Part shown: one piece after another, positions 1 to 64,000 of the stretch
How positions within the stretch are numbered: position 1 is the stretch's first letter
Layout of the letters: every line of letters starts with the position of its first letter
Assembly: GCA_012838915.1 (NCBI GenBank)
Contig: DUOI01000108.1
Location: 1-64,000, forward strand
From: Clostridiales bacterium
GTDB lineage: Bacteria; Bacillota; Clostridia; Caldicoprobacterales; DTU083
Direction: 5' to 3'
Length of the DNA stretch: 64,000 bases
The notes under the pieces: generated by a model
What the model was told of the DNA's origin: nothing
The model's database searches: none
Seen by the model: only the letters and a program-made list of their open reading frames with translations
Made by a program: the position numbers and the translations under genes

Positions 1-910
1 GTATATAGGAATCGTCACAGGAATTCCCTGCAACAATGACAGCCATGGAAAGGATTCTTTGAGAGCGGGCATAATTTCTGCCAATTCGTTCACCTATAAG
101 ATCCATATGTTTTTTTAACCCTTTGCCTGCATCAGACAACAGTTTTCTTATATCAAAAATATTCTGCTGAGCTTCAGCCATGTCAGTCTGTTGAATGACC
201 GCGTTATTTCTCGGACATACAATCTGGCAATCATCACAGCCTATAATCCGGTTTCCTATCCTTTCTCTAATCTCAACAGGAATAATCTCCGGAGACAGCA
301 TATAAAAGCGTAAACACCTGCTGGCAAGAACAAGGCCGTTTTCTGCTATTGCCTGCATTGGGCAGGCATCGATACACAGTCTGCATGTGCCGCAATCAGA
401 TATTTCACCTATCTCAATTTCGTCAGGTCTTATCTCTGCATTGGTAAGCAGTGTATGCAAGGTCAGAAAGGAACCCAGCTTATGGTGGTGAATCAGGCTG
501 TTTTTCCCGAACCGGCCTAAACCACTGATATAGGCTATCTGCTTTGCCGATACAGGAGGATCTATAGCTATATTATAACCCTTCTCAGTTAACAGTTTTC
601 CCAGCTCTGCAATAGCATTCCTGCCCTTGGGGTAGGCCTCATAATGAGCACTGTAAAAGCCCTGTCCCGGAGAATTAGAATTTCTCTTGGGCTGATAAGG
701 AAAAGCAGCAGCAATTATGGTTTTTGCATCTTCCATCACTGCTTTGAAATCGCTGACCAAGCCCCTGGATTCCCAGTAATCTGTGGAATTGGCATCCAAA
801 GTCTTGCATCGCTCAATTCCTTCCTCCCATAAGGGCAGGGGCTGTACCGGGATAATGGATACCTGGCTGAAACCCAACTCGGCAGCCTTACTTTTAATTT
901 TTCCCTTCAC
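1..910 (-). CDS. QueG-like double [4Fe-4S] protein (epoxyqueuosine reductase family), C-terminus off the window
   Basis: The frame runs through the left edge, so about 303 codons are visible and the C-terminus is missing. It resembles the QueG family, which reduces epoxyqueuosine to queuosine in tRNA using a corrinoid and two [4Fe-4S] clusters. Seen: a GLGRFGKNSL loop near residue 130 (QueG-type GKN loop), CGTCRLCIDACP near 173, a further Cys near 199, and CDDCQIVCP near 225. I start at GTG 910 because GGGAGGTGA lies just upstream; an in-frame ATG at 937 has no ribosome site. A terminator separates it from the hydrogenase operon. Relatives include proteins of other function, so the substrate is inferred. 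Confidence 0.75.
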   Translation of the reverse strand, partial: MKGKIKSKAAELGFSQVSIIPVQPLPLWEEGIERCKTLDANSTDYWESRGLVSDFKAVMEDAKTIIAAAFPYQPKRNSNSPGQGFYSAHYEAYPKGRNAIAELGKLLTEKGYNIAIDPPVSAKQIAYISGLGRFGKNSLIHHHKLGSFLTLHTLLTNAEIRPDEIEIGEISDCGTCRLCIDACPMQAIAENGLVLASRCLRFYMLSPEIIPVEIRERIGNRIIGCDDCQIVCPRNNAVIQQTDMAEAQQNIFDIRKLLSDAGKGLKKHMDLIGERIGRNYARSQRILSMAVIVAGNSCDDSYI

Positions 911-1013
911 TATCTCACCTCCCTGAGCTTCGCACATAATACATCGATAGTATAACAAGTTACAATACAAGTGTCCATTGAGAAAAGCATAGTACCGGTT
1001 GAACCTTCTCATA

Positions 1014-1125
1014 AAAGAGTTAAGTTGAGAACTGTCCCCAGCCGCCCCAAAGACGATAAACCAAGAGGCAATCCCCCTATGCGAAAAACAAATGTGGACA
1101 GAAATGTAGAACCGTCCCCGTATCT
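1014..1125. repeat. two direct GGGGACRGTTC-type motifs, possible REP-like remnant
   Basis: On the minus strand GGGGACAGTTCTC (about 1026-1038) and GGGGACGGTTCTAC (about 1107-1119) occur as near-direct copies in otherwise featureless DNA between the hydrogenase terminator and the QueG-like gene. Similar GGGGACGGTTC words are, to my recollection, common in short dispersed elements of clostridial genomes, some linked to REP-associated transposases. No transposase gene is visible here. Confidence 0.35.
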
Positions 1126-1155
1126 AAAAAGAACCGGCTGAAAAGCCGGTTCTTT
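1126..1155 (-). terminator. rho-independent terminator of the hydrogenase operon
   Basis: A 12-base-pair stem, AAAGAACCGGCT with AGCCGGTTCTTT and a four-base loop, lies 13 bases past the hydA stop. On the minus strand it is followed by a T run. Confidence 0.9.
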
Positions 1156-1167
1156 GGGACTGCTTGT

Positions 1168-2907
1168 TTAGAATTTTTTTCTGGGTGTGTAGTGTGTATG
1201 CAGCAATTCATGTGCTTTATGACTGTTGGGCTCACCCAGATACTCCTCATAAACCTTCTTAACGGATGGATTTTCATGGGATTTCCGGACCGGCAGCGAC
1301 CTGTCCTCATCATAAATGGCAGCAGCCCGGGCTTCACGAACATTTATTTCCATCTGTACCTGAGCCGTTACAATCGGCTGTCCTCCGCCGGTAACACAGC
1401 CGCCGGGGCATCCCATAACCTCAATAAAATGATATTCCTTCTCGCCGGACTTCACCTTTTCCAGTAAAGCTTTGGCATTGGCAGTTCCATGTGCAACCGC
1501 TGCCTTTACTGTAATATCTCCCAGGGGTACTTCTACCTCTTTCACACCTTCCAACCCGCGTACCGCATGAATTTCCAGGTTATCAAGGGGCTTTCCGGTT
1601 ACGATTTCGGAAACCGTTCGCAAAGCAGCTTCCATTACTCCTCCGGTAGCGCCGAAGATAACGCCGGCACCGGTGGAATCTCCCAGGGTAGGATCGAAAT
1701 CCTCATCAGCCAGTTTTACAAAATCAATGCCGGCCTGTTTGATCATCTTGGCCAATTCTCTTGTAGTCAATACTACGTCTACATCAGGATAGCCTGTAGC
1801 GCTCAATTCCGGTCTTGCGGCCTCAAACTTCTTGGCAGTGCAGGGCATAATTGAAACCACAAAAATATTGGCAGGATCTATATTGTTTTTTTCAGCATAA
1901 TAGGATTTGACCACAGCTCCCATCATTTCATGGGGAGATTTGCAGGTGGACAGGTTATCCAGAAATTCAGGATAATTGTGCTCACAATATTTAATCCATC
2001 CAGGACTGCAGGAGGTGATCAAGGGCAGTTTTCCGCCATTTTTCAGCCTGCCAAGCAGCTCAGTGCCTTCTTCCATAATGGTCAGATCTGCAGCAAAATC
2101 GGTATCGAATACCCGGTCAAAACCCAGCCTGCGCAAGGCTGCTACCATTTTACCCGTTACACGGGTTCCGATGGGCATGCCGAATTCCTCTCCCAGAGCT
2201 ACGCGAACAGCAGGAGCAGTTTGTACAACCACATGAAGATCCGGGTTGTTGATTGCATCCCATACCCTGTCGGTATCATCCTTCTCCCTCAATGCACCTA
2301 CCGGGCAGGCTTCAATGCATTGCCCGCAGTTAATGCAGTTGACTTCTGAAATATTTTTTCCGAAAATCGGTTCTACTATGGTTCGAAAGCCCCTCTCCGT
2401 TGCTCCTATGGCACCAATTCCCTGTATTTCTCTGCAGGCAGCCACGCATCGTCTGCAAAGAATGCATTTGTTGGGATCCCGAACAATGGAAGGTGAGAAT
2501 TCATCTACTGCATAATCTATCTTTTCTCCGTCAAAACGAATATCATCCACGCCCAATTGTTTGGATAGAGCCTGTAATTCACAGTTTTCACTTCTGACAC
2601 AGGTCAGACATTTTCTATCATGGTTGGATAGAATTAATTCCAGGTTTATCCTCCTCGCTTCCCGTACCGCAGGAGAATTGGTTCTGACCTCCATCCCGTC
2701 CGCTGCCGGATAAACACATGAAGCTTGTAGGTTTCTGGCGCCCTTTACTTCTACCAGGCACATACGGCATGCACCTATTTCATTGATCCCCTTCAGGTAG
2801 CATAAGGTGGGTATTTGAATATTGGCGGATCTGGCTGCTTCCAATACCGTCGTTCCCTTGGGCACTTTCACTTGGACGCCGTCTATGGTTAACCTTACCA
2901 TTTCCAT
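1168..2907 (-). CDS. hydA: [FeFe]-hydrogenase catalytic subunit (HydA/HndD) of an NAD-linked, bifurcating-type enzyme
   Basis: This is the H2-forming or H2-oxidising subunit of a cytoplasmic multimeric hydrogenase. In order: an N-terminal [2Fe-2S] domain (Cys in the CYLKG, CRMC and ASC segments), a His-Cys cluster segment (HDRKCLTC, then NC), two [4Fe-4S] motifs (CILCRRCVAAC and CINCGQCIEACP), then the H-cluster domain with loops TSCSPGW, MPCTAKKFE and MGCPGGC, and a C-terminal small-subunit-like region. The length, 579 residues, fits HndD/HydA. ATG 2907 is chosen because AGGGAG sits eight bases upstream; GTG 2916 overlaps it. Oddity: TSCSPGW has Ser where well-studied enzymes have the proton-relay Cys. 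It is last in its operon. Confidence 0.96.
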   Translation of the reverse strand: MEMVRLTIDGVQVKVPKGTTVLEAARSANIQIPTLCYLKGINEIGACRMCLVEVKGARNLQASCVYPAADGMEVRTNSPAVREARRINLELILSNHDRKCLTCVRSENCELQALSKQLGVDDIRFDGEKIDYAVDEFSPSIVRDPNKCILCRRCVAACREIQGIGAIGATERGFRTIVEPIFGKNISEVNCINCGQCIEACPVGALREKDDTDRVWDAINNPDLHVVVQTAPAVRVALGEEFGMPIGTRVTGKMVAALRRLGFDRVFDTDFAADLTIMEEGTELLGRLKNGGKLPLITSCSPGWIKYCEHNYPEFLDNLSTCKSPHEMMGAVVKSYYAEKNNIDPANIFVVSIMPCTAKKFEAARPELSATGYPDVDVVLTTRELAKMIKQAGIDFVKLADEDFDPTLGDSTGAGVIFGATGGVMEAALRTVSEIVTGKPLDNLEIHAVRGLEGVKEVEVPLGDITVKAAVAHGTANAKALLEKVKSGEKEYHFIEVMGCPGGCVTGGGQPIVTAQVQMEINVREARAAAIYDEDRSLPVRKSHENPSVKKVYEEYLGEPNSHKAHELLHTHYTPRKKF

Positions 2908-2934
2908 CTTTGTCACTCCCTTTTCTGAATAACT

Positions 2935-4731
2935 CTAACCCTTCACTATAGCCTTGAAGGGGCACTTTTCCATACAGGCACCACATTTGATGCACTTGCT
3001 CTGATCAATAGTATGTGCACTCTTGCGTTCTCCTGAGATTGCATCTACAGGGCAAGCTTTTACACAAAGTCCGCATCCTCTGCAAAGCTCGGCCTGGATG
3101 GTTATCTGAAGCAATGCCTGGCATATGCCTGCCGGACACTTCTTATCGCGTATATGAGCCTCATATTCGTCTCTGAAGTATTGTATGGTACTCAAAACCG
3201 GATTTGGAGCAGTTTGACCCAGTCCGCAAAGAGCAGACGCTTTTATGTTTTTGCCTAATTCCTCCAGTTTCTCGATGTCGCCTTCTTTACCTTGTCCTTT
3301 GGTGATGCGATCCAAAATTTCAAGCATGCGCTTGGTTCCGATGCGGCAGGGTGGACATTTGCCGCAGGATTCATCTACGGTAAAATCCAGAAAGAATCTG
3401 GCGATATCTACCATACAATTGTCCTCGTCCATAACAATCAAACCGCCGGACCCCATCATAGAGCCAATCTTTGTCAGCGAATCGTAATCAATGGGCGTAT
3501 CCAGGTGCCGCGCCGGAATACAACCGCCGGAAGGGCCCCCCGTTTGCGCAGCTTTGAATTCCTTGCCGTTTGGAATTCCGCCGCCGATTTCATAAATAAT
3601 CTCTCTTAAGGTGGTGCCCATGGGTACTTCAACCAAACCGGTGTTGTTGATTTTTCCTCCCAGTGCAAATACCTTGGTTCCCTTGCTCTTTTCTGTTCCT
3701 ATGGTTTGGAACCATTCAGGGCCGTTCAGTATAATCTGAGGTATATTAGCATAGGTCTCTACATTATTTAACAAGGTCGGCTTGCCGAATAAACCTTTAA
3801 CAGCAGGGAAAGGCGGCCTGGGTCTGGGTTCTCCTCTGCGGCCTTCAATAGATGCCATCAATGCTGTTTCTTCGCCGCATACAAAGGCACCGGCACCCAG
3901 TCTCAATTCCAAGTCAAAACTGAAGTCTGTTCCAAAGATGTTCTTACCAAGTAGACCTGCTTCCCGGGCCTGTCCTATGGCAATTGTCAAACGTTTTACA
4001 GCTATGGGATACTCCGCCCTGACGTAGATATATCCCTGATCAGCACCTATTGCATAGCCTGCAATTGCCATGGCCTCCAATACGCTGTGAGGGTCACCCT
4101 CCAATACGCTTCTGTCCATGAATGCGCCGGGGTCTCCTTCGTCGGCATTGCAACATACATATTTCTTATCACCTTCAGCTTTGGCGGTAAATTCCCACTT
4201 TACACCTGTAGGGAAGCCTGCTCCTCCCCTGCCTCTCAACCCGGATGCCTTGATAATGTCAATGGTTTCTTCGGGAGTCATTTCAAGCAATACCTTACCC
4301 AAAGCCTTGTAGCCGTCAAAGGCAATGTATTCATCAATGTTTTCCGGGTCAATGACGCCGCAATTGCGTAAAGCAAGGCGTTTTTGCTTCTTATAAAAAT
4401 CCACTTCATTCAGAGACTTTATGGCCTCGTCTTCATGAATACTGTCATGATATAGAAGATCGGTAACAATTCTGCCCTTAAGCAGATGTTCGGAGACAAT
4501 TCTCGAAACATCTTCTACTGATACCCTGCTGTAAAAAGCACCCTCGGGATAAACAATTACAACAGGTCCGACTGCACATAATCCAAAACAGCCGGTTTGA
4601 ACCAGCTTGACTTCATTTTCCAAATTATTTTTTGCCAGCTCAGCTTTGAACGTCTCCATTACATCCGCAGAGCCGGAAGAATGGCACCCTGTTCCTCCGC
4701 ATATCAAAACGTGGGAACGAAAAAATTCCAT
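2935..4731 (-). CDS. hydB: NuoF-like flavin and NADH-binding subunit (HydB/HndC) of the hydrogenase
   Basis: It carries FMN and the NAD(H) site and exchanges electrons among NAD(H), ferredoxin and the HydA subunit. In order: an N-terminal thioredoxin-like [2Fe-2S] domain ([10 protein letters not shown], then CFGLC), the NuoF core with the glycine-rich [13 protein letters not shown] nucleotide loop and [10 protein letters not shown], a cluster motif [15 protein letters not shown], and two C-terminal ferredoxin motifs ([12 protein letters not shown] and [12 protein letters not shown]). All 598 residues match the HydB/HndC architecture. The gene lies 27 bases upstream of hydA and 28 bases after hndB. 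Bifurcation is inferred from family knowledge, not from sequence alone. Confidence 0.95.
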
Positions 4732-4759
4732 TTGAAACCCTCCTTATTCAGATCTGTTT

Positions 4760-5128
4760 CTACTCTGCGGCACCGATCGTATATTCGGTAACAACATGGC
4801 CGTTTACAATATGCTCTGCAACAACCCTCTTTACCTTGTCCGCAGTCATTTTTACATAGGTGACCTTTTCCTCGCCCGGGCGGGTAACCTCGACCATGGG
4901 CTCCAAACGGCAAACACCAATGCAACCCGTCTGAGATACGGTAACGTCACCGAGATTTCTCTTTTTAACTTCTTCCAGGAAAGCCAGCAGAACCGGACGG
5001 GCACCTGCTGCTATGCCGCAGGTAGCCATTCCTACCACAACACGGGTTCCTCCCGTTCTTTCTTTTCTTAAATTAACGGAATCCAGTGTTCTCTGCTTGA
5101 TTTCTTCCAATTCCTTCAGAGACTTCAT
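4760..5128 (-). CDS. hndB: thioredoxin-like [2Fe-2S] ferredoxin subunit (HndB-like)
   Basis: A 122-residue protein with the thioredoxin-fold ferredoxin Cys pattern: MATCGIAAGA near residue 37, then TGCIGVC near 68-72. It matches the small HndB-type subunit of four-subunit NADP- or NAD-linked hydrogenases (HndABCD type), where it is thought to pass electrons between the NuoE-like and NuoF-like subunits. It starts 3 bases after the HATPase stop and precedes hydB by 28 bases, so it belongs to the operon. Its exact role is inferred from family and position. Confidence 0.88.
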   Translation of the reverse strand: MKSLKELEEIKQRTLDSVNLRKERTGGTRVVVGMATCGIAAGARPVLLAFLEEVKKRNLGDVTVSQTGCIGVCRLEPMVEVTRPGEEKVTYVKMTADKVKRVVAEHIVNGHVVTEYTIGAAE

Positions 5129-5131
5129 ATT

Positions 5132-5680
5132 TCATGCACCTCCATTTAACTCTTCAATACCATTCCTTATATATTCTCTAATCCAATCCACAACAATCGG
5201 ATCTGCGATGTTTACTTTGCCCAATATCTCACGAGCCTCACGGGTATCAAACCTAAACTGTCTGCCTGGTGTCTCATGATTGTAAACAAAATTCACTTCC
5301 GGATTCAGAAAGATCAATGTAGCTAACGTCTCTTCCGGCCTGCCCAGGGGTAGGCAATCAATATGTCTTGTGTAAAACAAGGCCAGCAATGTGGTACCCT
5401 CGTGTTTACGGGACATAACCTGCAAACTCCCGCCGGTGGCTTCGGCTGATGCCCGGAACAAGGGAATTCCCAAACCTACTTTTCGTGAAGTGCGGGTGGT
5501 GTAAAAAGGGTCGGATACTTGATTCAGCTGATGCTCATCCATGCCTTTCCCATTATCCCGAATTTTCAGCCACATACAGCCTTCTTTCAGAAGCTCCCGT
5601 ATATAAAACTCAACGAGGGTTGCACCCGCTGCGATAGAATTTTGCGCCAAATCCAGTAAGTGAAGTGAAATATCCTCCAT
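5132..5680 (-). CDS. histidine-kinase-like ATPase (HATPase) protein inside the hydrogenase operon
   Basis: A 182-residue stand-alone GHKL ATPase. Seen: an N-box-like segment HLLDLAQNSIAAGA near residue 7, a G1-type box RDNGKGMD near 42, and a glycine loop KVGLGIPLFRA near 67. There is no His-phosphotransfer or sensor domain. Such proteins act as anti-sigma kinases, Ser kinases or partners in signalling. Its place between the NuoE-like and HndB-like subunits, with gaps of 3 bases on each side, means it is co-made with the enzyme. Similar insertions occur in other clostridial hydrogenase operons, as I recall. The function is unknown and a regulatory role is inferred. Confidence 0.85.
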   Translation of the reverse strand: MEDISLHLLDLAQNSIAAGATLVEFYIRELLKEGCMWLKIRDNGKGMDEHQLNQVSDPFYTTRTSRKVGLGIPLFRASAEATGGSLQVMSRKHEGTTLLALFYTRHIDCLPLGRPEETLATLIFLNPEVNFVYNHETPGRQFRFDTREAREILGKVNIADPIVVDWIREYIRNGIEELNGGA

Positions 5681-5683
5681 ATG

Positions 5684-6172
5684 CTATCTGTTTCTGTACT
5701 TATCGATGATTCCTTTTATATCTGACGGAACCAGGCGGCCATAAACGTCATCATTTATCATAATAACCGGTGCCAAGCCGCATGCACCCAGACAACGCGT
5801 TGCTTCAAGGGTGAAGTTGTAGTCTTCGGTAGTATCGCCTGGTTTGATATCCAGCTCTTTGATTAACTCATCCAAAATGGCTTGTGAGCCTTTTACATAG
5901 CAGGCAGTACCCATGCATACACCGATAGTATACTTTCCCTGGGGTTTCAGTGTAAATTGAGAATAAAAGGTCGCCACTCCGTATATATCACTAACCGGAA
6001 TATCCAAAGCTTCCGCTATATATTCCTGTACCTCTATCGGCAGGTAGCCGAATATTTCCTGTGCCTTGTGCATAATCGGCATCAAAGGCCCTTCCTTATC
6101 CTTGTATTCATCAATTGTTTGCTGCAGCTCTGCAAATTTATCTTTATTCTCCAGAAGAATAGAAGCTGACAT
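5684..6172 (-). CDS. hndA: NuoE-like [2Fe-2S] subunit (HydC/HndA) of the hydrogenase
   Basis: First gene of the hydrogenase operon. The 162-residue product is a NuoE/24-kDa homologue: a helical N-terminal bundle with the GYLPIEVQEYIAEAL and YGVATFYSQF motifs, then a thioredoxin-like [2Fe-2S] domain with CMGTACYVKG near residue 85 and CLGACGLAPV near 127. It sits next to NuoF-like HydB in the complex and helps pass electrons to or from the flavin. The ATG is preceded by an AAAGGGAGGGAG site. A sigma-A-like promoter and a perfect palindrome lie upstream in the 174-base gap. Confidence 0.94.
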   Translation of the reverse strand: MSASILLENKDKFAELQQTIDEYKDKEGPLMPIMHKAQEIFGYLPIEVQEYIAEALDIPVSDIYGVATFYSQFTLKPQGKYTIGVCMGTACYVKGSQAILDELIKELDIKPGDTTEDYNFTLEATRCLGACGLAPVIMINDDVYGRLVPSDIKGIIDKYRNR

Positions 6173-6227
6173 GCATATACTCCCTCCCTTTATTACGTAT
6201 TTTTAATATACAATAATAGCCTAATAT

Positions 6228-6256
6228 ATTATCTCATATACTTGGAATACAATCAA
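6228..6256 (-). promoter_or_regulatory. predicted promoter of the hydrogenase operon
   Basis: TTGATT (6251-6256) and GATAAT (6228-6233) are separated by 17 bases on the minus strand, about 56 bases ahead of the hndA start. The -35 box is only moderately close to consensus, which would suit an activator-dependent promoter. Confidence 0.5.
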
Positions 6257-6270
6257 TAAAAACGTCAACT

Positions 6271-6292
6271 TTTTCACAAATATTTGTGAAAA
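6271..6292. promoter_or_regulatory. perfect palindrome upstream of the hydrogenase promoter, candidate operator
   Basis: The core TTCACAAATATTTGTGAA extends by two A/T pairs on each side to 22 bases of perfect dyad symmetry. Its centre (6281.5) is about 60 bases upstream of the predicted transcription start. The half-sites point the opposite way from CRP/FNR and Rex consensus sites, so I cannot assign a regulator. Confidence 0.5.
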
Positions 6293-6346
6293 AAAAGAAT
6301 AAATCATTCGACTATTATATATCACTTGATAAAAATATAATAGCTG

Positions 6347-7048
6347 TTATACAAAACAATCGGATAAATATTTAAATATTCCACTTAATGTATATTCTTC
6401 GACGGGAATGGTCATTTTTCCGTCTAAAATTTGACTAAGATTATGAGCATCTGATGAAATGAGAAATCTATGATTGGGATAATCCTGACAATCGAAGGGT
6501 GAATTTTGTGAAAATTCCAACAATGTCAGCCCCAAATCAGGGGGTAGAAAACCCAGTTGGGATAATACGCTATAAGACGGTTTATTGATATGTGCCGGAA
6601 CGGGAAGCCCCCCATGTTTCCGTATCAATTCTATTGTATCGTCAAACGAGATGGAAAGTGAGGTTAACAGCGATTGCTGTTTTTCACCTATGATTTCATC
6701 CCGTTCATCCATAATCCATTGATGGCCGAATAAGCATGAATTGTTGCGGATACCATCATAAAATTGCTCCATTTGTGCATTAAAGGCATAAAGAGAGGGC
6801 AGATCTTTAAAATAGGCTAACAGATGAACTTCTTCCCTGGTTTGTATCTCCATGCCGGGTACAACCACCAGCCTGCCTCCTGCCGCCTTGGTAACAGCTT
6901 CAACATTGTCACAACTATTGTGATCCGTAACGGCAATGGCATGTAAACCGTTTAACAGGGCCATATTGACTATATTGTTAGGAGTCATATCATCATCACT
7001 GCAGGGGGACAATGCCGAGTGAATATGCAGATCTATAGAAGCCTCCAT
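6347..7048 (-). CDS. PHP-domain phosphoesterase
   Basis: A 233-residue PHP-superfamily protein. Metal ligands are visible in DLHIHSALSPCSDDD near the N-terminus, ITDHN near residue 40, a central PAHINKPS segment, and a C-terminal SSDAHN. PHP enzymes hydrolyse phosphomonoesters or nucleotides with a multi-metal centre, and some act on signal nucleotides. It follows the DRTGG gene by one base and ends 175 bases before the hydrogenase operon. I start at ATG 7048; a TTG at 7060 has its ribosome site too close. The substrate cannot be read from sequence. Its place between a sensor-like set and the hydrogenase suggests a signalling role (inference). Confidence 0.85.
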   Translation of the reverse strand: MEASIDLHIHSALSPCSDDDMTPNNIVNMALLNGLHAIAVTDHNSCDNVEAVTKAAGGRLVVVPGMEIQTREEVHLLAYFKDLPSLYAFNAQMEQFYDGIRNNSCLFGHQWIMDERDEIIGEKQQSLLTSLSISFDDTIELIRKHGGLPVPAHINKPSYSVLSQLGFLPPDLGLTLLEFSQNSPFDCQDYPNHRFLISSDAHNLSQILDGKMTIPVEEYTLSGIFKYLSDCFV

Positions 7049-7049
7049 T

Positions 7050-7406
7050 TTACTCTTCAACCTTCCGACCTATACCCATTTCATAAAGTTTTCCAGCCAG
7101 CTCAAAGGCGTCCATCCGGGATGAAAGGATGGTTACACCTTCCTCCTGAGCCTTTTGTATGGTTTTTTCATCCATTGAGATGCCGGAAGGCAGAATCACC
7201 CCCGCCAGCTCCAACAGGGAAGCCACAGCTACAACATTTGCATGTGCCTGAACTGTAATCCAAACAGCATCCTTTTTACCGTGTGCCATTACCCAGCTGA
7301 GCAAATCACAACAACAGCCGGAGAGCACTTCGCGATTTAAACCGGCTCCTTTAGTTAATACCGTCAAGTCCAATTCTTTAACCAGTTCTTCCATTGTCTT
7401 TTTCAT
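7050..7406 (-). CDS. DRTGG-domain protein (second copy)
   Basis: A 118-residue protein made of a single DRTGG-like domain, a ligand-sensing fold also found in phosphotransacetylase relatives and in CBS-linked proteins. It is a paralogue of the gene at 9404-9751: both carry a Cys-containing motif followed by D-L/M-x-S, then VLAFV or VMAHG, and both end with a GKLY segment. Here the motif is SGCCCDLLSWVMA, with three adjacent Cys instead of ACGSD. The next gene (PHP) starts one base after its stop. No catalytic residues are evident; a regulatory role is inferred from context. Confidence 0.82.
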   Translation of the reverse strand: MKKTMEELVKELDLTVLTKGAGLNREVLSGCCCDLLSWVMAHGKKDAVWITVQAHANVVAVASLLELAGVILPSGISMDEKTIQKAQEEGVTILSSRMDAFELAGKLYEMGIGRKVEE

Positions 7407-7466
7407 ATATGTTTCTTTCCTCCCCTGCCCTTATCAGGTTTCACCATACTACAAAGATTCTTTAAT

Positions 7467-8789
7467 TTATGTATGTTTATCCCCTTCCCTGCCTGAGGGT
7501 ATCTTATCCGAAAGCTCTATCATTTCCTCTGCCAACGCTTTGACCTTTTCCCGCAGCTTAAAAACGCAATCCATCTCTGATGCATTCCCCCGGACGATAT
7601 CCTCAGCAAGAGTTCTACAGCTGGGGGAGCCGCAGGATCCGCAGTCCAGGCCAGGCAGATTCTTATTGATTCGTTCCATTGTCTCCATCTTCTGAATAGC
7701 TGCCACTATGTCATGGTCAAGTTTCATGACCGGCTTTTCAATAATATTCTTTTGAAGCTGCCATTGTATATGTTCTTTGATGTACTCAATATCGGAATCT
7801 GCCGGCGGCTTATTCCGGATGCCTTTTGCTAGCAGCCGGATCCGATTTTTAGCTACATAGCCGTTTTCAAAGGTCAGAGGTCCACCTACACAACCGCCTG
7901 CACAGGACAAACCTTCAAAAAAATCCAAATCCGTCATTTTGTTGTTTTCAATTTCTTCCAGCACGGGAATGACATTTCGAATGCCGTCCACTGACAGATA
8001 ATTATCTATACCTAAAGATTGGCCTTCCCCCCCGGTGACAGCCCAACTCAGGCCTGCACCGGTTGCCTGCTGCAGTTTTTCCGTATTATCGGGTATTTTA
8101 AGGTAGGAAGCGATTGGCCCGTAAACATCCAGAATCGAGATTGCGCCATCAACATGGGAGACTTCATTACCTATGGGATTACGGATACTGGTCATCTTGG
8201 CAGCGCAGGGGGTTATGAAAAAAGCACCTATTTCCTGAAGTGGAATATTCAAACGCCTGCTTGCCTCATCCTTTGCCATCTGAGCTGCAATTTCCATTGG
8301 TGACTCTATTCTTATGAGATGATCCAGCAGGTTGGGAAAGCGAACCTGTATGAGTCGAACGATTGCAGGACAGGCAGAAGAAATCAGCGGCTTTTTAATA
8401 TCCGGAACAGCCAGCTTTTCCTTAATCAATTGTGTAACGACATCTGCACCTTTTGCTACCTCAAAAACATAATCAAAGCCCAGTCTTTTCAAGGCAGCCA
8501 GTACCTTGTCACAATTTTTAAGTTTCTTAAACTGGCCAAAGAGAGTGGGCGCAGGAAGCGCGATTTTATACTGATATCTATCCAGAATGGATAGGGGATC
8601 GGTAACGGCAATTTTTGCATGATAAGGACATGCGCGAATGCATTCTCCACAGTCAATGCAGCGTTCATCAATAATTCTTGCTTTTCCGTCCCGTACCCGA
8701 ATTGCTTCGGTAGGGCATCCCTTGATGCAATTGGTACAGCCCATGCATTTGCTCTTGTTCAGCGTAACTGAATGATAGTATTCTCCCAT
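7467..8789 (-). CDS. hydrogenase-like Fe-S protein with altered H-cluster loops (sensory or non-classical [FeFe]-hydrogenase)
   Basis: A 440-residue protein: two ferredoxin motifs (CMGCTNCIKGCP and CIDCGECIRACP) at the N-terminus, a hydrogenase large-chain domain, and a C-terminal Fe-S knot (LDCGSCGSPSCRTL with a distal Cys). The H-cluster loops read SSACPAIV, TPCAAKMTS and LSCAGGCVGGP. The four cluster Cys are in place, but flanking residues differ from TSCCPGW, MPCTAKK and MGCPGGC. This matches the group C/D, sensory or low-activity [FeFe] class; no PAS domain is visible. ATG 8789 has AGGTGG upstream. Its neighbours (DRTGG, HATPase, PHP) suggest that it senses H2 or redox state (inference). 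Confidence 0.85.
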   Translation of the reverse strand: MGEYYHSVTLNKSKCMGCTNCIKGCPTEAIRVRDGKARIIDERCIDCGECIRACPYHAKIAVTDPLSILDRYQYKIALPAPTLFGQFKKLKNCDKVLAALKRLGFDYVFEVAKGADVVTQLIKEKLAVPDIKKPLISSACPAIVRLIQVRFPNLLDHLIRIESPMEIAAQMAKDEASRRLNIPLQEIGAFFITPCAAKMTSIRNPIGNEVSHVDGAISILDVYGPIASYLKIPDNTEKLQQATGAGLSWAVTGGEGQSLGIDNYLSVDGIRNVIPVLEEIENNKMTDLDFFEGLSCAGGCVGGPLTFENGYVAKNRIRLLAKGIRNKPPADSDIEYIKEHIQWQLQKNIIEKPVMKLDHDIVAAIQKMETMERINKNLPGLDCGSCGSPSCRTLAEDIVRGNASEMDCVFKLREKVKALAEEMIELSDKIPSGREGDKHT

Positions 8790-8923
8790 TGCTGCCACCT
8801 GCCTTGCTTATATATGCTTATTTGCTTATGTCTGATTAGTGCTGAATACGTCTCATATATCTTCAGCGATAACCGCATATATGTTTTGTCTGATTACATA
8901 CTCTGCCTTGAATGGTATACGGG

Positions 8924-9397
8924 CTATATTTGAAAGGTTATTTCCAGTGTAGTACCTTGTCCAACTTTAGACTGAATGTTAATATAGCTTGCACAGCGCT
9001 TGATATTGGGCAAACCCATACCTGCACCAAACCCCATCTCCCTGGCCTGTTCGGACGCGGTGGAGTAACCTTCCTTCATAGCCAGTTCTATATTGGGTAT
9101 ACCGGGGCCGGTATCCTCGGTAATGATCTGGATTTTATCCGGCGTAACCTGAAAAATAAGCCTGCCTCCCCAGGAATGAATGACAAGATTCATTTCTGCC
9201 TCATAACAGGCTATGGCCGCCTTTCTAACCAATTCCCCATCTACTCCAAGCTGTTTCAGCAGATTCTTAGTTCTTCGGGATACCTCTCCTGCGGATGAAA
9301 AATTCTCTGCTTCTATTGAATAAACATGTCTGACTAATACATCTTTACCGGCCGTGTCTGTTTTGTTGTCAAAAGATTTGCTTCCCTCAGGATTCAC
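8924..9397 (-). CDS. RsbW-like HATPase (anti-sigma-factor-type serine kinase fold)
   Basis: A 157-residue GHKL ATPase. Seen: an N-box AAIACYEAEMNLVIHS near residue 60, a G1 box EDTGPGIP near 93, and a G2 loop MGFGAGMGLPNIKR near 120. This order and size match RsbW/SpoIIAB-type proteins, which bind and release a sigma factor or phosphorylate an antagonist. No sigma factor or STAS-domain antagonist lies nearby. GTG 9397 follows a GGGGGGTGA site. It lies between a DRTGG gene, with a six-base gap, and the hydrogenase-like sensor. It may transduce redox input; its partner is unknown. Confidence 0.85.
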   Translation of the reverse strand: MNPEGSKSFDNKTDTAGKDVLVRHVYSIEAENFSSAGEVSRRTKNLLKQLGVDGELVRKAAIACYEAEMNLVIHSWGGRLIFQVTPDKIQIITEDTGPGIPNIELAMKEGYSTASEQAREMGFGAGMGLPNIKRCASYINIQSKVGQGTTLEITFQI

Positions 9398-9403
9398 TGG
9401 ATT

Positions 9404-9751
9404 TCACCCCCCGGATAACCCTGCTTTATATAGTTTGCCACATGCAGTAAACAGGGTATCACTGGTAGACATCAACACAATGGAATGCTCTTTTGCCATG
9501 TCCACTATGTCACCGGCAGGATGCTTCCCCCTGACAAAAACAATGGCAGATACATCCAGTAACTCTGCCGTACGTATTACATGATGGTTAGTTAAGCCGG
9601 TCAATAATAAAGTTTGTTCTTTTACAAAAGCCAATACATCACTCATCAGGTCGGAGCCGCATGCTGAATATATCTTCTCATTCAGCATATTGTGGCCGTG
9701 CAAGACTTTGGCGTTTAGTATTTCCTTGATCTCATGGAGGGTTAAGGGCAT
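9404..9751 (-). CDS. DRTGG-domain protein (first copy)
   Basis: A 115-residue DRTGG-domain protein opening the signalling-like set upstream of the hydrogenase operon. It contains SACGSDLMSDVLAFV near residue 30, a motif I associate with this small family, and a VFVRGKHP segment. I use ATG 9751, which has GAGGTG just upstream, rather than ATG 9772, which has none. The paralogue at 7050-7406 lacks the CGSD form. In known proteins the domain binds small ligands, possibly nucleotides. The six-base gap to the HATPase gene implies one transcript. Function is inferred only from context. Confidence 0.82.
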   Translation of the reverse strand: MPLTLHEIKEILNAKVLHGHNMLNEKIYSACGSDLMSDVLAFVKEQTLLLTGLTNHHVIRTAELLDVSAIVFVRGKHPAGDIVDMAKEHSIVLMSTSDTLFTACGKLYKAGLSGG

Positions 9752-9829
9752 AACACACCTCAGGTATTTCATAGGAATGTACTGATAAACAAGGCTGATA
9801 AAGGCTGAAAGTCATATATAGATACTTTT

Positions 9830-10714
9830 CTATGTAATCTGTTCCATATAATCCTTATATAGCATCAGCATATCGATATAAGTATACTTGATTTCCGATG
9901 AAATTGCCACCTTATCATTGGAGTTTTTTGATAAGACTTTATCTAACGACAGACAACTGCCATTATATAACTCGACAAGCCCGGCTAAAATAGCATTATT
10001 GTTTTGACCGGCGTTTATTTCCTGCAGCTTTTCTTTCTTTAATTCCATTTCCGTTTTTGTTTCACGAATCTTATCAACTGCTTCAGACGGACTTATGGCA
10101 CCGGAATCCAGACTTACGATTATTTCTTCCAATGAACGGTATTTTTCCTCCCAAATCCCGTAAGCTGAACGAATGATATCCACATTTTCCTGGGTAGCTG
10201 TTATCTGCATATCTGCCCCGCCGGTAGCCAATTTATATACATGAGATTCGATATCCTCTGCCCTTAATTCATCCCTGACCTGCTTTGCGTCATCTTCCGA
10301 TTGAAAGCCAATTGCCATTACCCGGTAAAACCCGTTATTGTAAATGTAACCTGCTCCTCCCCTTTTTTTAAGCTGCTGTGAAAAAGCCTCTGCATTTTCC
10401 TCGTCAGCAAAGGCTCCCATTTGAATAGCATACAGAGACAAAGCATTTGCTTTCAATGTATCAGTAATCTTGGTTGTATCCTTTACAGGCTCATCTGTCT
10501 CATCAGGTAATGACAATATTGGGTCATCGCTATCTTGAACCTGCCCTCTGCCTGATTCCTCTCCGTTCAAAACAGGCAGAATCAAATTGCTGACGAACTT
10601 CCCCAATGTACCGGCAGAAGCCACATAAATAAGTCCGAATCCCAGCAGCATTAACAGTATAAAGGTGGCATACCTTTTCTTTGACTGATTCTTTCTAAAT
10701 CTTGAGTAACGCAT
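9830..10714 (-). CDS. SPOR-domain membrane protein
   Basis: A 294-residue single-pass protein. A basic start (RFRKNQSKKR) is followed by one membrane segment (residues about 16-36), an acidic linker, and a SPOR repeat near residues 90-160 (AIQMGAFADEENAEAF, then GFYRVMAIGFQSEDDA). SPOR domains bind denuded peptidoglycan at division or engulfment septa. The C-terminal part is helical, with KEKLQEINAGQ-type segments. ATG 10714 is chosen because AGGGGG lies six bases upstream; ATG 10738 has a poor site. It is probably monocistronic or co-read with the DRTGG gene 78 bases downstream. A role in cell division or sporulation is inferred. Confidence 0.82.
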   Translation of the reverse strand: MRYSRFRKNQSKKRYATFILLMLLGFGLIYVASAGTLGKFVSNLILPVLNGEESGRGQVQDSDDPILSLPDETDEPVKDTTKITDTLKANALSLYAIQMGAFADEENAEAFSQQLKKRGGAGYIYNNGFYRVMAIGFQSEDDAKQVRDELRAEDIESHVYKLATGGADMQITATQENVDIIRSAYGIWEEKYRSLEEIIVSLDSGAISPSEAVDKIRETKTEMELKKEKLQEINAGQNNNAILAGLVELYNGSCLSLDKVLSKNSNDKVAISSEIKYTYIDMLMLYKDYMEQIT

Positions 10715-10951
10715 GTCCATCCCCCTCTTCTCTTTCATCCTTGTCCTGTGGATTATTTATATTTATGGTGCAAATAATTTAAATATGATAGAAGGAGGCA
10801 AATAGCGTCCAAAAGTTGTAGGCCTTTTTGCAGAATATAACAATGGGACCAAAATAGTTGTATACCAATAGATTTAAGAGCATTCATGAGATAATTCGAC
10901 GTAATCAGATACCTTGAAGTTTTTTAGCTTATATTGGTAACTTGCAGTATT

Positions 10952-10980
10952 TGCCATAAGTTTTAGTTTTTAATAAACTA
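10952..10980 (+). promoter_or_regulatory. groESL promoter
   Basis: TTGCCA (10952-10957), a 17-base spacer and TAAACT (10975-10980). The predicted start point falls next to the CIRCE element, the usual geometry for HrcA repression. Confidence 0.7.
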
Positions 10981-10990
10981 GTTATTGATG

Positions 10991-11017
10991 TTAGCACTCA
11001 GCTTGATTGAGTGCTAA
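10991..11017 (+). promoter_or_regulatory. CIRCE operator (HrcA binding site)
   Basis: TTAGCACTC, a nine-base spacer, then GAGTGCTAA: both arms match the CIRCE consensus exactly. It lies between the predicted promoter and the groES start, so groESL should be repressed by HrcA and induced by heat. hrcA itself is not in this window. Confidence 0.97.
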
Positions 11018-11041
11018 TAATCCAAGGATTTTACTACATAA

Positions 11042-11338
<297 letters not shown>

Positions 11339-11366
11339 TCCAATAATTATATACAGGAGGTTATAA

Positions 11367-12995
<1,629 letters not shown>

Positions 12996-13017
12996 TCCGG
13001 AATAACAGTAATGAGCT

Positions 13018-13048
13018 AAAAAAGTGATTGCACTATGCAATCACTTTT
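13018..13048 (+). terminator. bidirectional terminator between groEL and the DivIVA-like gene
   Basis: AAAAGTGATTGC pairs with GCAATCACTTTT around a five-base loop, with T-rich tracts on both strands. It terminates groESL, and the final codons of the convergent gene (13033-13617) are encoded inside the hairpin. Confidence 0.88.
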
Positions 13049-13617
13049 CCTTTTTTCTTCTCCATATTCAACATCTCATCAATGGAGGATAGTTCAGATT
13101 CATTCAATGCATTTAACTTTCCGTCGCTGCTTTGAAAGCCGGATGTGGTTATTTCCTCTGTATTTTCGTTTATAAGAATGGTGTCACTGATTTCCTTTGC
13201 TGCGTAATAGTTGATATCATCACGAAACCTTTCTATCAGGTTCACCAGTGTTTTTTCAAATTCCAGCAACTCCCGGCGAACTTCACGAAATTTTCTACTC
13301 CACTTTTCCTTTTCGATTTTCAACTGTTCTTCCTCGGCCCGGATTTTTTGCTGTTCCTCCTCTACTATTGCCTGTGCCCGCTGCTCGGCTTTAATAAGCG
13401 CACGTGATATATATTTTTCCTGATTGGTAAAACGTTCTATGCATTGGGTCAGTTCCTCGTTCTGCCTTTTTAGATTCCGGGCTTCCTGAGCCAATTCAAA
13501 CATACGATCTTTTTTCTTTCTGAGTTCTTCTTCATAGTCCTTTGTCAATTCCTCTAAATAGCGGTCAACTTCTTCTTTGTTATAACCTACTATACTAGTT
13601 GAAAACTGTTTTCTCAT
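13033..13617 (-). CDS. DivIVA-like coiled-coil protein
   Basis: A 194-residue protein with a short N-terminal DivIVA-type motif (FSTSIVGYNKEEVDRYLEEL) followed by a long charged coiled coil (about residues 25-130: LAQEARNLKRQNEELTQ, EEEQQKIRAEEEQLKIEKEK). The DivIVA family marks curved membranes and organises cell poles or septa. ATG 13617 has GGAGGAGG nine bases upstream; an upstream GTA/ATG extension encodes the ribosome site itself. The stop codon lies inside the groEL terminator. The gene is convergent with groEL. The exact role is not known; paralogues of this type are common in clostridia. Confidence 0.75.
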   Translation of the reverse strand: MRKQFSTSIVGYNKEEVDRYLEELTKDYEEELRKKKDRMFELAQEARNLKRQNEELTQCIERFTNQEKYISRALIKAEQRAQAIVEEEQQKIRAEEEQLKIEKEKWSRKFREVRRELLEFEKTLVNLIERFRDDINYYAAKEISDTILINENTEEITTSGFQSSDGKLNALNESELSSIDEMLNMEKKKGKVIA

Positions 13618-13688
13618 AGGTGCATTCCTCCTCCGACAACATATTACCATAGTTAAACACCTTTATTTGTAGAATAGCGATGTCGAAA

Positions 13689-14546
13689 TCAGATATTAAT
13701 AGCCTTTTTTATCGTATATAGGTTATCCTTGACGGCCTGATACCCTCTTTCGATTAATTCCGGTATTCGATTGGTCTCCAACATTCCCACGTCATAGATT
13801 TGAGGGTTTATGATTAAATCAGCCTTTGATGTTTTTAACTTTGTCATTCGATAGCTCATAATATCTATGCTCTGACTTCCAATTTCCAGTATATTGTCAA
13901 TTTCATCCCTTCTTTGCCCGCTGTAGCCTAAGTTGATTCCAATCACCTTGGCAGCTCCTAGTTTTCTCAGCACTTTAGAAGGTACGCTGTCCGTGACTCC
14001 TCCGTCCACCAGTCTCATGCCTTGAATGATAACAGGCTTAAAAACCACAGGTATGGCAATACTGGCGCGGACAGCCTGGTACATGGGAACATCATCGATA
14101 TAGATTATATCTTTTCCGTCAGCCAGCTTTCTTTTATTGTTCACAAACATAATGGTTTTTCCGGTATTTATGTCTACTGCAGTTATAGCCAGAGGCAGCC
14201 TGCTTTCCTTCAGGAGTTTCCCATCTGTCAGTTTTTTCATCAGCATTTCCAGTTTTTTGCCCTTTATCAAGCCGTCCCATTTGGTATCCCCGGTAAGAAT
14301 CCATTGTAAAATACCACCAATAATCCCCGGATAATCGGTATCGTAGATGCTTTTATCCAGAGAAAGGGCAATTTGCTCCATCTCCTCTACACTGTATCCG
14401 CATGCATAGAGAGCTGCAACCATACTACCTGCGCTTGTACCCGAAATCCAGGAGGGATACATACCGGCCTCCGCCATAGCCTTCATTGCACCAATATGCG
14501 CAGCACCTCTTGTTGCTCCTCCTGACAATGCCAAGCCGAACTTCAT
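13689..14546 (-). CDS. patatin-like phospholipase (RssA/NTE family)
   Basis: A 285-residue serine lipase-fold protein. The oxyanion segment GGATRGAAHIG near residue 9, the nucleophile elbow GTSAGS near residue 36, and the dyad aspartate in VDGGVTDSVP near 178 are all intact, so it should be an active acyl hydrolase. Bacterial RssA-type relatives hydrolyse lipid esters in the cytoplasm or at the membrane; the true substrate is unknown. No signal peptide is seen. It lies downstream of a pncB terminator and is probably transcribed alone. Confidence 0.9.
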   Translation of the reverse strand: MKFGLALSGGATRGAAHIGAMKAMAEAGMYPSWISGTSAGSMVAALYACGYSVEEMEQIALSLDKSIYDTDYPGIIGGILQWILTGDTKWDGLIKGKKLEMLMKKLTDGKLLKESRLPLAITAVDINTGKTIMFVNNKRKLADGKDIIYIDDVPMYQAVRASIAIPVVFKPVIIQGMRLVDGGVTDSVPSKVLRKLGAAKVIGINLGYSGQRRDEIDNILEIGSQSIDIMSYRMTKLKTSKADLIINPQIYDVGMLETNRIPELIERGYQAVKDNLYTIKKAINI

Positions 14547-14621
14547 ATCATAATCAACCCCTTGTAATTAAATCAGATATATTCGTTGAACTTTTTATCC
14601 TGCTATCATCATATGAAAACA

Positions 14622-14674
14622 GGAAAAACAAAGAGACGCCTGGTTTGTCAAATTTCATGACAATCAGGCGTCTC
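14622..14674 (-). terminator. terminator downstream of pncB
   Basis: A long stem, GAGACGCCTG with CAGGCGTCTC plus an inner TTGTCA/TGACAA pair, lies 44 bases past the pncB stop. A T-rich tract (TTTGTTTTT) follows it on the minus strand. Confidence 0.88.
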
Positions 14675-14717
14675 CAATGCAGTTTTACAAGGAGCTAAAA
14701 GGATAATTGGTTATTTC

Positions 14718-16148
14718 TTATTTCATGGAGTATTCCTCTAAAAGCTTCTGCTTTAGATCATAGAGTTTCTGAGAAAGATCTACCTTATATACATGGGGGT
14801 TTTTCAAACGCTTGTATTCATCCCAGAGAGTATCCAACTCAGTTTTGGCGTATTCTTGAATTGTCATTAAATCGGGATTCTTATAGACCCGCTGCCCATT
14901 AAGGTAAACCGGAACCAGCAACTCCCTTATGGAATAGTCAAACAATGTCATTCGTTTCCAAGTATCTACCGGGTCAAAGATAGTAAGGGGCTTGCCGGTA
15001 TCTATCTCCTCTCCTTCCAGCATTATCAGATCGGCTATTGCCTTTCTATTGCCGTTGTATATGCGTACAACCTTTTTATACCCTGGGTTGGTGATCTTGT
15101 CTGGGTTTTCAGAAATTTTAATTCTTGGTACCATTTTTTTGTCAATTTCCTCAGCTGACATCTTGTATACACCGCCTAATGCCGGGCAGCCTCGGCTGGT
15201 AATCAATGAGGTGCCCACTCCAAAGATATCTATCTTTGCACCCTGTGCTTTAAGATCCCAGATGAGCTCTTCATCCAAGTCATTGGATGCCACGATTTTG
15301 GCATTGTGAAAGCCCGCTTCATCCAACATTTGCCTTGCCTTCTTGCTTAAATATGCCAGGTCGCCGGAATCCAGGCGGATTCCCATGGGCTCATACCCCT
15401 TTTCCCTTAATTCCTTAAATACCGTTATTGCGTTGGGAATACCGCTTTTTAAAGTATTATAGGTGTCTACCAGAAGCAGGCAGCTATCAGGGAAAGCGTC
15501 AGCATAAGCCCGAAATGCACTTAGCTCGTCAGGAAAGCTCATAACCCAGCTGTGACTATGGGTACCTTTTACGGGAATGCCAAACATCTGGCCTGTCAAC
15601 ACATTTGAAGTAGCAGAACAGCCGCCTATTATTGCTGCCCTGGCTCCGTAAATACCGGCATCCGGCCCTTGGGCTCTTCTCAAGCCAAACTCCAGGACAC
15701 TGCCGCCCTGTGCTGCCATTACCACCCTGCTGGCTTTGGTAGCAATGAGAGTTTGATGATTAATCATGTTCAATAGTGCTGTTTCTATCAATTGTGCTTC
15801 TATAAGAGGAGCTTTTACCCGCACCATGGGTTCATTGGGGAATACTACTGTGCCTTCCGGAACAGCGTGAATATCGCCGGTAAACCGCAGGTCCCGCAGC
15901 AAATCCAAGAATTCCTGATTGAATAAATTCAGACTGTCAAGGTATTCCAGATCTTCTTCACTGAAATGCAGGTTTTCAATGTAATCCATAACCTGCTCCA
16001 AACCTGCAGCAATAGCATAAGCGGTGTTGTTATTGGGTCTGCGGAAAAACAAATCAAAAACAGCCTGTCTTTGATGGGTGTTATTCTTATAGTATCCATA
16101 CATCATTGTCAATTGATATAAATCTGTCATCATAGTCAAATTTCGCAT
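14718..16148 (-). CDS. pncB: nicotinate phosphoribosyltransferase
   Basis: It converts nicotinate and PRPP to nicotinate mononucleotide in the NAD salvage pathway, using ATP. The 476-residue protein has the family signatures MTDLYQLTMMYGYY at the N-terminus, a GTHSHSWVMSFPDE active-site region near residue 205, RLDSGDL near 265 and DIFGVGTSL near 305. Start ATG 16148 follows a weak GTGAGG site; a GTG start at 16163 would add five residues. A strong terminator follows. In an NAD-dependent, hydrogenase-bearing anaerobe it supplies cofactor; no other NAD genes are adjacent. Confidence 0.95.
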   Translation of the reverse strand: MRNLTMMTDLYQLTMMYGYYKNNTHQRQAVFDLFFRRPNNNTAYAIAAGLEQVMDYIENLHFSEEDLEYLDSLNLFNQEFLDLLRDLRFTGDIHAVPEGTVVFPNEPMVRVKAPLIEAQLIETALLNMINHQTLIATKASRVVMAAQGGSVLEFGLRRAQGPDAGIYGARAAIIGGCSATSNVLTGQMFGIPVKGTHSHSWVMSFPDELSAFRAYADAFPDSCLLLVDTYNTLKSGIPNAITVFKELREKGYEPMGIRLDSGDLAYLSKKARQMLDEAGFHNAKIVASNDLDEELIWDLKAQGAKIDIFGVGTSLITSRGCPALGGVYKMSAEEIDKKMVPRIKISENPDKITNPGYKKVVRIYNGNRKAIADLIMLEGEEIDTGKPLTIFDPVDTWKRMTLFDYSIRELLVPVYLNGQRVYKNPDLMTIQEYAKTELDTLWDEYKRLKNPHVYKVDLSQKLYDLKQKLLEEYSMK

Positions 16149-16260
16149 ATAGCTTCGCCTCACGTTTACATGTTTCTATTTATTATACTCCAGATACCAA
16201 AAAAAACAAGCCGATATGGCCTGTTAGTAGGAGGTGATAAATTTTCAATTAAATAGATCA

Positions 16261-16578
16261 TTAAACCACAAACCTCAAATCAACTTGACTAATTAGGACG
16301 GTAATAACATATAGATAATTCCCTTGCAGCTCACAAACAAAAACAATACCCCTGTTTTCTCTGATTTCTCGACCGCTATAACTGGTCAGCGCAATCAGGC
16401 GGCTGCGTTTCACCCCTTCGATGATTGCATTTTGTGCTTTTTCTGAATGAACCATGCGGATTCTTTCCTGATAACGTTTTATTGCATGCTTGGTGGGTAT
16501 TATGTAATTTCCCAGGAGGAATTTTTCTTTTCTTTTTCCGGGCCGAAAACTCTGCGTTCTGTTCACCTTTTTTCTCAT
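16261..16578 (-). CDS. small conserved-looking protein of unknown function
   Basis: A 105-residue basic protein. The segment TKHAIKRYQERI near residue 30, then GVKRSRLIALTSYSGREIRENRGIVFVCE and YLYVITVL near the C-terminus, resembles small proteins with a T/S-x-HA-x-x-RxxER motif that end in a V-x-TVL strand (DUF4258-like or mRNA-interferase-like folds). This likeness is from memory and not certain. ATG 16578 has GGAGG eight bases upstream. There is no antitoxin gene beside it. A promoter is predicted 75 bases upstream. I do not assign a function. Confidence 0.65.
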   Translation of the reverse strand: MRKKVNRTQSFRPGKRKEKFLLGNYIIPTKHAIKRYQERIRMVHSEKAQNAIIEGVKRSRLIALTSYSGREIRENRGIVFVCELQGNYLYVITVLISQVDLRFVV

Positions 16579-16653
16579 CAGCATCTCCTCCTTTTTATAT
16601 ATATACCCAGTTGTATAGATTAATAAACCATTTAATCATTTTATCCTAACTAT

Positions 16654-16682
16654 ATATTATAGTAATGTAAACTATTATTCAA
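16654..16682 (-). promoter_or_regulatory. predicted promoter of the 105-residue gene
   Basis: TTGAAT and TAATAT are 17 bases apart on the minus strand, about 75 bases upstream of the ATG. The surrounding DNA (16579-16822) is very AT-rich and shows no other feature. Confidence 0.4.
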
Positions 16683-16822
16683 CTTCAAAATAATCAATTT
16701 TGAATATTAAATAGCTAATATGTTTAATACTTATACATTCAGATTATCTCAAATACACTTTATGAAAGCCGAATTTTAATATAAGAGGCAATATTATAAG
16801 AAAAGATAGTAAATGCAGCCCA

Positions 16823-16854
16823 AAAAATAAATCTGCGGCATTGATGCCGCAGAT
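16823..16854 (-). terminator. terminator of the DUF1836 gene
   Basis: ATCTGCGGC pairs with GCCGCAGAT around a six-base loop. On the minus strand TTTATTTTTT follows directly. It lies six bases past the stop codon. Confidence 0.92.
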
Positions 16855-16860
16855 TGAAGA

Positions 16861-17457
16861 TTATACTTCGCTGACGAAATATTTGTCGATTAGAAACTCA
16901 GCAATTTGTTTCATTAAATTAGCTTCAGTTATTAAGGTTGATATAAAAAGCAACAGCCTGAGATTGTGTTGTTCTCCGGGTGTTTTTCCGGGAGGGATAG
17001 GCCGTTCTTCCACCCGGCTGAGCAATTCTTCTAATTCGAAATGAAGTTTCTCAACGGATGCCTGTTTTAGCGACAGATAGTTTTCATAAATATAGTCAAT
17101 GTCGGAATGGTTTTCATCATCGTTAATATCGGGCAGAACAGGATTAAACAATCTGCGAATATCTCGAATGGACAAAATGGATTTAAGGCTGTAGATTAAA
17201 ATAAGCAAAATAACATGGCTGCGATTATAGGATTTTCCATCAGGCGGCATCAGTAAACCGTCTTTAATGTAATTTTGGATCATGGTTTTGGAAATGACTT
17301 TGCGTTCTTCGTCGTTGTCACTGGCTTTGCCCAGTTTCTTGTCAAAAAACTCCTCCAGTTGAGAGATATACAGACGGTACTCCGGAATCTCATCCATCCT
17401 GATGTCTTCTCTGCTGTCAATCAGTTCAACGATCTGAGCCAGCAAATTCTGCACCAT
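16861..17457 (-). CDS. DUF1836-domain protein (MerR-like putative regulator)
   Basis: A 198-residue protein of the DUF1836 family, whose N-terminal half is MerR-like: EERKVISKTMIQNYIKDGLLMPPDGKSYNRSHVILLILIYSLKSILSIRDI carries the helix-turn-helix and wing signature. The C-terminal half is helical (LHFELEELLSRVEERP and LLLFISTLITEANLMKQIAEF) and probably binds a ligand or dimerises. A promoter is predicted just upstream and a strong terminator follows, so it is a single-gene unit. Targets and signals are unknown. Confidence 0.8.
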   Translation of the reverse strand: MVQNLLAQIVELIDSREDIRMDEIPEYRLYISQLEEFFDKKLGKASDNDEERKVISKTMIQNYIKDGLLMPPDGKSYNRSHVILLILIYSLKSILSIRDIRRLFNPVLPDINDDENHSDIDYIYENYLSLKQASVEKLHFELEELLSRVEERPIPPGKTPGEQHNLRLLLFISTLITEANLMKQIAEFLIDKYFVSEV

Positions 17458-17480
17458 TCAATCAACATCCTCATTTGTTG

Positions 17481-17509
17481 TATTTAACTGCCATCACAAA
17501 ATGTATCAA
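17481..17509 (-). promoter_or_regulatory. predicted promoter of the DUF1836 gene
   Basis: TTGATA (17504-17509) and TAAATA (17481-17486) on the minus strand, with a 17-base spacer, 24 bases upstream of the ATG. Confidence 0.5.
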
Positions 17510-17570
17510 TTTTTCAATTATTATTATACCGAAAACAAATACAATTGACAAGGAAATCATGAGAATCAGA

Positions 17571-17598
17571 AAAGGGCGGGTTTGTGCCGCCGCCCTTT
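17571..17598 (-). terminator. terminator of the YvlD/holin-4-like gene
   Basis: AAAGGGCGG pairs with a CCGCCCTTT arm 18 bases after the stop. A short T-rich stretch (TTTTCT) follows on the minus strand. Confidence 0.75.
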
Positions 17599-17615
17599 GC
17601 CTTGCCGGGTTCCAA

Positions 17616-17999
17616 TTAAACTACATTGGTTGGAATAATTGCATCTATAATTCCGATAATCAAGGATGCGATAATCGCTCCCCAAATGGAGATGCTCATG
17701 CCAGGAACCAGAAATTGTGTAAGATAGATTATAACAGCAGAAACTATAAATCCAACAATGCCCCTGCCAAAGGGAGATGCATCTATTTTGAACACACGCT
17801 GGATAATCCAATCCATGGCTGCAATGACCAAGGCGGCAGCTAGTGCAGTTCCAAAACCTATTCGGGAGAAACCAGGGGTAAGCCAGGCTGTGACCATTAA
17901 AACAATGGCTGCTACGACAAAACGCAAAATTATTCCTATCCAGCCTTTGTTCCTCCTATCCTCATCGTCCCTTCTCACCTGGTCCATGTTGTCTGCCAT
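17616..17999 (-). CDS. YvlD-like small membrane protein (phage holin 4 superfamily)
   Basis: A 127-residue protein with four hydrophobic segments after a charged N-terminus (about residues 20-40, 48-66, 78-95 and 100-122), typical of the YvlD/DUF360 family that databases call phage holin family protein. The name reflects a superfamily; chromosomal members are not lysis proteins as far as known, and some are linked to envelope-stress regulons. ATG 17999 is preceded by AGGAG. The gene stands alone between a terminator and the lgt 3' end. No phage genes are nearby. Confidence 0.78.
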   Translation of the reverse strand: MADNMDQVRRDDEDRRNKGWIGIILRFVVAAIVLMVTAWLTPGFSRIGFGTALAAALVIAAMDWIIQRVFKIDASPFGRGIVGFIVSAVIIYLTQFLVPGMSISIWGAIIASLIIGIIDAIIPTNVV

Positions 18000-18141
18000 T
18001 TATACCCGCTCCTTTCGTAAAGTCTTAAGCATGGTTGGAATTCATTACTCAATAATATCTTTTCCCAATAAAATAATTTTCATGCTTAAATAAAATTCGG
18101 GTTGGAGCAGGCGATTAATCAAGGTTACTAAGGTTTAATAT

Positions 18142-19110
18142 TTATAAGTCATTATTTAAAGACTGATTCTCATCATGATTGTGTGTATGTTCCGTCGTGT
18201 CAGATTGACACTCATTAGCCTCCGGTTCTTCGGATTGATTTTCATCAACCTCCGGTTCTGAAATATCTTCATGCTGGCCTGTATCTGTTACTTTCTCCGG
18301 TTTTGTTGACGGTATCTCACCTTCATTGATTGCTGCTTCCTCAAGCCCGGATGCGACTGATTCAGAATGCTTTCTGCGATAAATAAACAGTCCGATGCAA
18401 ACTATAAAAAGAACAGCGCTTAATAGCTGGGATACTCTGATGCTGCCTATGTACAAACTGTCGGTTCGCAGGCCTTCAATAAAAAACCGGCCAAAGGCAT
18501 ATAAGATTATGTAGAGCAGAAAAACTTCCCCGGTTTTCTTTCTGCGCTTTCTATAGGACATTAAAAATATAAATATAAGAAAATTCCACATGGATTCATA
18601 AAAGAAGGTGGCCAAATGCCATTGTTGATCAGCCTCAATAAAAACAGCCGCAGGGAACCACTGCCATTCGGGATTTGCCACAATATATCCATAGGCTTCC
18701 TGATTTACAAAGTTTCCCCATCGTCCAATAGCCTGCCCTAAAATCAGGCTGGGAGCACAAATATCAGCCAGATTCCAGAAATCATGTTTTTTCCATTTGG
18801 TAAATATCAATCCGGCAAGTATTCCGCCTATTACACCGCCGTAAATCGCCAGACCGCCTTTTCGGATATTAAAGATATCCAACAGGTTCTCCCTGTACTG
18901 ATCCCATTCGAAAATCACATAGTATAATCTGGCCCCGATAATAGCCAGAGGGATGGCGATTAATGCAAAGTCCACGATGGAATCCTGGTCAATTCCAAAT
19001 AATCTGGCATTTCGCATAGCCAGGATAATGCCCAGTAATACCCCGATGGATATCAGGATACCGTACCAATAAATCGGCTGCCCAAATAAACGAAAGGCAA
19101 TTGGATTCAT
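18142..19110 (-). CDS. lgt: prolipoprotein diacylglyceryl transferase
   Basis: This integral membrane enzyme transfers diacylglyceryl from phosphatidylglycerol to the lipobox Cys of prolipoproteins. The 322-residue product has about seven membrane segments, the Lgt signature GQAIGRWGNFVNQEAYG near residue 125, and RFFIEGLRTDSLYIG near 207. Oddity: after the last membrane span (about residue 245) a hydrophilic tail of some 75 residues is rich in Glu, Asn and His and ends HTHNHDENQSLNNDL; this extension is not part of the Lgt core. Substrates here include the YhcN-like and peptide-binding lipoproteins at 19232 and 27813. Confidence 0.95.
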   Translation of the reverse strand: MNPIAFRLFGQPIYWYGILISIGVLLGIILAMRNARLFGIDQDSIVDFALIAIPLAIIGARLYYVIFEWDQYRENLLDIFNIRKGGLAIYGGVIGGILAGLIFTKWKKHDFWNLADICAPSLILGQAIGRWGNFVNQEAYGYIVANPEWQWFPAAVFIEADQQWHLATFFYESMWNFLIFIFLMSYRKRRKKTGEVFLLYIILYAFGRFFIEGLRTDSLYIGSIRVSQLLSAVLFIVCIGLFIYRRKHSESVASGLEEAAINEGEIPSTKPEKVTDTGQHEDISEPEVDENQSEEPEANECQSDTTEHTHNHDENQSLNNDL

Positions 19111-19174
19111 ATTATCACTCCTTCATATTCCAATTATAGAGTTCGCTTATCCTATAGTCAACAAAAATCCTGCA

Positions 19175-19223
19175 AAGCAAAGCGAAACAGAGATAATAAT
19201 AACTTCTCTGTTTCGCTTTGCTT
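19175..19223 (-). terminator. terminator of the YhcN-like lipoprotein gene
   Basis: A 19-base-pair stem built from an AAGCAAAGCGAAACAGAGA arm and its exact complement lies nine bases after the stop. TTTTTGTT follows on the minus strand. It separates this gene from lgt. Confidence 0.92.
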
Positions 19224-19231
19224 GTCCTTCC

Positions 19232-19861
19232 TTATTTGGGATTAATTCGGTTGATCATTTCATTCAGTTCTTTTGTAAAGCCTGATATAGGTCTGCCGTT
19301 GCCGATTTCCTCGAAGATTTCTTCAATCCTGCTGACCATATCGGGATCCGCTGTTACAACTACCCGATTTATTCTGTCATCGGTATCCTTAATTCTTTTT
19401 TCAACCTGTCTCTTAATTGCATTGGTCAATTTGCCCTTATATTGTTTGTTAAACTGCAGTCCGACCATTGCAGTATTACCTGTGATTACACATGATGCGG
19501 ATTGCACTTCCTTTTGCCTGGCAGCTGCATCAGCAATTCGCTGTGCCCTGTCCTGCATATCAGTTCCCATCGGAGCTGTGTTTGTGCCGCCTCGAATGCG
19601 GTTTCTTTCGTCAATTAAGGGGCTCCTTATATTCCTTCTATTATCCTGCGTACGAGGACCCGGCGAAGCATTGGGCATATAAGGATCATATTGGGTTCTG
19701 TCAGGATAAGGTGAGGCCCTGGGAACAAACCTGGTTTGCCTGTTTTCAGGCGTAACCTGAGGAACTGTCTCCCCGGGTCTTCTTTGTACCGTACAGGATA
19801 CTGCTAATAAACCTGCAATTACAAAAGCCAAAATATAGAGCAAACAGCGGCTTTTTCTCAT
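19232..19861 (-). CDS. YhcN/YlaJ-family lipoprotein (sporulation-associated)
   Basis: A 209-residue secreted lipoprotein. The signal peptide runs from MRKSRCLL to the lipobox LAVSC, with Cys near residue 23. A Pro/Arg-rich linker (about 25-85) precedes the YhcN/YlaJ domain (about 95-195: ADAAARQKEVQSASCVITG, AMVGLQFNKQYKGKL and RINRVVVTADPD). Bacillus members are spore-membrane or coat-associated lipoproteins made during sporulation. AAAGGAGG precedes the ATG. It is one of several sporulation hints in the window. Confidence 0.85.
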   Translation of the reverse strand: MRKSRCLLYILAFVIAGLLAVSCTVQRRPGETVPQVTPENRQTRFVPRASPYPDRTQYDPYMPNASPGPRTQDNRRNIRSPLIDERNRIRGGTNTAPMGTDMQDRAQRIADAAARQKEVQSASCVITGNTAMVGLQFNKQYKGKLTNAIKRQVEKRIKDTDDRINRVVVTADPDMVSRIEEIFEEIGNGRPISGFTKELNEMINRINPK

Positions 19862-20007
19862 GATTTTCGCCTCCTTTGCCCCTATTTTGGCTCTGCATCT
19901 TTTGTTTTATGAAATGTAATTCAATGCACCTTTGGTTGTTTATGGCTTGACAACATGTTTTAGTGTTCTCTATCGTCAAAGTATTAATAATTGGATGTTT
20001 TGCCACC

Positions 20008-21324
20008 TTATAGCCTATATAATGATTGTTTTCCATAAACATCTGATATCAGCAAGGCAATGTCCGATTTTTCTTTTGTATTGTCTCCTGACATAGTCAG
20101 TACAGTTTTTATTTCAGGATTGGCATGTGTGCGAAAAGAGTGATCCTGAGCAATAAATTCACCATTATGCAGGTACCCGACGGACCAAAAATCCACATAA
20201 TCCATATAATAGTTGGATAACTCAGGTACCTGCCTGCATTGGTAATCCAGTAAAAATATTTCCGTTTTTAGCTTTTGATTTGAAGATATAAAGGTCGATT
20301 TTGTATTAATCTTTATCCTTACCTTATTATGGTTCTCGTTTTTGAAGTTTTCATACTTCTGTAATCTTAATAGTGGATCAAAAAAGATCAGACAACCGGA
20401 TTGAGACACCTGTATCAACCGTTTTCTGCATACATTAATGGAAAAAATGCCACTATCAATACCCAGCCATTTTCTGCCGTTTTTTTGGGCAGCGGCCAGA
20501 GTTGTACCAGACCCTGCAAAAAAATCCCCTATCCAGTCACCCGGCCGGGATGTTGATAAGACCATTCGCTCCAGTAACGCTTCCGGCTTCTGGGTATCAT
20601 ATCCCGTTCGTTCAGGATCCTTTTGCTGCAGGTGAGAGATATCATCCCAGACATCACTGGGCAGGACTTTGGAATCCTCATAATATCGATATTCCTTTCC
20701 GCCGGAACGAATAGACCAGAAAACCCGTCCGTCATCATCAATCCGGCGTTTCATGTTGTTACGTTTGGACAGCCCTCTGGGCTTGCCAACAGCGTCCGGA
20801 TTAAAATAGTGTTGTTTGGATTTCCTGTAAAACAGAATAGTGTCATGTTTGCGGCTGAAATGATGCCTGGCGCGTCCCCCCGTTTTATAAACCCATATGA
20901 TTTCATTAAGAAAATTCTCCGCTCCGAAAATCTCATCCATTAACAGCCTGGCGCGGGCACTGAATCGATAGTCCATATGAAGAAACAGCGAGCCATCGGG
21001 TTTTAGCATTTGATGAGAAAGGTTCAGAACCCGGCGCAGCATTTTGAGAAAAGCATTATGATCCTCCCATTGGTCAGAATAAGCCTGATGGGACAATACA
21101 TATTTGGAATTGCCCTTCCACCCTTCTCTTCCGATCTTTTGCCTGAAGGAAAAAGTTTTTCCGGTAAAAAAAGGGGGATCCAGATAAATCATCTGCAGTT
21201 TGCCCTGCCATTTTTCCCGCAGATTAATCAGCTCTGTTACAGCATCGCCCTTTACAAAATACCCGGCCGGCTGTTCTTCCGAATCCCCTCCCAGGCAGTA
21301 TTTTTCAATATAAGATATTTTCAA
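20008..21324 (-). CDS. site-specific DNA methyltransferase (beta-class N4/N6), apparently orphan
   Basis: A 438-residue amino-methyltransferase. The catalytic motif LDPPF lies near residue 49, and the S-adenosylmethionine motif DFFAGSGTTLAAAQKNGRKWLGID near residue 262; the order catalytic-then-AdoMet is the beta class. The target-recognition region probably lies between them (about 150-250). The last 130 residues match nothing I recognise. It starts with TTG 21324 behind AGGAGG. No restriction gene is nearby, so it may be a solitary epigenetic enzyme or type III-like Mod. It lies 27 bases past the rnfB stop and may be read from the rnf operon. Confidence 0.88.
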   Translation of the reverse strand: MKISYIEKYCLGGDSEEQPAGYFVKGDAVTELINLREKWQGKLQMIYLDPPFFTGKTFSFRQKIGREGWKGNSKYVLSHQAYSDQWEDHNAFLKMLRRVLNLSHQMLKPDGSLFLHMDYRFSARARLLMDEIFGAENFLNEIIWVYKTGGRARHHFSRKHDTILFYRKSKQHYFNPDAVGKPRGLSKRNNMKRRIDDDGRVFWSIRSGGKEYRYYEDSKVLPSDVWDDISHLQQKDPERTGYDTQKPEALLERMVLSTSRPGDWIGDFFAGSGTTLAAAQKNGRKWLGIDSGIFSINVCRKRLIQVSQSGCLIFFDPLLRLQKYENFKNENHNKVRIKINTKSTFISSNQKLKTEIFLLDYQCRQVPELSNYYMDYVDFWSVGYLHNGEFIAQDHSFRTHANPEIKTVLTMSGDNTKEKSDIALLISDVYGKQSLYRL

Positions 21325-21351
21325 GCTTCCTCCTTCTAATAAATCAAGCCG

Positions 21352-22173
21352 TCATGCGGATTGATCTGCCTTCTTCATAAAATCGGCATATATGGCCTTT
21401 GTAGGGCATTTTTCTGCACACACCATGCAATTAGTGCACTTCACGTAATCTATTTTTGCTAAATTGTTATTAAAGGTCATTGCGTCAAACTGACAAGCCT
21501 TCACACAAATCCGACAGCCGATGCACCCCACATTGCAGTATGCCTTGACAAATTTGCCCTTATCCTGAGAATTGCAGGCCACCTGCACTTCACTGGATGC
21601 GGGTATAAGTTCAATCACATTTTTAGGACATGCAACTACACATTTGTTGCATCCTGTACATTTTTCCCTGTCTACTTCTGCTATACCCTTTTCATTTACA
21701 TGAATAGCATCGAATGGACAAACCCGTTCGCAAGTACCCAGGCCCAGGCAACCATAACTGCACGCTTTCTGTCCGTCTGCCAGCATGGAGGCGGCAGCAC
21801 AATCCTCTATACCCTGATACTTGAATTTATCTATTGCCCTATCACAATCACCCTGGCATATAACCCGCGCTACCATTCTCTCACTGGCCTCTGTCTCAAC
21901 TCCCATAATTGAAGCTACTTTTTCAGCTACAGGACTGCCTCCTACCGGACAGGCATTCACCGATGCATTACCCTCTACTATTGCCGCTGCAAGTCCATCA
22001 CAGCCTGGATAACCACATGCGCCACAATTAGCTCCGGGTAAAGCTTCTCTTACAGCATCTATACGTGGATCCGTTTCCACTTCGAATTTCTTGGAAGCCA
22101 ATGAAAGGCCGGCACCGAAAATAAAACTCAACCCACCCAGGCTCAGCACCGGGAGTAAAAGTTGTTCCCACAT
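21352..22173 (-). CDS. rnfB: Rnf complex subunit B (multi-cluster ferredoxin subunit)
   Basis: This 273-residue subunit takes electrons from reduced ferredoxin. One N-terminal membrane segment is followed by a Cys-rich knot (CGACGYPGCDGLAAAIVEGNAS, with Cys near residue 74), then ferredoxin-type motifs CERVCPFDAI, CTGCNKCVVACP, CIGCRICVKACQ and CTNCMVCAEKCP. This is the long clostridial form with several clusters. Last of the six rnf genes, with ribosome site GGAGAG. Rnf couples ferredoxin oxidation to NAD reduction and pumps Na+ or H+; the ion here cannot be told from this subunit. Confidence 0.95.
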   Translation of the reverse strand: MWEQLLLPVLSLGGLSFIFGAGLSLASKKFEVETDPRIDAVREALPGANCGACGYPGCDGLAAAIVEGNASVNACPVGGSPVAEKVASIMGVETEASERMVARVICQGDCDRAIDKFKYQGIEDCAAASMLADGQKACSYGCLGLGTCERVCPFDAIHVNEKGIAEVDREKCTGCNKCVVACPKNVIELIPASSEVQVACNSQDKGKFVKAYCNVGCIGCRICVKACQFDAMTFNNNLAKIDYVKCTNCMVCAEKCPTKAIYADFMKKADQSA

Positions 22174-22195
22174 AAGAATCTCTCCTTATCTCCCA

Positions 22196-22783
22196 TTATT
22201 TTATTAATCCCTGAAAACCTAAAAAAGCAACCGACATTAACCCGGCCGTGATCATAGCAATGGGAAAGCCTTTGAAGGGCTCCGGTATATCAGACATCTC
22301 CAGCCTTTCCCGGATACCGGCAAACAAAACAATTGCCAGGGTAAATCCCAAAGCTCCTGCGATGCCGTTTATCAATGTCAGGAATAAATCATATCCTTCA
22401 TCTATGTTTAAAATAGCAACGCCTAATACAGCACAATTGGTGGTAATCAAAGGCAGATACACACCCAGTGCCTGATATAGGGAAGGGCTCATCTTTTGTA
22501 TTACCATTTCTACAAACTGTACTAATGCCGCAATTATCAGAATAAAGGCCAGTGTTTGCATATATTCCATTTCCAAAGGTACCAGTATGAAATAGTGTGC
22601 CAAATATGTGATCACCGATGCCATTGCCATAACAAAGGTTACAGCTGCTCCCATGCCCACTGCCGTGGAAACTCTTTTGGATACACCCAGAAAGGGGCAA
22701 ATTCCAAGAAAGCGGGACATGATAAAATTGTTAATCAATATGGAACTCAGTAATATGATAAAAATTTTTCCTAAATACGCCAT
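22196..22783 (-). CDS. rnfA: Rnf complex subunit A
   Basis: A polytopic subunit of about 195 residues with six membrane segments. It carries ILINNFIMSRFLGICPFLGVSKR near the N-terminus and the internal repeat ITTNCAVLGVAILN near residue 100, the paired Cys motifs that hold a membrane [2Fe-2S] centre shared with RnfE. ATG 22783 is preferred to 22789 because AGGGGGT is then at normal spacing. It follows rnfE by 15 bases. Confidence 0.95.
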   Translation of the reverse strand: MAYLGKIFIILLSSILINNFIMSRFLGICPFLGVSKRVSTAVGMGAAVTFVMAMASVITYLAHYFILVPLEMEYMQTLAFILIIAALVQFVEMVIQKMSPSLYQALGVYLPLITTNCAVLGVAILNIDEGYDLFLTLINGIAGALGFTLAIVLFAGIRERLEMSDIPEPFKGFPIAMITAGLMSVAFLGFQGLIK

Positions 22784-22798
22784 GTCCATACCCCCTAA

Positions 22799-23413
22799 TC
22801 AAGCTTGTTTTATCTGTTTTTGCTGCCGCTTCTGATCCAGCTTATTTAATAAAGCAAGAATCAGCCCTAAAGTAATAAATGCACCCGGCGGGAGTATCAT
22901 GATAATAGCAGGCTCAAAACCCTGGCCAAACAAGGACACACCAAATATTGTTCCTGCACCAAGAAGCTCCCGGATAGCCCCCAGGATGGTCAGAGCAACG
23001 GTGAATCCAATCCCCATTCCAATTCCGTCAATTAGCGAATAAAAGGGATTGTATTTGGATGCAAATGATTCAGCCCTGGCCAGAATAATGCAGTTAACAA
23101 CAATCAGGGGAATAAACAGACCCAAGGCCTTATACAGCTGGGGAACAAAAGCTTCCATTAACATTCCTACTATAGTTACAAAAGCTGCAATTATGACAAC
23201 GTAAGCCGGAATCCGTACCTTATTGGGAATAAAGTTCCTTAGCAGGGAAATAACCAAATTAGAAGATGCCAGTACAAAAATAACAGCCAGTCCCATAGCC
23301 ACGCCGTTTACAGCTGCAGTTGTAACAGCCAGGGTCGGGCACATACCCAGAACTAACCTAAAAGTAGGATTTTCCTTAATGATACCATTTAACAATACAT
23401 CTTTTACCTTCAT
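22799..23413 (-). CDS. rnfE: Rnf complex subunit E
   Basis: A 204-residue RnfA paralogue with six membrane segments and inverted topology. It has NPTFRLVLGMCPTLAVTTAAVNGVAMG near the N-terminus and PLIVVNCIILARAES near residue 105, giving the two conserved Cys of the RnfA/E membrane cluster. The start overlaps the rnfG stop by four bases (ATGA), suggesting coupled translation. The C-terminus is Gln/Lys-rich and cytoplasmic. Confidence 0.95.
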   Translation of the reverse strand: MKVKDVLLNGIIKENPTFRLVLGMCPTLAVTTAAVNGVAMGLAVIFVLASSNLVISLLRNFIPNKVRIPAYVVIIAAFVTIVGMLMEAFVPQLYKALGLFIPLIVVNCIILARAESFASKYNPFYSLIDGIGMGIGFTVALTILGAIRELLGAGTIFGVSLFGQGFEPAIIMILPPGAFITLGLILALLNKLDQKRQQKQIKQA

Positions 23414-23964
23414 TGGCTGCCACCTCCCGAAACCAACTCTGCCCGGTAATAATCAATTGCATAGTTTACAGCACCGGTAACCGCGTTTGAAGTAACAGTG
23501 GCTCCGGTTATGGCATTAATATCGTCATTAGCCAGGGGACTGCTTCCCGGTTTTCCGTAATACTGTTCGTAAAAATCAGATTCCTGTGCTTTCGCACCCA
23601 GGCCGGGTGTCTCCGTTTGCTGTACTATCCTCACTCCGGTTATGGTTCCTTCTGTGTCAATTCCGACAATCACTACTATCTGCCCGCCATAACCACTGTT
23701 AAATGTTTTGAAAGTATGGCCCTTTGTATTACCGTCAACCATCCCCTTATGCGCTTCAAGTATATTAGGGTAGGTTTCCTTACTTACCTCCAGTTGTACA
23801 AATTCTTCTGCTCCTTCCAGGACTGTTGCTTTGGCTTCGTTATCTGCCTTTTCCGCCTGTACTTTGATTGGCTCTTCCGTTATCATCTGTGTTAAAGCCA
23901 ATGCAAAGGTAGCTATCACCGTAATCAAGAAAAGCTTCAAGCCCATTTTCAAGGTATCAGACAT
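23410..23964 (-). CDS. rnfG: Rnf complex subunit G (covalent FMN subunit)
   Basis: A 184-residue subunit with one N-terminal membrane helix and an extracytoplasmic FMN-binding domain. The flavinylation motif DAITGATVTSNAVTGAVNYA near residue 155 contains the Thr that carries FMN in the family. ATG 23964 gives MSDTLKMGLK, the usual clostridial start; longer readings would run far into rnfD. It overlaps the rnfD stop by eight bases and the rnfE start by four, so D, G and E are translationally linked. Confidence 0.94.
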   Translation of the reverse strand: MSDTLKMGLKLFLITVIATFALALTQMITEEPIKVQAEKADNEAKATVLEGAEEFVQLEVSKETYPNILEAHKGMVDGNTKGHTFKTFNSGYGGQIVVIVGIDTEGTITGVRIVQQTETPGLGAKAQESDFYEQYYGKPGSSPLANDDINAITGATVTSNAVTGAVNYAIDYYRAELVSGGGSQ

Positions 23965-24949
23965 TTTTGCGCACCTCCCCGAATATTTTCGGCATGGTAT
24001 ATTTCTCAATAAGCGGGGTTGCTACATTCATCAGTAATATGGAATAGCTGACCCCTTCCGGATAACCGCCGTAATTCCGAATCACTGCCGTTAAAATTCC
24101 ACATCCAACGCCCATGATGATCTGCCCCAGTGGAGTAACAGGGGAGGAAGAATAATCCGTTGCCATAAAGAAAGCGCCAAGAATCAACCCTCCGAGGAAA
24201 ATCTGATAAAATGCATTGCTTAAATCTGCTCCATTAAAAATAAAGGTGAGGACAAAGGTGGTTGCAATATAGGCAATAGGTATTCTCCAGCTGATAACAC
24301 CGCGATACAATAAATATGCCGCGCCCAGCAATAGTGCCAGCGAAGATACTTCTCCTATCGTTCCTGCTATATTTCCGCTGAAAACATCCCAAAGGGAAGG
24401 AATCTCGATGCTTGCTGCGGTAGCACCGCTGACAGTGGCACTGCTGGTAGCACTGCTTGCAGCATCACTGGCCTTTAACAAGGCCAAAGGAGTGGCAGCA
24501 CTTACTGCATCTGTTCCAGGCTGTATCCAGGATGTCATCCGCACCGGCCAGCAGGCCATCAAAATAGCGCGGGCTGCCAATGCGGGGTTCATAAAATTGT
24601 GGCCCAGGCCGCCGAAAACCTGTTTCACCAATGCAATTGCGATGAACGAACCGATGACCACCAGCCACCAGGGAGCACTGGGAGGCAGGTTGTATGCCAA
24701 AAGCAAACCGGTTACAGCTGCGCTGAAATCTCCTATCGTAACCGATTTTTTCATTAATTTTTGTATTAGATACTCTGTCAAAACAGAGCTAACAATACCC
24801 AGCAATATGATCCAAAGTGATTTTGCCCCAAATAACCAGATAGAAACAACCCCTGCCGGTATTAATGCAATGATAACGTCCAGCATGATTCTGGAGGTTG
24901 ACTCATTTGTTCTGATGTGGGGAGAAGGAGAAACCGTAAATTTGCTCAT
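23957..24949 (-). CDS. rnfD: Rnf complex subunit D (flavin membrane subunit)
   Basis: A 330-residue polytopic subunit with 8-10 hydrophobic segments. The covalent FMN Thr is expected in TDAVSAATPLALLK near residue 148; GLGHNFMNPALAARAIL near 115 and FMATDYSSSPVTPLGQ near 262 are family signatures. An Ala/Ser/Thr-rich insert (about residues 160-182) follows the FMN site and is low in complexity. It lies 26 bases after rnfC. Together with RnfG it makes the flavin chain across the membrane. Confidence 0.94.
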   Translation of the reverse strand: MSKFTVSPSPHIRTNESTSRIMLDVIIALIPAGVVSIWLFGAKSLWIILLGIVSSVLTEYLIQKLMKKSVTIGDFSAAVTGLLLAYNLPPSAPWWLVVIGSFIAIALVKQVFGGLGHNFMNPALAARAILMACWPVRMTSWIQPGTDAVSAATPLALLKASDAASSATSSATVSGATAASIEIPSLWDVFSGNIAGTIGEVSSLALLLGAAYLLYRGVISWRIPIAYIATTFVLTFIFNGADLSNAFYQIFLGGLILGAFFMATDYSSSPVTPLGQIIMGVGCGILTAVIRNYGGYPEGVSYSILLMNVATPLIEKYTMPKIFGEVRKNV

Positions 24950-24975
24950 TCCAAACCCTCCAAAGAATCTTCTTT

Positions 24976-26346
24976 TTACCTTTTAATTGACTCTGTTGCC
25001 TGTTTTGCTTGCGCATTTTGTTTCCTTGCCTTGGTGATTTCCTTTTTTGCTACCTTTATGGACTGGAGCAGAGGCCGCGAAGCAGGGCAAATATAAGAAC
25101 AACAGCCACATTCAATACAATCCATGGCATGTAACCTTTCAGCTTCTTCATAATTACTCAGTAAAGATTGGGCACTGATATTCAACGGAAGCAAATGAAT
25201 CGGGCAGACGGAGACGCACCTGGCACATCGTATACAATTGGAAGGCTCTGCTTGCGCAGCTTTCTTTTCTGTAAACAGTAATATGCCGGTTGTTTCCTTA
25301 GTTACCGGCACGTCCAACGTGTGCTGAGCTGTGCCCATCATAGGCCCTCCGCTTATAATCTTTGCCGGTTCCTCTGTCCAGCCGCCACAGCAATCGATGA
25401 CATCACGGAAAGAGGTGCCTAAGCGTACCAGCAGATTCTTCGGTTCTCTGACCGCCCCGCCGGAAACGGTAACTATTTGCTGATAGAGGGGCTGACCCAG
25501 TCGAACAGCCCGGGCTATAGCTGCTGCTGTACATACATTGTTTACCTCAACACCGATATCAGCGGGCAGCCCGCCGGAAGGAACCTGACGCCCTGTTACA
25601 GTATAAATCAATTGCTTTTCCGCACCCTGTGGATACCTGGTTCGAAGGCTTAATACCTGGATATCTTTTTCATCCTTTACTGCATCTGTCATTGTTTTTA
25701 TTGCATCAGGCTTATTGTCCTCAATAGCAATGTATCCCTGGGAGACATTCAGAATTTTCATGATAACCTTCATGCCATAAATTATTTCCTCGGGATGCTC
25801 TATCATAAGCCTGTGGTCAGATGTCAAATAAGGCTCGCATTCTGCACCGTTTAATATGATTAACTCAATTTTCTTATTTTCAGGCGGCGAAAGTTTGACA
25901 TGAGTCGGGAAACAGGCTCCCCCCATGCCGACTATGCCGGCTTCCATGACAATATTCAGTAACTCCTCCCTGCTAAGATCCTCTAATTCTTTTTCAGATT
26001 TAAGGGAGTCATCCGGCCTGTCTTCTCCGTCATTTTCAATTATAATTGCCGAAGCTCTGCCGCCATTTGGCAAATCAACGGTTTCAATGGATTTCACCAC
26101 ACCGGATACGCTGGAATGGACCGGGGCGCTGACAAAACCTTTGGGTTGTCCTATCTTCTGGCCCAACTTGACCTTGTCCCCTATTTTAACCAGAGCTTCA
26201 CAAGGAGCGCCGACATGCTGCTGCAAAGGGATAGTGACAACCTCAGGCACTTTGCAAATTTCTATTTCCTTGTTTTCGGTTAGTTGTTTGCTGTCAGGCG
26301 GGTGTATCCCTCCTGTAAAGGAAAATAGTCTTAGTTTTTTGGTCAA
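24976..26346 (-). CDS. rnfC: Rnf complex subunit C (NADH/flavin subunit)
   Basis: First gene of the rnf operon, 456 residues. It is a soluble NuoF-like subunit with an N-terminal barrel (GGIHPPDSK, then VTIPLQQHVGAPCEALVKIGDKVKLGQ), a nucleotide and flavin region (GIVGMGGACFPTHVKL near residue 138), and two [4Fe-4S] motifs (CIRCARCVSVCP near 375 and CIECGCCSYICP near 412). It delivers electrons to NAD. TTG 26346 is the start: GAGGTG precedes it at good spacing. A promoter is predicted about 55-85 bases upstream. Confidence 0.95.
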   Translation of the reverse strand: MTKKLRLFSFTGGIHPPDSKQLTENKEIEICKVPEVVTIPLQQHVGAPCEALVKIGDKVKLGQKIGQPKGFVSAPVHSSVSGVVKSIETVDLPNGGRASAIIIENDGEDRPDDSLKSEKELEDLSREELLNIVMEAGIVGMGGACFPTHVKLSPPENKKIELIILNGAECEPYLTSDHRLMIEHPEEIIYGMKVIMKILNVSQGYIAIEDNKPDAIKTMTDAVKDEKDIQVLSLRTRYPQGAEKQLIYTVTGRQVPSGGLPADIGVEVNNVCTAAAIARAVRLGQPLYQQIVTVSGGAVREPKNLLVRLGTSFRDVIDCCGGWTEEPAKIISGGPMMGTAQHTLDVPVTKETTGILLFTEKKAAQAEPSNCIRCARCVSVCPIHLLPLNISAQSLLSNYEEAERLHAMDCIECGCCSYICPASRPLLQSIKVAKKEITKARKQNAQAKQATESIKR

Positions 26347-26402
26347 GTACTACACCTCTTTCAATAACTTTGGGGCTGTAAGAATATGCACTGGTATAAG
26401 GC

Positions 26403-26430
26403 AGTATAATTATAATGCATTTCTTGTTAA
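26403..26430 (-). promoter_or_regulatory. predicted rnf operon promoter
   Basis: TTAACA (26425-26430) and TATACT (26403-26408), five of six matches each, with a 16-base spacer on the minus strand, some 57 bases ahead of the rnfC start. Confidence 0.55.
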
Positions 26431-26454
26431 ATAATTATCATCTACTAAAACATG

Positions 26455-26494
26455 AAAATAACCCTAGAAAGCCGAGGCTTCTTCAGGTTATTTA
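26455..26494 (-). terminator. hairpin, probable terminator of the TauE/SafE gene pair
   Basis: An outer stem AAATAACC/GGTTATTT encloses an inner AAGCC/GGCTT stem. On the minus strand it ends GGTTATTTTC. It lies upstream of the rnf promoter and downstream of the permease genes. An attenuator role for rnf is less likely because the predicted promoter comes after it. Confidence 0.5.
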
Positions 26495-26740
26495 TAAAAC
26501 GCAGCCTAGAAAAACTGTCTCAATAACATCGATATTATATCATATATTATCTATAAATGTAACATATAGTACACATTTTTTAAGGTAAAATCACCAATCT
26601 ATTTACTGCTGCAGTCATTATAATAAATGCCAATGTATAGCGAATATATCTTTACGAAACAGATCATTTACGCGTCGGATACTTCCCGCCCATTCAGAAA
26701 ATAAAGCAGTGCAGGAAGATGCTATATGATTACATAATTT

Positions 26741-27118
26741 TTATGGCGCTCCAACTCTGGATGTTTGACTTTTTTCCTTACGGAATAATTCAAAGATGCC
26801 CATTATCAGAAGAAGTCCTCCAAAGAGCTTTCTAAGCAATTGAGCAGGCATATAGGAGGCCAGAACAGAGCCAATAATGGCACCTACAGCGCCTGTCGAG
26901 ATCAAGTATGCAGCTAACTTAAAGCGGACGTGTTTATTTCTAATATGTACAAAAACAGCCGCTAGGGCAGTAGGGAAAAATGAGACAAGATTTACACCTT
27001 GAGCTGTATGTTGAGTAACCCCTGCAAAAAATATCATAGACGGTATCAATATGGTGCCCCCGCCAATTCCCATACCCCCAATCATACCGGACAAAAAGCC
27101 GATGATAAAAAGAAGCAT
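26741..27118 (-). CDS. half-size TauE/SafE (TSUP) permease, second of a pair
   Basis: A 125-residue membrane protein with about four helices. GMIGGMGIGGGTILIPSMIFFAGVTQHTAQGVN at the N-terminus is the repeat signature of the TauE/SafE family, which exports sulfite, sulfoacetate or related organic anions. Full-length members have two such repeats in about 250 residues; here each repeat is its own gene, the other being at 27119-27481. The start directly follows the stop of its partner with no gap (TAA then ATG). Both halves look intact. The substrate is unknown; a heterodimer is inferred. Confidence 0.85.
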   Translation of the reverse strand: MLLFIIGFLSGMIGGMGIGGGTILIPSMIFFAGVTQHTAQGVNLVSFFPTALAAVFVHIRNKHVRFKLAAYLISTGAVGAIIGSVLASYMPAQLLRKLFGGLLLIMGIFELFRKEKSQTSRVGAP

Positions 27119-27481
27119 TTAGAAAATCATCCTTACTGCAGCTCCGACCATAAACAATGCAAAAATTTTATGCAGCCATTTAGAAGGAATTCGATGGAGT
27201 AAAAAAGCACCTATAATTCCACCTATTATCCCACCCACTGCAACAGGTATAGATCTATCCATATCCAGAAATCCATTTGTAAAATAAATATAGGCGCTAA
27301 TAGCAGCCAGAGGAAGAATCACTGCAATGGCAGTAGCATGGGCATCGTGCTCGTCCAGCTTCAGAATATGAACCATGGAAGGAACTGCTATCATTCCGCC
27401 GCCGGCTCCGAATAAGCCGTTACACAAACCTGTTCCAAGGCCAATCAATATGATTTTTATCAACCGCGCTTGCTTATTCAT
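27119..27481 (-). CDS. half-size TauE/SafE (TSUP) permease, first of a pair
   Basis: A 120-residue membrane protein with about four helices. It starts with LIKIILIGLGTGLCNGLFGAGGGMIAVPSMVHILKLDEHDAHATA, the first-repeat signature of TauE/SafE permeases. It ends directly against the start of the second half-size gene (26741-27118). The zero-gap arrangement suggests that both are made in equal amounts and form one transporter. Such paired short genes occur in other Firmicutes, as I recall. No sulfur-metabolism gene lies beside them. Confidence 0.85.
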   Translation of the reverse strand: MNKQARLIKIILIGLGTGLCNGLFGAGGGMIAVPSMVHILKLDEHDAHATAIAVILPLAAISAYIYFTNGFLDMDRSIPVAVGGIIGGIIGAFLLHRIPSKWLHKIFALFMVGAAVRMIF

Positions 27482-27595
27482 ACCACATCACCTGTTAAGT
27501 TTCCATAATTATACAGGATTAGCTTGCCCTCACCTCATTCTTTTATACCATGGGCAGCGATAGCTATAATTGTTTTCCGGAAACCCTGGAAATGC

Positions 27596-27639
27596 AAAAA
27601 ATAATCCGAATAAAACCTCCTTCGTTTCATTCGGATTAT
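27596..27639 (-). terminator. terminator of tRNA-Leu(GAG)
   Basis: ATAATCCGAAT pairs with ATTCGGATTAT around a 17-base loop, eight bases past the encoded CCA. A T run follows on the minus strand. Confidence 0.9.
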
Positions 27640-27646
27640 ACGCGTA

Positions 27647-27731
27647 TGGTGCGAGAGACGGGACTTGAACCCGTACGCCATAAGACACACGCCCCTCAAA
27701 CGTGCCTGTCTGCCAATTCCAGCACTCTCGC
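27647..27731 (-). tRNA. tRNA-Leu(GAG)
   Basis: A class II tRNA on the minus strand. The acceptor arm GCGAGAG pairs with CTCTCGC, the D arm contains TTGGCAGAC, the anticodon stem CACGT/GCGTG holds loop TTGAGGG (anticodon GAG, reading CUC/CUU), there is a long variable arm, and the T-arm carries GGGTTCAAGTCCC. The discriminator A and CCA are encoded. It has a near-perfect promoter upstream and a terminator downstream. Confidence 0.96.
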
Positions 27732-27769
27732 AAAACAGCGGCTTATCCAAATCAGAAAAGCCAATTAAT

Positions 27770-27798
27770 ATTATACGCAGGTCAGGGGCAATTGTCAA
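27770..27798 (-). promoter_or_regulatory. consensus promoter of tRNA-Leu(GAG)
   Basis: TTGACA (27793-27798), exactly 17 bases, TATAAT (27770-27775) on the minus strand: a full match to the sigma-A consensus, 39 bases upstream of the tRNA. Confidence 0.88.
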
Positions 27799-27812
27799 TA
27801 AGCAAACCGGAC

Positions 27813-29483
27813 TTATCTGATTAGGAACCAATCCTCAACATTTTTGAATGTGCTCAATTCTCCAATGCTATCAATTCCATGCACCCGGCTGTCTGCCAGC
27901 AAAGAACCTGTCCGGAAATACAGGCTTATAAACGGCAGTTCATCGGTCAGATGCTCCTGTATACCCAGATATGCCTCCAATCTGTCTTCTTCGGTATAGG
28001 CTTGGGCAGCGCTTTCCAACATCCTATCAAGTTCAGGATTATTGTAGCCGATAAAATTATTCCCTTGCTCACCCATCCAGCCGGAATGCAAAACTGATCT
28101 TAAATCATGCATGGAATCCAGACTGAAGCCGGTCAGAATAGCGTCAAATTCTCCTGTTGCAATCCTTTCCTCCTGTAATAAATCCCATGGAAGCACTTCT
28201 ACCTGTATTTGAAATCCTATCGTTCCCAGCTGCTCGGCAATCAAATCTGCAGTATCTTTTCGTAAATCATTATCGCTATTGGTCAATATAGTAAAGGACA
28301 GATCAACTTTCGTGCCGTCAATTTCCCTGTCCAGAATACCATCTCCGTCATGATCCCTCCAGCCTGCTTCTTCCAACAACCTGCTTGCTCGCTCGACATC
28401 ATAATCATATATACGGTAGCTGCTGTCATACAGCCAGGAATTGGATGGAATGGGAACATCCACTGTCTCAGCATTGTTCAGATATACTTTGGATATGATA
28501 TCCTTCCGATCTATGCCGTATGCCATGGCTTTTTTAATGACTTTTTCCTGAAACAAGGCATGGGTATTGTTTAATGCCAATAACTCAAAGTCCGAAGTAA
28601 GGTATTTATAATGATTGGCATTGTTTCGATTTAAACGTGTATTGGCATACACCACTGTTGTATCAACCAAATCAACGTCATTCTGGTAGAAGGCATCCCA
28701 TGCCTCATCGTTGGTGGCATAAATCTTACCCAATATGGAATCAATATAAGGAGTACCGTCCCACCAGCTTTCATTTTTCACCAGTTTTATCGTTTCACCT
28801 TCATAAGGATGAGTCGGATCAACCCGATATGGACCTGTCCCTACCGGTAACAGAGAAAAATCGCTTTTGCTTTCCATTATGAATTCAGCTGATTGATATA
28901 CACTCCGAGGCAGAACCGGAAAGGTCAGGTAATCCAAGATATGGTAAGATGGTTCCCCCAAACGGATGTATATTGTATAGGGATCGCCGCTGCGAAGACC
29001 ATACTCTACAATATTCATATCAACAAACAGATTCTTTTGATAGAAGGACTCCAGGGTATCGCTCTGCAGGACCTGTAAAGTAAACAATATGTCTTCTCCT
29101 GAAAAGCTTTCACCATTGTGCCATTTTACTCCCTTTCGAACATCAAATACCCATAATCTGCCGTCGGGAGATGCTTCCCAATTGGTAACCAGCGAAGGAA
29201 CCGGTTTTAAATTTTCATCATATTCAATCGGGCTTTCAAATACCAGGCTTAAAAAGTTCATAATATCCCTGGATTGCGTTAAAAGTGGATTAAATGTATC
29301 CGGGGCTGTAAGGGATACCCTCAGTTCTCCTCCGAAACGGGGAGCCGGCTCAGTTGGACCGGGTATATCCTCAGAAGAATTCTCATTATTGTCTGTCAGA
29401 TGTGCTTCTGGAATACTAGTCAGGCCACAGCCTGATATTATGGATACCAATGCAATAAGCAATAAACAAATGATTTTCCTCAT
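27813..29483 (-). CDS. peptide/nickel-type ABC transporter substrate-binding lipoprotein
   Basis: A 556-residue family 5 extracellular binding protein (OppA/DppA/NikA type). The lipobox ISGC puts the anchored Cys near residue 19. The family signatures FNPLLTQSRD, KGVKWHNGESFSGEDILFTLQ near 125 and KAMAYGIDRKDII near 330 are present; calcium-loop-like DHDGDGILDREIDG occurs near 395. It binds oligopeptides or similar ligands for import, but no permease or ATPase gene is adjacent, so it either uses a distant transporter or has a sensing role. A tRNA gene follows it. Confidence 0.92.
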   Translation of the reverse strand: MRKIICLLLIALVSIISGCGLTSIPEAHLTDNNENSSEDIPGPTEPAPRFGGELRVSLTAPDTFNPLLTQSRDIMNFLSLVFESPIEYDENLKPVPSLVTNWEASPDGRLWVFDVRKGVKWHNGESFSGEDILFTLQVLQSDTLESFYQKNLFVDMNIVEYGLRSGDPYTIYIRLGEPSYHILDYLTFPVLPRSVYQSAEFIMESKSDFSLLPVGTGPYRVDPTHPYEGETIKLVKNESWWDGTPYIDSILGKIYATNDEAWDAFYQNDVDLVDTTVVYANTRLNRNNANHYKYLTSDFELLALNNTHALFQEKVIKKAMAYGIDRKDIISKVYLNNAETVDVPIPSNSWLYDSSYRIYDYDVERASRLLEEAGWRDHDGDGILDREIDGTKVDLSFTILTNSDNDLRKDTADLIAEQLGTIGFQIQVEVLPWDLLQEERIATGEFDAILTGFSLDSMHDLRSVLHSGWMGEQGNNFIGYNNPELDRMLESAAQAYTEEDRLEAYLGIQEHLTDELPFISLYFRTGSLLADSRVHGIDSIGELSTFKNVEDWFLIR

Positions 29484-29512
29484 CTATATAATCCTTTCCG
29501 GTTTAACTGCAA

Positions 29513-30106
29513 TCAATCGTCCTCCATTTCCAAGGACGGGTATATCTCCTTATAGATATCATAAGTATTTAATACTTTTTTTACATAGTTTCGAGTCTCC
29601 ATAAAAGGTATATAATCCAATTGCCTGCCATCCGAGCTGTATTCTCTGTTGCGCAGCCACTTGTTAACATTTCCGATTCCGCCGTTATATGCTGCAAGGA
29701 CCAGCTCCCTATTGTCGGGAAATTGGGAAACTAAATAGCTCATGTACCAGCATCCTATTTGAATATTCGTTTCCGGTTCAAACAATTGTTTCTCACTATA
29801 ATCCTGCAAGCCGATTTTATCCGCAACCCATTCTCCTGTGGAAGGAAGAATCTGCATCAGCCCTCTGGCATCTTTAACTGATACCGCTGTTGGATTAAAC
29901 CCGCTTTCTACGAATATAATCGAAGCTGTTAAAAAAGGATCAACTTCATATTCAGCAGCATATTTACGAATCTTATCTTCATATACCAATGGATATCTCT
30001 TTCGTTTCAGCCAATGGCTGTTTCCCAATATAAAAGCAAACAGGCAAAAAGCAGATAAAAATAACAAGAGCCATAGGGTTAACTTCCTTCGTACAGGTTT
30101 TACCAT
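29513..30106 (-). CDS. lytic transglycosylase (SLT domain)
   Basis: A 197-residue membrane-anchored murein hydrolase. One N-terminal membrane helix (about residues 9-29) precedes the Slt70-type domain: the catalytic Glu lies in ASIIFVESGFNP near residue 66, followed by ARGLMQILPSTGEW, then AAYNGGIGNVNKWL near 140. It cleaves the MurNAc-GlcNAc bond with formation of an anhydro product. ATG 30106 follows the coaE stop by one base and has GGGGGAATTAGG ahead. It shares an operon with polA and coaE. Confidence 0.93.
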   Translation of the reverse strand: MVKPVRRKLTLWLLLFLSAFCLFAFILGNSHWLKRKRYPLVYEDKIRKYAAEYEVDPFLTASIIFVESGFNPTAVSVKDARGLMQILPSTGEWVADKIGLQDYSEKQLFEPETNIQIGCWYMSYLVSQFPDNRELVLAAYNGGIGNVNKWLRNREYSSDGRQLDYIPFMETRNYVKKVLNTYDIYKEIYPSLEMEDD

Positions 30107-30107
30107 C

Positions 30108-30713
30108 CTAATTCCCCCGAATCCCATATTCATCCAGTATTTTCTCAACCTGGCTTTTTGTATCAGATACAGAACGGGAATTGTCAATCACCCGATGAGC
30201 CAGTTTTTTCTTTTCTTCAATGCTCATCTGACTTTTAATTCGAAGCAAGGCCTCCTCCCGAGAAAGATTATCTCTTTTCACCAATCTTTCTATTTGCATT
30301 TCTTCGGGGACGGCAACCACCCATACCTCATCCATCCATCTGTTCCAACCGGATTCAAAAAGCAAAGGTACATCCATAACGATGAGTGACGGATTTTGTT
30401 CTTTCTTAATCCTTCTGAGAATTCTCAGCATCTCCTCCTTAACAATTGGATGAGTAATTCTGTCCAGTTTTTCCCTGGCTTGGTTGTCCGAAAAAATCAG
30501 ATTACCCAGGGCTTTACGATCCATTTCCCCGTCAGACAGAAAAAATTTTTCACCAAAAGCCTGATGTATCACTTCCCAAACCCGATTGCCCTTTTCGGAC
30601 AGCTTTGAATAAACTGCATCGGCATCAATTACAGGAACGCCTGATTCCTGCAATAGTCTGGAAACGGTGGTTTTCCCCGTTGCTATCCCACCTGTTAAAC
30701 CGATTAACTTCAC
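30108..30713 (-). CDS. coaE: dephospho-CoA kinase
   Basis: Last step of coenzyme A synthesis: phosphorylates the 3'-hydroxyl of dephospho-CoA. The 201-residue protein has a Walker A loop GGIATGKTT near residue 8, DADAVYSKL near 31, a substrate lid region, and VMDVPLLFESG near 112. It lies 9 bases after polA, an order seen in many Firmicutes, and is followed at once by the lytic transglycosylase gene. Confidence 0.96.
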   Translation of the reverse strand: MKLIGLTGGIATGKTTVSRLLQESGVPVIDADAVYSKLSEKGNRVWEVIHQAFGEKFFLSDGEMDRKALGNLIFSDNQAREKLDRITHPIVKEEMLRILRRIKKEQNPSLIVMDVPLLFESGWNRWMDEVWVVAVPEEMQIERLVKRDNLSREEALLRIKSQMSIEEKKKLAHRVIDNSRSVSDTKSQVEKILDEYGIRGN

Positions 30714-30722
30714 GATTTCCTC

Positions 30723-33314
30723 CTATTTTGCTTCATACCAGTTTCTCCCGGTCCCAATATCCACAACAAGAGGTACCGCCAACTCTGCTGCATTTTCCAT
30801 TTGATGCCGTACCAATTCCATTACTTCCTCCAACTCGGAATTCAGGGTATCGACAATCAATTCATCATGAACCTGAAGAATCAGCCTGGACTTCAGTTTT
30901 CTTTTCTTTAATTCAGCGTGTACTCTTATCATAGCCAGTTTGATAATATCCGCTGCTGTCCCCTGGATGGGAGTGTTCAGCGCAATTCGTTCCCCAAAGC
31001 TCCGAATATTATAGTTTCTTGATCTCAATTCAGGTATATCCCTTCTTCGATTGAAAAGGGTTGTAACATATCCGTTTTTTTTGCCTTCTTTTACAATTCG
31101 CTCCATGTATTCCTTAACCATGGGAAAACGATTTAAATAGCTTTCAATATACTTTTTTGCTCTGGCTCTTGTAATCCCCAAATTTTTGGCTAAACCAAAA
31201 TCACTGATGCCATAGATAATCCCAAAGTTAACTGCTTTTGCACTGTCACGCTGCTCAGCTGTTACCAGTTCCATGGGTACACCGAATATATCAGCAGCAG
31301 TTCGAAGATGAATATCCTGTTTTTTCCTGAAGGCTTCAATCAAATTCAGATCTCCCGAAATATGAGCCAGCACCCGGAGTTCAATCTGCGAATAGTCTGC
31401 ATCGATCAGGACATGCTGATCATCGCTGGCAGTAAATACCTTTCTTATTCTTCGGCCCATTTCCACCCTGACCGGTATATTCTGCAGGTTAGGTTCTGTG
31501 CTGCTGATACGGCCGGTAGCGGTGACGGTCTGATTAAAACTGGAATGGATCTTGCCGTCAGAGGGATGGATTACGTGGAGCAGGCCGTCAATATAGGTGG
31601 ATTTGATCTTCATTACCTGCCGATAATCCATCAGTTTTTCTATAATTGGATGCATGCCCTGAAGCCTCTCCAATACTTCTATATCTGTAGAATAGCCTGT
31701 TTTCGTCTTCTTTTGAACGGGCAGACCCAGCTTGTCAAATAGAATATCACCCAACTGCTTAGGGGAATTGATATTAAAGGGCTCCCCTGCCAAATCAGTA
31801 ATTTCCTGTGTCAGCCGGTTTACATGAGCAGTAAATTCTGCATCAAGCTGCTGGAGCATTTGTTTATCCACCTTGAAGCCCTCCAGCTCCATATCAGTTA
31901 ACACACCGATTAGCGGGTGCTCAATCTGCCGGTACAGATCCTCCATATTCGCTTCCTTTATAAGCTTTTTCATGGCCCGGGCCAGCAGCAATATGTCAGA
32001 GGCATCCGCTTCCTCAACATCAATATGAGCATAATCATATAGAAGCTGCTCAATTTCATATTTGCTTCTGGTAGGGTCCAGAAGATAAGCCCCAATTTGT
32101 GTATCAAACTCCAGCCCCTTTATACGAATGCCCAGCTTATGCAGCCAAAGCATCATACCCTTTGCATCATTGGTTACCTTGCGGATTCCGCTGTTTTCAA
32201 AAAACGGCTGAAGGCTTTGCAACACCTCTTCTTCATTCAGACCCTCATCCAGCAAATCTTTCTTCGGACAGATTCGGTAAACCACATCATTCTGCCAGGC
32301 AATACTAATGCTTGGATTTATTAGAATCGCAGCTTCTTCCTGAGCCAAGAGCCGGTTCAGTAGAAGTTGCATGTCTGCATCTGTTTTTATTTCTATAACA
32401 GCCTTATCCCTTTCGTTTGCCTTCTGAATTTCATCTGTTGCTTCCGCATCGACTAAGTCCAGCTTCTGAATTATAGTATTTAGCTCCAGTTCCTTTAAAA
32501 ACTTTTTTAATTCCGGTGTTTTTGTGATTTTCAAAGGCTGAGACAGTATACTGCAATCAATGGGAACATCCTGGCGTATGGCAGCCAGGTCCTTGCTTAA
32601 GAGAGCATGTTGTCTGTAAATTATTAAGTTTTCTCTGAGTTTGTTCCCTTTGATATTTCCAGCATTAGCCAGTACATTTTCCAGTGTGCCGTATTCTTTC
32701 AGAAGCTTAATCGCTGTTTTGGGACCGATTCCCGGCACACCGGGTATATTATCAGAGGTATCACCCATCAAACCCTTCATGTCAACCAATTGCTCAGGTG
32801 TTAATCCATATTCCTCAGCCAGCTCTTTTTCATCATATCTGTGCATAACTGAAATGCCCTTCTTAGTCAGAAGCACCTCGGTATTTTCAGATACCAATTG
32901 CAATGCATCCTTATCTCCCGTTACCAGCAAAACCTGCTGTCCTTCACTGCCACAGGACTTTGCTGCTGCCCCCAATATATCATCTGCTTCATAACCGTCG
33001 AGTTCATAAATCGGGATACCCATTTTAGTCAGAGCATCCCGAACCAGATCAAATTGCGGCACCAATTCGTCAGGCGCTTTTTGACGGGTTCCTTTATAAT
33101 CCTCATAGGCAAGATGACGGAAAGTAGGAGCCTTTCTATCAAAGGCTACTGCAAGGGAATAGGGTTTATAATCCTCAATAACCTTGAAGAGCATATTCAA
33201 GAATCCATACACCGCGTTGGTGTAAACACCCTTCCTGTTGGATAAAATCGGGATGGCATAAAAAGCCCGATGCAGCAGGCTGTTTCCGTCTATTACCATA
33301 ATTATTTTCTTCAT
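30723..33314 (-). CDS. polA: DNA polymerase I
   Basis: An 863-residue repair and Okazaki-fragment polymerase. The N-terminal 5'-3' exonuclease domain (about 1-290) has VIDGNSLLHRAFYA, GYEADDILG and DMKGLMGDTSDNIPGVPGIGPKTA. The middle 3'-5' exonuclease-like domain (about 310-470) lacks the DxE-type catalytic residues (AAILINPS replaces the usual acidic motif), so proofreading is probably absent, as in Bacillus and Thermus enzymes. The polymerase domain has motif A DADYSQIELR, the O-helix RDSAKAVNFGIIYG and motif C QVHDELIVD. ATG 33314 begins MKKIIMVIDGN. Confidence 0.97.
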   Translation of the reverse strand: MKKIIMVIDGNSLLHRAFYAIPILSNRKGVYTNAVYGFLNMLFKVIEDYKPYSLAVAFDRKAPTFRHLAYEDYKGTRQKAPDELVPQFDLVRDALTKMGIPIYELDGYEADDILGAAAKSCGSEGQQVLLVTGDKDALQLVSENTEVLLTKKGISVMHRYDEKELAEEYGLTPEQLVDMKGLMGDTSDNIPGVPGIGPKTAIKLLKEYGTLENVLANAGNIKGNKLRENLIIYRQHALLSKDLAAIRQDVPIDCSILSQPLKITKTPELKKFLKELELNTIIQKLDLVDAEATDEIQKANERDKAVIEIKTDADMQLLLNRLLAQEEAAILINPSISIAWQNDVVYRICPKKDLLDEGLNEEEVLQSLQPFFENSGIRKVTNDAKGMMLWLHKLGIRIKGLEFDTQIGAYLLDPTRSKYEIEQLLYDYAHIDVEEADASDILLLARAMKKLIKEANMEDLYRQIEHPLIGVLTDMELEGFKVDKQMLQQLDAEFTAHVNRLTQEITDLAGEPFNINSPKQLGDILFDKLGLPVQKKTKTGYSTDIEVLERLQGMHPIIEKLMDYRQVMKIKSTYIDGLLHVIHPSDGKIHSSFNQTVTATGRISSTEPNLQNIPVRVEMGRRIRKVFTASDDQHVLIDADYSQIELRVLAHISGDLNLIEAFRKKQDIHLRTAADIFGVPMELVTAEQRDSAKAVNFGIIYGISDFGLAKNLGITRARAKKYIESYLNRFPMVKEYMERIVKEGKKNGYVTTLFNRRRDIPELRSRNYNIRSFGERIALNTPIQGTAADIIKLAMIRVHAELKKRKLKSRLILQVHDELIVDTLNSELEEVMELVRHQMENAAELAVPLVVDIGTGRNWYEAK

Positions 33315-33372
33315 TCTTGTTTTCCACCTGTTTCCCATAGTTCGCATTTTGATATATATTTATTTGACTTTA

Positions 33373-33507
33373 TCATATTTTTCCCTCTAATACAATGAAG
33401 CATTTACCTCGCTTTTTGACACCGCGAATTGTCATACCAGAGCGGATTTTTATGCTTTGAGAAGCAGGATATGAAGCTATAATCCGGTACTGCAAGGGAT
33501 AGGTCAT
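33373..33507 (-). CDS. possible 44-codon small protein upstream of polA
   Basis: An open frame of 44 codons, basic and protein-like in composition (it includes IKIRSGMTIRGVKKRGKCF), lies 58 bases upstream of polA on the same strand. There is no convincing ribosome site before its ATG. The frame stays open for some 20 more codons upstream without an ATG, running across the terminator hairpin of the anti-sigma-like gene. It could be a short polA leader peptide, a decayed gene or chance. Confidence 0.25.
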   Translation of the reverse strand: MTYPLQYRIIASYPASQSIKIRSGMTIRGVKKRGKCFIVLEGKI

Positions 33508-33540
33508 AAAATCAACCGGTTTGATTGAATTGCCAGTAAT

Positions 33541-33564
33541 AAAAAAGGTGAAGAACTCTTCACC
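33541..33564 (-). terminator. terminator of the anti-sigma-like gene
   Basis: A perfect stem GGTGAAG/CTTCACC with a four-base loop lies ten bases past the stop and is followed by TTTTTTATT on the minus strand. Confidence 0.93.
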
Positions 33565-33573
33565 CGCAATACT

Positions 33574-34188
33574 TCACTTTAATCTCAAAAGCTTAATCAG
33601 GAAAAAAGCGAAAACAAGCAACAATGCCGCCCCTATGCCATATTTAACAAAAACCGGTATATCAAAAAAAGCATTGTTTGAGGAAACAGTTTCCTGCTTC
33701 TCGTCTTTGCTGCTATCTGCCTTAACGCCTGATAATTCCTCATTGACTTTGGCAGCAGCCTGCATGTCAATAACCGATGACTCTTCAGCGGGGCTTTCTG
33801 CTTCCGGTGCTGACATTACTGTATTCTCCTGCTCAAGTTTTACCTGCAAATCTCTGCCGGCATATCCTATTATGCCAGAGACTCCTTTTCCAATCAGAAA
33901 AAGTAAAACTACGGCTGCCATAGATGCGCCGATCTGCTTAACCCAAGTTATTCTGCTCACAGGTTTATTTAATCTTTGAACCTTTAACATAATCCGCCGG
34001 TGAAGACTGGGATGTGGCTGCTCTTCAGAAAGATTGCTGCAGGCTTTTTTTAGCATAGTCAATTCTTCCCATTCGTTTTTACAATCAGAACAGAAAGGGA
34101 GGTGTTCTTCCAGCATGATTTCTTGTTTTGGAGTCAGCTGTCGATCTATATAATCCGATAAGTATTTACTGTATTCACATGAGTTCAA
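33574..34188 (-). CDS. zinc-finger anti-sigma-factor-like membrane protein, orphan
   Basis: A 204-residue protein. The N-terminal zinc-binding anti-sigma motif (CEYSKYLSDYIDRQLTP, then HLPFCSDCKNEW: H-x3-C-x2-C) is followed by two membrane segments (about residues 84-104 and 178-198) separated by an acidic Ser/Glu-rich outer loop. In the family, the cytoplasmic domain holds an ECF sigma factor until a signal is sensed. No sigma factor gene is adjacent, which is unusual. Start TTG 34188 follows GGGGGAGG. It is a single-gene unit with its own terminator. Confidence 0.82.
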   Translation of the reverse strand: MNSCEYSKYLSDYIDRQLTPKQEIMLEEHLPFCSDCKNEWEELTMLKKACSNLSEEQPHPSLHRRIMLKVQRLNKPVSRITWVKQIGASMAAVVLLFLIGKGVSGIIGYAGRDLQVKLEQENTVMSAPEAESPAEESSVIDMQAAAKVNEELSGVKADSSKDEKQETVSSNNAFFDIPVFVKYGIGAALLLVFAFFLIKLLRLK

Positions 34189-34471
34189 TCTATCCTCCCC
34201 CTTTCCTATATAAAATAGACGAAGAAGGTAAGAATAAGTTGCATGGATTGTGTGTATATGGTAAAGAAGTTAACGACCCCAGTCAGCCCGATATCTAAGG
34301 ATTGGCCACAACCCGCCCTGCCGCCAAAGCCGGTGCAGACGCCAGATACTGCCTCTGATTCTCAGGCTGCCTTGTCAATCCCGGCGAATAATAGGCCAAA
34401 AACTTATTGCAAACTCACTTTCATTGTGTTATCATATTTTATGTCGTTAAGCAACAACAGTAATGAAATAT
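34189..34471. other. intergenic region before tRNA-Leu(CAA)
   Basis: It contains the tRNA promoter (34407-34435) and, at 34280-34390, a GC-richer Pro-codon-rich stretch whose only frame runs into the tRNA gene. I see no supported gene in it. Confidence 0.5.
34407..34435 (+). promoter_or_regulatory. promoter of tRNA-Leu(CAA)
   Basis: TTGCAA (34407-34412), 17 bases, TATCAT (34430-34435), ending 36 bases before the tRNA. Confidence 0.65.
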
Positions 34472-34558
34472 GCCGAAGTGGTGGAACTGGCAGACGCGCT
34501 GGACTCAAAATCCAGTGGTAGCGATACCGTGTGGGTTCGAGTCCCACCTTCGGCACCA
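34472..34558 (+). tRNA. tRNA-Leu(CAA)
   Basis: A class II tRNA. The acceptor GCCGAAG pairs with CTTCGGC, the D arm carries CTGGCAGAC, stem CTGGA/TCCAG holds loop CTCAAAA (anticodon CAA, reading UUG), there is a long variable arm, and the T-arm GGGTTCGAGTCCC. The discriminator A and CCA are encoded. Confidence 0.96.
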
Positions 34559-34569
34559 GTTTAATCAAG

Positions 34570-34599
34570 ACTCCCAGGGTTTGGGGGTTTTTTATTTTT
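34570..34599 (+). terminator. terminator of tRNA-Leu(CAA)
   Basis: ACTCCCA pairs with TGGGGGT (one G-T pair) around a five-base loop, followed by a T run, 12 bases after the tRNA. Confidence 0.75.
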
Positions 34600-34629
34600 C
34601 CATTGACACCAAAATTATTCTTGGCCCCA

Positions 34630-35616
34630 TTACAATAACTCTATTATTTTATTGGCCAGGTTTTTGACTTCAATCAATTTTGCCTTGTTTTCTATATTAC
34701 TGCCCTGCTCTTCGAGCAGTATTTCTGTGATCCTTGCCTGTGTTTCGGGACCTACCACGCCGTCTACCTGTAGTTTTTCTGCCTTTTGAAATGCCTCTAC
34801 GGCCTTAAGCAGCCCCTGTCCGGGTCCAAACTCATTATCGATAGGACCCTTGTAATAGCCCAGATTCTTAAGAAACCTCTGCACCTGTCCGACATCTTCG
34901 CCCTTGGTGCCAAACCGTATCACTCTTAGAAACACTTTAACCTCTCCTTGATTCATACTGTTTTTCGGGGCTTTCCCGCCGTCACCTGCAAATCCATTAA
35001 GCCCGCTCTTCCTGATTATAACCGGGTAATCCCGGTATGCGATGTTCAGGTCTACATTTCCCTTAATCCCTTCCACTCTGCCTGATGAGGAATATTGCCA
35101 CAAACCGCACTCTCCACTTAGATCCATGTCAGGTTTTCCACTCTTTGTCCAATGTGCCAACCACAAATCATATTTTTTCAGCAGATAATTGCTGTCCAGG
35201 AGATTGTTCAGCCAGTGCCTGTTGGAGTACAGTGCTACATAATATCCGGCAGATTCCACCGTTGACAGAAATCTGTCTGCAATTTCTGTAAGTACCTTTT
35301 TACCAAGCTTGATTAGCGAGTCAGCTTCCAGGTCAAGCACAACAGGATATTCAAACTGCCTGCCCTTTAGCCAGGACAAAAACAGCTCCCCCTCCTGTTT
35401 AGCTTTTGCTGTGGAGTCAGCGTAGGAATAATGATAAGCCCCTAAATGTATGCCGGCAGCCTTTGCTCCGGCATAATTTAACTCAAAAGTAGCATCTTTA
35501 TATTGCGGTAGTCTGCCATATCCTGCTCTGATTATTGCAAATTCTATACCGGCTGCCTTGACTTTTTGCCAGTCGATTATACCCTGCCACTTCGATACAT
35601 CAATACCTTTTTTCAA
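34630..35616 (-). CDS. GH25 lysozyme-like endolysin with peptidoglycan-binding domain
   Basis: A 328-residue glycoside hydrolase family 25 muramidase. The catalytic domain (about residues 1-185) begins KKGIDVSKWQGIIDWQKVKAAG and contains FAIIRAGYG, GAYHYSYA and VVLDLEAD, with the expected acidic residues. A PG_binding_1 domain lies near 225-300 (IRFGTKGEDVGQVQRFLKNLGYY, then GVVGPETQARI). There is no signal peptide, as in many phage-like endolysins. TTG 35616 is the start because GGGAGGTGATGA sits just ahead. A start-less open frame ends against it (35621-35806). Its job could be wall turnover or mother-cell lysis. Confidence 0.92.
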   Translation of the reverse strand: MKKGIDVSKWQGIIDWQKVKAAGIEFAIIRAGYGRLPQYKDATFELNYAGAKAAGIHLGAYHYSYADSTAKAKQEGELFLSWLKGRQFEYPVVLDLEADSLIKLGKKVLTEIADRFLSTVESAGYYVALYSNRHWLNNLLDSNYLLKKYDLWLAHWTKSGKPDMDLSGECGLWQYSSSGRVEGIKGNVDLNIAYRDYPVIIRKSGLNGFAGDGGKAPKNSMNQGEVKVFLRVIRFGTKGEDVGQVQRFLKNLGYYKGPIDNEFGPGQGLLKAVEAFQKAEKLQVDGVVGPETQARITEILLEEQGSNIENKAKLIEVKNLANKIIELL

Positions 35617-35620
35617 ATCA

Positions 35621-35806
35621 TCACCTCCCCGTTTTTTGCATTCCAAACAAAAATCCTGACAACACAGTAATTACAGCCGCGTTTGGATGTCCCTCGACAG
35701 ACCGTAGAATACCCTCTGGAATCGGCCTGTATAATTCATTATTGGACGTTACCTGCCCTGAATTATTAAACCAAACACATACGAGGTCTAATAATATAGA
35801 ATTCTT
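35621..35806 (-). pseudogene. start-less open frame abutting the GH25 gene, possible gene remnant
   Basis: A stop-to-stop frame of 61 codons with protein-like composition (includes WFNNSGQVTSNNELYRPIPE and GHPNAAVITVLSGFLFG) ends inside the ribosome site of the GH25 gene. It contains no good start codon and no upstream ribosome site. It may be the tail of a decayed gene once coupled to the lysin, or chance. I do not recognise a family. The remaining bases of the gap to 35903 hold nothing I can support. Confidence 0.3.
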
Positions 35807-35903
35807 TTAAGCGGGCTAAGAGGTCACAACTTTAAAGTTACAGTTTTGATAAATGTATGGATTTTGAACCAGGCATCCATTGAAGCTGAGTAATCTGTCC
35901 TTC

Positions 35904-35939
35904 CCAAAAAAAGACTTCAGCAAAATACTGAAGTCTTTT
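35904..35939 (-). terminator. terminator of the 239-residue gene
   Basis: GACTTCAG pairs with CTGAAGTC around a seven-base loop, with A and T runs on both sides, so it should work on both strands. On the minus strand it follows the stop at 35961 by 21 bases. Confidence 0.9.
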
Positions 35940-35960
35940 CTCTGTTTCCTCTTGTCCCAA

Positions 35961-36680
35961 TTACTCTTCGGATTCCTCGTCTTCCAAAACTCTGTGTCCG
36001 CCTTTTCTCCTATCCAGGATATCTTCAAGCTGCGGTGGGAACAGGGGCAGGTTGAAAATATCGTCACAAACCGACTCTGCGAATTCTTCGCATGGAGGAA
36101 TCTCGCAAAAGCCGAAGGATGGTATCAACAGCTCAACTTTGGCAACGATCTTCAGGATAATGGTGATACATACATCCACATCAAATCGAAAGGTTTCTCC
36201 GGGAATGAATTTCCCGGATACACAAACAGCATTCACAATGCTTTCCAATTGGAAGGGTATAACAGACTCATCAGGTACGTAAAGAATTACATCCTTGGGT
36301 ACGGTTATGACAGCCATTCCGCTGCCCTGTCGTCCTTCACAGTCTTCGAATACAACCTCAATGGGGATCTCTACCTTGGTTCTTACACGGGCAAAGTTGG
36401 GCCGATCAGGAAGCCGATCAATCCGCGTACCGACCAATTTACCCTTGGTGGTGGTACTCCTGCAGCTTACAAAGGAAAGAGGGGGTACAAAATTGTGACG
36501 GCTTTTGCATACCTCAGTTAATACAATTCTCACATCATTCAGCGTCTCCTGCTGAAGACAGGAATCATAAACCTTGTTCACCTGAATGCATACCTTTTCG
36601 TGTATTTTTCTTAATCCGTCAAATCCAATTCTTCCCGGACAACGAGGATTGCCTTCATTCTTGTAGGAATAAAAAGACAT
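35961..36680 (-). CDS. clostridial protein of unknown function, possible spore-surface protein
   Basis: A 239-residue protein with no signal peptide or membrane helix. It is rich in Val, Ile and Cys (about ten Cys) and has a KVCIQVNKVYDSCLQQETLNDV segment near residue 28 that I associate with a clostridial family of unknown role. The middle is strand-rich (VRTKVEIPIEVVFED, VITVPKDVILYVPDES) and the tail is acidic (EDEESEE). AAGGAGG gives a strong start at ATG 36680. It is divergent from the plus-strand gene at 36835 and has its own terminator. A coat or exosporium role is a guess from Cys content and company. Confidence 0.7.
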   Translation of the reverse strand: MSFYSYKNEGNPRCPGRIGFDGLRKIHEKVCIQVNKVYDSCLQQETLNDVRIVLTEVCKSRHNFVPPLSFVSCRSTTTKGKLVGTRIDRLPDRPNFARVRTKVEIPIEVVFEDCEGRQGSGMAVITVPKDVILYVPDESVIPFQLESIVNAVCVSGKFIPGETFRFDVDVCITIILKIVAKVELLIPSFGFCEIPPCEEFAESVCDDIFNLPLFPPQLEDILDRRKGGHRVLEDEESEE

Positions 36681-36834
36681 TAATAAACCTCCTTTTCCTA
36701 ATGGAATCATAAGAGAATTTTGTTCTCATTAGCATGATATGTCATAAGAGGTTTGATTGTGTATGAGACGGTGATATTTTGCCTGAGTTTTTCATATGCA
36801 TATACTAAAAATCAAGGGGCTGGGAGTGGTATGA

Positions 36835-38448
36835 ATGACTCAAGCGGGTTTTTCCTGCCTGATGGAAGAGTCACTGGGAAAACAATGGTACTTTTCGCTG
36901 ACAGAACAGCAAATTATCCAATACACATGGAGAGACGGAAACTCATGGGTGCAACCTGCCCATATAGACGGACAGCCTGTTAAGCAATTCAGAGTTACAA
37001 TAGACCGGAATGACAGGATTCATCTGCTGGCATATAACACCTCAAAGCATCTGATATATTATCAATGGAATGGAGAGCAGTGGTATAAGCGGCTGTTATA
37101 TCGGCTCCAATCCCGATTTGAGGATATTTCCTGTCTGGAGATTTTGTGCACCCTCAACAAAGTCCATATATTATATTATATTGAAAACGCATTGAAAAGA
37201 GCACAGGAATCTTTGATTCATGCCTGGCTTGAGAACAGTAAATGGCAGAGCAATGTATTGCTGAATTTCCTGTCAGATCAGAGAATTAAGCCGCAGTTGG
37301 TCCAAAATGATGCACAAGGAAATCTGTACTGTATTTACACCAGAATAATCCGTAATCAAACCCGCTGTTATTATATTTATTATAACAACAACCATGCTTC
37401 TTGGTCCAAGCCCTTCATCCTGTTTCAACAGTCCGGAACTTGTACCTGTTTTGACGGACATGCTGATTCTGCCGGTGACTTTCATTTGATCTGGCTGGAA
37501 AAGGCAGGCCCGGAATACAGGTTGAATTACTTAAAAATTCATCCAACGGCACCCAAGTCAAATAATGAAATACTTTGTATTCTGGATAGCGGAGCACAGC
37601 CGATACAGAATCCCTGCCTTCAAATAGGTAATGGTCTCCATTGTTATTGGATTCAGGACGGAATAGGCTTTGTCAGCCGTGGGGATATGTCCGGCAGACA
37701 TTGGATGCAGCCCCAGGAAATGTTCAGAAACAAGTTCGTGTCATACAGAAAAATTACCAAAACATTGGATGGAAATTCCCGTTTTGAAACTGAGTTTGGC
37801 GATGGTTACCCTGATTTTTCATGGACATTGAAAACTCTGTTAACAGGCGAAAACGCTATAAAAGAAAAGCCAATTATACAAGCATCGGGTTTACGCAGCG
37901 AAAAGAAACCTGACTTGTCTGATTCATCACCGGAAGATGAGAAAGAGCAAGCTTTATTCCGTACTTTAAAGGAAGTCCGGAACAGAATGAATGAATTCCA
38001 AGCTAAGCTCAAGGATATGAATGACAGAATGGACGATTTCCAGGCTGCCCTGTATCAGATGCAGGATTATATTCGACAGAAGGATAAATACTCCTTTCAA
38101 AAGGAAGCACAAATCCGCAAGCTGGCTTTTGAACTTGAGCAGATGAGAGCCATGAGAGCAAACATACCGGTGATCAGCTCAGCCGGATATAAAGATGAAG
38201 AAAAAGCAAAGCCTTCAGCTTCTGATTTATCGGATGAAATTTCAATAGAACATGCTCATCCTAATGATGAAAAAGACGGTACCGAAACAGAGCTGCAGTA
38301 CTCCCTCCAGGGCGATGATTTGCATCAGAGTGAAGATTTACCGTTAAAGAAAAACCCGCCTAAGAATGTTGATTCGGGCAGTGGTGAAATCCAATTGGAC
38401 AATGTCCGTATACTCATCAACCCGGAGGAGGAATCGGAAGAAGGTTAG
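36835..38448 (+). CDS. large clostridial protein of unknown function: beta-propeller-like N-half, coiled coil, acidic tail
   Basis: A 537-residue protein with no signal peptide. Residues 1-330 contain repeated aromatic-rich strand pairs (WRDGNSWVQPAHIDG, YYQWNGEQWYKRLL, IHAWLENSKWQSN, YYNNNHASWSKPFIL) about 45-50 residues apart, like propeller blades. Residues about 385-440 form a coiled coil (RNRMNEFQAKLKDMNDRMDDFQAAL). The last 100 residues are acidic and probably disordered. GGGAGTGGT precedes the ATG. Two CATA-type -10 motifs upstream hint at a sporulation sigma factor. It is divergent from the Cys-rich gene at 35961. I do not recognise a characterised homologue. Confidence 0.75.
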   Translation: MTQAGFSCLMEESLGKQWYFSLTEQQIIQYTWRDGNSWVQPAHIDGQPVKQFRVTIDRNDRIHLLAYNTSKHLIYYQWNGEQWYKRLLYRLQSRFEDISCLEILCTLNKVHILYYIENALKRAQESLIHAWLENSKWQSNVLLNFLSDQRIKPQLVQNDAQGNLYCIYTRIIRNQTRCYYIYYNNNHASWSKPFILFQQSGTCTCFDGHADSAGDFHLIWLEKAGPEYRLNYLKIHPTAPKSNNEILCILDSGAQPIQNPCLQIGNGLHCYWIQDGIGFVSRGDMSGRHWMQPQEMFRNKFVSYRKITKTLDGNSRFETEFGDGYPDFSWTLKTLLTGENAIKEKPIIQASGLRSEKKPDLSDSSPEDEKEQALFRTLKEVRNRMNEFQAKLKDMNDRMDDFQAALYQMQDYIRQKDKYSFQKEAQIRKLAFELEQMRAMRANIPVISSAGYKDEEKAKPSASDLSDEISIEHAHPNDEKDGTETELQYSLQGDDLHQSEDLPLKKNPPKNVDSGSGEIQLDNVRILINPEEESEEG

Positions 38449-38464
38449 ATAAATTGCTTTAGAA

Positions 38465-39046
38465 TTATAAATAAGAGCCCATCTGCTCCGACAATTCCTG
38501 CAACCCCTGCTTGGTGACTACGGAACAAGGAATAATCGGCACTATGTCGGAAAACCCCAGCTGCTTCCTCAATTGTGCAGCCTGGGGCTTGATTCTGGTT
38601 TTAGCCAGTTTATCAATCTTGGAAGCCACTAAAATAACGGGGATTCCGTAATACTGAATCCATTCGGCCATTTGCTTGTCTTCAGCGGTAGGATTATGCC
38701 GGATATCCGCAATCATAATAATGCCTTTTAGCCGGGCAGTCTTTTCAAGGTATTCATTAATCATGACTCCCCATTTCTCTTTCTCAGCCTTTGATACCCT
38801 GGCAAAGCCATAACCAGGCAAGTCTACCAGATAAAAACTATCATTGACCAGGAAAAAGTTGATCAGCCTTGTCTTGCCAGGCTGCCTGCTTACCCGTGCC
38901 AATTTACTTTGGTTGGTCAAGCCATTGATGAGGGAAGATTTGCCTACATTGGATTTTCCCACCATGGCAATATGGGGAAGATCATCCTGCGGGTATCCTG
39001 CGACATTTACCGCACTGGTAATAAATTCAGCTTTCCTGATCTCCAT
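38465..39046 (-). CDS. engB: ribosome-biogenesis GTPase EngB/YsxC
   Basis: A 193-residue GTPase for large-subunit ribosome assembly. G1 [14 protein letters not shown] lies near residue 29, followed by G2 KTRLINFF, G3 DLPGYG near 75, G4 ASKIDK near 140, and a terminal [10 protein letters not shown]-type G5. ATG 39046 ([12 protein letters not shown]) follows a GGGGGTCAG site and overlaps the lon 3' end by 20 bases, the usual lon-engB arrangement in Firmicutes. The plus-strand gene converges on it from the left. Confidence 0.95.
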
Positions 39047-41396
39047 GATTCTGACCCCCTGATATTGGTTCCGGTATCCGGACAAGAGCATGGGAAAGCA
39101 CCTCATCCATTGTTTCCACCGCCACTATCTCTATTTTTTTCTTTATATTATCCGATATCTCATCCAGATCACGTCTGTTCTCAACAGGAATCAGTACCTT
39201 CTTTATTCCCGCACGATGAGCAGCGAGAATTTTTTCCTTCAAACCGCCTATTGGAAGTATTCTCCCCCTCAGGGTAATTTCACCCGTCATTGCCACTTCC
39301 CCCCGGGCAGGTATTCCGGTAAGTGCGGATATAATCGCCGTAGTCATAGTGATACCTGCTGAAGGACCATCCTTGGGAATGGCTCCCTCCGGTATGTGGA
39401 TATGGATATCCAATTTTTCGTGAAAGTTGTCCTCAAGGGCAAACTCTTTTGCCCTGGAACGGATATATGAAAACCCGGCTCTGGCGGATTCCTTCATCAC
39501 ATCTCCCAATTGCCCGGTTAATACCAGCTTTCCTGTACCGGACATGGACGTAACTTCAATGTAAAGAGTGTCCCCTCCCACCGAAGTCCAGGCTAACCCC
39601 GTGACCACACCCACCTGGTTGTTGTCTTCCGCTTTATCATAATGGAAGCGGGGTGCTCCCAGATATTTTTTCAGATTATTCCCTGTTATCCGGACACTGG
39701 GCCTGCCGGTTTCCAGTATTCTTCGGGCAGCCTTACGGCAGATTGCAGCTATTTGCCTCTCCAAATTACGCACCCCTGCCTCGCGTGTATAGTAATTGAT
39801 AATATCGCTGATGGTGGCATCGGACAGAATCAGGCTTTTTTCCGGCATGCCATGCTCCTTCATCTGTTTGGGTATTAAATATTTGGAGGCAATGTTTCGC
39901 TTTTCTTCTTCAGTATAGCTGGATATTCGAATGACCTCCATCCTGTCCAGCAAAGGCCGGGGGATGGTATCCAGGGTATTGGCGGTGGTAAGAAACATTA
40001 CTTTTGAAAGATCGAAAGCAATATCCAGATAATGGTCCCTGAAGGCAAAGTTCTGCTCGGCATCCAGTACTTCCAACAGGGCGGACGCAGGATCACCTCT
40101 GAAATCATTGCCTATTTTATCAATCTCATCCAGTAAGAATACAGGGTTTTTTGAGCCTGCCTGCTTAATAGACGCAATTATTCTGCCGGGAATGGCACCG
40201 ACATAAGTACGCCGGTGGCCTCTGATTTCCGCTTCATCCCGGACTCCTCCCACCGACATACGCACAAACTTCCGATTCAGGGACCGGGCAATGGATTTGG
40301 CAATGGACGTTTTCCCCACCCCGGGCGGGCCTACAAAGCATAGAATAGGCCCTTTCATATTTTTAGTTAACTGTCGTACCGCAAGGTATTCAATAACCCG
40401 CTCCTTCACCTTTTCCAATCCGTAATGATCTTCATCCAAAATACGGGACGCATTTTTCAAATCCAAATTGTCCTCTGTTTCCACATTCCAGGGTAAATCA
40501 AGAATCCAGTCCAGATAGGTGCGGATTACCGACCCTTCTGCCGAACCCGGTCCCATCTTGGAAAGACGATTCAATTCCCTTTCAGCCTTCTCTTTGGCTT
40601 CTTCCGGCAGATTAGCCTTATCTATTTTTCCCTGGTACTCCTCCACCTCTCCCGCAATTCCGTCACTCTCACCCAGCTCCTTTTGAATAGCCTTCATTTG
40701 CTCTCTGAGATAGTATTCTCGCTGTACTTTATCCACCTGTTTTCTTACCCGGAGGTTGATCTTGTTTTCTATCTCCAGGATTTCTATTTCCCGAATCATA
40801 ATATCATACAGGGTTTCCAGCCTTTCAATCGGATGAAAAGCCTCCAGCACCTTTTGCTTGTCTTCTGTACGTACCAGCACATTAGCCGCAATAATATCAG
40901 CCAAACGTTCAGGATCATCCAGGTTGTTGACGGAAAGCAAAGTTTCCGGGGATATTTTATTGCTTAACTTGACATAGTCTTCAAAGCTGGAGAGTAAGTT
41001 TCTGGAGACAGCCTCCAATTGCAGCTCCAGTTCTGCTTTGTCATAACGCTTGGGGGTAGCCAAAACAACCTCAAAAAATGGTTCTTCCTTTGTATACTCC
41101 AGAATTTTTCCTCTTTCCAGCCCCTCTACCAAAACTCTTATAGTTTCCCCGGGCAATTTAAGCAGCTGTTTAATTTTAGCAATAGTTCCTACTTCATAAA
41201 TGTCATCTATTTCCGGATCATCAATTTTAATATCCTTCTGAGTAACCAGGAAAATTTCCTGGTTATTAATCATAGCTTCTTCCAATGCAGCAATAGATCG
41301 AGAACGGCCTACATCAAAATGCAAAACCATGTAAGGAAATATAGTCAAGCCCCTCAAAGGCAGCATGGGCAGTCTTTTTACCGGTTTATCACTCAT
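39027..41396 (-). CDS. lon: ATP-dependent protease Lon (LonA type)
   Basis: A 789-residue cytoplasmic AAA+ protease. The N-terminal substrate domain ([23 protein letters not shown]), Walker [16 protein letters not shown] near residue 357, Walker [10 protein letters not shown], and the Ser-Lys protease domain with [11 protein letters not shown] near 690 are all intact. Start ATG 41396 follows AAGGAG; a longer reading upstream crosses the promoter. Its own consensus promoter overlaps the end of lonB. It degrades misfolded proteins and specific regulators. Confidence 0.96.
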
Positions 41397-41478
41397 TCGG
41401 GTACTCACTCCTTGCAAATTCTCTTCTCTATCAATATTGTTTGTATGCCTTTTGCCTGAGTCTTTACAAACCGATTTC

Positions 41479-41507
41479 ATTATATCGGATTTGGCTAATA
41501 TGTGCAA
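41479..41507 (-). promoter_or_regulatory. lon promoter
   Basis: TTGCAC (41502-41507), 17 bases, TATAAT (41479-41484) on the minus strand, overlapping the last codons of lonB and 83 bases before the lon start. Confidence 0.72.
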
Positions 41508-43192
41508 TCATACCCTTTCTTTCCGGAACCTGATGCTGATAAAACATCGGCCTTCTGAATGACAGCTGCCGGGGACAACTTCTCATCTGAAATAAACAGG
41601 GAAGCCTGGATAACCTCCTCTACCCGTTTTACAGGAATCACTTGGATTTTCCCCTTAGAAAAGGTCTCCTGCCAGTTTTCCGCCGGTATCAATACCTTTT
41701 CCGCCCCTGCCCGGACTGCTGCTTCTATTTTTGCAGGAACTCCGCCTACGGGCTTCACTTCACCGCGAATTGAAACTTCGCCTGTCATGGCAATTTTATT
41801 GTCTATGGGCATTCCTGTAATGGCTGAGTAAACGGCACTCATTATAGCAATACCGGCTGATGGTCCGTCGACCGGGATTCCGCCGGGAAAATTCAAATGA
41901 ATGTCATAGTCCCGGGGATTCAAATACATAAATTTGCGAAGTGCTGTAAGGACATTGTCAACAGATCCTCTGGCAGTGCTTTTTCTGCGCATTTTCCGGC
42001 CTTCACCGCCCATCTCCTCCTCATCTATCATGCCGGTAACCGTTACTATGCCTTTCCCCTTGGCAGCCTGTACTGCCGAAGCTTCCACTTCCAAAACCGC
42101 CCCCAGGTTTGGCCCATATACAGCCAATCCGTTAACGCACCCTATCTGTGGTGTTTCAGGTATCTTTTTCTCAGGCCTGGGTGAATAATTGCCGTTGTTT
42201 ATAACCCATTCCACATCCTGGACAGTAATACAGTTTCTTTCATCTGTCAGGGCAATTCCTCCTGCCAGTTGTATTATATTAACCGCATCCCGACCGTTGT
42301 TGGCATACATACTTACTTTGGCAACAGCATGTTTTTCGATTTGGAACCCGCCTTTCTTAGCGGCATTTTCTGCAATCCAACCGATTTCCTCCTGTGTCAG
42401 CGGACGAAAAAACACCTCCAGACAACGGGAACGAATGGCAGGGGGAATTTCAGAAGGGCTCCTGGTAGTGGCACCGACCAACCGGAAATCGGCAGGCAGA
42501 CCGTTTTGAAATATTTCATGAATATGTTGTGGTATGTTTGCATCCTGAGAGTTGTAATATGCGCTTTCTAAAAATACTTTACGATCCTCCAGTATTTTTA
42601 GCAGTTTGTTCATCTGAATGGGATGCAGTTCACCGATCTCATCCAGAAACAGGACACCGCCATGGGCCTTTGTTACCGCACCTGGTTTGGGTTGAGGAAT
42701 GCCGGCCACACCCAAAGGACCGGCTCCCTGGTAAATGGGGTCATGCACCGAACCAATCAAAGGATCAGCAATGCTGCGTTCATCAAAACGAACGGAAGTG
42801 GCATCCATCTCAATAAATTTGGCATTGTACCTGAAAGGAGAGCGTACATTCTTTTTTGCTTCCTCCAGCACCAATCTGGCGGCACAGGTTTTGCCAACGC
42901 CCGGAGGACCATAAATGATGACATGCTGTGGATTTGGTCCGCATAATGCTGCTTTAAGAGCCTTAATTCCGCTGTCCTGTCCGATAATATCCTGAAAGCT
43001 TTTGGGGCGTGTTTTTTCAGATAAAGGCTCACTTAGGGATATTTCCCGCAATCTCTGAAGTTTTTCCAATTCTATTCTGGATTCCTTTTCCACTGCCGAT
43101 TTGTTTCCCTGCTGCCCTCGCAGAAGATTTAAAAAGTACAGCCCTATGATAATGGCAAAGAACAATTGTATGATTATAATAATCTCAGTCAA
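41495..43192 (-). CDS. lonB: Lon-like protease LonB (sporulation type, membrane-anchored)
   Basis: A 565-residue LonB. An N-terminal membrane helix (about residues 3-22) replaces the LonA substrate domain. Walker [15 protein letters not shown] lies near 94, Walker [12 protein letters not shown] near 185, and the protease site [13 protein letters not shown] near 435 with the downstream Lys. In Bacillus, LonB sits next to lonA and is made in the forespore under SigF. Here it lies between clpX and lon on the same strand. The start is TTG 43192 with a weak AGGTAT site. Confidence 0.93.
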
Positions 43193-43295
43193 TGTATCGA
43201 TACCTGCCTTTTCAACCGTTTTTACTTAGCCCAGCTATAAAAATATTATGTGGTAAGAGCAGGGATTTTATCCAGTTGAGAGTAAGGGCGGAAAT

Positions 43296-43323
43296 AAAAA
43301 AAGAGCAGGATATGCTCTTTTTT
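43296..43323 (-). terminator. terminator of the tig-clpP-clpX operon
   Basis: AAAAGAGCA pairs with TGCTCTTTT, flanked by A and T runs, 33 bases past the clpX stop. It should act in both directions. Confidence 0.9.
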
Positions 43324-43355
43324 AAAGACTTTTTGTTATATTAACTTCAATTAAA

Positions 43356-44645
43356 TCAGGATGCAGTTTCCTTCTTTTCTTTCGGCTTCCTGACCTGTTT
43401 TTTGGGCTTTTGACCATCGGCAATAATGAGCATTGGCTCCTGCTGATTTAAGATTGTATCCTTGGTAATGATGCATTTTTCAATGTCATCACGAGATGGA
43501 ATTTCATACATAACATTCAGCATAATATCCTCCAGGATAGCCCGCAGCCCTCTGGCGCCGGTCTTCCGATCTATAGCCCTCTTAGCTATAATGCTCAGGG
43601 CTTCTTCATCGAATTCCAGGGCAACGCCGCCCATTTCAAACAGCTTTTGGTATTGTTTTACCAAAGCATTTTTGGGCTCTTTTAATATCTTTACTAGAGC
43701 CTCTTCGTCCAGTGACTGGAGTGTGGCTATAATGGGAAGCCGACCTACGAATTCGGGAATCAAGCCATACTTCAGCAAATCCTCAGGAAGAATGTGTTTC
43801 AGAATCTCCCCCACATCCTGACTGGACTTGCTTCTGATATCAGCGCCAAATCCGATGGATCTTTTACCGATTCTGTTTTGGATGATTTTGTCTATTCCAT
43901 CGAAGGCACCGCCGCATATGAACAGGATATTGGTGGTATCAATCTGAATGAATTCCTGATGGGGGTGCTTACGGCCGCCCTGAGGCGGAACACTGGCAAC
44001 TGTTCCCTCCAATATTTTCAACAATGCCTGCTGTACACCTTCTCCCGAAACATCCCTGGTAATTGAGGGATTTTCCGATTTTCTGGCTATCTTATCAATC
44101 TCATCGATATAGATAATGCCTTTTTCAGCCTTTTCTATATCGTAATCAGCGGTTTGAATCAGCTTCAGCAGGATGTTCTCAACATCCTCTCCCACATAGC
44201 CTGCCTCTGTTAATGAAGTGGCGTCAGCCACAGCAAAAGGTACATTCAGTATTCTGGCCAGGGTTTGTGCCAACAGAGTCTTACCGGAACCGGTGGGGCC
44301 CAGCATAACTATATTGCTTTTCTGAAGTTCCACATCGTCCGTGTTTTTAAAATCGCTGTTTATCCGTTTATAGTGATTGTATACCGCAACAGCCAGCGTT
44401 TTTTTGGCGCGTTCCTGACCAACTACATATTGATCCAGTATATGTTTGATTTCCTCAGGTTTGGGAATATCCTTCAATTCCAGTTCGGAAGCATCTTCAA
44501 ACTCTTCTTCAATAATTTCCTGGCATAATTCAATGCATTCATCGCAGATATAAACACCGGGTCCGGCTACAAGACGCCTTACCTGATCCTGTGTCTTTCC
44601 GCAGAATGAACACTTTAATTGTTTCTTATCTTCATATCTTGCCAT
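43356..44645 (-). CDS. clpX: ClpX, ATPase subunit of the ClpXP protease
   Basis: A 429-residue AAA+ unfoldase. The zinc-binding domain ([17 protein letters not shown], then CDECIELC) is at residues 13-41, Walker [16 protein letters not shown] near 115, Walker [12 protein letters not shown] near 180, pore loop and sensor-2 RKTGARGLR near 365. The C-terminus is Lys-rich. It lies 18 bases downstream of clpP and feeds substrates to it. Confidence 0.97.
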
Positions 44646-44663
44646 CTCTTCACCTCTTGTCGG

Positions 44664-45248
44664 CTATTTGCGGGGAACAATAACCTCATCAATCAAACCA
44701 TATTCTTTGGCTGCCTCAGCAGACATGAAATTATCCCGGTCTGTGTCTTTTTCGATCTTTTCCAAAGGCTGCCCGGTTCGTTCGGACAGGATTCTGTTCA
44801 AGTTCTGTTTCATCCTGATAATACGCTCAGCATGAATTGCAATATCCGATGCCTGACCCCTTGTTCCCCCCAGGGGCTGATGAATCATTATTTCACTATT
44901 GGGCAATGCGAATCGCTTCCCCTTTGTGCCTGCAGCGAGAAGAAAAGCTGCCATGGAGGCTGCCATGCCGATGCAGATGGTTGAAACGTCGCATTTGATA
45001 TATTGCATGGTATCATAAATAGCAAATCCGGAGGAAATGGAGCCACCTGGGCTATTTATGTAAAGCTTTATTTCCTTATCTGGATCTTCGGATTCCAGAA
45101 AAAGCATTTGTGCAACAACCAGGCTGGCTGTTACATCATTTATTTCCTCACCCAAAAAAATAATTCTTTCCTTTAACAACCGGGAAAAAATATCATAGGA
45201 GCGTTCTCCCCGATTGGTCTGTTCTACTACTATGGGTACAAGACTCAT
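44664..45248 (-). CDS. clpP: ClpP protease subunit
   Basis: A 194-residue serine peptidase that forms double-heptamer chambers. The catalytic Ser lies in [11 protein letters not shown] near residue 98, His in MIHQPLGG near 123, and Asp in DTDRDNFMS near 172. The length is standard. A GGAGGAGG site precedes the ATG. Genes tig, clpP and clpX follow one another as in many bacteria. Confidence 0.97.
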
Positions 45249-45299
45249 GTTTGATCCTCCTCCTCGATTCCAGATTTACGACGCAAGCGTACTTATCTC

Positions 45300-46670
45300 T
45301 TAATCCTCGTTTTCCTTTTTTTCTTCCGCTTCCCGATCATGACCATCATGATCGTGATCATGCTCTTCGTGGCTGTTTTCTTTTGCTTCTACCATTACAG
45401 CCGCTTCCATGAGTATATCTACTGTCTTTTGGGCCAGAATGCTGTTATCCAGATGTTCTGAATTGTTTCCGAAGGTCTTTCTGATATCATCCACATTCAT
45501 CTTATACTGTTCAGCCAATTTTTGATATTCCTTTTCCCGATCCTCTTCGGTTACCTCAATGCCCTCGGCCTTGCTTACAGCTTCCAACACCAATTGCTTC
45601 TTAACTCTATTGTATGCACTATCTTTATATTGTGCCCTGAATTCCTCTATGGATGTATTGCTCATCTGCAGGTATTTTTCCATATTCATCCCGCTGTAGC
45701 GCAAGCGCATTTCCATATCCTGCAGCATGCTGTCAATCTCATTTTCTACCATAACATCGGGAATGTCAACCTTTGCATTCTCAGTAATCCTGGTCACCAG
45801 CTGGTCTTCCATCATATTCCTGACATTCTGGTCAGCGCTTTCCTGTAGCTTGCGTTTCAGGTCTTCCTTATATTCTTCCAAGGTGGAAAATTCACTGACA
45901 TCTTTGGCAAATTCATCATCCAGTACAGGCAATTCCTTTTCCTTGATTTCATGTATTTTTACATGAAAAACAGCTTCCCTGCCTTTGAGGTCCTCTGCAT
46001 GATAGTCTTCAGGGAAGGTGACGGTTATATCCTTTTCTTCCTCCAGGTTCAATCCGATAAGCTGTTCTTCAAAACCGGGAATAAACCGGCCGGAACCGAT
46101 TTCCAGGGTTTGCTTTTCTGCAGTTCCCCCTTCGAATACCTCGCCGTCTATGGTACCTGCATAATCCAGTGTTACAAGGTCGCCATTTTGTACACCGCGA
46201 TTTTCTATAATAATCCAGCGGGCGTTTTCTTCAGCAATATGCTCCAGCTGGTGCTCAACTTCATCATCCGATACAGTATACTCTACCTTTTCAATTTCTA
46301 TGCCTTTATATTGGCCAAGCTCTACATCCGGCTTAACGTCTACCTCGGCAGTCAGGATTAGATCCTGCCCCCTGCCTATTTGGCTGATATCAACAGAAGG
46401 GGTGTCAACCGGAACTATGCCGGTTTCCCGGACCGCTTCCTCGTACACCCTGGGGAATACCTCATTTATTGCGTCTTCATAAAAAATTTCTTCTCCATAA
46501 AACCGTTCAACGATTTTCCTGGGAACCTTTCCTTTACGGAATCCCGGAACTGAAATACTTTTTCTGTTTTTTAGGTATGCCTTCTGCATACCCTCTTCAA
46601 AAGTTTCAGGATCAACACAAATTTCCAGCCTTACTTTTTTATTTTCCAGGATCTCTTTCGTAACCCTCAC
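45300..46670 (-). CDS. tig: trigger factor, ribosome-bound chaperone and peptidyl-prolyl isomerase
   Basis: A 456-residue protein. The ribosome-binding tail signature SVPGFRKGKVPRKIVERFYG is near residue 36, the FKBP-type domain lies at about 155-240 (GDLVTLDYAGTIDGEVFEGG, then FIPGFEEQLIGL), and the long helical C-terminal domain follows. Oddity: the last 30 residues are rich in His, Asp and Glu (SHEEHDHDHDGHDREAEEKK), a likely metal-binding tail beyond the family core. Start GTG 46670 behind AAGGAGG. First gene of tig-clpP-clpX. Confidence 0.95.
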   Translation of the reverse strand: MRVTKEILENKKVRLEICVDPETFEEGMQKAYLKNRKSISVPGFRKGKVPRKIVERFYGEEIFYEDAINEVFPRVYEEAVRETGIVPVDTPSVDISQIGRGQDLILTAEVDVKPDVELGQYKGIEIEKVEYTVSDDEVEHQLEHIAEENARWIIIENRGVQNGDLVTLDYAGTIDGEVFEGGTAEKQTLEIGSGRFIPGFEEQLIGLNLEEEKDITVTFPEDYHAEDLKGREAVFHVKIHEIKEKELPVLDDEFAKDVSEFSTLEEYKEDLKRKLQESADQNVRNMMEDQLVTRITENAKVDIPDVMVENEIDSMLQDMEMRLRYSGMNMEKYLQMSNTSIEEFRAQYKDSAYNRVKKQLVLEAVSKAEGIEVTEEDREKEYQKLAEQYKMNVDDIRKTFGNNSEHLDNSILAQKTVDILMEAAVMVEAKENSHEEHDHDHDGHDREAEEKKENED

Positions 46671-46994
46671 TATTATGTCCTCCTTAATGACCCGTCCAAG
46701 CTCCAGTTATTGATTGTCTTCATTATATAACTTAACCCATATCACCATGGGCCTAACCTGTAAACATGCAAATAACGGAAAACGGATACTAAAATTCCTA
46801 AGGTGTATCTTAACACACTTGATAATCTATTGCAATAGCGCTTTCTGCACATTTTTACTGCACTTTGACCTCATTTGATTGCGCATTTGTTTATTATTAT
46901 TGTATAATAAATCAAATTTGTATTATTGGTTTTGCCATAATTGTTTTTCCACAATCTTGCTGCCATAATATAACAGAATGAAAGGACGATTTCT
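46671..46994. other. divergent intergenic region between tig and fabI
   Basis: It contains the tig promoter on the minus strand and a possible fabI promoter on the plus strand (TTGCGC, 18 bases, TATAAT, ending near 46911). I looked for a FapR-type operator near fabI and see none. No RNA or coding frame is supported. Confidence 0.5.
46807..46835 (-). promoter_or_regulatory. predicted promoter of tig-clpP-clpX
   Basis: TTGCAA (46830-46835), 17 bases, TAAGAT (46807-46812) on the minus strand, about 135 bases upstream of the tig start. Confidence 0.6.
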
Positions 46995-47762
46995 ATGACT
47001 GGACTATTGAAGGACAAAACCATTTTAATTATGGGCGTAGCCAACAAATGGAGCATTGCCTGGGGGATTGCGCAGTCCTGCGCCCGGGAAGGCGCCAGGC
47101 TGATTCTTACATATCAAAACCAGCGATCAAAAAATGCAGTTGAACAGCTTTCCGCTGCCCTGCCCGAAGTTGCCCTATACCCCTGTGATGTAACATCTGA
47201 TGAAGAAATCAAAGAGCTCTTTTATTCCATCCGAAAGGATTACGGCATCATACACGGGGTAGCACATAGTGTGGCCTTCGCCAAAGGCGAAGAGCTCACA
47301 GGGAGCTATTACAACACTTCCCGTGACGGTTACCTGCTGGCTCAAAATATCAGCTCTTATTCCCTGGCTGCAGTATCCAGAGAAGCAAGAGCTTTGATGA
47401 GCCAGGGCGGAAGCATTATCACCCTTACCTACCTGGGCGGTGAGAGAGTAGTGCCAAATTATAATGTAATGGGAGTGGCAAAAGCTGCCCTGGAGGCTTC
47501 AGTACGATATCTGGCTAACGACCTGGGGCCGGAACAAATCCGGGTGAATGCCATCTCCGCAGGCCCCATTAAAACCGTATCCGCCAAAGGTGTAAAAGAC
47601 TTCAGCTCGGTACTTGGTATATATGAAGAAAAAGCACCTCTGCGCAGAACAGTAAGCCAGCAGGATATCGGAGACACTGCAGTTTTCTTAATGAGCGATC
47701 TTTCCCGGGGTATTACAGGGGAAGTCATACATGTGGATGCCGGCTATCATATTCTCGGATAA
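46995..47762 (+). CDS. fabI: enoyl-[acyl-carrier-protein] reductase FabI
   Basis: NADH-dependent last step of the fatty-acid elongation cycle. The 255-residue SDR-fold protein has the FabI nucleotide loop GVANKWSIAWGIA near residue 14, the DVTSDEEI cofactor segment, and the catalytic Tyr-x6-Lys in YNVMGVAKAALEAS near 156, followed by NAISAGPIKT. Ribosome site AAAGGA. It stands alone on the plus strand; no other fab genes are adjacent. The target-site residues look ordinary. Confidence 0.96.
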   Translation: MTGLLKDKTILIMGVANKWSIAWGIAQSCAREGARLILTYQNQRSKNAVEQLSAALPEVALYPCDVTSDEEIKELFYSIRKDYGIIHGVAHSVAFAKGEELTGSYYNTSRDGYLLAQNISSYSLAAVSREARALMSQGGSIITLTYLGGERVVPNYNVMGVAKAALEASVRYLANDLGPEQIRVNAISAGPIKTVSAKGVKDFSSVLGIYEEKAPLRRTVSQQDIGDTAVFLMSDLSRGITGEVIHVDAGYHILG

Positions 47763-47764
47763 AA

Positions 47765-49573
47765 TCACTCTGATTTGAATTCCATATTGTCTACGAAAAG
47801 GTCCTGAAAATCCACTCTTGTAGATAATTCAATATATCCTGTTTTACTTGGTATTCTTTCGGCAGCTTCCATGAAGCCGGCGGATTTTATCGCCATTTTC
47901 GCCCCGGTCAGGGCAGCATTCCCTATGGTTATCACTTTTCCCCTGCATTCGACCGGTAAAAGTCCGATCTCCATGGCGTGATCATGGTTGATATAGTTGC
48001 CGAATCCTCCGGCTAAGTAAACTTTTTCGATATCTTTGAATTCTACCTGCATTTCCTGCATCAGGATTTGGATACCCACGGCGATAGCGGCTTTGGCCAG
48101 CTGTATCTCGCGAATGTCCTTCTGGGTAATGAAAATTTCTTTGGCAGCCCCTTCCTGTTCTTCGGTTATGATCAGGGAGGGCTTTCCATTGTATTCCCTT
48201 ACCCTGGAAGCCAGGCTTGAAGGCAGATTCTCTGATGCTTGCTCATGGGACAGCATACGGCCGTATGGATCTATCAATCCCCTATCCAGCATTTGAGCCA
48301 CAGCATCCACTATACCGGAGCCGCATATCCCTATAGCAGGCTGATCTCCTATTGTGGTATGGGACACTCCGCTTTCACTGATTTCAATCTTATTGATAGC
48401 ACCGCGTATTCCGCCCAATCCACATTGGATATGCGCTCCTTCCAAGGCAGGCCCGGCCGCTGTAGCACAGGAAAGCAGGCCATTCTTGTTCCCCAATACA
48501 ATTTCTCCGTTGGTGCCAATGTCCACCAACAGGGAGTATCCGGGCTCTTCCAGCATATCGGTTGCCAGAATGCAACCAACGGTATCCGAACCGATATAAC
48601 CCGAAATCATTGGCAAAGAAGTTATTGCAGCATTGGGATGAATCTTCAGCGCCAGCTCCTTGGCACGGATATCCGGCAGACGGGTAGTTACGGGATTAAA
48701 AGGCGTTAAAGCAATGTTTTTAACCGGCAAGCCTGCCATGATATGTATCATCACTGTATTTCCCGCAACGTTTAAATGATATATGTTCCCGGCTGAAATA
48801 TGGTATTGCTCCTCAAAAAAAGCAAACATTTTATTCAGCCCGTCCAGCAGAATATGCTGCAAGCTTTGCAGGCCATCTTCCTTTTCTATTGTATGGCTGA
48901 TGCGGGATATCACGTCATCTCCATAAGCTTTCTGTGGATTAAGAGTGGAATAAACTCCAATTTCGTCTCCCGTGTTCAAATCTATCAATGTTCCTACTAT
49001 TGTGGTAGTGCCTATATCAACAGCTACACCGTAAAGCTGATCCCTTGTATCGCCGCCTTCTATTCCTATCAGGGTATTTCCCTGCATGACAGCTGTTACC
49101 TTATATTCGTTATCTTTCAGGATATCGGAAAGAGATTGTACCAAAGCAAGGTCCAATATTTCAAGGGTGCCCAGTGCTTTTTGCAGCCTATCCACATCGC
49201 TGGCTTGATCGGCTATGGAGGGCTTGGGCAATTTTAGAAAAACTTTTTTTATGCACGGCTGAAGAGTCACCTCATAATCCCCGTTTGTCAGAATGTTGGC
49301 CTCTGTATTCCATGAATCCGGTACTTCTATCGTCAGTTCTTCATCCATCATGGTTTTGCATGCAAGGCGCCAGCCTGCCTTCCATTCATCAAGGGTGATA
49401 CTCCGCAGGTTGGGGTATGGCTCTGACAATGTCTTTTTTCCTTCCAGTACCCGAACCCGGCATTTTCCGCAGACACCCTTTCCTCCGCAAGGGGAATAAA
49501 GCAGGTGTCCCTTTTCCCTCAGCCATGTCAACAGATTCTTGCCGCCTTTCACTTCGGTCTTGCATGTTTCCAT
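47765..49573 (-). CDS. ASKHA-domain reductive activator of corrinoid proteins (RACE/RamA-like)
   Basis: A 602-residue ATP-dependent activator that reduces inactive Co(II) corrinoid proteins. The N-terminal [2Fe-2S] ferredoxin domain has Cys in SPCGGKGVCGKCRVRV (residues 29-37) and a fourth in LACKT near 71. The C-terminal actin-like ATPase domain has GVAVDIGTTTIVGTLIDL near 187, LLVDIGTNGEIVLGN near 345 and YLAGGFGNYI near 530 (DUF4445 family). It begins one base after the GT4 gene stop, so it is tightly coupled to that operon. A corrinoid protein is encoded 3.5 kb away (53096). Confidence 0.92.
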   Translation of the reverse strand: METCKTEVKGGKNLLTWLREKGHLLYSPCGGKGVCGKCRVRVLEGKKTLSEPYPNLRSITLDEWKAGWRLACKTMMDEELTIEVPDSWNTEANILTNGDYEVTLQPCIKKVFLKLPKPSIADQASDVDRLQKALGTLEILDLALVQSLSDILKDNEYKVTAVMQGNTLIGIEGGDTRDQLYGVAVDIGTTTIVGTLIDLNTGDEIGVYSTLNPQKAYGDDVISRISHTIEKEDGLQSLQHILLDGLNKMFAFFEEQYHISAGNIYHLNVAGNTVMIHIMAGLPVKNIALTPFNPVTTRLPDIRAKELALKIHPNAAITSLPMISGYIGSDTVGCILATDMLEEPGYSLLVDIGTNGEIVLGNKNGLLSCATAAGPALEGAHIQCGLGGIRGAINKIEISESGVSHTTIGDQPAIGICGSGIVDAVAQMLDRGLIDPYGRMLSHEQASENLPSSLASRVREYNGKPSLIITEEQEGAAKEIFITQKDIREIQLAKAAIAVGIQILMQEMQVEFKDIEKVYLAGGFGNYINHDHAMEIGLLPVECRGKVITIGNAALTGAKMAIKSAGFMEAAERIPSKTGYIELSTRVDFQDLFVDNMEFKSE

Positions 49574-49574
49574 A

Positions 49575-50714
49575 TTATTTTCCCCCTGTAATATCCGTTT
49601 TCTTTTTATTGTAAATGCATTTCAAAACTGATACTGTTTCTTCAATCATTTTATGCTGAGTCAGGCCTTTCTTAATGTCTGCTTTAGCATTACATCCGTA
49701 TTGTACAGCCTTGGCAGGATTGTCCAGCATGAATTGCAAAGCGGTTCGCAATTCCATAACATTGCCCGGTTGAACAAGAAGTCCGTTTTTTCTATGCACA
49801 ACCCATTCAGGGATTCCACCTGTTTTAGTTGCTACGACAGGTAAACCAAAGGACATGGCCTCCAATACTGTTATGCCCAGCCCTTCCGATAAAGTAGGCA
49901 GAACAAAGATATCAAAGGCAGAGTAATAGTTTTCCATGTCGGAAACCCTGCCGGTAAATACTACCCGGGCTCCTATACCCATTGTTTGTACCAATTCCTT
50001 AAGCTTTTTTTCCTCCGGACCGGAGCCTGCTATCAGAAGCCTGACATGAGGATGAACCGCCAGAATTCCGGAAGCTGCTTTTAACAGAATGTCTATTCCC
50101 TTTGATGGAATCAGCCTGGCTGCTGTTCCGATTAGAATGTCAGTATCATCAATATTATGCTTTTGTCTGGTTGCCTTTCTGTCGCCCGGCGGCAAATCCG
50201 GGATAGAATTGTAGATGACTGATAGTCTTTTATCATCCATCCCCATCTCTTCCACCATATTTTTTTTTAATGCTTCGGAAACACATATAATCGCATCAGC
50301 CTTGCGGCTTATACAGCCTTCCAAATAGCGGATCAGCCTGATTGAATATTCTCCTCTGCCATATGCAACAAAATTATGAACCGTATACACCATGGAAATG
50401 CCGGTTATCTGACCGGCTATTCTCCCCAGCAGGCCGGCCTTGAAGCCATGGCAATGCACTATGTCAGGCCTGGTTTTCCGTATCAATGTAGCAATCCTTA
50501 TGGCGGCAGTACAGTCTGAAAAAGGCTTTATTGTACCGGGGAAGGAAAAGGAAATCACCCGTACTCCTGCTTCCTTCAGCAGCTTTTTGCTTTTGATGTC
50601 AAAATTACATAGTGCAATAACTTCTATACCCTGCCCGGATAACCCTTTAACCAGAGACAAAAAATGTGTTTTCATACCGCCTTCTGCTTCCCGTATAATT
50701 TCCATAACCCTCAT
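49575..50714 (-). CDS. glycosyltransferase family 4
   Basis: A 379-residue GT-B fold retaining glycosyltransferase. The N-terminal acceptor domain has REAEGGMKTHFLSLVKGL and DIVHCHGFKAGLLGR near residue 85. The C-terminal donor domain has GTAARLIPSKGIDILLKA near 195 and the E-x7-E motif PTLSEGLGITVLEAMSFG near 290. It acts at the cytoplasmic face of the membrane on a lipid or glycan acceptor. Its start overlaps the stop of the upstream membrane-protein gene by four bases (ATGA). Donor and acceptor are unknown. Confidence 0.9.
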   Translation of the reverse strand: MRVMEIIREAEGGMKTHFLSLVKGLSGQGIEVIALCNFDIKSKKLLKEAGVRVISFSFPGTIKPFSDCTAAIRIATLIRKTRPDIVHCHGFKAGLLGRIAGQITGISMVYTVHNFVAYGRGEYSIRLIRYLEGCISRKADAIICVSEALKKNMVEEMGMDDKRLSVIYNSIPDLPPGDRKATRQKHNIDDTDILIGTAARLIPSKGIDILLKAASGILAVHPHVRLLIAGSGPEEKKLKELVQTMGIGARVVFTGRVSDMENYYSAFDIFVLPTLSEGLGITVLEAMSFGLPVVATKTGGIPEWVVHRKNGLLVQPGNVMELRTALQFMLDNPAKAVQYGCNAKADIKKGLTQHKMIEETVSVLKCIYNKKKTDITGGK

Positions 50715-52945
50715 TGGCAGTTCTCCTTCCGGACCGGTTTGTTTTTCCGATCCGGCAGATAATTTATGACAACCAACAGTGCAGGAGGAGCTATAAAGAT
50801 CATGGATGTACCCGCTGCAACAATTCCGGAATCATTGACGAGTAGTGCGGTAATACATCCTATTACACCGGAAGCAATGCCTTTAACAAAGTATGGATTA
50901 TTATTCGCTATATCCCGAAAGATTCCTACCGGTCGGAACAGCAGCAATACCATGCTTAAAAGCGATAAAAGAAAAACCCTGGTCCAGACAGTATATCGGA
51001 ACAATCTGAGATTCACCTCGATCTTCCTTTTGGCAATCAGAAAAAGTTCCGGTATTCCATTTTGCCGGATAAGAAGTAAGGTCTGACCCATATGAGATTG
51101 GCTGTCCACCGGACGACTGCTGTCAAAAAGAAATAGCATTAAAATAAACAATGCAGTAGTAAAACCGACGGCCATAATATGCCACAGCCGGATTTTCCCA
51201 TGCCAGTTTAATATCACAAAGGAAGCAAAGGCTGCCAGTATCGAAATAGTGCCCCCTACATTAGCACCCAATCCCGGATGGGCTAATAACAAAATGCAAA
51301 CTAAGAATATGGGAAAAATAAACCATATAGAGCCTGCTCTGTTCTTTCTGCTCCATAATTCGCAAACCACACCGGCTCCTGTGCAGACCGCTCCGATTAA
51401 AATCCCCATATATTCATTCCCTATGCCGTAGAATCGGACGCCGCTGATAATATCATAACCAAGAGGGGAATGAGAAATCAAATGCTCACCTGTCAGCTGA
51501 TCAGCAATCAGGAGGATAATAATCACTGTACACAATGCACCTGTTTTAATCAAGGTTTTCTGCTTCCATACGCCAATCAACCCGGTAATTGCAACAGCCA
51601 GCAGCCAGGAGAGCAACATGCTGACTATAAAGGTGGGTTGATGAAAAAGAGGTAAAAGCAAATAGGCGATGGGAACCGCCATAATAAATTGCAGAAATAC
51701 ACATGCTTGTGCAATAAGTTTTCTGAATAAAAATATGCTTGTTAAAGAAGCTGTGAGCAGGATAATAATTGCAGCAACATAACTTCTCAGCAAAGGCGTT
51801 CGCTGGTTGTGTACCTCCTTCAGTCGTATATTATATTCAAGCAGCTCACTGACTTCCATTTTTTTTGTTGTTGGATAAATCCTTGCTCCCAATTGCCCGC
51901 CGTAAGCAGGGATATTATAACTGCTGAGAATAGTAGCCCCGATATCCAAATTGGTAATAATGCCCGCTCTTTGGGTGGAACCGGATGATAAAAGACCCTT
52001 GGTAATACCGTGGCCGGCCATGATTACCGGGGTCACTCTGTTGTTTTCCGCTAAATCGCTTGCGGGGTTCAGCGGCGTAACAATCAATATTCTGTCTTGT
52101 TCCCAATTTATTCTCTTAATCAGATTACCTATAAAGGCATCGCTTTCTTCTATGGCAGTTCTTTTATAATGTTCATTCATTGCATCCGTTGCTTCATATC
52201 TGAAATCCTCCGCCCGTGAAGTATCGCCTAATTGTATGGCAAAAACATGGGTGGTATCCCACAATTGATCTACATATTGCATCAGCTTATTATAATCGGT
52301 ACGGATTCCAAACGGCCGGCTGTAATCGGTGATCAGAAAGCTTCTGTCTAAATAACCCGCAGGAACTATGCCCTGATCATCCATCATGAGGGATACAAGG
52401 TACCGCTTATTTTCTCCCGGTGTATCACAATTACCGATTACAGCAGAGCATATGCCTGCATTTCTTAATGCTGTTCCCAAAGCACCTATGTTTACAGTAT
52501 ACGGCCTCCGGTTGTTATTACGAACGGTCTGTACAAAACCCAGATTGACAATGGCATTTTCCGGAGGATGGAATCCTGTCATCTGAAAATACAAGTCACT
52601 TGCTTTATTCCCCTGAAAATTTTCATCGACCTGAAACGCAAGAGGTGATTTATCAGAGGCCGCCACTCTGGTGCCTGCACCCATGGTCAGATAGGCATCC
52701 CGCTGGGAACGGCTGCCGCCGGTATTGGTTGTCATCAAGGCAACGCCACCTTTCTCCAAAAGGGCATCTATATTAGGTGTGTCGGCCTGCAGCAAATCTG
52801 CCAACCCGATGCGATCAATCACTATCAATAACGTCTTTCCTGATTCCGATGTATCCGGCTTCAAACAGGTGTCAGCCCTTGTAAGCCCGATAAATAAAAA
52901 TACAAATATAGGTATAAGCAGAAAGAAAGCAATCTTTCGATACAC
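50711..52945 (-). CDS. large membrane protein with alkaline-phosphatase-superfamily N-domain
   Basis: A 744-residue protein. After a signal anchor (residues 5-24), residues about 35-360 resemble the alkaline phosphatase / phosphoglycerate mutase superfamily: LLIVIDRIGLADLLQADTPNIDALLEKGGVALMTT near the N-terminus and VIMAGHGITKG near 305. The usual second metal cluster is hard to see, so activity is uncertain. Residues about 390-725 hold about 10-11 membrane helices. GTG 52945 follows AAGGGAG. It opens the operon with the GT4 and the corrinoid activator, suggesting envelope glycan or phospholipid work (inference). Confidence 0.72.
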   Translation of the reverse strand: MYRKIAFFLLIPIFVFLFIGLTRADTCLKPDTSESGKTLLIVIDRIGLADLLQADTPNIDALLEKGGVALMTTNTGGSRSQRDAYLTMGAGTRVAASDKSPLAFQVDENFQGNKASDLYFQMTGFHPPENAIVNLGFVQTVRNNNRRPYTVNIGALGTALRNAGICSAVIGNCDTPGENKRYLVSLMMDDQGIVPAGYLDRSFLITDYSRPFGIRTDYNKLMQYVDQLWDTTHVFAIQLGDTSRAEDFRYEATDAMNEHYKRTAIEESDAFIGNLIKRINWEQDRILIVTPLNPASDLAENNRVTPVIMAGHGITKGLLSSGSTQRAGIITNLDIGATILSSYNIPAYGGQLGARIYPTTKKMEVSELLEYNIRLKEVHNQRTPLLRSYVAAIIILLTASLTSIFLFRKLIAQACVFLQFIMAVPIAYLLLPLFHQPTFIVSMLLSWLLAVAITGLIGVWKQKTLIKTGALCTVIIILLIADQLTGEHLISHSPLGYDIISGVRFYGIGNEYMGILIGAVCTGAGVVCELWSRKNRAGSIWFIFPIFLVCILLLAHPGLGANVGGTISILAAFASFVILNWHGKIRLWHIMAVGFTTALFILMLFLFDSSRPVDSQSHMGQTLLLIRQNGIPELFLIAKRKIEVNLRLFRYTVWTRVFLLSLLSMVLLLFRPVGIFRDIANNNPYFVKGIASGVIGCITALLVNDSGIVAAGTSMIFIAPPALLVVINYLPDRKNKPVRKENCQ

Positions 52946-53022
52946 AAGTAAATACTCCCTTATTTTTCATTGCTTTCTACATTCTTCCCATGTTTCCCCA
53001 CTTCATTCAATGGGAAAAATAT

Positions 53023-53045
53023 AGCATCTGCAAGATGCAGATGCT
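53023..53045 (-). terminator. terminator of the corrinoid-protein gene
   Basis: AGCATCTGC pairs with GCAGATGCT around a five-base loop, 50 bases past the stop, followed by TATATTTTT on the minus strand. Confidence 0.8.
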
Positions 53046-53095
53046 TATTACATTGATATTATTCTATCTTAAATTTACTTACGGGGCGTCTGCAA

Positions 53096-53728
53096 TTATG
53101 AAATCAATTCCTTTGCCAATTCTGCAGCTGATGCAGCATCAGGCGCATATCCGTCTGCTCCTATTTCATTGGCAAAATTCTGCGTAACAGGAGCACCGCC
53201 TACCATAATTTTAACCTGTTCTCTCAGGCCGGCTGCCTTAAAGGCTTCAATTGTATCTTTCATGCCGGGCATGGTGGTGGTCAGAAGTGCAGACATGGCA
53301 ACACATTCAATATCGTTTTCCTTAACTGCATCCAAAAACTTTTCCGGGCTAACGTCAATACCCAGATCCACGACATTAAAACCGGCGCCTTCCAGCATCA
53401 TACCTACAAGGTTTTTGCCGATATCATGAAGATCGCCTTTTACTGTGCCCAGCACTACCGTACCAATGGGTTTTACATCCTTCTCTACAAGGAGAGGCTT
53501 GATAATTTCCATTCCGGCTTTCATGGCCCTTGCTGCTATGAGCACCTCGGGTACATATACCTCATTGTTTTTGAACAATACACCTATTTCACTCATACCG
53601 ACGATGAGAGATTCATTTAATATTTCCGTCGGTTCTACTCCCTGGTCTATGGCAGCCTTTACCAATTCCTTTACCTTTGGAGCATTTCCTGCTTTCAAAA
53701 AATCAGCAATTTCTCTGAAATTTGCCAT
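53096..53728 (-). CDS. corrinoid (B12-binding) methyl-carrier protein
   Basis: A 210-residue MtbC/MttC/MtaC-like methyl carrier. The N-terminal helical cap domain (about 1-85) is followed by the B12-binding domain with DLHDIGKNLVGMMLEGAG near residue 108, containing the D-x-H-x-x-G that ligates cobalt, then SALLTTTMPGMKDTIE and GGAPVTQNFANEIGADGYAPDA. It receives a methyl group from a substrate-specific methyltransferase and passes it to a second one; neither is in the window. AGAGGAGG precedes the ATG. The adjacent PocR/AraC gene is its likely regulator. Confidence 0.93.
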   Translation of the reverse strand: MANFREIADFLKAGNAPKVKELVKAAIDQGVEPTEILNESLIVGMSEIGVLFKNNEVYVPEVLIAARAMKAGMEIIKPLLVEKDVKPIGTVVLGTVKGDLHDIGKNLVGMMLEGAGFNVVDLGIDVSPEKFLDAVKENDIECVAMSALLTTTMPGMKDTIEAFKAAGLREQVKIMVGGAPVTQNFANEIGADGYAPDAASAAELAKELIS

Positions 53729-53829
53729 TGGACTTCCTCCTCTTTCTGCTTTTGACTGTGGTTATTTTAACATATTGGAACAGCCCTTGTCCCTACTTGT
53801 TATTGTGATTATCGGTAAAATCTTGCTGA

Positions 53830-55143
53830 TTATCCCTGGACAGCATGTTTACGGTACTGACTTGGCGATATCCCCATATTCTTTTTGAATACTTTGCTGA
53901 AGTAACCCGGATCATCATATCCCACCCGATTGGATATATCCAAAATTGTCATAGTTCTGTCCAGCAGCATTTTTTTTGCCTCTTCCATCCTGATACGGGT
54001 CAGATACTCCAAAAATGTAATCCCCAGCTCTTCCTTAAAAAGATGACTTAAATAATAGGGGCTGATGAAAATTTGCTGGGAAACGCTCTCCAGTGACAAA
54101 TTCTCGTTGAAGTTCTCACGAATATATTGAATGGCTTCTCCAAGTAATTTGGAGTTTTTAATGTTTCTTGATTCATATACAGTATCCAGGAAGGTATCCA
54201 ACACCTTTACAATCCAGAAACAGACATCTTCAAACCTGTGAATTGATGCCAGCTCACAGATAAAACTGTAATTCAGCCCCAGAAGTTTGTCCAGTCTGGC
54301 TCCACCCTCTACAGCTGCCCTGGAGATGACAATCACCAACTCAAGAACGCGGGCTTTAATCAGCTCCATATTTCCTGAAAAATGAAGAAATATAACAGCA
54401 AGAAGCTCATTCAATATCTTTTTGGCACCTTTTCTATCCCCCATCCGGACCTTGTTCAGCAGATCGTTTTCCTTATCCATAGGGTATTCATTCTGTCTTA
54501 CCCTATCCTCCAAATAGCTGATACGTTCTTCTGCTTTCTTTTGTACAAAAATCAGTTCTGCCAGCTTGGATTGCTGCTCGCTTAACTCTTTTCTTTGCTG
54601 CAGAGTAATAATGCTGGATTTAGCAAAATAATTTGTGATAATAAACAGGAGTTCCGCTGCAGCTTGTACATTTCTCCCGTTTAATACCTTGATTTCACGA
54701 CTGGCAGCCAGCAATGCCTCCCGATTAATATCCAGGTCGGATGTACGGCTCAAAAACTCTTGAATGGCAATTTCATCCCATTCCCACATGAGAACAGGCC
54801 CACAGGAAATGCTTCCCAGATAGTGTTCCTTAAATAATATGGGGGCGGCGAACTCAATCAGTCCAGCATGGCATCGACTGATATAGGGTTCCCCCAATTG
54901 TGCCGCCAGTTTTCCTGCCTTATCCATGGATTCAGTACAGCGTTTTCGACCCCTGGGATCGCTGCGAATGATTTTACAGAATGCACAAAACCCTTCATGC
55001 TCTTCAGAAAAGATGGCGGATTCCCCGCGAGCGTTGACACACATAGCACCAAGGCCGGTCGCCAGAACAAAGGAATTCAGTATTTTCTTCATTTCATCTA
55101 CATCAATAACATCCTCCAGACGGATGTTATTCAGTTCATGCAT
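53830..55143 (-). CDS. AraC-family regulator with PocR ligand-sensing domain
   Basis: A 437-residue transcription factor. The PocR domain (residues about 10-165) has CVNARGESAIFSEEHEGFCAFCKIIRSDPRGRKRC and SRCHAGLIEFAAPILF; its Cys pattern resembles PocR-type sensors of small hydrocarbon or diol-like ligands. A linker with a possible coiled coil (near 190-220) leads to a C-terminal double helix-turn-helix AraC domain (GEAIQYIRENFNENLSLESV, then DISNRVGYDDPGYFSKVFKK). ATG 55143 has GGAGG at eight bases. It lies 101 bases upstream of the corrinoid gene on the same strand, so methyl-substrate induction is likely (inference). Confidence 0.9.
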   Translation of the reverse strand: MHELNNIRLEDVIDVDEMKKILNSFVLATGLGAMCVNARGESAIFSEEHEGFCAFCKIIRSDPRGRKRCTESMDKAGKLAAQLGEPYISRCHAGLIEFAAPILFKEHYLGSISCGPVLMWEWDEIAIQEFLSRTSDLDINREALLAASREIKVLNGRNVQAAAELLFIITNYFAKSSIITLQQRKELSEQQSKLAELIFVQKKAEERISYLEDRVRQNEYPMDKENDLLNKVRMGDRKGAKKILNELLAVIFLHFSGNMELIKARVLELVIVISRAAVEGGARLDKLLGLNYSFICELASIHRFEDVCFWIVKVLDTFLDTVYESRNIKNSKLLGEAIQYIRENFNENLSLESVSQQIFISPYYLSHLFKEELGITFLEYLTRIRMEEAKKMLLDRTMTILDISNRVGYDDPGYFSKVFKKNMGISPSQYRKHAVQG

Positions 55144-55249
55144 ATGCATTGCCTCCATAAGTCACAGGTTATTATTAGCGACACCTTTATACATTATACC
55201 CTTTTTGCTTGTTTAAAGAAAGAATGTTATCCGCCAATGCCGGAGTCGT

Positions 55250-56869
55250 CTATTCTTCAGGCACAGGGTCAGAGGTTTCTCCCGGATTCGGCGATGATGT
55301 CGGTGCCGTAGTGGGGGAAGGTGAAGGTATTGGCTCTGCTGATGGAGTAGGTGAGGGTATCGGGGATTCTGTCGGGAAAGGCGGTGACTGATTATTAAGC
55401 TCTTCCTTAAGACTCCCCCAAAAAGATTTCAATTCCTTTGCCGCAACAGATATATCCGAAAATACCTTTTGCTCTATCTTCTGTCTGAGTGTGTTCATTA
55501 ATCTTACTAATTGATCCATATCATCCCCGGGAATTTCCAATTCATATGCAGACATCTCTTCCTCAACAGCGGACAACGCTGTCAGTCCCTCTGCCACTTC
55601 GGCGGATCGCGCCTGAAGATGGGGCATCAATTCAGTCAACTCTTTTTCCACCTCATGAACTACTAGCTCAATATCCTCCAGCTCTCCGGATTCTAGTGCA
55701 TCATCCAGTAACTGCACTCCATTGTCAATTCCGGAGCGCTCATCTTCCAGCAGAACATGAGCATAATCCAATAAAATCCGGTTTCCCCGGTCAATCCATT
55801 CCTGGACCAGAGCCTTCAGTTCAGCCAGCTTTTTTCGCAGTTGTGTCTTGATATAGTAAACATCATCTTCTTTATCATAGGCGGTAATGTTTAGGCCAAA
55901 CAGCTCATTAATCAACTGGTTTTTTTTCTGCTGATCGATTCCCCAGTAACTGAAACCATCCATATCAAGAAAGGTGCCCGGAATCATATGCCGCTTCAGG
56001 TCTGCCATATCCAGCTTGGCGGCGAATAACGCAAGGGCCGCAATCTGCCTGATATTCAGGTTGGTCCAGATATCATCCTTTATAGAATCATAGATGCCTG
56101 GCAGTTTGAGAAGGGAATCAGTTGACTTCAGTTGGTTCAAAATGCTTATCATCAACCGTTGTTGACGGTCAACCCGGTCAATATCTCCTCCCGGTGTCTT
56201 TCTGTTCCTCGCATACGCAAGGGCTTGCTTCCCGTCCAGCTTATGAAGGCCGGGCTGAATACCCACCGAGGGTACCGGGATATCTACTTCATAGGTGATT
56301 CCTCCCAGGGTGTCTATAATCTTAATAAAGATATTCATGTCTATGGCGGCATAATAATGAATTGGAATCCCACCGAGTAAATCGCTTACAGTTTGTATGG
56401 TGGTAGCAAACCCCTCGCCTTTGAAACCGCCGCCATAAACAAAAGCGGCATTAACCCGACCCCTTTCCCTGCGTCCGGGTATTTTTACATAGCTGTCCCT
56501 GGGAATAGAAATGAGATCCACCTTGTTTTCAGTAAAATCAATGGCTGCCAGCATTATGGTGTCGGTTCGGAACGCTCCCATGTACTTATATCTTTTATCA
56601 TTGGCATCCAATCCCAGAAGCAATATATTCAATTTATCTTCCTGGAATTGATAGGGTTCTATTTCAAGTTCTGTTTCTTCCGTTTTGTTTCCCTGCGTAT
56701 CCTTATTGGCAGGGATGTCGAACAAGTTCTTTGGATTATTGATTTGGTTCCAGAAATAGGCTGCATATCCAATGACAGAAAAAAGTACAATGCCTATCGA
56801 TATCAGAATAATGTGTTTCTTCGTTATGCGTTTTTTCATAACACGTTTCTTCTTAATGTGTTTTTTCAT
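55250..56869 (-). CDS. LytR-CpsA-Psr (LCP) family protein with coiled-coil and Pro-rich tail
   Basis: A 539-residue membrane-anchored protein. A very basic N-terminus (KKHIKKKRVMKKRITKK) and one membrane helix (about 20-42) are followed by the LCP domain (about 75-240): ILLLGLDANDKRYKYMGAFRTDTIMLAAID, IPRDSYVKIPGRRERGRVNAAF and ALAYARNRKTPGGDIDRVDRQQRL carry the conserved Asp and Arg residues. LCP proteins attach teichoic acids or capsule glycans to peptidoglycan. Oddity: a helical stretch (about 335-500) and a Ser/Pro/Thr-rich C-terminal tail (about 500-539) go beyond the family core. Confidence 0.92.
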   Translation of the reverse strand: MKKHIKKKRVMKKRITKKHIILISIGIVLFSVIGYAAYFWNQINNPKNLFDIPANKDTQGNKTEETELEIEPYQFQEDKLNILLLGLDANDKRYKYMGAFRTDTIMLAAIDFTENKVDLISIPRDSYVKIPGRRERGRVNAAFVYGGGFKGEGFATTIQTVSDLLGGIPIHYYAAIDMNIFIKIIDTLGGITYEVDIPVPSVGIQPGLHKLDGKQALAYARNRKTPGGDIDRVDRQQRLMISILNQLKSTDSLLKLPGIYDSIKDDIWTNLNIRQIAALALFAAKLDMADLKRHMIPGTFLDMDGFSYWGIDQQKKNQLINELFGLNITAYDKEDDVYYIKTQLRKKLAELKALVQEWIDRGNRILLDYAHVLLEDERSGIDNGVQLLDDALESGELEDIELVVHEVEKELTELMPHLQARSAEVAEGLTALSAVEEEMSAYELEIPGDDMDQLVRLMNTLRQKIEQKVFSDISVAAKELKSFWGSLKEELNNQSPPFPTESPIPSPTPSAEPIPSPSPTTAPTSSPNPGETSDPVPEE

Positions 56870-56920
56870 CCATATCCCCCTAACTGGCGATAAATATTGG
56901 AAAAGTATTTTGTCAAATAA

Positions 56921-56949
56921 TTAACATCTTGATTCTTTTGTGATATAAT
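56921..56949 (+). promoter_or_regulatory. promoter of the 51-codon Cys-rich gene
   Basis: TTAACA (56921-56926), 17 bases, TATAAT (56944-56949), about 45 bases ahead of the ATG. Confidence 0.65.
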
Positions 56950-56994
56950 TTATTTACCAAATAATTAGTTGAAAAAATTATTGGAGGCGAGTCT

Positions 56995-57150
56995 ATGCAA
57001 GCAACACAGAAAACAAATCAGACCAAGTCCTTGGATTGCCACGCATTCTGCCCGATATGCGGATGGGACCTGTACTACACAGACAAAGAATGCATCTGCA
57101 AAAACAAAGAATGTTCCTGGGTCTGCGATAATTGCCATAAACCGACTTAA
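56995..57150 (+). CDS. 51-residue Cys-rich zinc-ribbon-like miniprotein
   Basis: A short gene with a strong ribosome site (GGAGG, seven bases before ATG) and a good promoter. The 51 residues contain eight Cys: one at residue 15, then CPICG (19-22), CIC (33-35), C40, C44 and C47, the last as CDNCH. The pattern CxxC plus later Cys pairs suggests two zinc sites (zinc ribbon-like), with four aromatic residues between them. It lies alone between the LCP and radical SAM genes, on the opposite strand to both. The function is unknown; a nucleic-acid or protein-binding role is possible. Confidence 0.75.
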   Translation: MQATQKTNQTKSLDCHAFCPICGWDLYYTDKECICKNKECSWVCDNCHKPT

Positions 57151-57184
57151 TCCTGTAAAGCATATATTCTTTCATAATAGTTGA

Positions 57185-58924
57185 CTATATGTTTAATGGG
57201 ATAATTCTCGGACGCCTTAATACTCCCTGCCTGTTCAGGTAGTCAAACAAAATTACAACTCTTCCCTCCCGGTAAGACATCATCCCCTGCAAGTCCAACC
57301 GGTAAAGGAATACTTCCACATGGGCTCCTCTCATTATTTGTCCGGGTGTACAGCCCTTCCATTCGGGCAATAGTTGTTCCAGGTTTTCCTTTTTGCGCAA
57401 AAAATCATGACAGCGTCGATTCAGATTCTTATCCGGTTCAGGTTCCAGTCCTGCCGGATAACTGCCCGGTTTGGCATGATACACAAAATCAAACAGCAGC
57501 AATTGCCGAAATAATTTCATATCCACATGCGAAAGCGTGGAAGCAAAATGAAGAAGGTACTCATAAGTTTTTAAATTGTTATGAGAAATTCCAAAATAAC
57601 TCTTTTCCTCCCAATAATCTGCCATTTGATTAAATATTATAAAGGTATCACCTTCAGCCTGTCTGAACAGATATTTCATGGATCGATCAAATCGATGAGA
57701 GTTATAGTATAATTCGATTAGCTTTTCTATTTGCTTTAGTCTTGCCAGTTCCGAGAAAGCCAGCACATGATTTGACAATACCTCATAGGGAGGATAGGAG
57801 GTATATCTATAATCATACCTTTCTGACGCTTCTCTGATACCTGATCCTTTTAACATCTTCAGGAAACCTAACTGCAGCCTGTGGGGTGAAAGACCCAAAA
57901 CTTTATTCAGGGAGCAGGCCATAGAGAGCATATCTTCCTCGGGCAGCCCTGCGATCAGATCAAGGTGAATATGAATATTATCCATCCTTATCAAGCAGGA
58001 AACGGCATGCATTATTTTATCAAGATTTGTCTTTCTTTTTATTTTCTCCAAAGTTACCTTATTGGTAGATTGTATGCCTATCTCAAATTGAAACATACCA
58101 ACCGGGGCTTTGGAAAGAATATCCATCATTTCTTCGTCTATCAAATCCCCTGCCATCTCAAAGTGAAAATTGGTTTTGCCACCCAGTTCAATGAGGTAGC
58201 GAAATATTTTCTTAGCCCGGGCAGGGTTGCAGTTGAAGGTGCGATCTACCAGCTTCACCTGCCTGACGCCGGAACGGACAAAAAAGGCTAACTCCCGTTT
58301 GACCCGGTCCATCTGTAAGAAGCGCACGCCTCTCGTGGTGGAGGAAAGGCAATATTGGCAATTAAAAGGGCAGCCTCGAGAGGTTTCATAGTAAATGATC
58401 CTGTCTTTCAAACCCTGAAGCCCTTTTTCATAAGCAAATGGAACCTCATCCAGCGAAATCGGGGCACGACGGCCATTGTAAATTACCACGCCTTCCTTAC
58501 GCCAAACCAAACCTTTCACCTCGTCGGGTTCCCGGTTTTGTGACAAACAATCAAGTAATTCCTTTACGGTCTGCTCCCCTTCTCCCTCAGCAATGAAATC
58601 GATAAGCTGATTTTTCTTCATCATATCTTGACCGTCATAAGATACTTCCGGCCCGCCCAAAAGGATGATGCATTCAGGAAGCACTTTTTTTATTGTATCT
58701 ATGACGTCAAGGGTTTGCCGAATGTTCCAGATATAACAGGAAAAACACAATAAATCGGGCTGCTGTTCAACCAAGCCAGTAACAATCTGATCCAAGGGAT
58801 CATTGATTGTATACTCCTGGATAATTATGTCCGGGTAATCTTCCCGACAGTATGCCTGCAAACATCTCAAAGCAAGACTGCTGTGTATATATTTTGCGTT
58901 TAGTGTCGTCAGTAGAATTTTCAT
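57185..58924 (-). CDS. B12-binding-domain radical SAM protein (DUF4080 type)
   Basis: A protein of about 579 residues. The N-terminal cobalamin-binding-like domain (residues 1-135; LTTLNAKYIHSSLALRCLQAY, then ILLGGPEVSYDG) is followed by a radical SAM domain with the cluster motif SRGCPFNCQYCLSS near 180. The C-terminus (about 400-579) matches the DUF4080 extension. It probably carries out a cobalamin-dependent radical methylation or rearrangement; the substrate is unknown. Start: ATG 58924 gives the usual MKILLTTLNAKY; ATG 58942 is also in frame, and neither has a clear ribosome site, which is odd for this genome. It stands alone between two plus-strand genes. Confidence 0.88.
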   Translation of the reverse strand: MKILLTTLNAKYIHSSLALRCLQAYCREDYPDIIIQEYTINDPLDQIVTGLVEQQPDLLCFSCYIWNIRQTLDVIDTIKKVLPECIILLGGPEVSYDGQDMMKKNQLIDFIAEGEGEQTVKELLDCLSQNREPDEVKGLVWRKEGVVIYNGRRAPISLDEVPFAYEKGLQGLKDRIIYYETSRGCPFNCQYCLSSTTRGVRFLQMDRVKRELAFFVRSGVRQVKLVDRTFNCNPARAKKIFRYLIELGGKTNFHFEMAGDLIDEEMMDILSKAPVGMFQFEIGIQSTNKVTLEKIKRKTNLDKIMHAVSCLIRMDNIHIHLDLIAGLPEEDMLSMACSLNKVLGLSPHRLQLGFLKMLKGSGIREASERYDYRYTSYPPYEVLSNHVLAFSELARLKQIEKLIELYYNSHRFDRSMKYLFRQAEGDTFIIFNQMADYWEEKSYFGISHNNLKTYEYLLHFASTLSHVDMKLFRQLLLFDFVYHAKPGSYPAGLEPEPDKNLNRRCHDFLRKKENLEQLLPEWKGCTPGQIMRGAHVEVFLYRLDLQGMMSYREGRVVILFDYLNRQGVLRRPRIIPLNI

Positions 58925-59002
58925 AAAGCTATTATATATCATTTCTGCAATAACATCATTAACAAATATTTTATTTTCGTTTTTTACTTTGAAATCATCT
59001 TT

Positions 59003-59030
59003 TGTTACAAATTTATTACAAATTAATTAC
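59003..59030 (+). promoter_or_regulatory. three 11-bp-spaced direct repeats, possible response-regulator site
   Basis: TGTTAC, TATTAC and AATTAC are each separated by AAATT, giving an exact 11-base period over 28 bases, about 100 bases upstream of the LysM gene. The layout resembles WalR/PhoB-type OmpR-family boxes (TGTWAH-N5-TGTWAH). The predicted -10 (TATAAT at 59067-59072) lacks a good -35, which would suit activation. Confidence 0.5.
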
Positions 59031-59127
59031 CAAAATATACTTGTATCTTTATTAAGTATACATAATTATAATGAATATATACCCAAAGTATCACCATTTT
59101 CAGAAAAAATATGCAAAGGAGGATTAA

Positions 59128-60528
59128 ATGAAGAAATACATACGAATATGGGTAATTGCTGCGCTTTTTATGATAGTATTTGCCTCTGCGGCCCAGGCAG
59201 CCGCCCTGGGCTCGCGTTCCCTGAAAACCGGAATGTCCGGGGAGGATGTGGCTGAGCTGCAGCAATTACTCAAGCGCATTGGTTACTTCAATACAAATGT
59301 TACAGGTTATTACGGAGATATTACGCGTGCCTCCGTAATAAAGTTTCAGTCAAACCATGGGTTGACCCGGGATGGAATCGCCGGACCGAATACAATATTC
59401 CGGTTAAAGTATGAAAATGGTGTGGCTGCTGATTCCTACATTTATATTCGTCCCCTGAAAAAAGGCATGCGCGGTGCTGATGTGCAAAATCTGCAGGAAG
59501 TATTGAAAAAACTGGGGCATCTGCCTGCCGGCCTTAATACAACTCAATACTATGGAGAGATGACCTATTCCGGAGTTAAATCCTTTCAAAAGCAATACGG
59601 CCTTACCGTTGACGGGAAAGCAGGACCGGCTACGGCAGCAGCGATAAATAAGGTTTTATCAAATACCGGAAATGCAGGGACAGTTTATACCGTCCAAGCG
59701 GGTGATTCTCTATGGAAGATATCACAAAAATACAATACCAGCGTTGAACAGCTGCAAAAAGCCAATGGATTGAAAAGTACTACCATCTATGTCGGTCAAA
59801 AGCTGACCATTCCGTCCGGTAAAGCATCGCAGGACAGAGGCAGTGCAGACAGAAATCAGACTGTATCGGTTACCTATCAAAACTACACGATAAAACCCGG
59901 CGACAGCATCTGGTCTATTGCATATGCCCACAGTATTCCACAAAACGAGTTATTGAAGGCAAATAGTTTTAATGCTAATACAGTTCTCTATGTCGGACAG
60001 GTCATAAAGATCCCGGTGTATCATGTACCTGTTAAGCCTACTCCGGGGCCTCAATATGGCGAACTTTTGGATTGGTGGACAGAAGCGCAATATGTTCTGA
60101 AGTACAATGTTCCCTTTACTGTAACCGATTTTTATACCGGCACCAGTTTTAAGGCCGTTCGTACCTTCGGCGCAAATCATGCTGATTGTGAACCCTTGAC
60201 GTCAGCAGACACAGCAGCCATTACCAAGCTGTGGAATCAATATCATACCAGTTATTGGTCCACCCGCCCTGTCATCATAACCATTAACGGAAGAAAACTT
60301 GCCGCTTCCATGTCCGCTTCCTTCCACGCAGGCTTGGACAGCGCACCCAATGGTGCATATGTAAATAACCGAAGCGGCGGTTATGGTTATGGACAAAACT
60401 TTGACGCCATTAAGGGAAATGGAGCAGACGGGCATTTCGACATTCATTTCCTGAACAGCACCAGCCACGGCTCGGGAGCTGTAAACCAGAATCATCAAAG
60501 AGATATTAAGATTGCTGCAGGTAAGTAA
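59128..60528 (+). CDS. secreted cell-wall protein: two PG_binding_1 domains, two LysM domains, unknown C-terminal domain
   Basis: A 466-residue exported protein. The signal peptide ends near AAQA (residue 24). PG_binding_1 domains lie at about 28-92 (LKTGMSGEDVAELQQLLKRIGYF) and 100-170, LysM domains at about 188-232 (YTVQAGDSLWKISQKYN) and 252-298 (YTIKPGDSIWSIAYAHS). The last 150 residues form a domain with conserved NHADCEPLT near 351 and GHFDIHFLNS near 438 plus a nearby His; I know it from other Firmicute wall proteins but not its activity. AAAGGAGG ribosome site. Direct repeats upstream suggest two-component control. Confidence 0.9.
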   Translation: MKKYIRIWVIAALFMIVFASAAQAAALGSRSLKTGMSGEDVAELQQLLKRIGYFNTNVTGYYGDITRASVIKFQSNHGLTRDGIAGPNTIFRLKYENGVAADSYIYIRPLKKGMRGADVQNLQEVLKKLGHLPAGLNTTQYYGEMTYSGVKSFQKQYGLTVDGKAGPATAAAINKVLSNTGNAGTVYTVQAGDSLWKISQKYNTSVEQLQKANGLKSTTIYVGQKLTIPSGKASQDRGSADRNQTVSVTYQNYTIKPGDSIWSIAYAHSIPQNELLKANSFNANTVLYVGQVIKIPVYHVPVKPTPGPQYGELLDWWTEAQYVLKYNVPFTVTDFYTGTSFKAVRTFGANHADCEPLTSADTAAITKLWNQYHTSYWSTRPVIITINGRKLAASMSASFHAGLDSAPNGAYVNNRSGGYGYGQNFDAIKGNGADGHFDIHFLNSTSHGSGAVNQNHQRDIKIAAGK

Positions 60529-60575
60529 TAAGCATAAACAATAAATGCAGCCGGCAATGGAAAATCTCAAAATAG

Positions 60576-60601
60576 GGGCTTGCATTTTTCAGTGCAAGCC
60601 C
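60576..60601 (+). terminator. hairpin after the LysM gene, overlapping the tRNA-Thr promoter
   Basis: GGGCTTGCA pairs with TGCAAGCCC around an eight-base loop, then TTATAATAT. It is a likely terminator, although the T run is weak. Its bases also form the -35 region of the next promoter. Confidence 0.6.
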
Positions 60602-60608
60602 TTATAAT
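60580..60608 (+). promoter_or_regulatory. promoter of tRNA-Thr(GGT)
   Basis: TTGCAT (60580-60585), 17 bases, TATAAT (60603-60608), ending 20 bases before the tRNA. The -35 box lies in the upstream hairpin. Confidence 0.7.
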
Positions 60609-60628
60609 ATACATTGTTGTTTACAAAT

Positions 60629-60704
<76 letters not shown>

Positions 60705-60709
60705 GGCTT

Positions 60710-60758
60710 AAAGCTCTTGAACCACTTAAACTACAGGCGTTCAAGGGCTTTTTGTTTT
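60710..60758 (+). terminator. terminator of tRNA-Thr(GGT)
   Basis: AAAGCTCTTGAAC pairs with GTTCAAGGGCTTT (one mismatch) around a 16-base loop, followed by TTGTTTT. Confidence 0.8.
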
Positions 60759-60895
60759 GCCTTTAATGCAAGGCTGGCTTCTGTATTTTGCTGTTTCTTT
60801 TCATAGTTTTCTATTCCCTTGGGGGTACTTAAGGGGTACTTTTTTTGGTACACAATGATCCCGTCTTTAACGGCAAGGTACTGATTAATACTTAA
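60731..60895 (-). pseudogene. start-less frame next to tRNA-Thr, possible integrase remnant
   Basis: A stop-to-stop frame of 54 codons, rich in Lys, Gln and Glu (IENYEKKQQNTEASLALKAK, ending QKALERL), runs on the minus strand toward the 3' end of tRNA-Thr. There is no ATG, and the C-terminal codons overlap the tRNA terminator. Its composition and place resemble the arm-binding part of a tyrosine recombinase left at a tRNA integration site. This is suggestive only. Confidence 0.3.
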
Positions 60896-60909
60896 TTAAG
60901 GCAAATAAC

Positions 60910-60944
60910 AAAACTAAAGGGGCTAGGCTTTAAGCCTTTGCCCC
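60910..60944 (-). terminator. terminator overlapping the end of the 57-codon gene
   Basis: On the minus strand GGGGC pairs with GCCCC, and an inner AGGCTT/AAGCCT stem is present; TTTAGTTTTGTT follows. The stop codon lies in the loop of the hairpin. Confidence 0.82.
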
Positions 60945-61103
60945 TGTGGTTTTACCTTCATTTGCTTTGGAAAAACCTATCAGAAAAACCTTCTCCGTCC
61001 GACTGTTGTTGATATCCGACTCTGCTTTCTTTAATACCTGCAATTCTTCATCATTCAAAAAAGCGTAGTTTAATCCAGCATTCAGATCATTTGTTGGACT
61101 CAT
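60930..61103 (-). CDS. 57-residue protein of unknown function
   Basis: A short gene with GAGGAG nine bases before ATG 61103 and a terminator at its stop. The product (begins MSPTNDLNAGLNYAFLNDEE) has a helical acidic centre (DEELQVLKKAESDI) and a hydrophobic KVFLIGF segment; no signal peptide, Cys or known motif. It lies between a possible integrase remnant and a zinc-ribbon gene on the same strand. Expression is likely given the site and terminator. I do not recognise a family. Confidence 0.6.
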   Translation of the reverse strand: MSPTNDLNAGLNYAFLNDEELQVLKKAESDINNSRTEKVFLIGFSKANEGKTTGAKA

Positions 61104-61200
61104 ACATAACAGCTCCTCATTAAGTAGTATCTCTACTATTATTTGCGGTTGCCTGAAAAAAAATGCGTATGTCGTAAGTAAGCCTGTACACTAAAAAACT

Positions 61201-61485
61201 CTAAGATTTCTTTTGATTTAATACCCTTTCTATGGATTTCGAATCCAGTGTATTATTCTGTTCATGGAAATAACATGGAATTTGTGTGCCGCATTGGTTG
61301 CATTCAATATATTGTTTTATATCCTTTTGCTCACGGTTGTCATACATAAAGGGCAAGAATTCATTTATGTTAAAAGTGCCCGGTGCATTGGAATCAATCG
61401 CATAGCTATAAACATAACTTGCCTCATATTTCATCACAAGATTTCTGCTGCCACATACCGGGCAATCAGTTTTTTGTTTCACCAT
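61201..61485 (-). CDS. 94-residue zinc-ribbon protein of unknown function
   Basis: Two Cys pairs, CPVCGS near residue 8 and CNQCGTQIPC near 64, form a likely zinc ribbon split by a region with aromatic and acidic residues (YEASYVYSYAID, NEFLPFMYDNRE). ATG 61485 is chosen because GGAGG lies nine bases upstream; a longer frame to 61506 has none. It lies 97 bases upstream of the 57-codon gene. No characterised homologue is recognised. Confidence 0.62.
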   Translation of the reverse strand: MVKQKTDCPVCGSRNLVMKYEASYVYSYAIDSNAPGTFNINEFLPFMYDNREQKDIKQYIECNQCGTQIPCYFHEQNNTLDSKSIERVLNQKKS

Positions 61486-61647
61486 GCAGTTATACCTCCG
61501 TATCATCAGTTGACAATACTAGTATCTCCAATAACTGCAAATGAAAACTATGGTTTACACAAAAGGCATTTCACCGACTGGTTCATTTAATATTATTTTG
61601 AGCCAACAGCAAATTACTTTGCTTTACTTTACAGCATAAATACTTGT

Positions 61648-62271
61648 CTATTCTTTCAGGAGCAGCGCTCTTACCGGGCTGGCCTCTACGTCTCGGATGC
61701 TGAGAGGGACAGCTACCAAAGTGTAGTTCCCCTCTTCCACATCTTTCAGTCTCAGCCCTTCCAGGATATGGATTCCATTGCCTAGAAGCAATCTATGTGT
61801 AACATGATCCGGCTGACTTCTTTCAATGCCCAGTGAGTCGATCCCGACCCCTGTAACCCCGATACTGACCAGGTATTTTGCACCGCTTTCTTTGACATAA
61901 ACAAAGTCCGGTTCAAAATCCTCTGCAAAGGAATTTCTGGTTTTTAGTATGACAAAATCACCTTGTTTGATACCATGCTTTACCAGGTCTTCCTTAATGA
62001 TACCATCCTCTACGTTGGTCAAGTCCAGAACCCGGCAAGGCGCTATCATATCCTCCGCCCGGAAAAATGACGAATCCTGTCCTTCTTTTATCATATGCAG
62101 AGGAGCATCCATATGAGTGCCGGTGTGAAGGTCCAGTTCAATCTTTGTCTCCCGTACACCGGAATCGTTTTCAAAATTCCTGGTTATGGTGAACTTTGGC
62201 TTTTTCTCCTCCCTGTTATTGTAAACAGGCATACCCAGATGAATAGGCATGGAAATATCGATTATTCTCAA
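61648..62271 (-). CDS. cyclase-family metal hydrolase (kynurenine-formamidase-like)
   Basis: A 207-residue member of the cyclase family (PF04199 type). The metal-binding signature HTGTHMDAPLH lies near residue 52, and the later GIDSLGIERSQPDHVTHRLLL segment near 140 supplies further ligands. Members hydrolyse formylkynurenine, isatin or other cyclic amides and esters. No tryptophan-degradation gene is near, so the substrate is open. TTG 62271 is the start, with GAGAGGTG ahead. It lies 23 bases after zwf and is probably co-transcribed. Confidence 0.85.
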   Translation of the reverse strand: MRIIDISMPIHLGMPVYNNREEKKPKFTITRNFENDSGVRETKIELDLHTGTHMDAPLHMIKEGQDSSFFRAEDMIAPCRVLDLTNVEDGIIKEDLVKHGIKQGDFVILKTRNSFAEDFEPDFVYVKESGAKYLVSIGVTGVGIDSLGIERSQPDHVTHRLLLGNGIHILEGLRLKDVEEGNYTLVAVPLSIRDVEASPVRALLLKE

Positions 62272-62294
62272 CGCTTTGCACCTCTCTTTTTTAT

Positions 62295-63758
62295 CTACTC
62301 ATTGAACCAACTGCGACCGTCGCGTTTCATCAATTCATCAGCCTCGGCCGGCCCCCAGGAACCGGATGCATAAATCGGACAATCCGGTTGATCCAGGCTC
62401 CAAGCCCGTGAGATATTATCCATAAGCTTCCATGAGTATTCCACCTCATCCCAACGAGTAAACAAGGTGGAATCACCTTCCATTACATCCAAGAGCAATT
62501 TCTCGTATGCATCGGGGGACACTTCTCCAACGGCGCAGTTCTGACAGAAGTCCAGTTCAACAGGGATAATTTCACTGCGAGTATCGGGTTTCTTCCCGTT
62601 AAATCTAATAATGACCCCTTCCCTGGGCTGAATCTCTATTATCAGTCTGTTAGGCTCCAGATTTTGAAATTCCTTATAATACAGTATTTCGGGCAGGGGC
62701 AAGAATTGAACGACGATTCTGGTGGTTTTAACCGGCATACGCTTTCCGGTTCTCAGGTAAAAGGGGACTCCAGCCCACCTGAAATTCTCAATTTTCACCT
62801 TCATTGCCATAAAGGTTTCCGTCATGGAATCCGATGACACCCTGTCTTCCGCCCGGTAAGCAGGAACCCTTCTGCCATTTATCATTCCTTCCCCGTATTG
62901 TCCCCTGATTACATGGGATTTTACCATTTCGGGCTCCATAGTCGAAATAGATTTTAATACTCTGACCTTCTCGTCCCGTACATCATGAGTATTCAAGCTG
63001 ACCGGTGCTTCCATGGCAGTCAGCATGAGCAGCTGAAGCATATGGTTTTGCATCATGTCCCTCATGGCTCCTGCGGTTTCATAGTATCCGCCCCGGTTTT
63101 CCACACCTAAGGTTTCACTGGAAGTTATCTGGATATGATCAATATACTTATTGTTCCATAAGGGCTCAAACAAGGCATTGGCAAATCGGATAACCATTAT
63201 ATTCTGCAGCATTTCCTTTCCGAGGAAATGGTCGATACGATAAATCTGTTCCTCCTGAAATACATTGGTAATTATATTGTTCAATTCTGTTGCTGATTGC
63301 AGGTTCTTACCAAAGGGCTTTTCAATGACCACACGTTTGTATCCCCTGTTCAGGCCGGTTAAGCCGCTTTGAGCAAGATGGCGGACGATAACTCCAAAAT
63401 GTTCCGGTGCAACAGCCAGGTAAAAAATCCGATTTCCATTGGTTTGGTATATATCATCCAGTTGAATCAAGTATTCCTTTAATTTTTCATATCCGCCAAA
63501 GTCGGTGAAATCAGTTCTATGATAATAAAACCGGGAAACAATTTGCTTCAGGTCTTCCTCATTACCTTGATTTTCCCGGCTGAAACTGCGTATGGCGTTT
63601 GCTGCTTCCTCCCGAAAGGTTTCCTGAGTTTTATCTCTTCTTCCAATGGCCACCGTGGCAAAGTGTTCGGGCAGGCGCCCGGAAACATAGAGATTATATA
63701 TGGCCGGGTAGATTTTCCTATGGGCAAGATCGCCTGTTCCTCCGAATACAATTAACAA
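62295..63758 (-). CDS. zwf: glucose-6-phosphate 1-dehydrogenase
   Basis: First enzyme of the oxidative pentose phosphate path: glucose 6-phosphate to 6-phosphogluconolactone with NADP. The 487-residue protein has the nucleotide loop FGGTGDLAHRKIYPAIYN at its N-terminus, EKPFGKNLQSA near residue 147, and the active-site RIDHFLGKEMLQN near 174. Start: TTG 63758 gives MLIVFGG, but the best ribosome site GGAGGG lies 15 bases upstream; an ATT in between would fit the spacing better. No gnd or pgl gene is adjacent. Confidence 0.94.
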   Translation of the reverse strand: MLIVFGGTGDLAHRKIYPAIYNLYVSGRLPEHFATVAIGRRDKTQETFREEAANAIRSFSRENQGNEEDLKQIVSRFYYHRTDFTDFGGYEKLKEYLIQLDDIYQTNGNRIFYLAVAPEHFGVIVRHLAQSGLTGLNRGYKRVVIEKPFGKNLQSATELNNIITNVFQEEQIYRIDHFLGKEMLQNIMVIRFANALFEPLWNNKYIDHIQITSSETLGVENRGGYYETAGAMRDMMQNHMLQLLMLTAMEAPVSLNTHDVRDEKVRVLKSISTMEPEMVKSHVIRGQYGEGMINGRRVPAYRAEDRVSSDSMTETFMAMKVKIENFRWAGVPFYLRTGKRMPVKTTRIVVQFLPLPEILYYKEFQNLEPNRLIIEIQPREGVIIRFNGKKPDTRSEIIPVELDFCQNCAVGEVSPDAYEKLLLDVMEGDSTLFTRWDEVEYSWKLMDNISRAWSLDQPDCPIYASGSWGPAEADELMKRDGRSWFNE

Positions 63759-63960
63759 GCAGCGAATAATAATCCCTCCAAAAATGCCTTATAGGCTTCT
63801 CTTCATATTCCCTATAACATCATATACCACATTGAATTTATTTTAAACACAGTGTACATCAAACTTTCATCATCCGTATTTCCTGATAGCAGTCAGTCAG
63901 TACTAGAATGCCCGAAAATAATATTATTGAAACTAAAATTCAAAATATTCACAAACATGG

Positions 63961-63989
63961 TTTTCACATCAGGATATAGGGTATATAAT
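63961..63989 (+). promoter_or_regulatory. promoter and ribosome site of a gene beyond the right edge
   Basis: TTTTCA (63961-63966), 17 bases, TATAAT (63984-63989), then an AAAAAGGA ribosome-site-like end at 63993-64000. A plus-strand gene probably begins just past the window. The rest of the gap from 63759 shows nothing else. Confidence 0.45.
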
Positions 63990-64000
63990 TATAAAAAGGA

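Follow-up and report, generated by a model that had tools for sequence, protein, structure and literature searches.

A group D [FeFe]-hydrogenase and its recurrent SpoIIAB-fold, DRTGG and PHP neighbours in a Clostridiales genome

How does a hydrogen sensor that has no PAS domain pass on its signal? The question was raised for the group D (M2e) [FeFe]-hydrogenases in PMC8163306, whose available text describes proteins with N-terminal clusters, an H-domain and a C-terminal Cx2Cx4Cx16C cluster, with no PAS domain, the relay Cys299 missing and Met353 replaced by Ser or Thr. TamHydS of Thermoanaerobacter mathranii takes up a diiron site after maturation and is active, as described there (PMC8163306), and its H2 evolution is reported at roughly a thousand-fold below that of group A enzymes (PMC11803613). 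The group D proton path is given as E252-E289-S249-D265 in TamHydS numbering in the accessible text of PMC10407848. In the portion of PMC13104023 available to us, the C-terminal cluster of TamHydS keeps its oxidation state under H2, and an enzyme with that cluster altered has similar activity; a simple redox relay through the C-terminal knot is therefore not supported. Group D was assigned a sensory role from the position of its genes, which are located close to kinases and upstream of bifurcating hydrogenases (PMC3561251, available text), so that this role has been inferred in print. For group C, deletion of HfsB changes fermentation, which supports a regulator role (PMC11837493 and PMC5707799, available text). 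Such systems are relevant to anaerobes in which H2 control of fermentation matters. Here we compare with them a hydrogenase-like gene and its neighbours in a 64,000-nucleotide stretch of a Clostridiales genome (the window; contig DUOI01000108.1, assembly GCA_012838915.1).

Architecture and class of the window HydS

The hydS gene occupies 7467-8789 on the minus strand, in a frame of 440 codons plus stop that begins with ATG (there is also an in-frame GTG at 8798), and encodes a group D (M2e) [FeFe]-hydrogenase-like protein of 440 aa. Two [4Fe-4S] motifs stand at its N terminus (C15, C18, C21 and C25, then C44, C47, C50 and C54; 8628-8747, minus strand; Pfam Fer4; invariant in 39/39 aligned sequences). 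The H-domain follows (Fe_hyd_lg_C, E 4.9e-35), and the C-terminal Cx2Cx4Cx16C [4Fe-4S] motif (C383, C386, C391 and C408; 7566-7643, minus strand; invariant) is matched by PF04060 "FeS" at residues 378-410 (E 2.6e-12), which bears out the extra C-terminal Fe-S knot described in an earlier note on this DNA. Pfam returned no PAS domain among its 14 matches at E<=0.001 and no small-subunit domain. The AlphaFold2 model (pLDDT 92.2, pTM 0.88) agrees with this assignment, as all 50 matches listed by Foldseek against the PDB are [FeFe]-hydrogenases, including the hydrogenase subunit of hydrogen-dependent CO2 reductase. Among NCBIfam models the top matches are likewise hydrogenases, all far under their cut-offs (TIGR04105, 152.2 of 450 bits; TIGR02512, 109.5 of 405.95 bits), and routine annotation would therefore leave the protein without a precise name.

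All four H-cluster cysteines are present (C140, C195, C296 and C300), within the three loops that the earlier note had picked out without naming a strand, and which lie on the minus strand: SSACPAIV (residues 137-144; 8358-8381), TPCAAKMTS (residues 193-201; 8187-8213) and LSCAGGCVGGP (residues 294-304; 7878-7910). The residues that tune group A enzymes are indeed changed. A139 takes the place of the group A proton-relay Cys (CpI Cys299), T193 that of CpI Met353 (Ser191 in TamHydS) and L294 that of CpI Met497 (Leu291 in TamHydS). To call the loops rewritten, as the note did, misplaces the emphasis, since such loops are the norm in a class already described in print. The four cysteines are invariant in 39/39 aligned sequences, the window HydS included, as are the three accessory cluster motifs; the H-cluster cysteines and the group D proton path are conserved about equally with these accessory clusters. 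By regular expression, PC.AK is matched by 30/30 sequences and S.[AC]CP by 26/30 (window HydS included in both), with variants such as NSACP and SSSCP among those missing the second pattern. The loops are far above chance, and by these patterns they are typical of the family.

Which described enzyme does the window HydS resemble most closely at the level of named residues? The comparison set was the 24 TamHydS residues named in the available text of the papers, with the HydS of the congener Thermoanaerobacter wiegelii standing in for the T. mathranii sequence; the T. wiegelii protein is identical at 24/24, with the same numbers. The window HydS is identical at 19/24, the exceptions being F119L, K126V, L157I, S191T and S249T. 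Its group D proton path reads E255, E292, T252 and D268, and the group A path is absent by the same kind of residue comparison.

The phylogeny gives the same placement. The H-domain tree (maximum likelihood; 57 rows, after removal of one duplicate, L113_p9982) has the window HydS inside group D (100/100), a clade anchored by T. wiegelii HydS through its residue match and not by TamHydS itself. Its closest neighbour, 83% identical, comes from a metagenome-assembled Clostridiales genome (L035). A branch with 98/96 support has group D on one side together with the PAS-bearing rows of group C, and the group A rows, the window's own HydA among them, are set apart (100/100); group B labels were assigned from length and the lack of a C-terminal FeS motif. 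A PAS domain scored above cut-off in 6/6 group C rows scanned, of the seven in the tree. The window HydS has neither loops of the group A type (TSCCPGW/MPCTAKK) nor a place in the group A clade, the placement that the earlier note had named as counting against its reading, and it has neither a C-terminal PAS domain nor a place in the group C clade. HydS is thus an ordinary member of the known group D, with TamHydS as its type enzyme, and loops altered in this way are what the family normally shows. Low turnover, high H2 affinity and a stabilised Hred state are further marks of group D.

The earlier note had allowed either an H-cluster or a simpler cluster. The first half of that claim is favoured: TamHydS binds an H-cluster after maturation (PMC8163306, available text), and the maturases are encoded in the genome. 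HydG and HydF score above cut-off and HydE is found on two contigs, so the H-cluster can be built. The two parts of HydE (profile positions 1-210 and 170-340) lie at the end of contig C52 and the start of contig C43 of genome G000, an assembly break, and HydG and HydF come after the HydE part on C43.

Neighbouring genes and their co-occurrence with HydS

The gene group that contains hydS spans 1168-9772 and lies entirely on the minus strand. Read in that direction, it begins with DRTGG-domain protein b (9404-9772; PF07085) and a GHKL ATPase of the SpoIIAB/RsbW fold (8924-9397; Pfam HATPase_c), continues through HydS to DRTGG-domain protein a (7050-7406; PF07085) and a PHP-domain phosphoesterase-like protein (6347-7060; PF02811), and then enters the hydABC group: HydC (NuoE-like; 5684-6172), a second GHKL ATPase (HATPase_c; 5132-5680), a thioredoxin-like [2Fe-2S] protein (4760-5128), HydB (NuoF-like; 2935-4731) and HydA, an NADH-dependent [FeFe] hydrogenase of group A6 (1168-2916; NF040763, 952 bits). 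HydA is the likely regulated catalytic partner. Upstream of DRTGG b, at 9830-10738, lies a SPOR-domain protein (PF05036, E 1.3e-14), which is found at the same place in the nearest relatives L035, L037 and L038 and, by eye, in G037.

The ATPase beside HydS shows a GHKL fold with N, G1 and G2 boxes. The best Foldseek match of its AlphaFold2 model is SpoIIAB (1til, E 4.9e-10), with RsbW next; the TM score against SpoIIAB reaches 0.81 by target length, at an identity of about 14-20%. Its ATP-site residues E66, N70, D95, G97 and G99 and the GAGMG stretch are invariant in 14 SpoIIAB-like sequences, and Pfam returned no His-kinase dimerisation domain in the protein. A STAS protein or a sigma factor is the usual partner of SpoIIAB and RsbW; neither was found among the ten Pfam-scanned window genes or the five block genes of T. 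wiegelii. The DRTGG proteins are similar to parts of nucleotide-regulated enzymes (i.e., a CBS-DRTGG pyrophosphatase and the N terminus of HPr kinase); matches of a DRTGG protein to "Pizza" designs look spurious. In the PHP protein, the His, Asp and Glu positions typical of PHP enzymes are invariant in 11 sequences, and the window protein keeps this set.

How constant is this arrangement? A scan of named genome contigs gave the best 80 of at least 596 HydS loci, so the counts describe the nearer relatives. Most of these are Clostridia; a few have bin labels of Syntrophorhabdales, Deltaproteobacteria, Spirochaetes or Sumerlaeota. Counting among these 80 only the loci with room on the contig to judge, the SpoIIAB-like gene is upstream of HydS in 79/79 and DRTGG b in 75/78, whereas DRTGG a is downstream in 72/78 and the PHP gene in 70/76. 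The complete block of DRTGG, SpoIIAB-fold ATPase, HydS, DRTGG and PHP was found in 68/74 such loci, and all six incomplete ones keep the SpoIIAB-like gene. HydA and HydB lie downstream on the same strand in 30 of the 49 loci of this set with at least 7.5 kb of room; HydABC is therefore not always adjoining.

The same association holds across whole genomes. HydS, and profiles of the SpoIIAB-like protein and the PHP protein, were searched in 148 genomes drawn evenly from the same class; these genomes are mutually related, so that Fisher values overstate their independence. HydS is matched at E 5.4e-94 or better in 72/148 (the next listed match has E 5.5e-47), and the family is common in the class. 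Strong SpoIIAB-like matches (E 5.3e-40 or better) occur in 71/148, a count from which a weak match in G145 (6.8e-16) was left out. Both proteins are found together in 70/148 genomes, with 68 of the 70 pairs adjacent on the same strand. Three genomes have only one of the two, and in each the match sits at a contig end: the SpoIIAB-like gene of G132 ends at 7556 of 7565, HydS of G084 ends at 23637 of 23683 and HydS of G049 starts at base 2. The PHP profile matched 69/148 genomes, all among the 72 with HydS. The HydS genomes without a PHP match are G057, which is cut at a contig end, G071 and G037; in G037, a single-contig genome, PHP is truly absent and the rest of the block is intact.

Several loci depart from the common arrangement. 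Genome G140 carries a second DRTGG b/SpoIIAB-like pair with no adjoining HydS (L140:1912-2767), near a flavoprotein that by eye resembles CoA-disulfide reductase; such an arrangement hints at a possible minimal signalling unit made up of just the DRTGG protein and the kinase. In L069, the pair of group D HydS and SpoIIAB-like protein adjoins an ORF (11401-13314) with a second H-domain-like region, PF04060 and MCPsignal (E 2e-31), possibly a hydrogenase-chemoreceptor fusion. In L090, a protein that looks CheW-like by eye lies directly upstream of the HydS/SpoIIAB-like pair.

A search of openly available papers found no description of the five-gene block, and a full-text search found none that brings DRTGG together with FeFe hydrogenase. 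HydS itself belongs to a characterised class, to which it adds one sequence; the quantified DRTGG/SpoIIAB-like/HydS/DRTGG/PHP block is the fresh part.

The region upstream of hydC

The intergenic region before hydC (6173-6346, minus strand) contains a 24-bp palindrome rich in A and T, together with a match to a sigma-A-like promoter. The palindrome, TTTTTCACAAATATTTGTGAAAAA, is perfect, lies at about 6270-6293 just upstream of the hydC promoter region and is unique in the genome at up to two mismatches over its 18-bp core. We rejected it as a shared hydC operator, as the screened relatives showed no perfect dyad ahead of their hydC genes. L035, the nearest of them, retains just one half, and the palindrome may be local. 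By eye, several relatives have a -10-like TATGANATAAT, or a sequence close to it, upstream of hydC. The sigma-A promoter scan gave a weak signal (32 observed, against 20.6 +/- 5.2 in shuffles). A Rex operator was also set aside: a Rex-like consensus gave 12 weak matches in the window, a number reached by 2 of 100 shuffles, and none lies upstream of hydC.

Candidate signalling route, rival readings and known systems

We give a probability of about 0.8 to the reading in which HydS is a group D enzyme of the TamHydS type—cytoplasmic, slow and bearing an H-cluster—that most likely reports H2 rather than serving bulk production. The earlier note had proposed a sensor rather than a fast catalyst; the slowness fits the published TamHydS rate, and the sensor role agrees with the available literature, where it is likewise inferred. 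Under this reading, H2 would bind the maturated H-cluster, protons would leave through E255-E292-T252-D268 and HydS would change shape. The SpoIIAB-fold ATPase, its near-constant neighbour, could read that state and, by serine/threonine kinase activity or by partner switching, act on the two small DRTGG proteins. Serine/threonine phosphorylation seems the likelier chemistry, because the protein has no match to a His-kinase dimerisation domain. The PHP protein, which many but not all loci have, might reverse or reset the signal, and the output would adjust how much HydABC is made or how active it is. With a head that senses, a partner resembling a kinase, small proteins as relays and a phosphoesterase, such a chain of signalling would be plausible. 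Several observations weigh against it: HydABC is not always adjacent, G037 has no PHP gene and six of 74 loci are missing part of the block, neither a STAS protein nor a sigma factor turned up among the ten scanned window genes, and TamHydS retains measurable H2 turnover and has a C-terminal cluster that does not respond to H2.

A fuller version of this proposal we rate at even odds. It makes group D HydS the H2-binding head of a dedicated PAS-free cassette, in which the SpoIIAB-fold kinase would be the near-exclusive partner, the two paralogous DRTGG proteins would be substrates or nucleotide-binding relays and PHP would be the off-switch; H2 pressure would thus give rise to a signal based on phosphorylation or nucleotides, by a route that differs both from the PAS one in group C and from the HoxJ one in [NiFe] sensors. 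The "AraC regulator" reported beside TamHydS would then be a DRTGG protein without a DNA-binding domain. T. wiegelii HydS is flanked by a SpoIIAB-like ATPase and a 111-residue DRTGG protein, in which no DNA-binding domain was found at E 0.1, and we suspect that the "AraC" label is an annotation slip. The near one-to-one SpoIIAB-like pairing and the recurrent DRTGG and PHP genes supply named candidate partners for group D signalling.

Could HydS work without sensing H2? It might register redox state or oxygen through its accessory [4Fe-4S] clusters, with the H-domain as a scaffold. The three accessory motifs are invariant, and TamHydS forms an unusual O2-reacted state (PMC8163306, available text). 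However, conservation is about the same for these accessory clusters as for the group D proton path and the cysteines of the H-cluster, and the C-terminal cluster of TamHydS is described as unresponsive to H2, with similar activity when it is altered (PMC13104023, available text). These points count against redox sensing only in part, and we rate this reading as unlikely. We think it somewhat less likely still that HydS has a minor catalytic role, or serves as an electron valve, in aid of HydABC (e.g., by uptake of H2 at low concentration), with neighbours that regulate the operon and are not partners of HydS. Its electron-relay clusters and H-cluster ligands are complete, and TamHydS turns over H2 in both directions with raised H2 affinity (PMC8163306, available text); yet HydS has the group D proton path in place of the group A one, the published TamHydS rate is about a thousand-fold under group A (PMC11803613, available text) and near-exclusive pairing with a SpoIIAB-fold protein would be odd for a mere catalyst.

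A degenerate pseudo-hydrogenase that holds only a [4Fe-4S] cluster would account for loops unlike the group A consensus. It is highly improbable, given that the four H-cluster cysteines are invariant in 39/39 sequences, that the diiron site is reported to enter TamHydS and give an active enzyme (PMC8163306, available text) and that maturases are encoded in the genome. The H2-reporting reading of HydS remains the one we prefer.

Among known systems, TamHydS (available text of PMC8163306, PMC10407848, PMC11803613 and PMC13104023) is like the window HydS in domain order and the Cx2Cx4Cx16C C terminus; in having Ala for the relay Cys, a hydroxyl residue for Met353 and Leu for Met497; in the Glu-Glu-Ser/Thr-Asp proton path; and in the Arg, Glu and Asp conserved at the interface of the N- and C-terminal domains. 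The window protein is 54% identical to that of the T. wiegelii congener. Group C (M2f; TmHydS, Ruminococcus HydS and HfsB) shares the N-terminal clusters, the H-domain and the C-terminal FeS motif and is sister in the tree, but its scanned rows carry a PAS domain, which the window HydS does not. A separate minus-strand ORF (L115:1-2559), which reaches the locus edge, combines an H-domain, FeS and PAS with a sigma-54 activator AAA domain (Sigma54_activat, E 5.4e-69) and is, by its predicted domains, a direct fusion of a group C-like H2 sensor with an activator of transcription. The window's group A6 HydA shares the H-domain and the maturation needs of HydS, whereas its loops (TSCSPGW, MPCTAKK and MGCPGGC), its small-subunit domain and its clade differ. 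Finally, the SpoIIAB/RsbW anti-sigma kinases match the HydS neighbour in fold and ATP-site motifs; they differ from it in sequence, at about 14-20% identity, and in the STAS or sigma partner, which was not seen in the neighbour's block.
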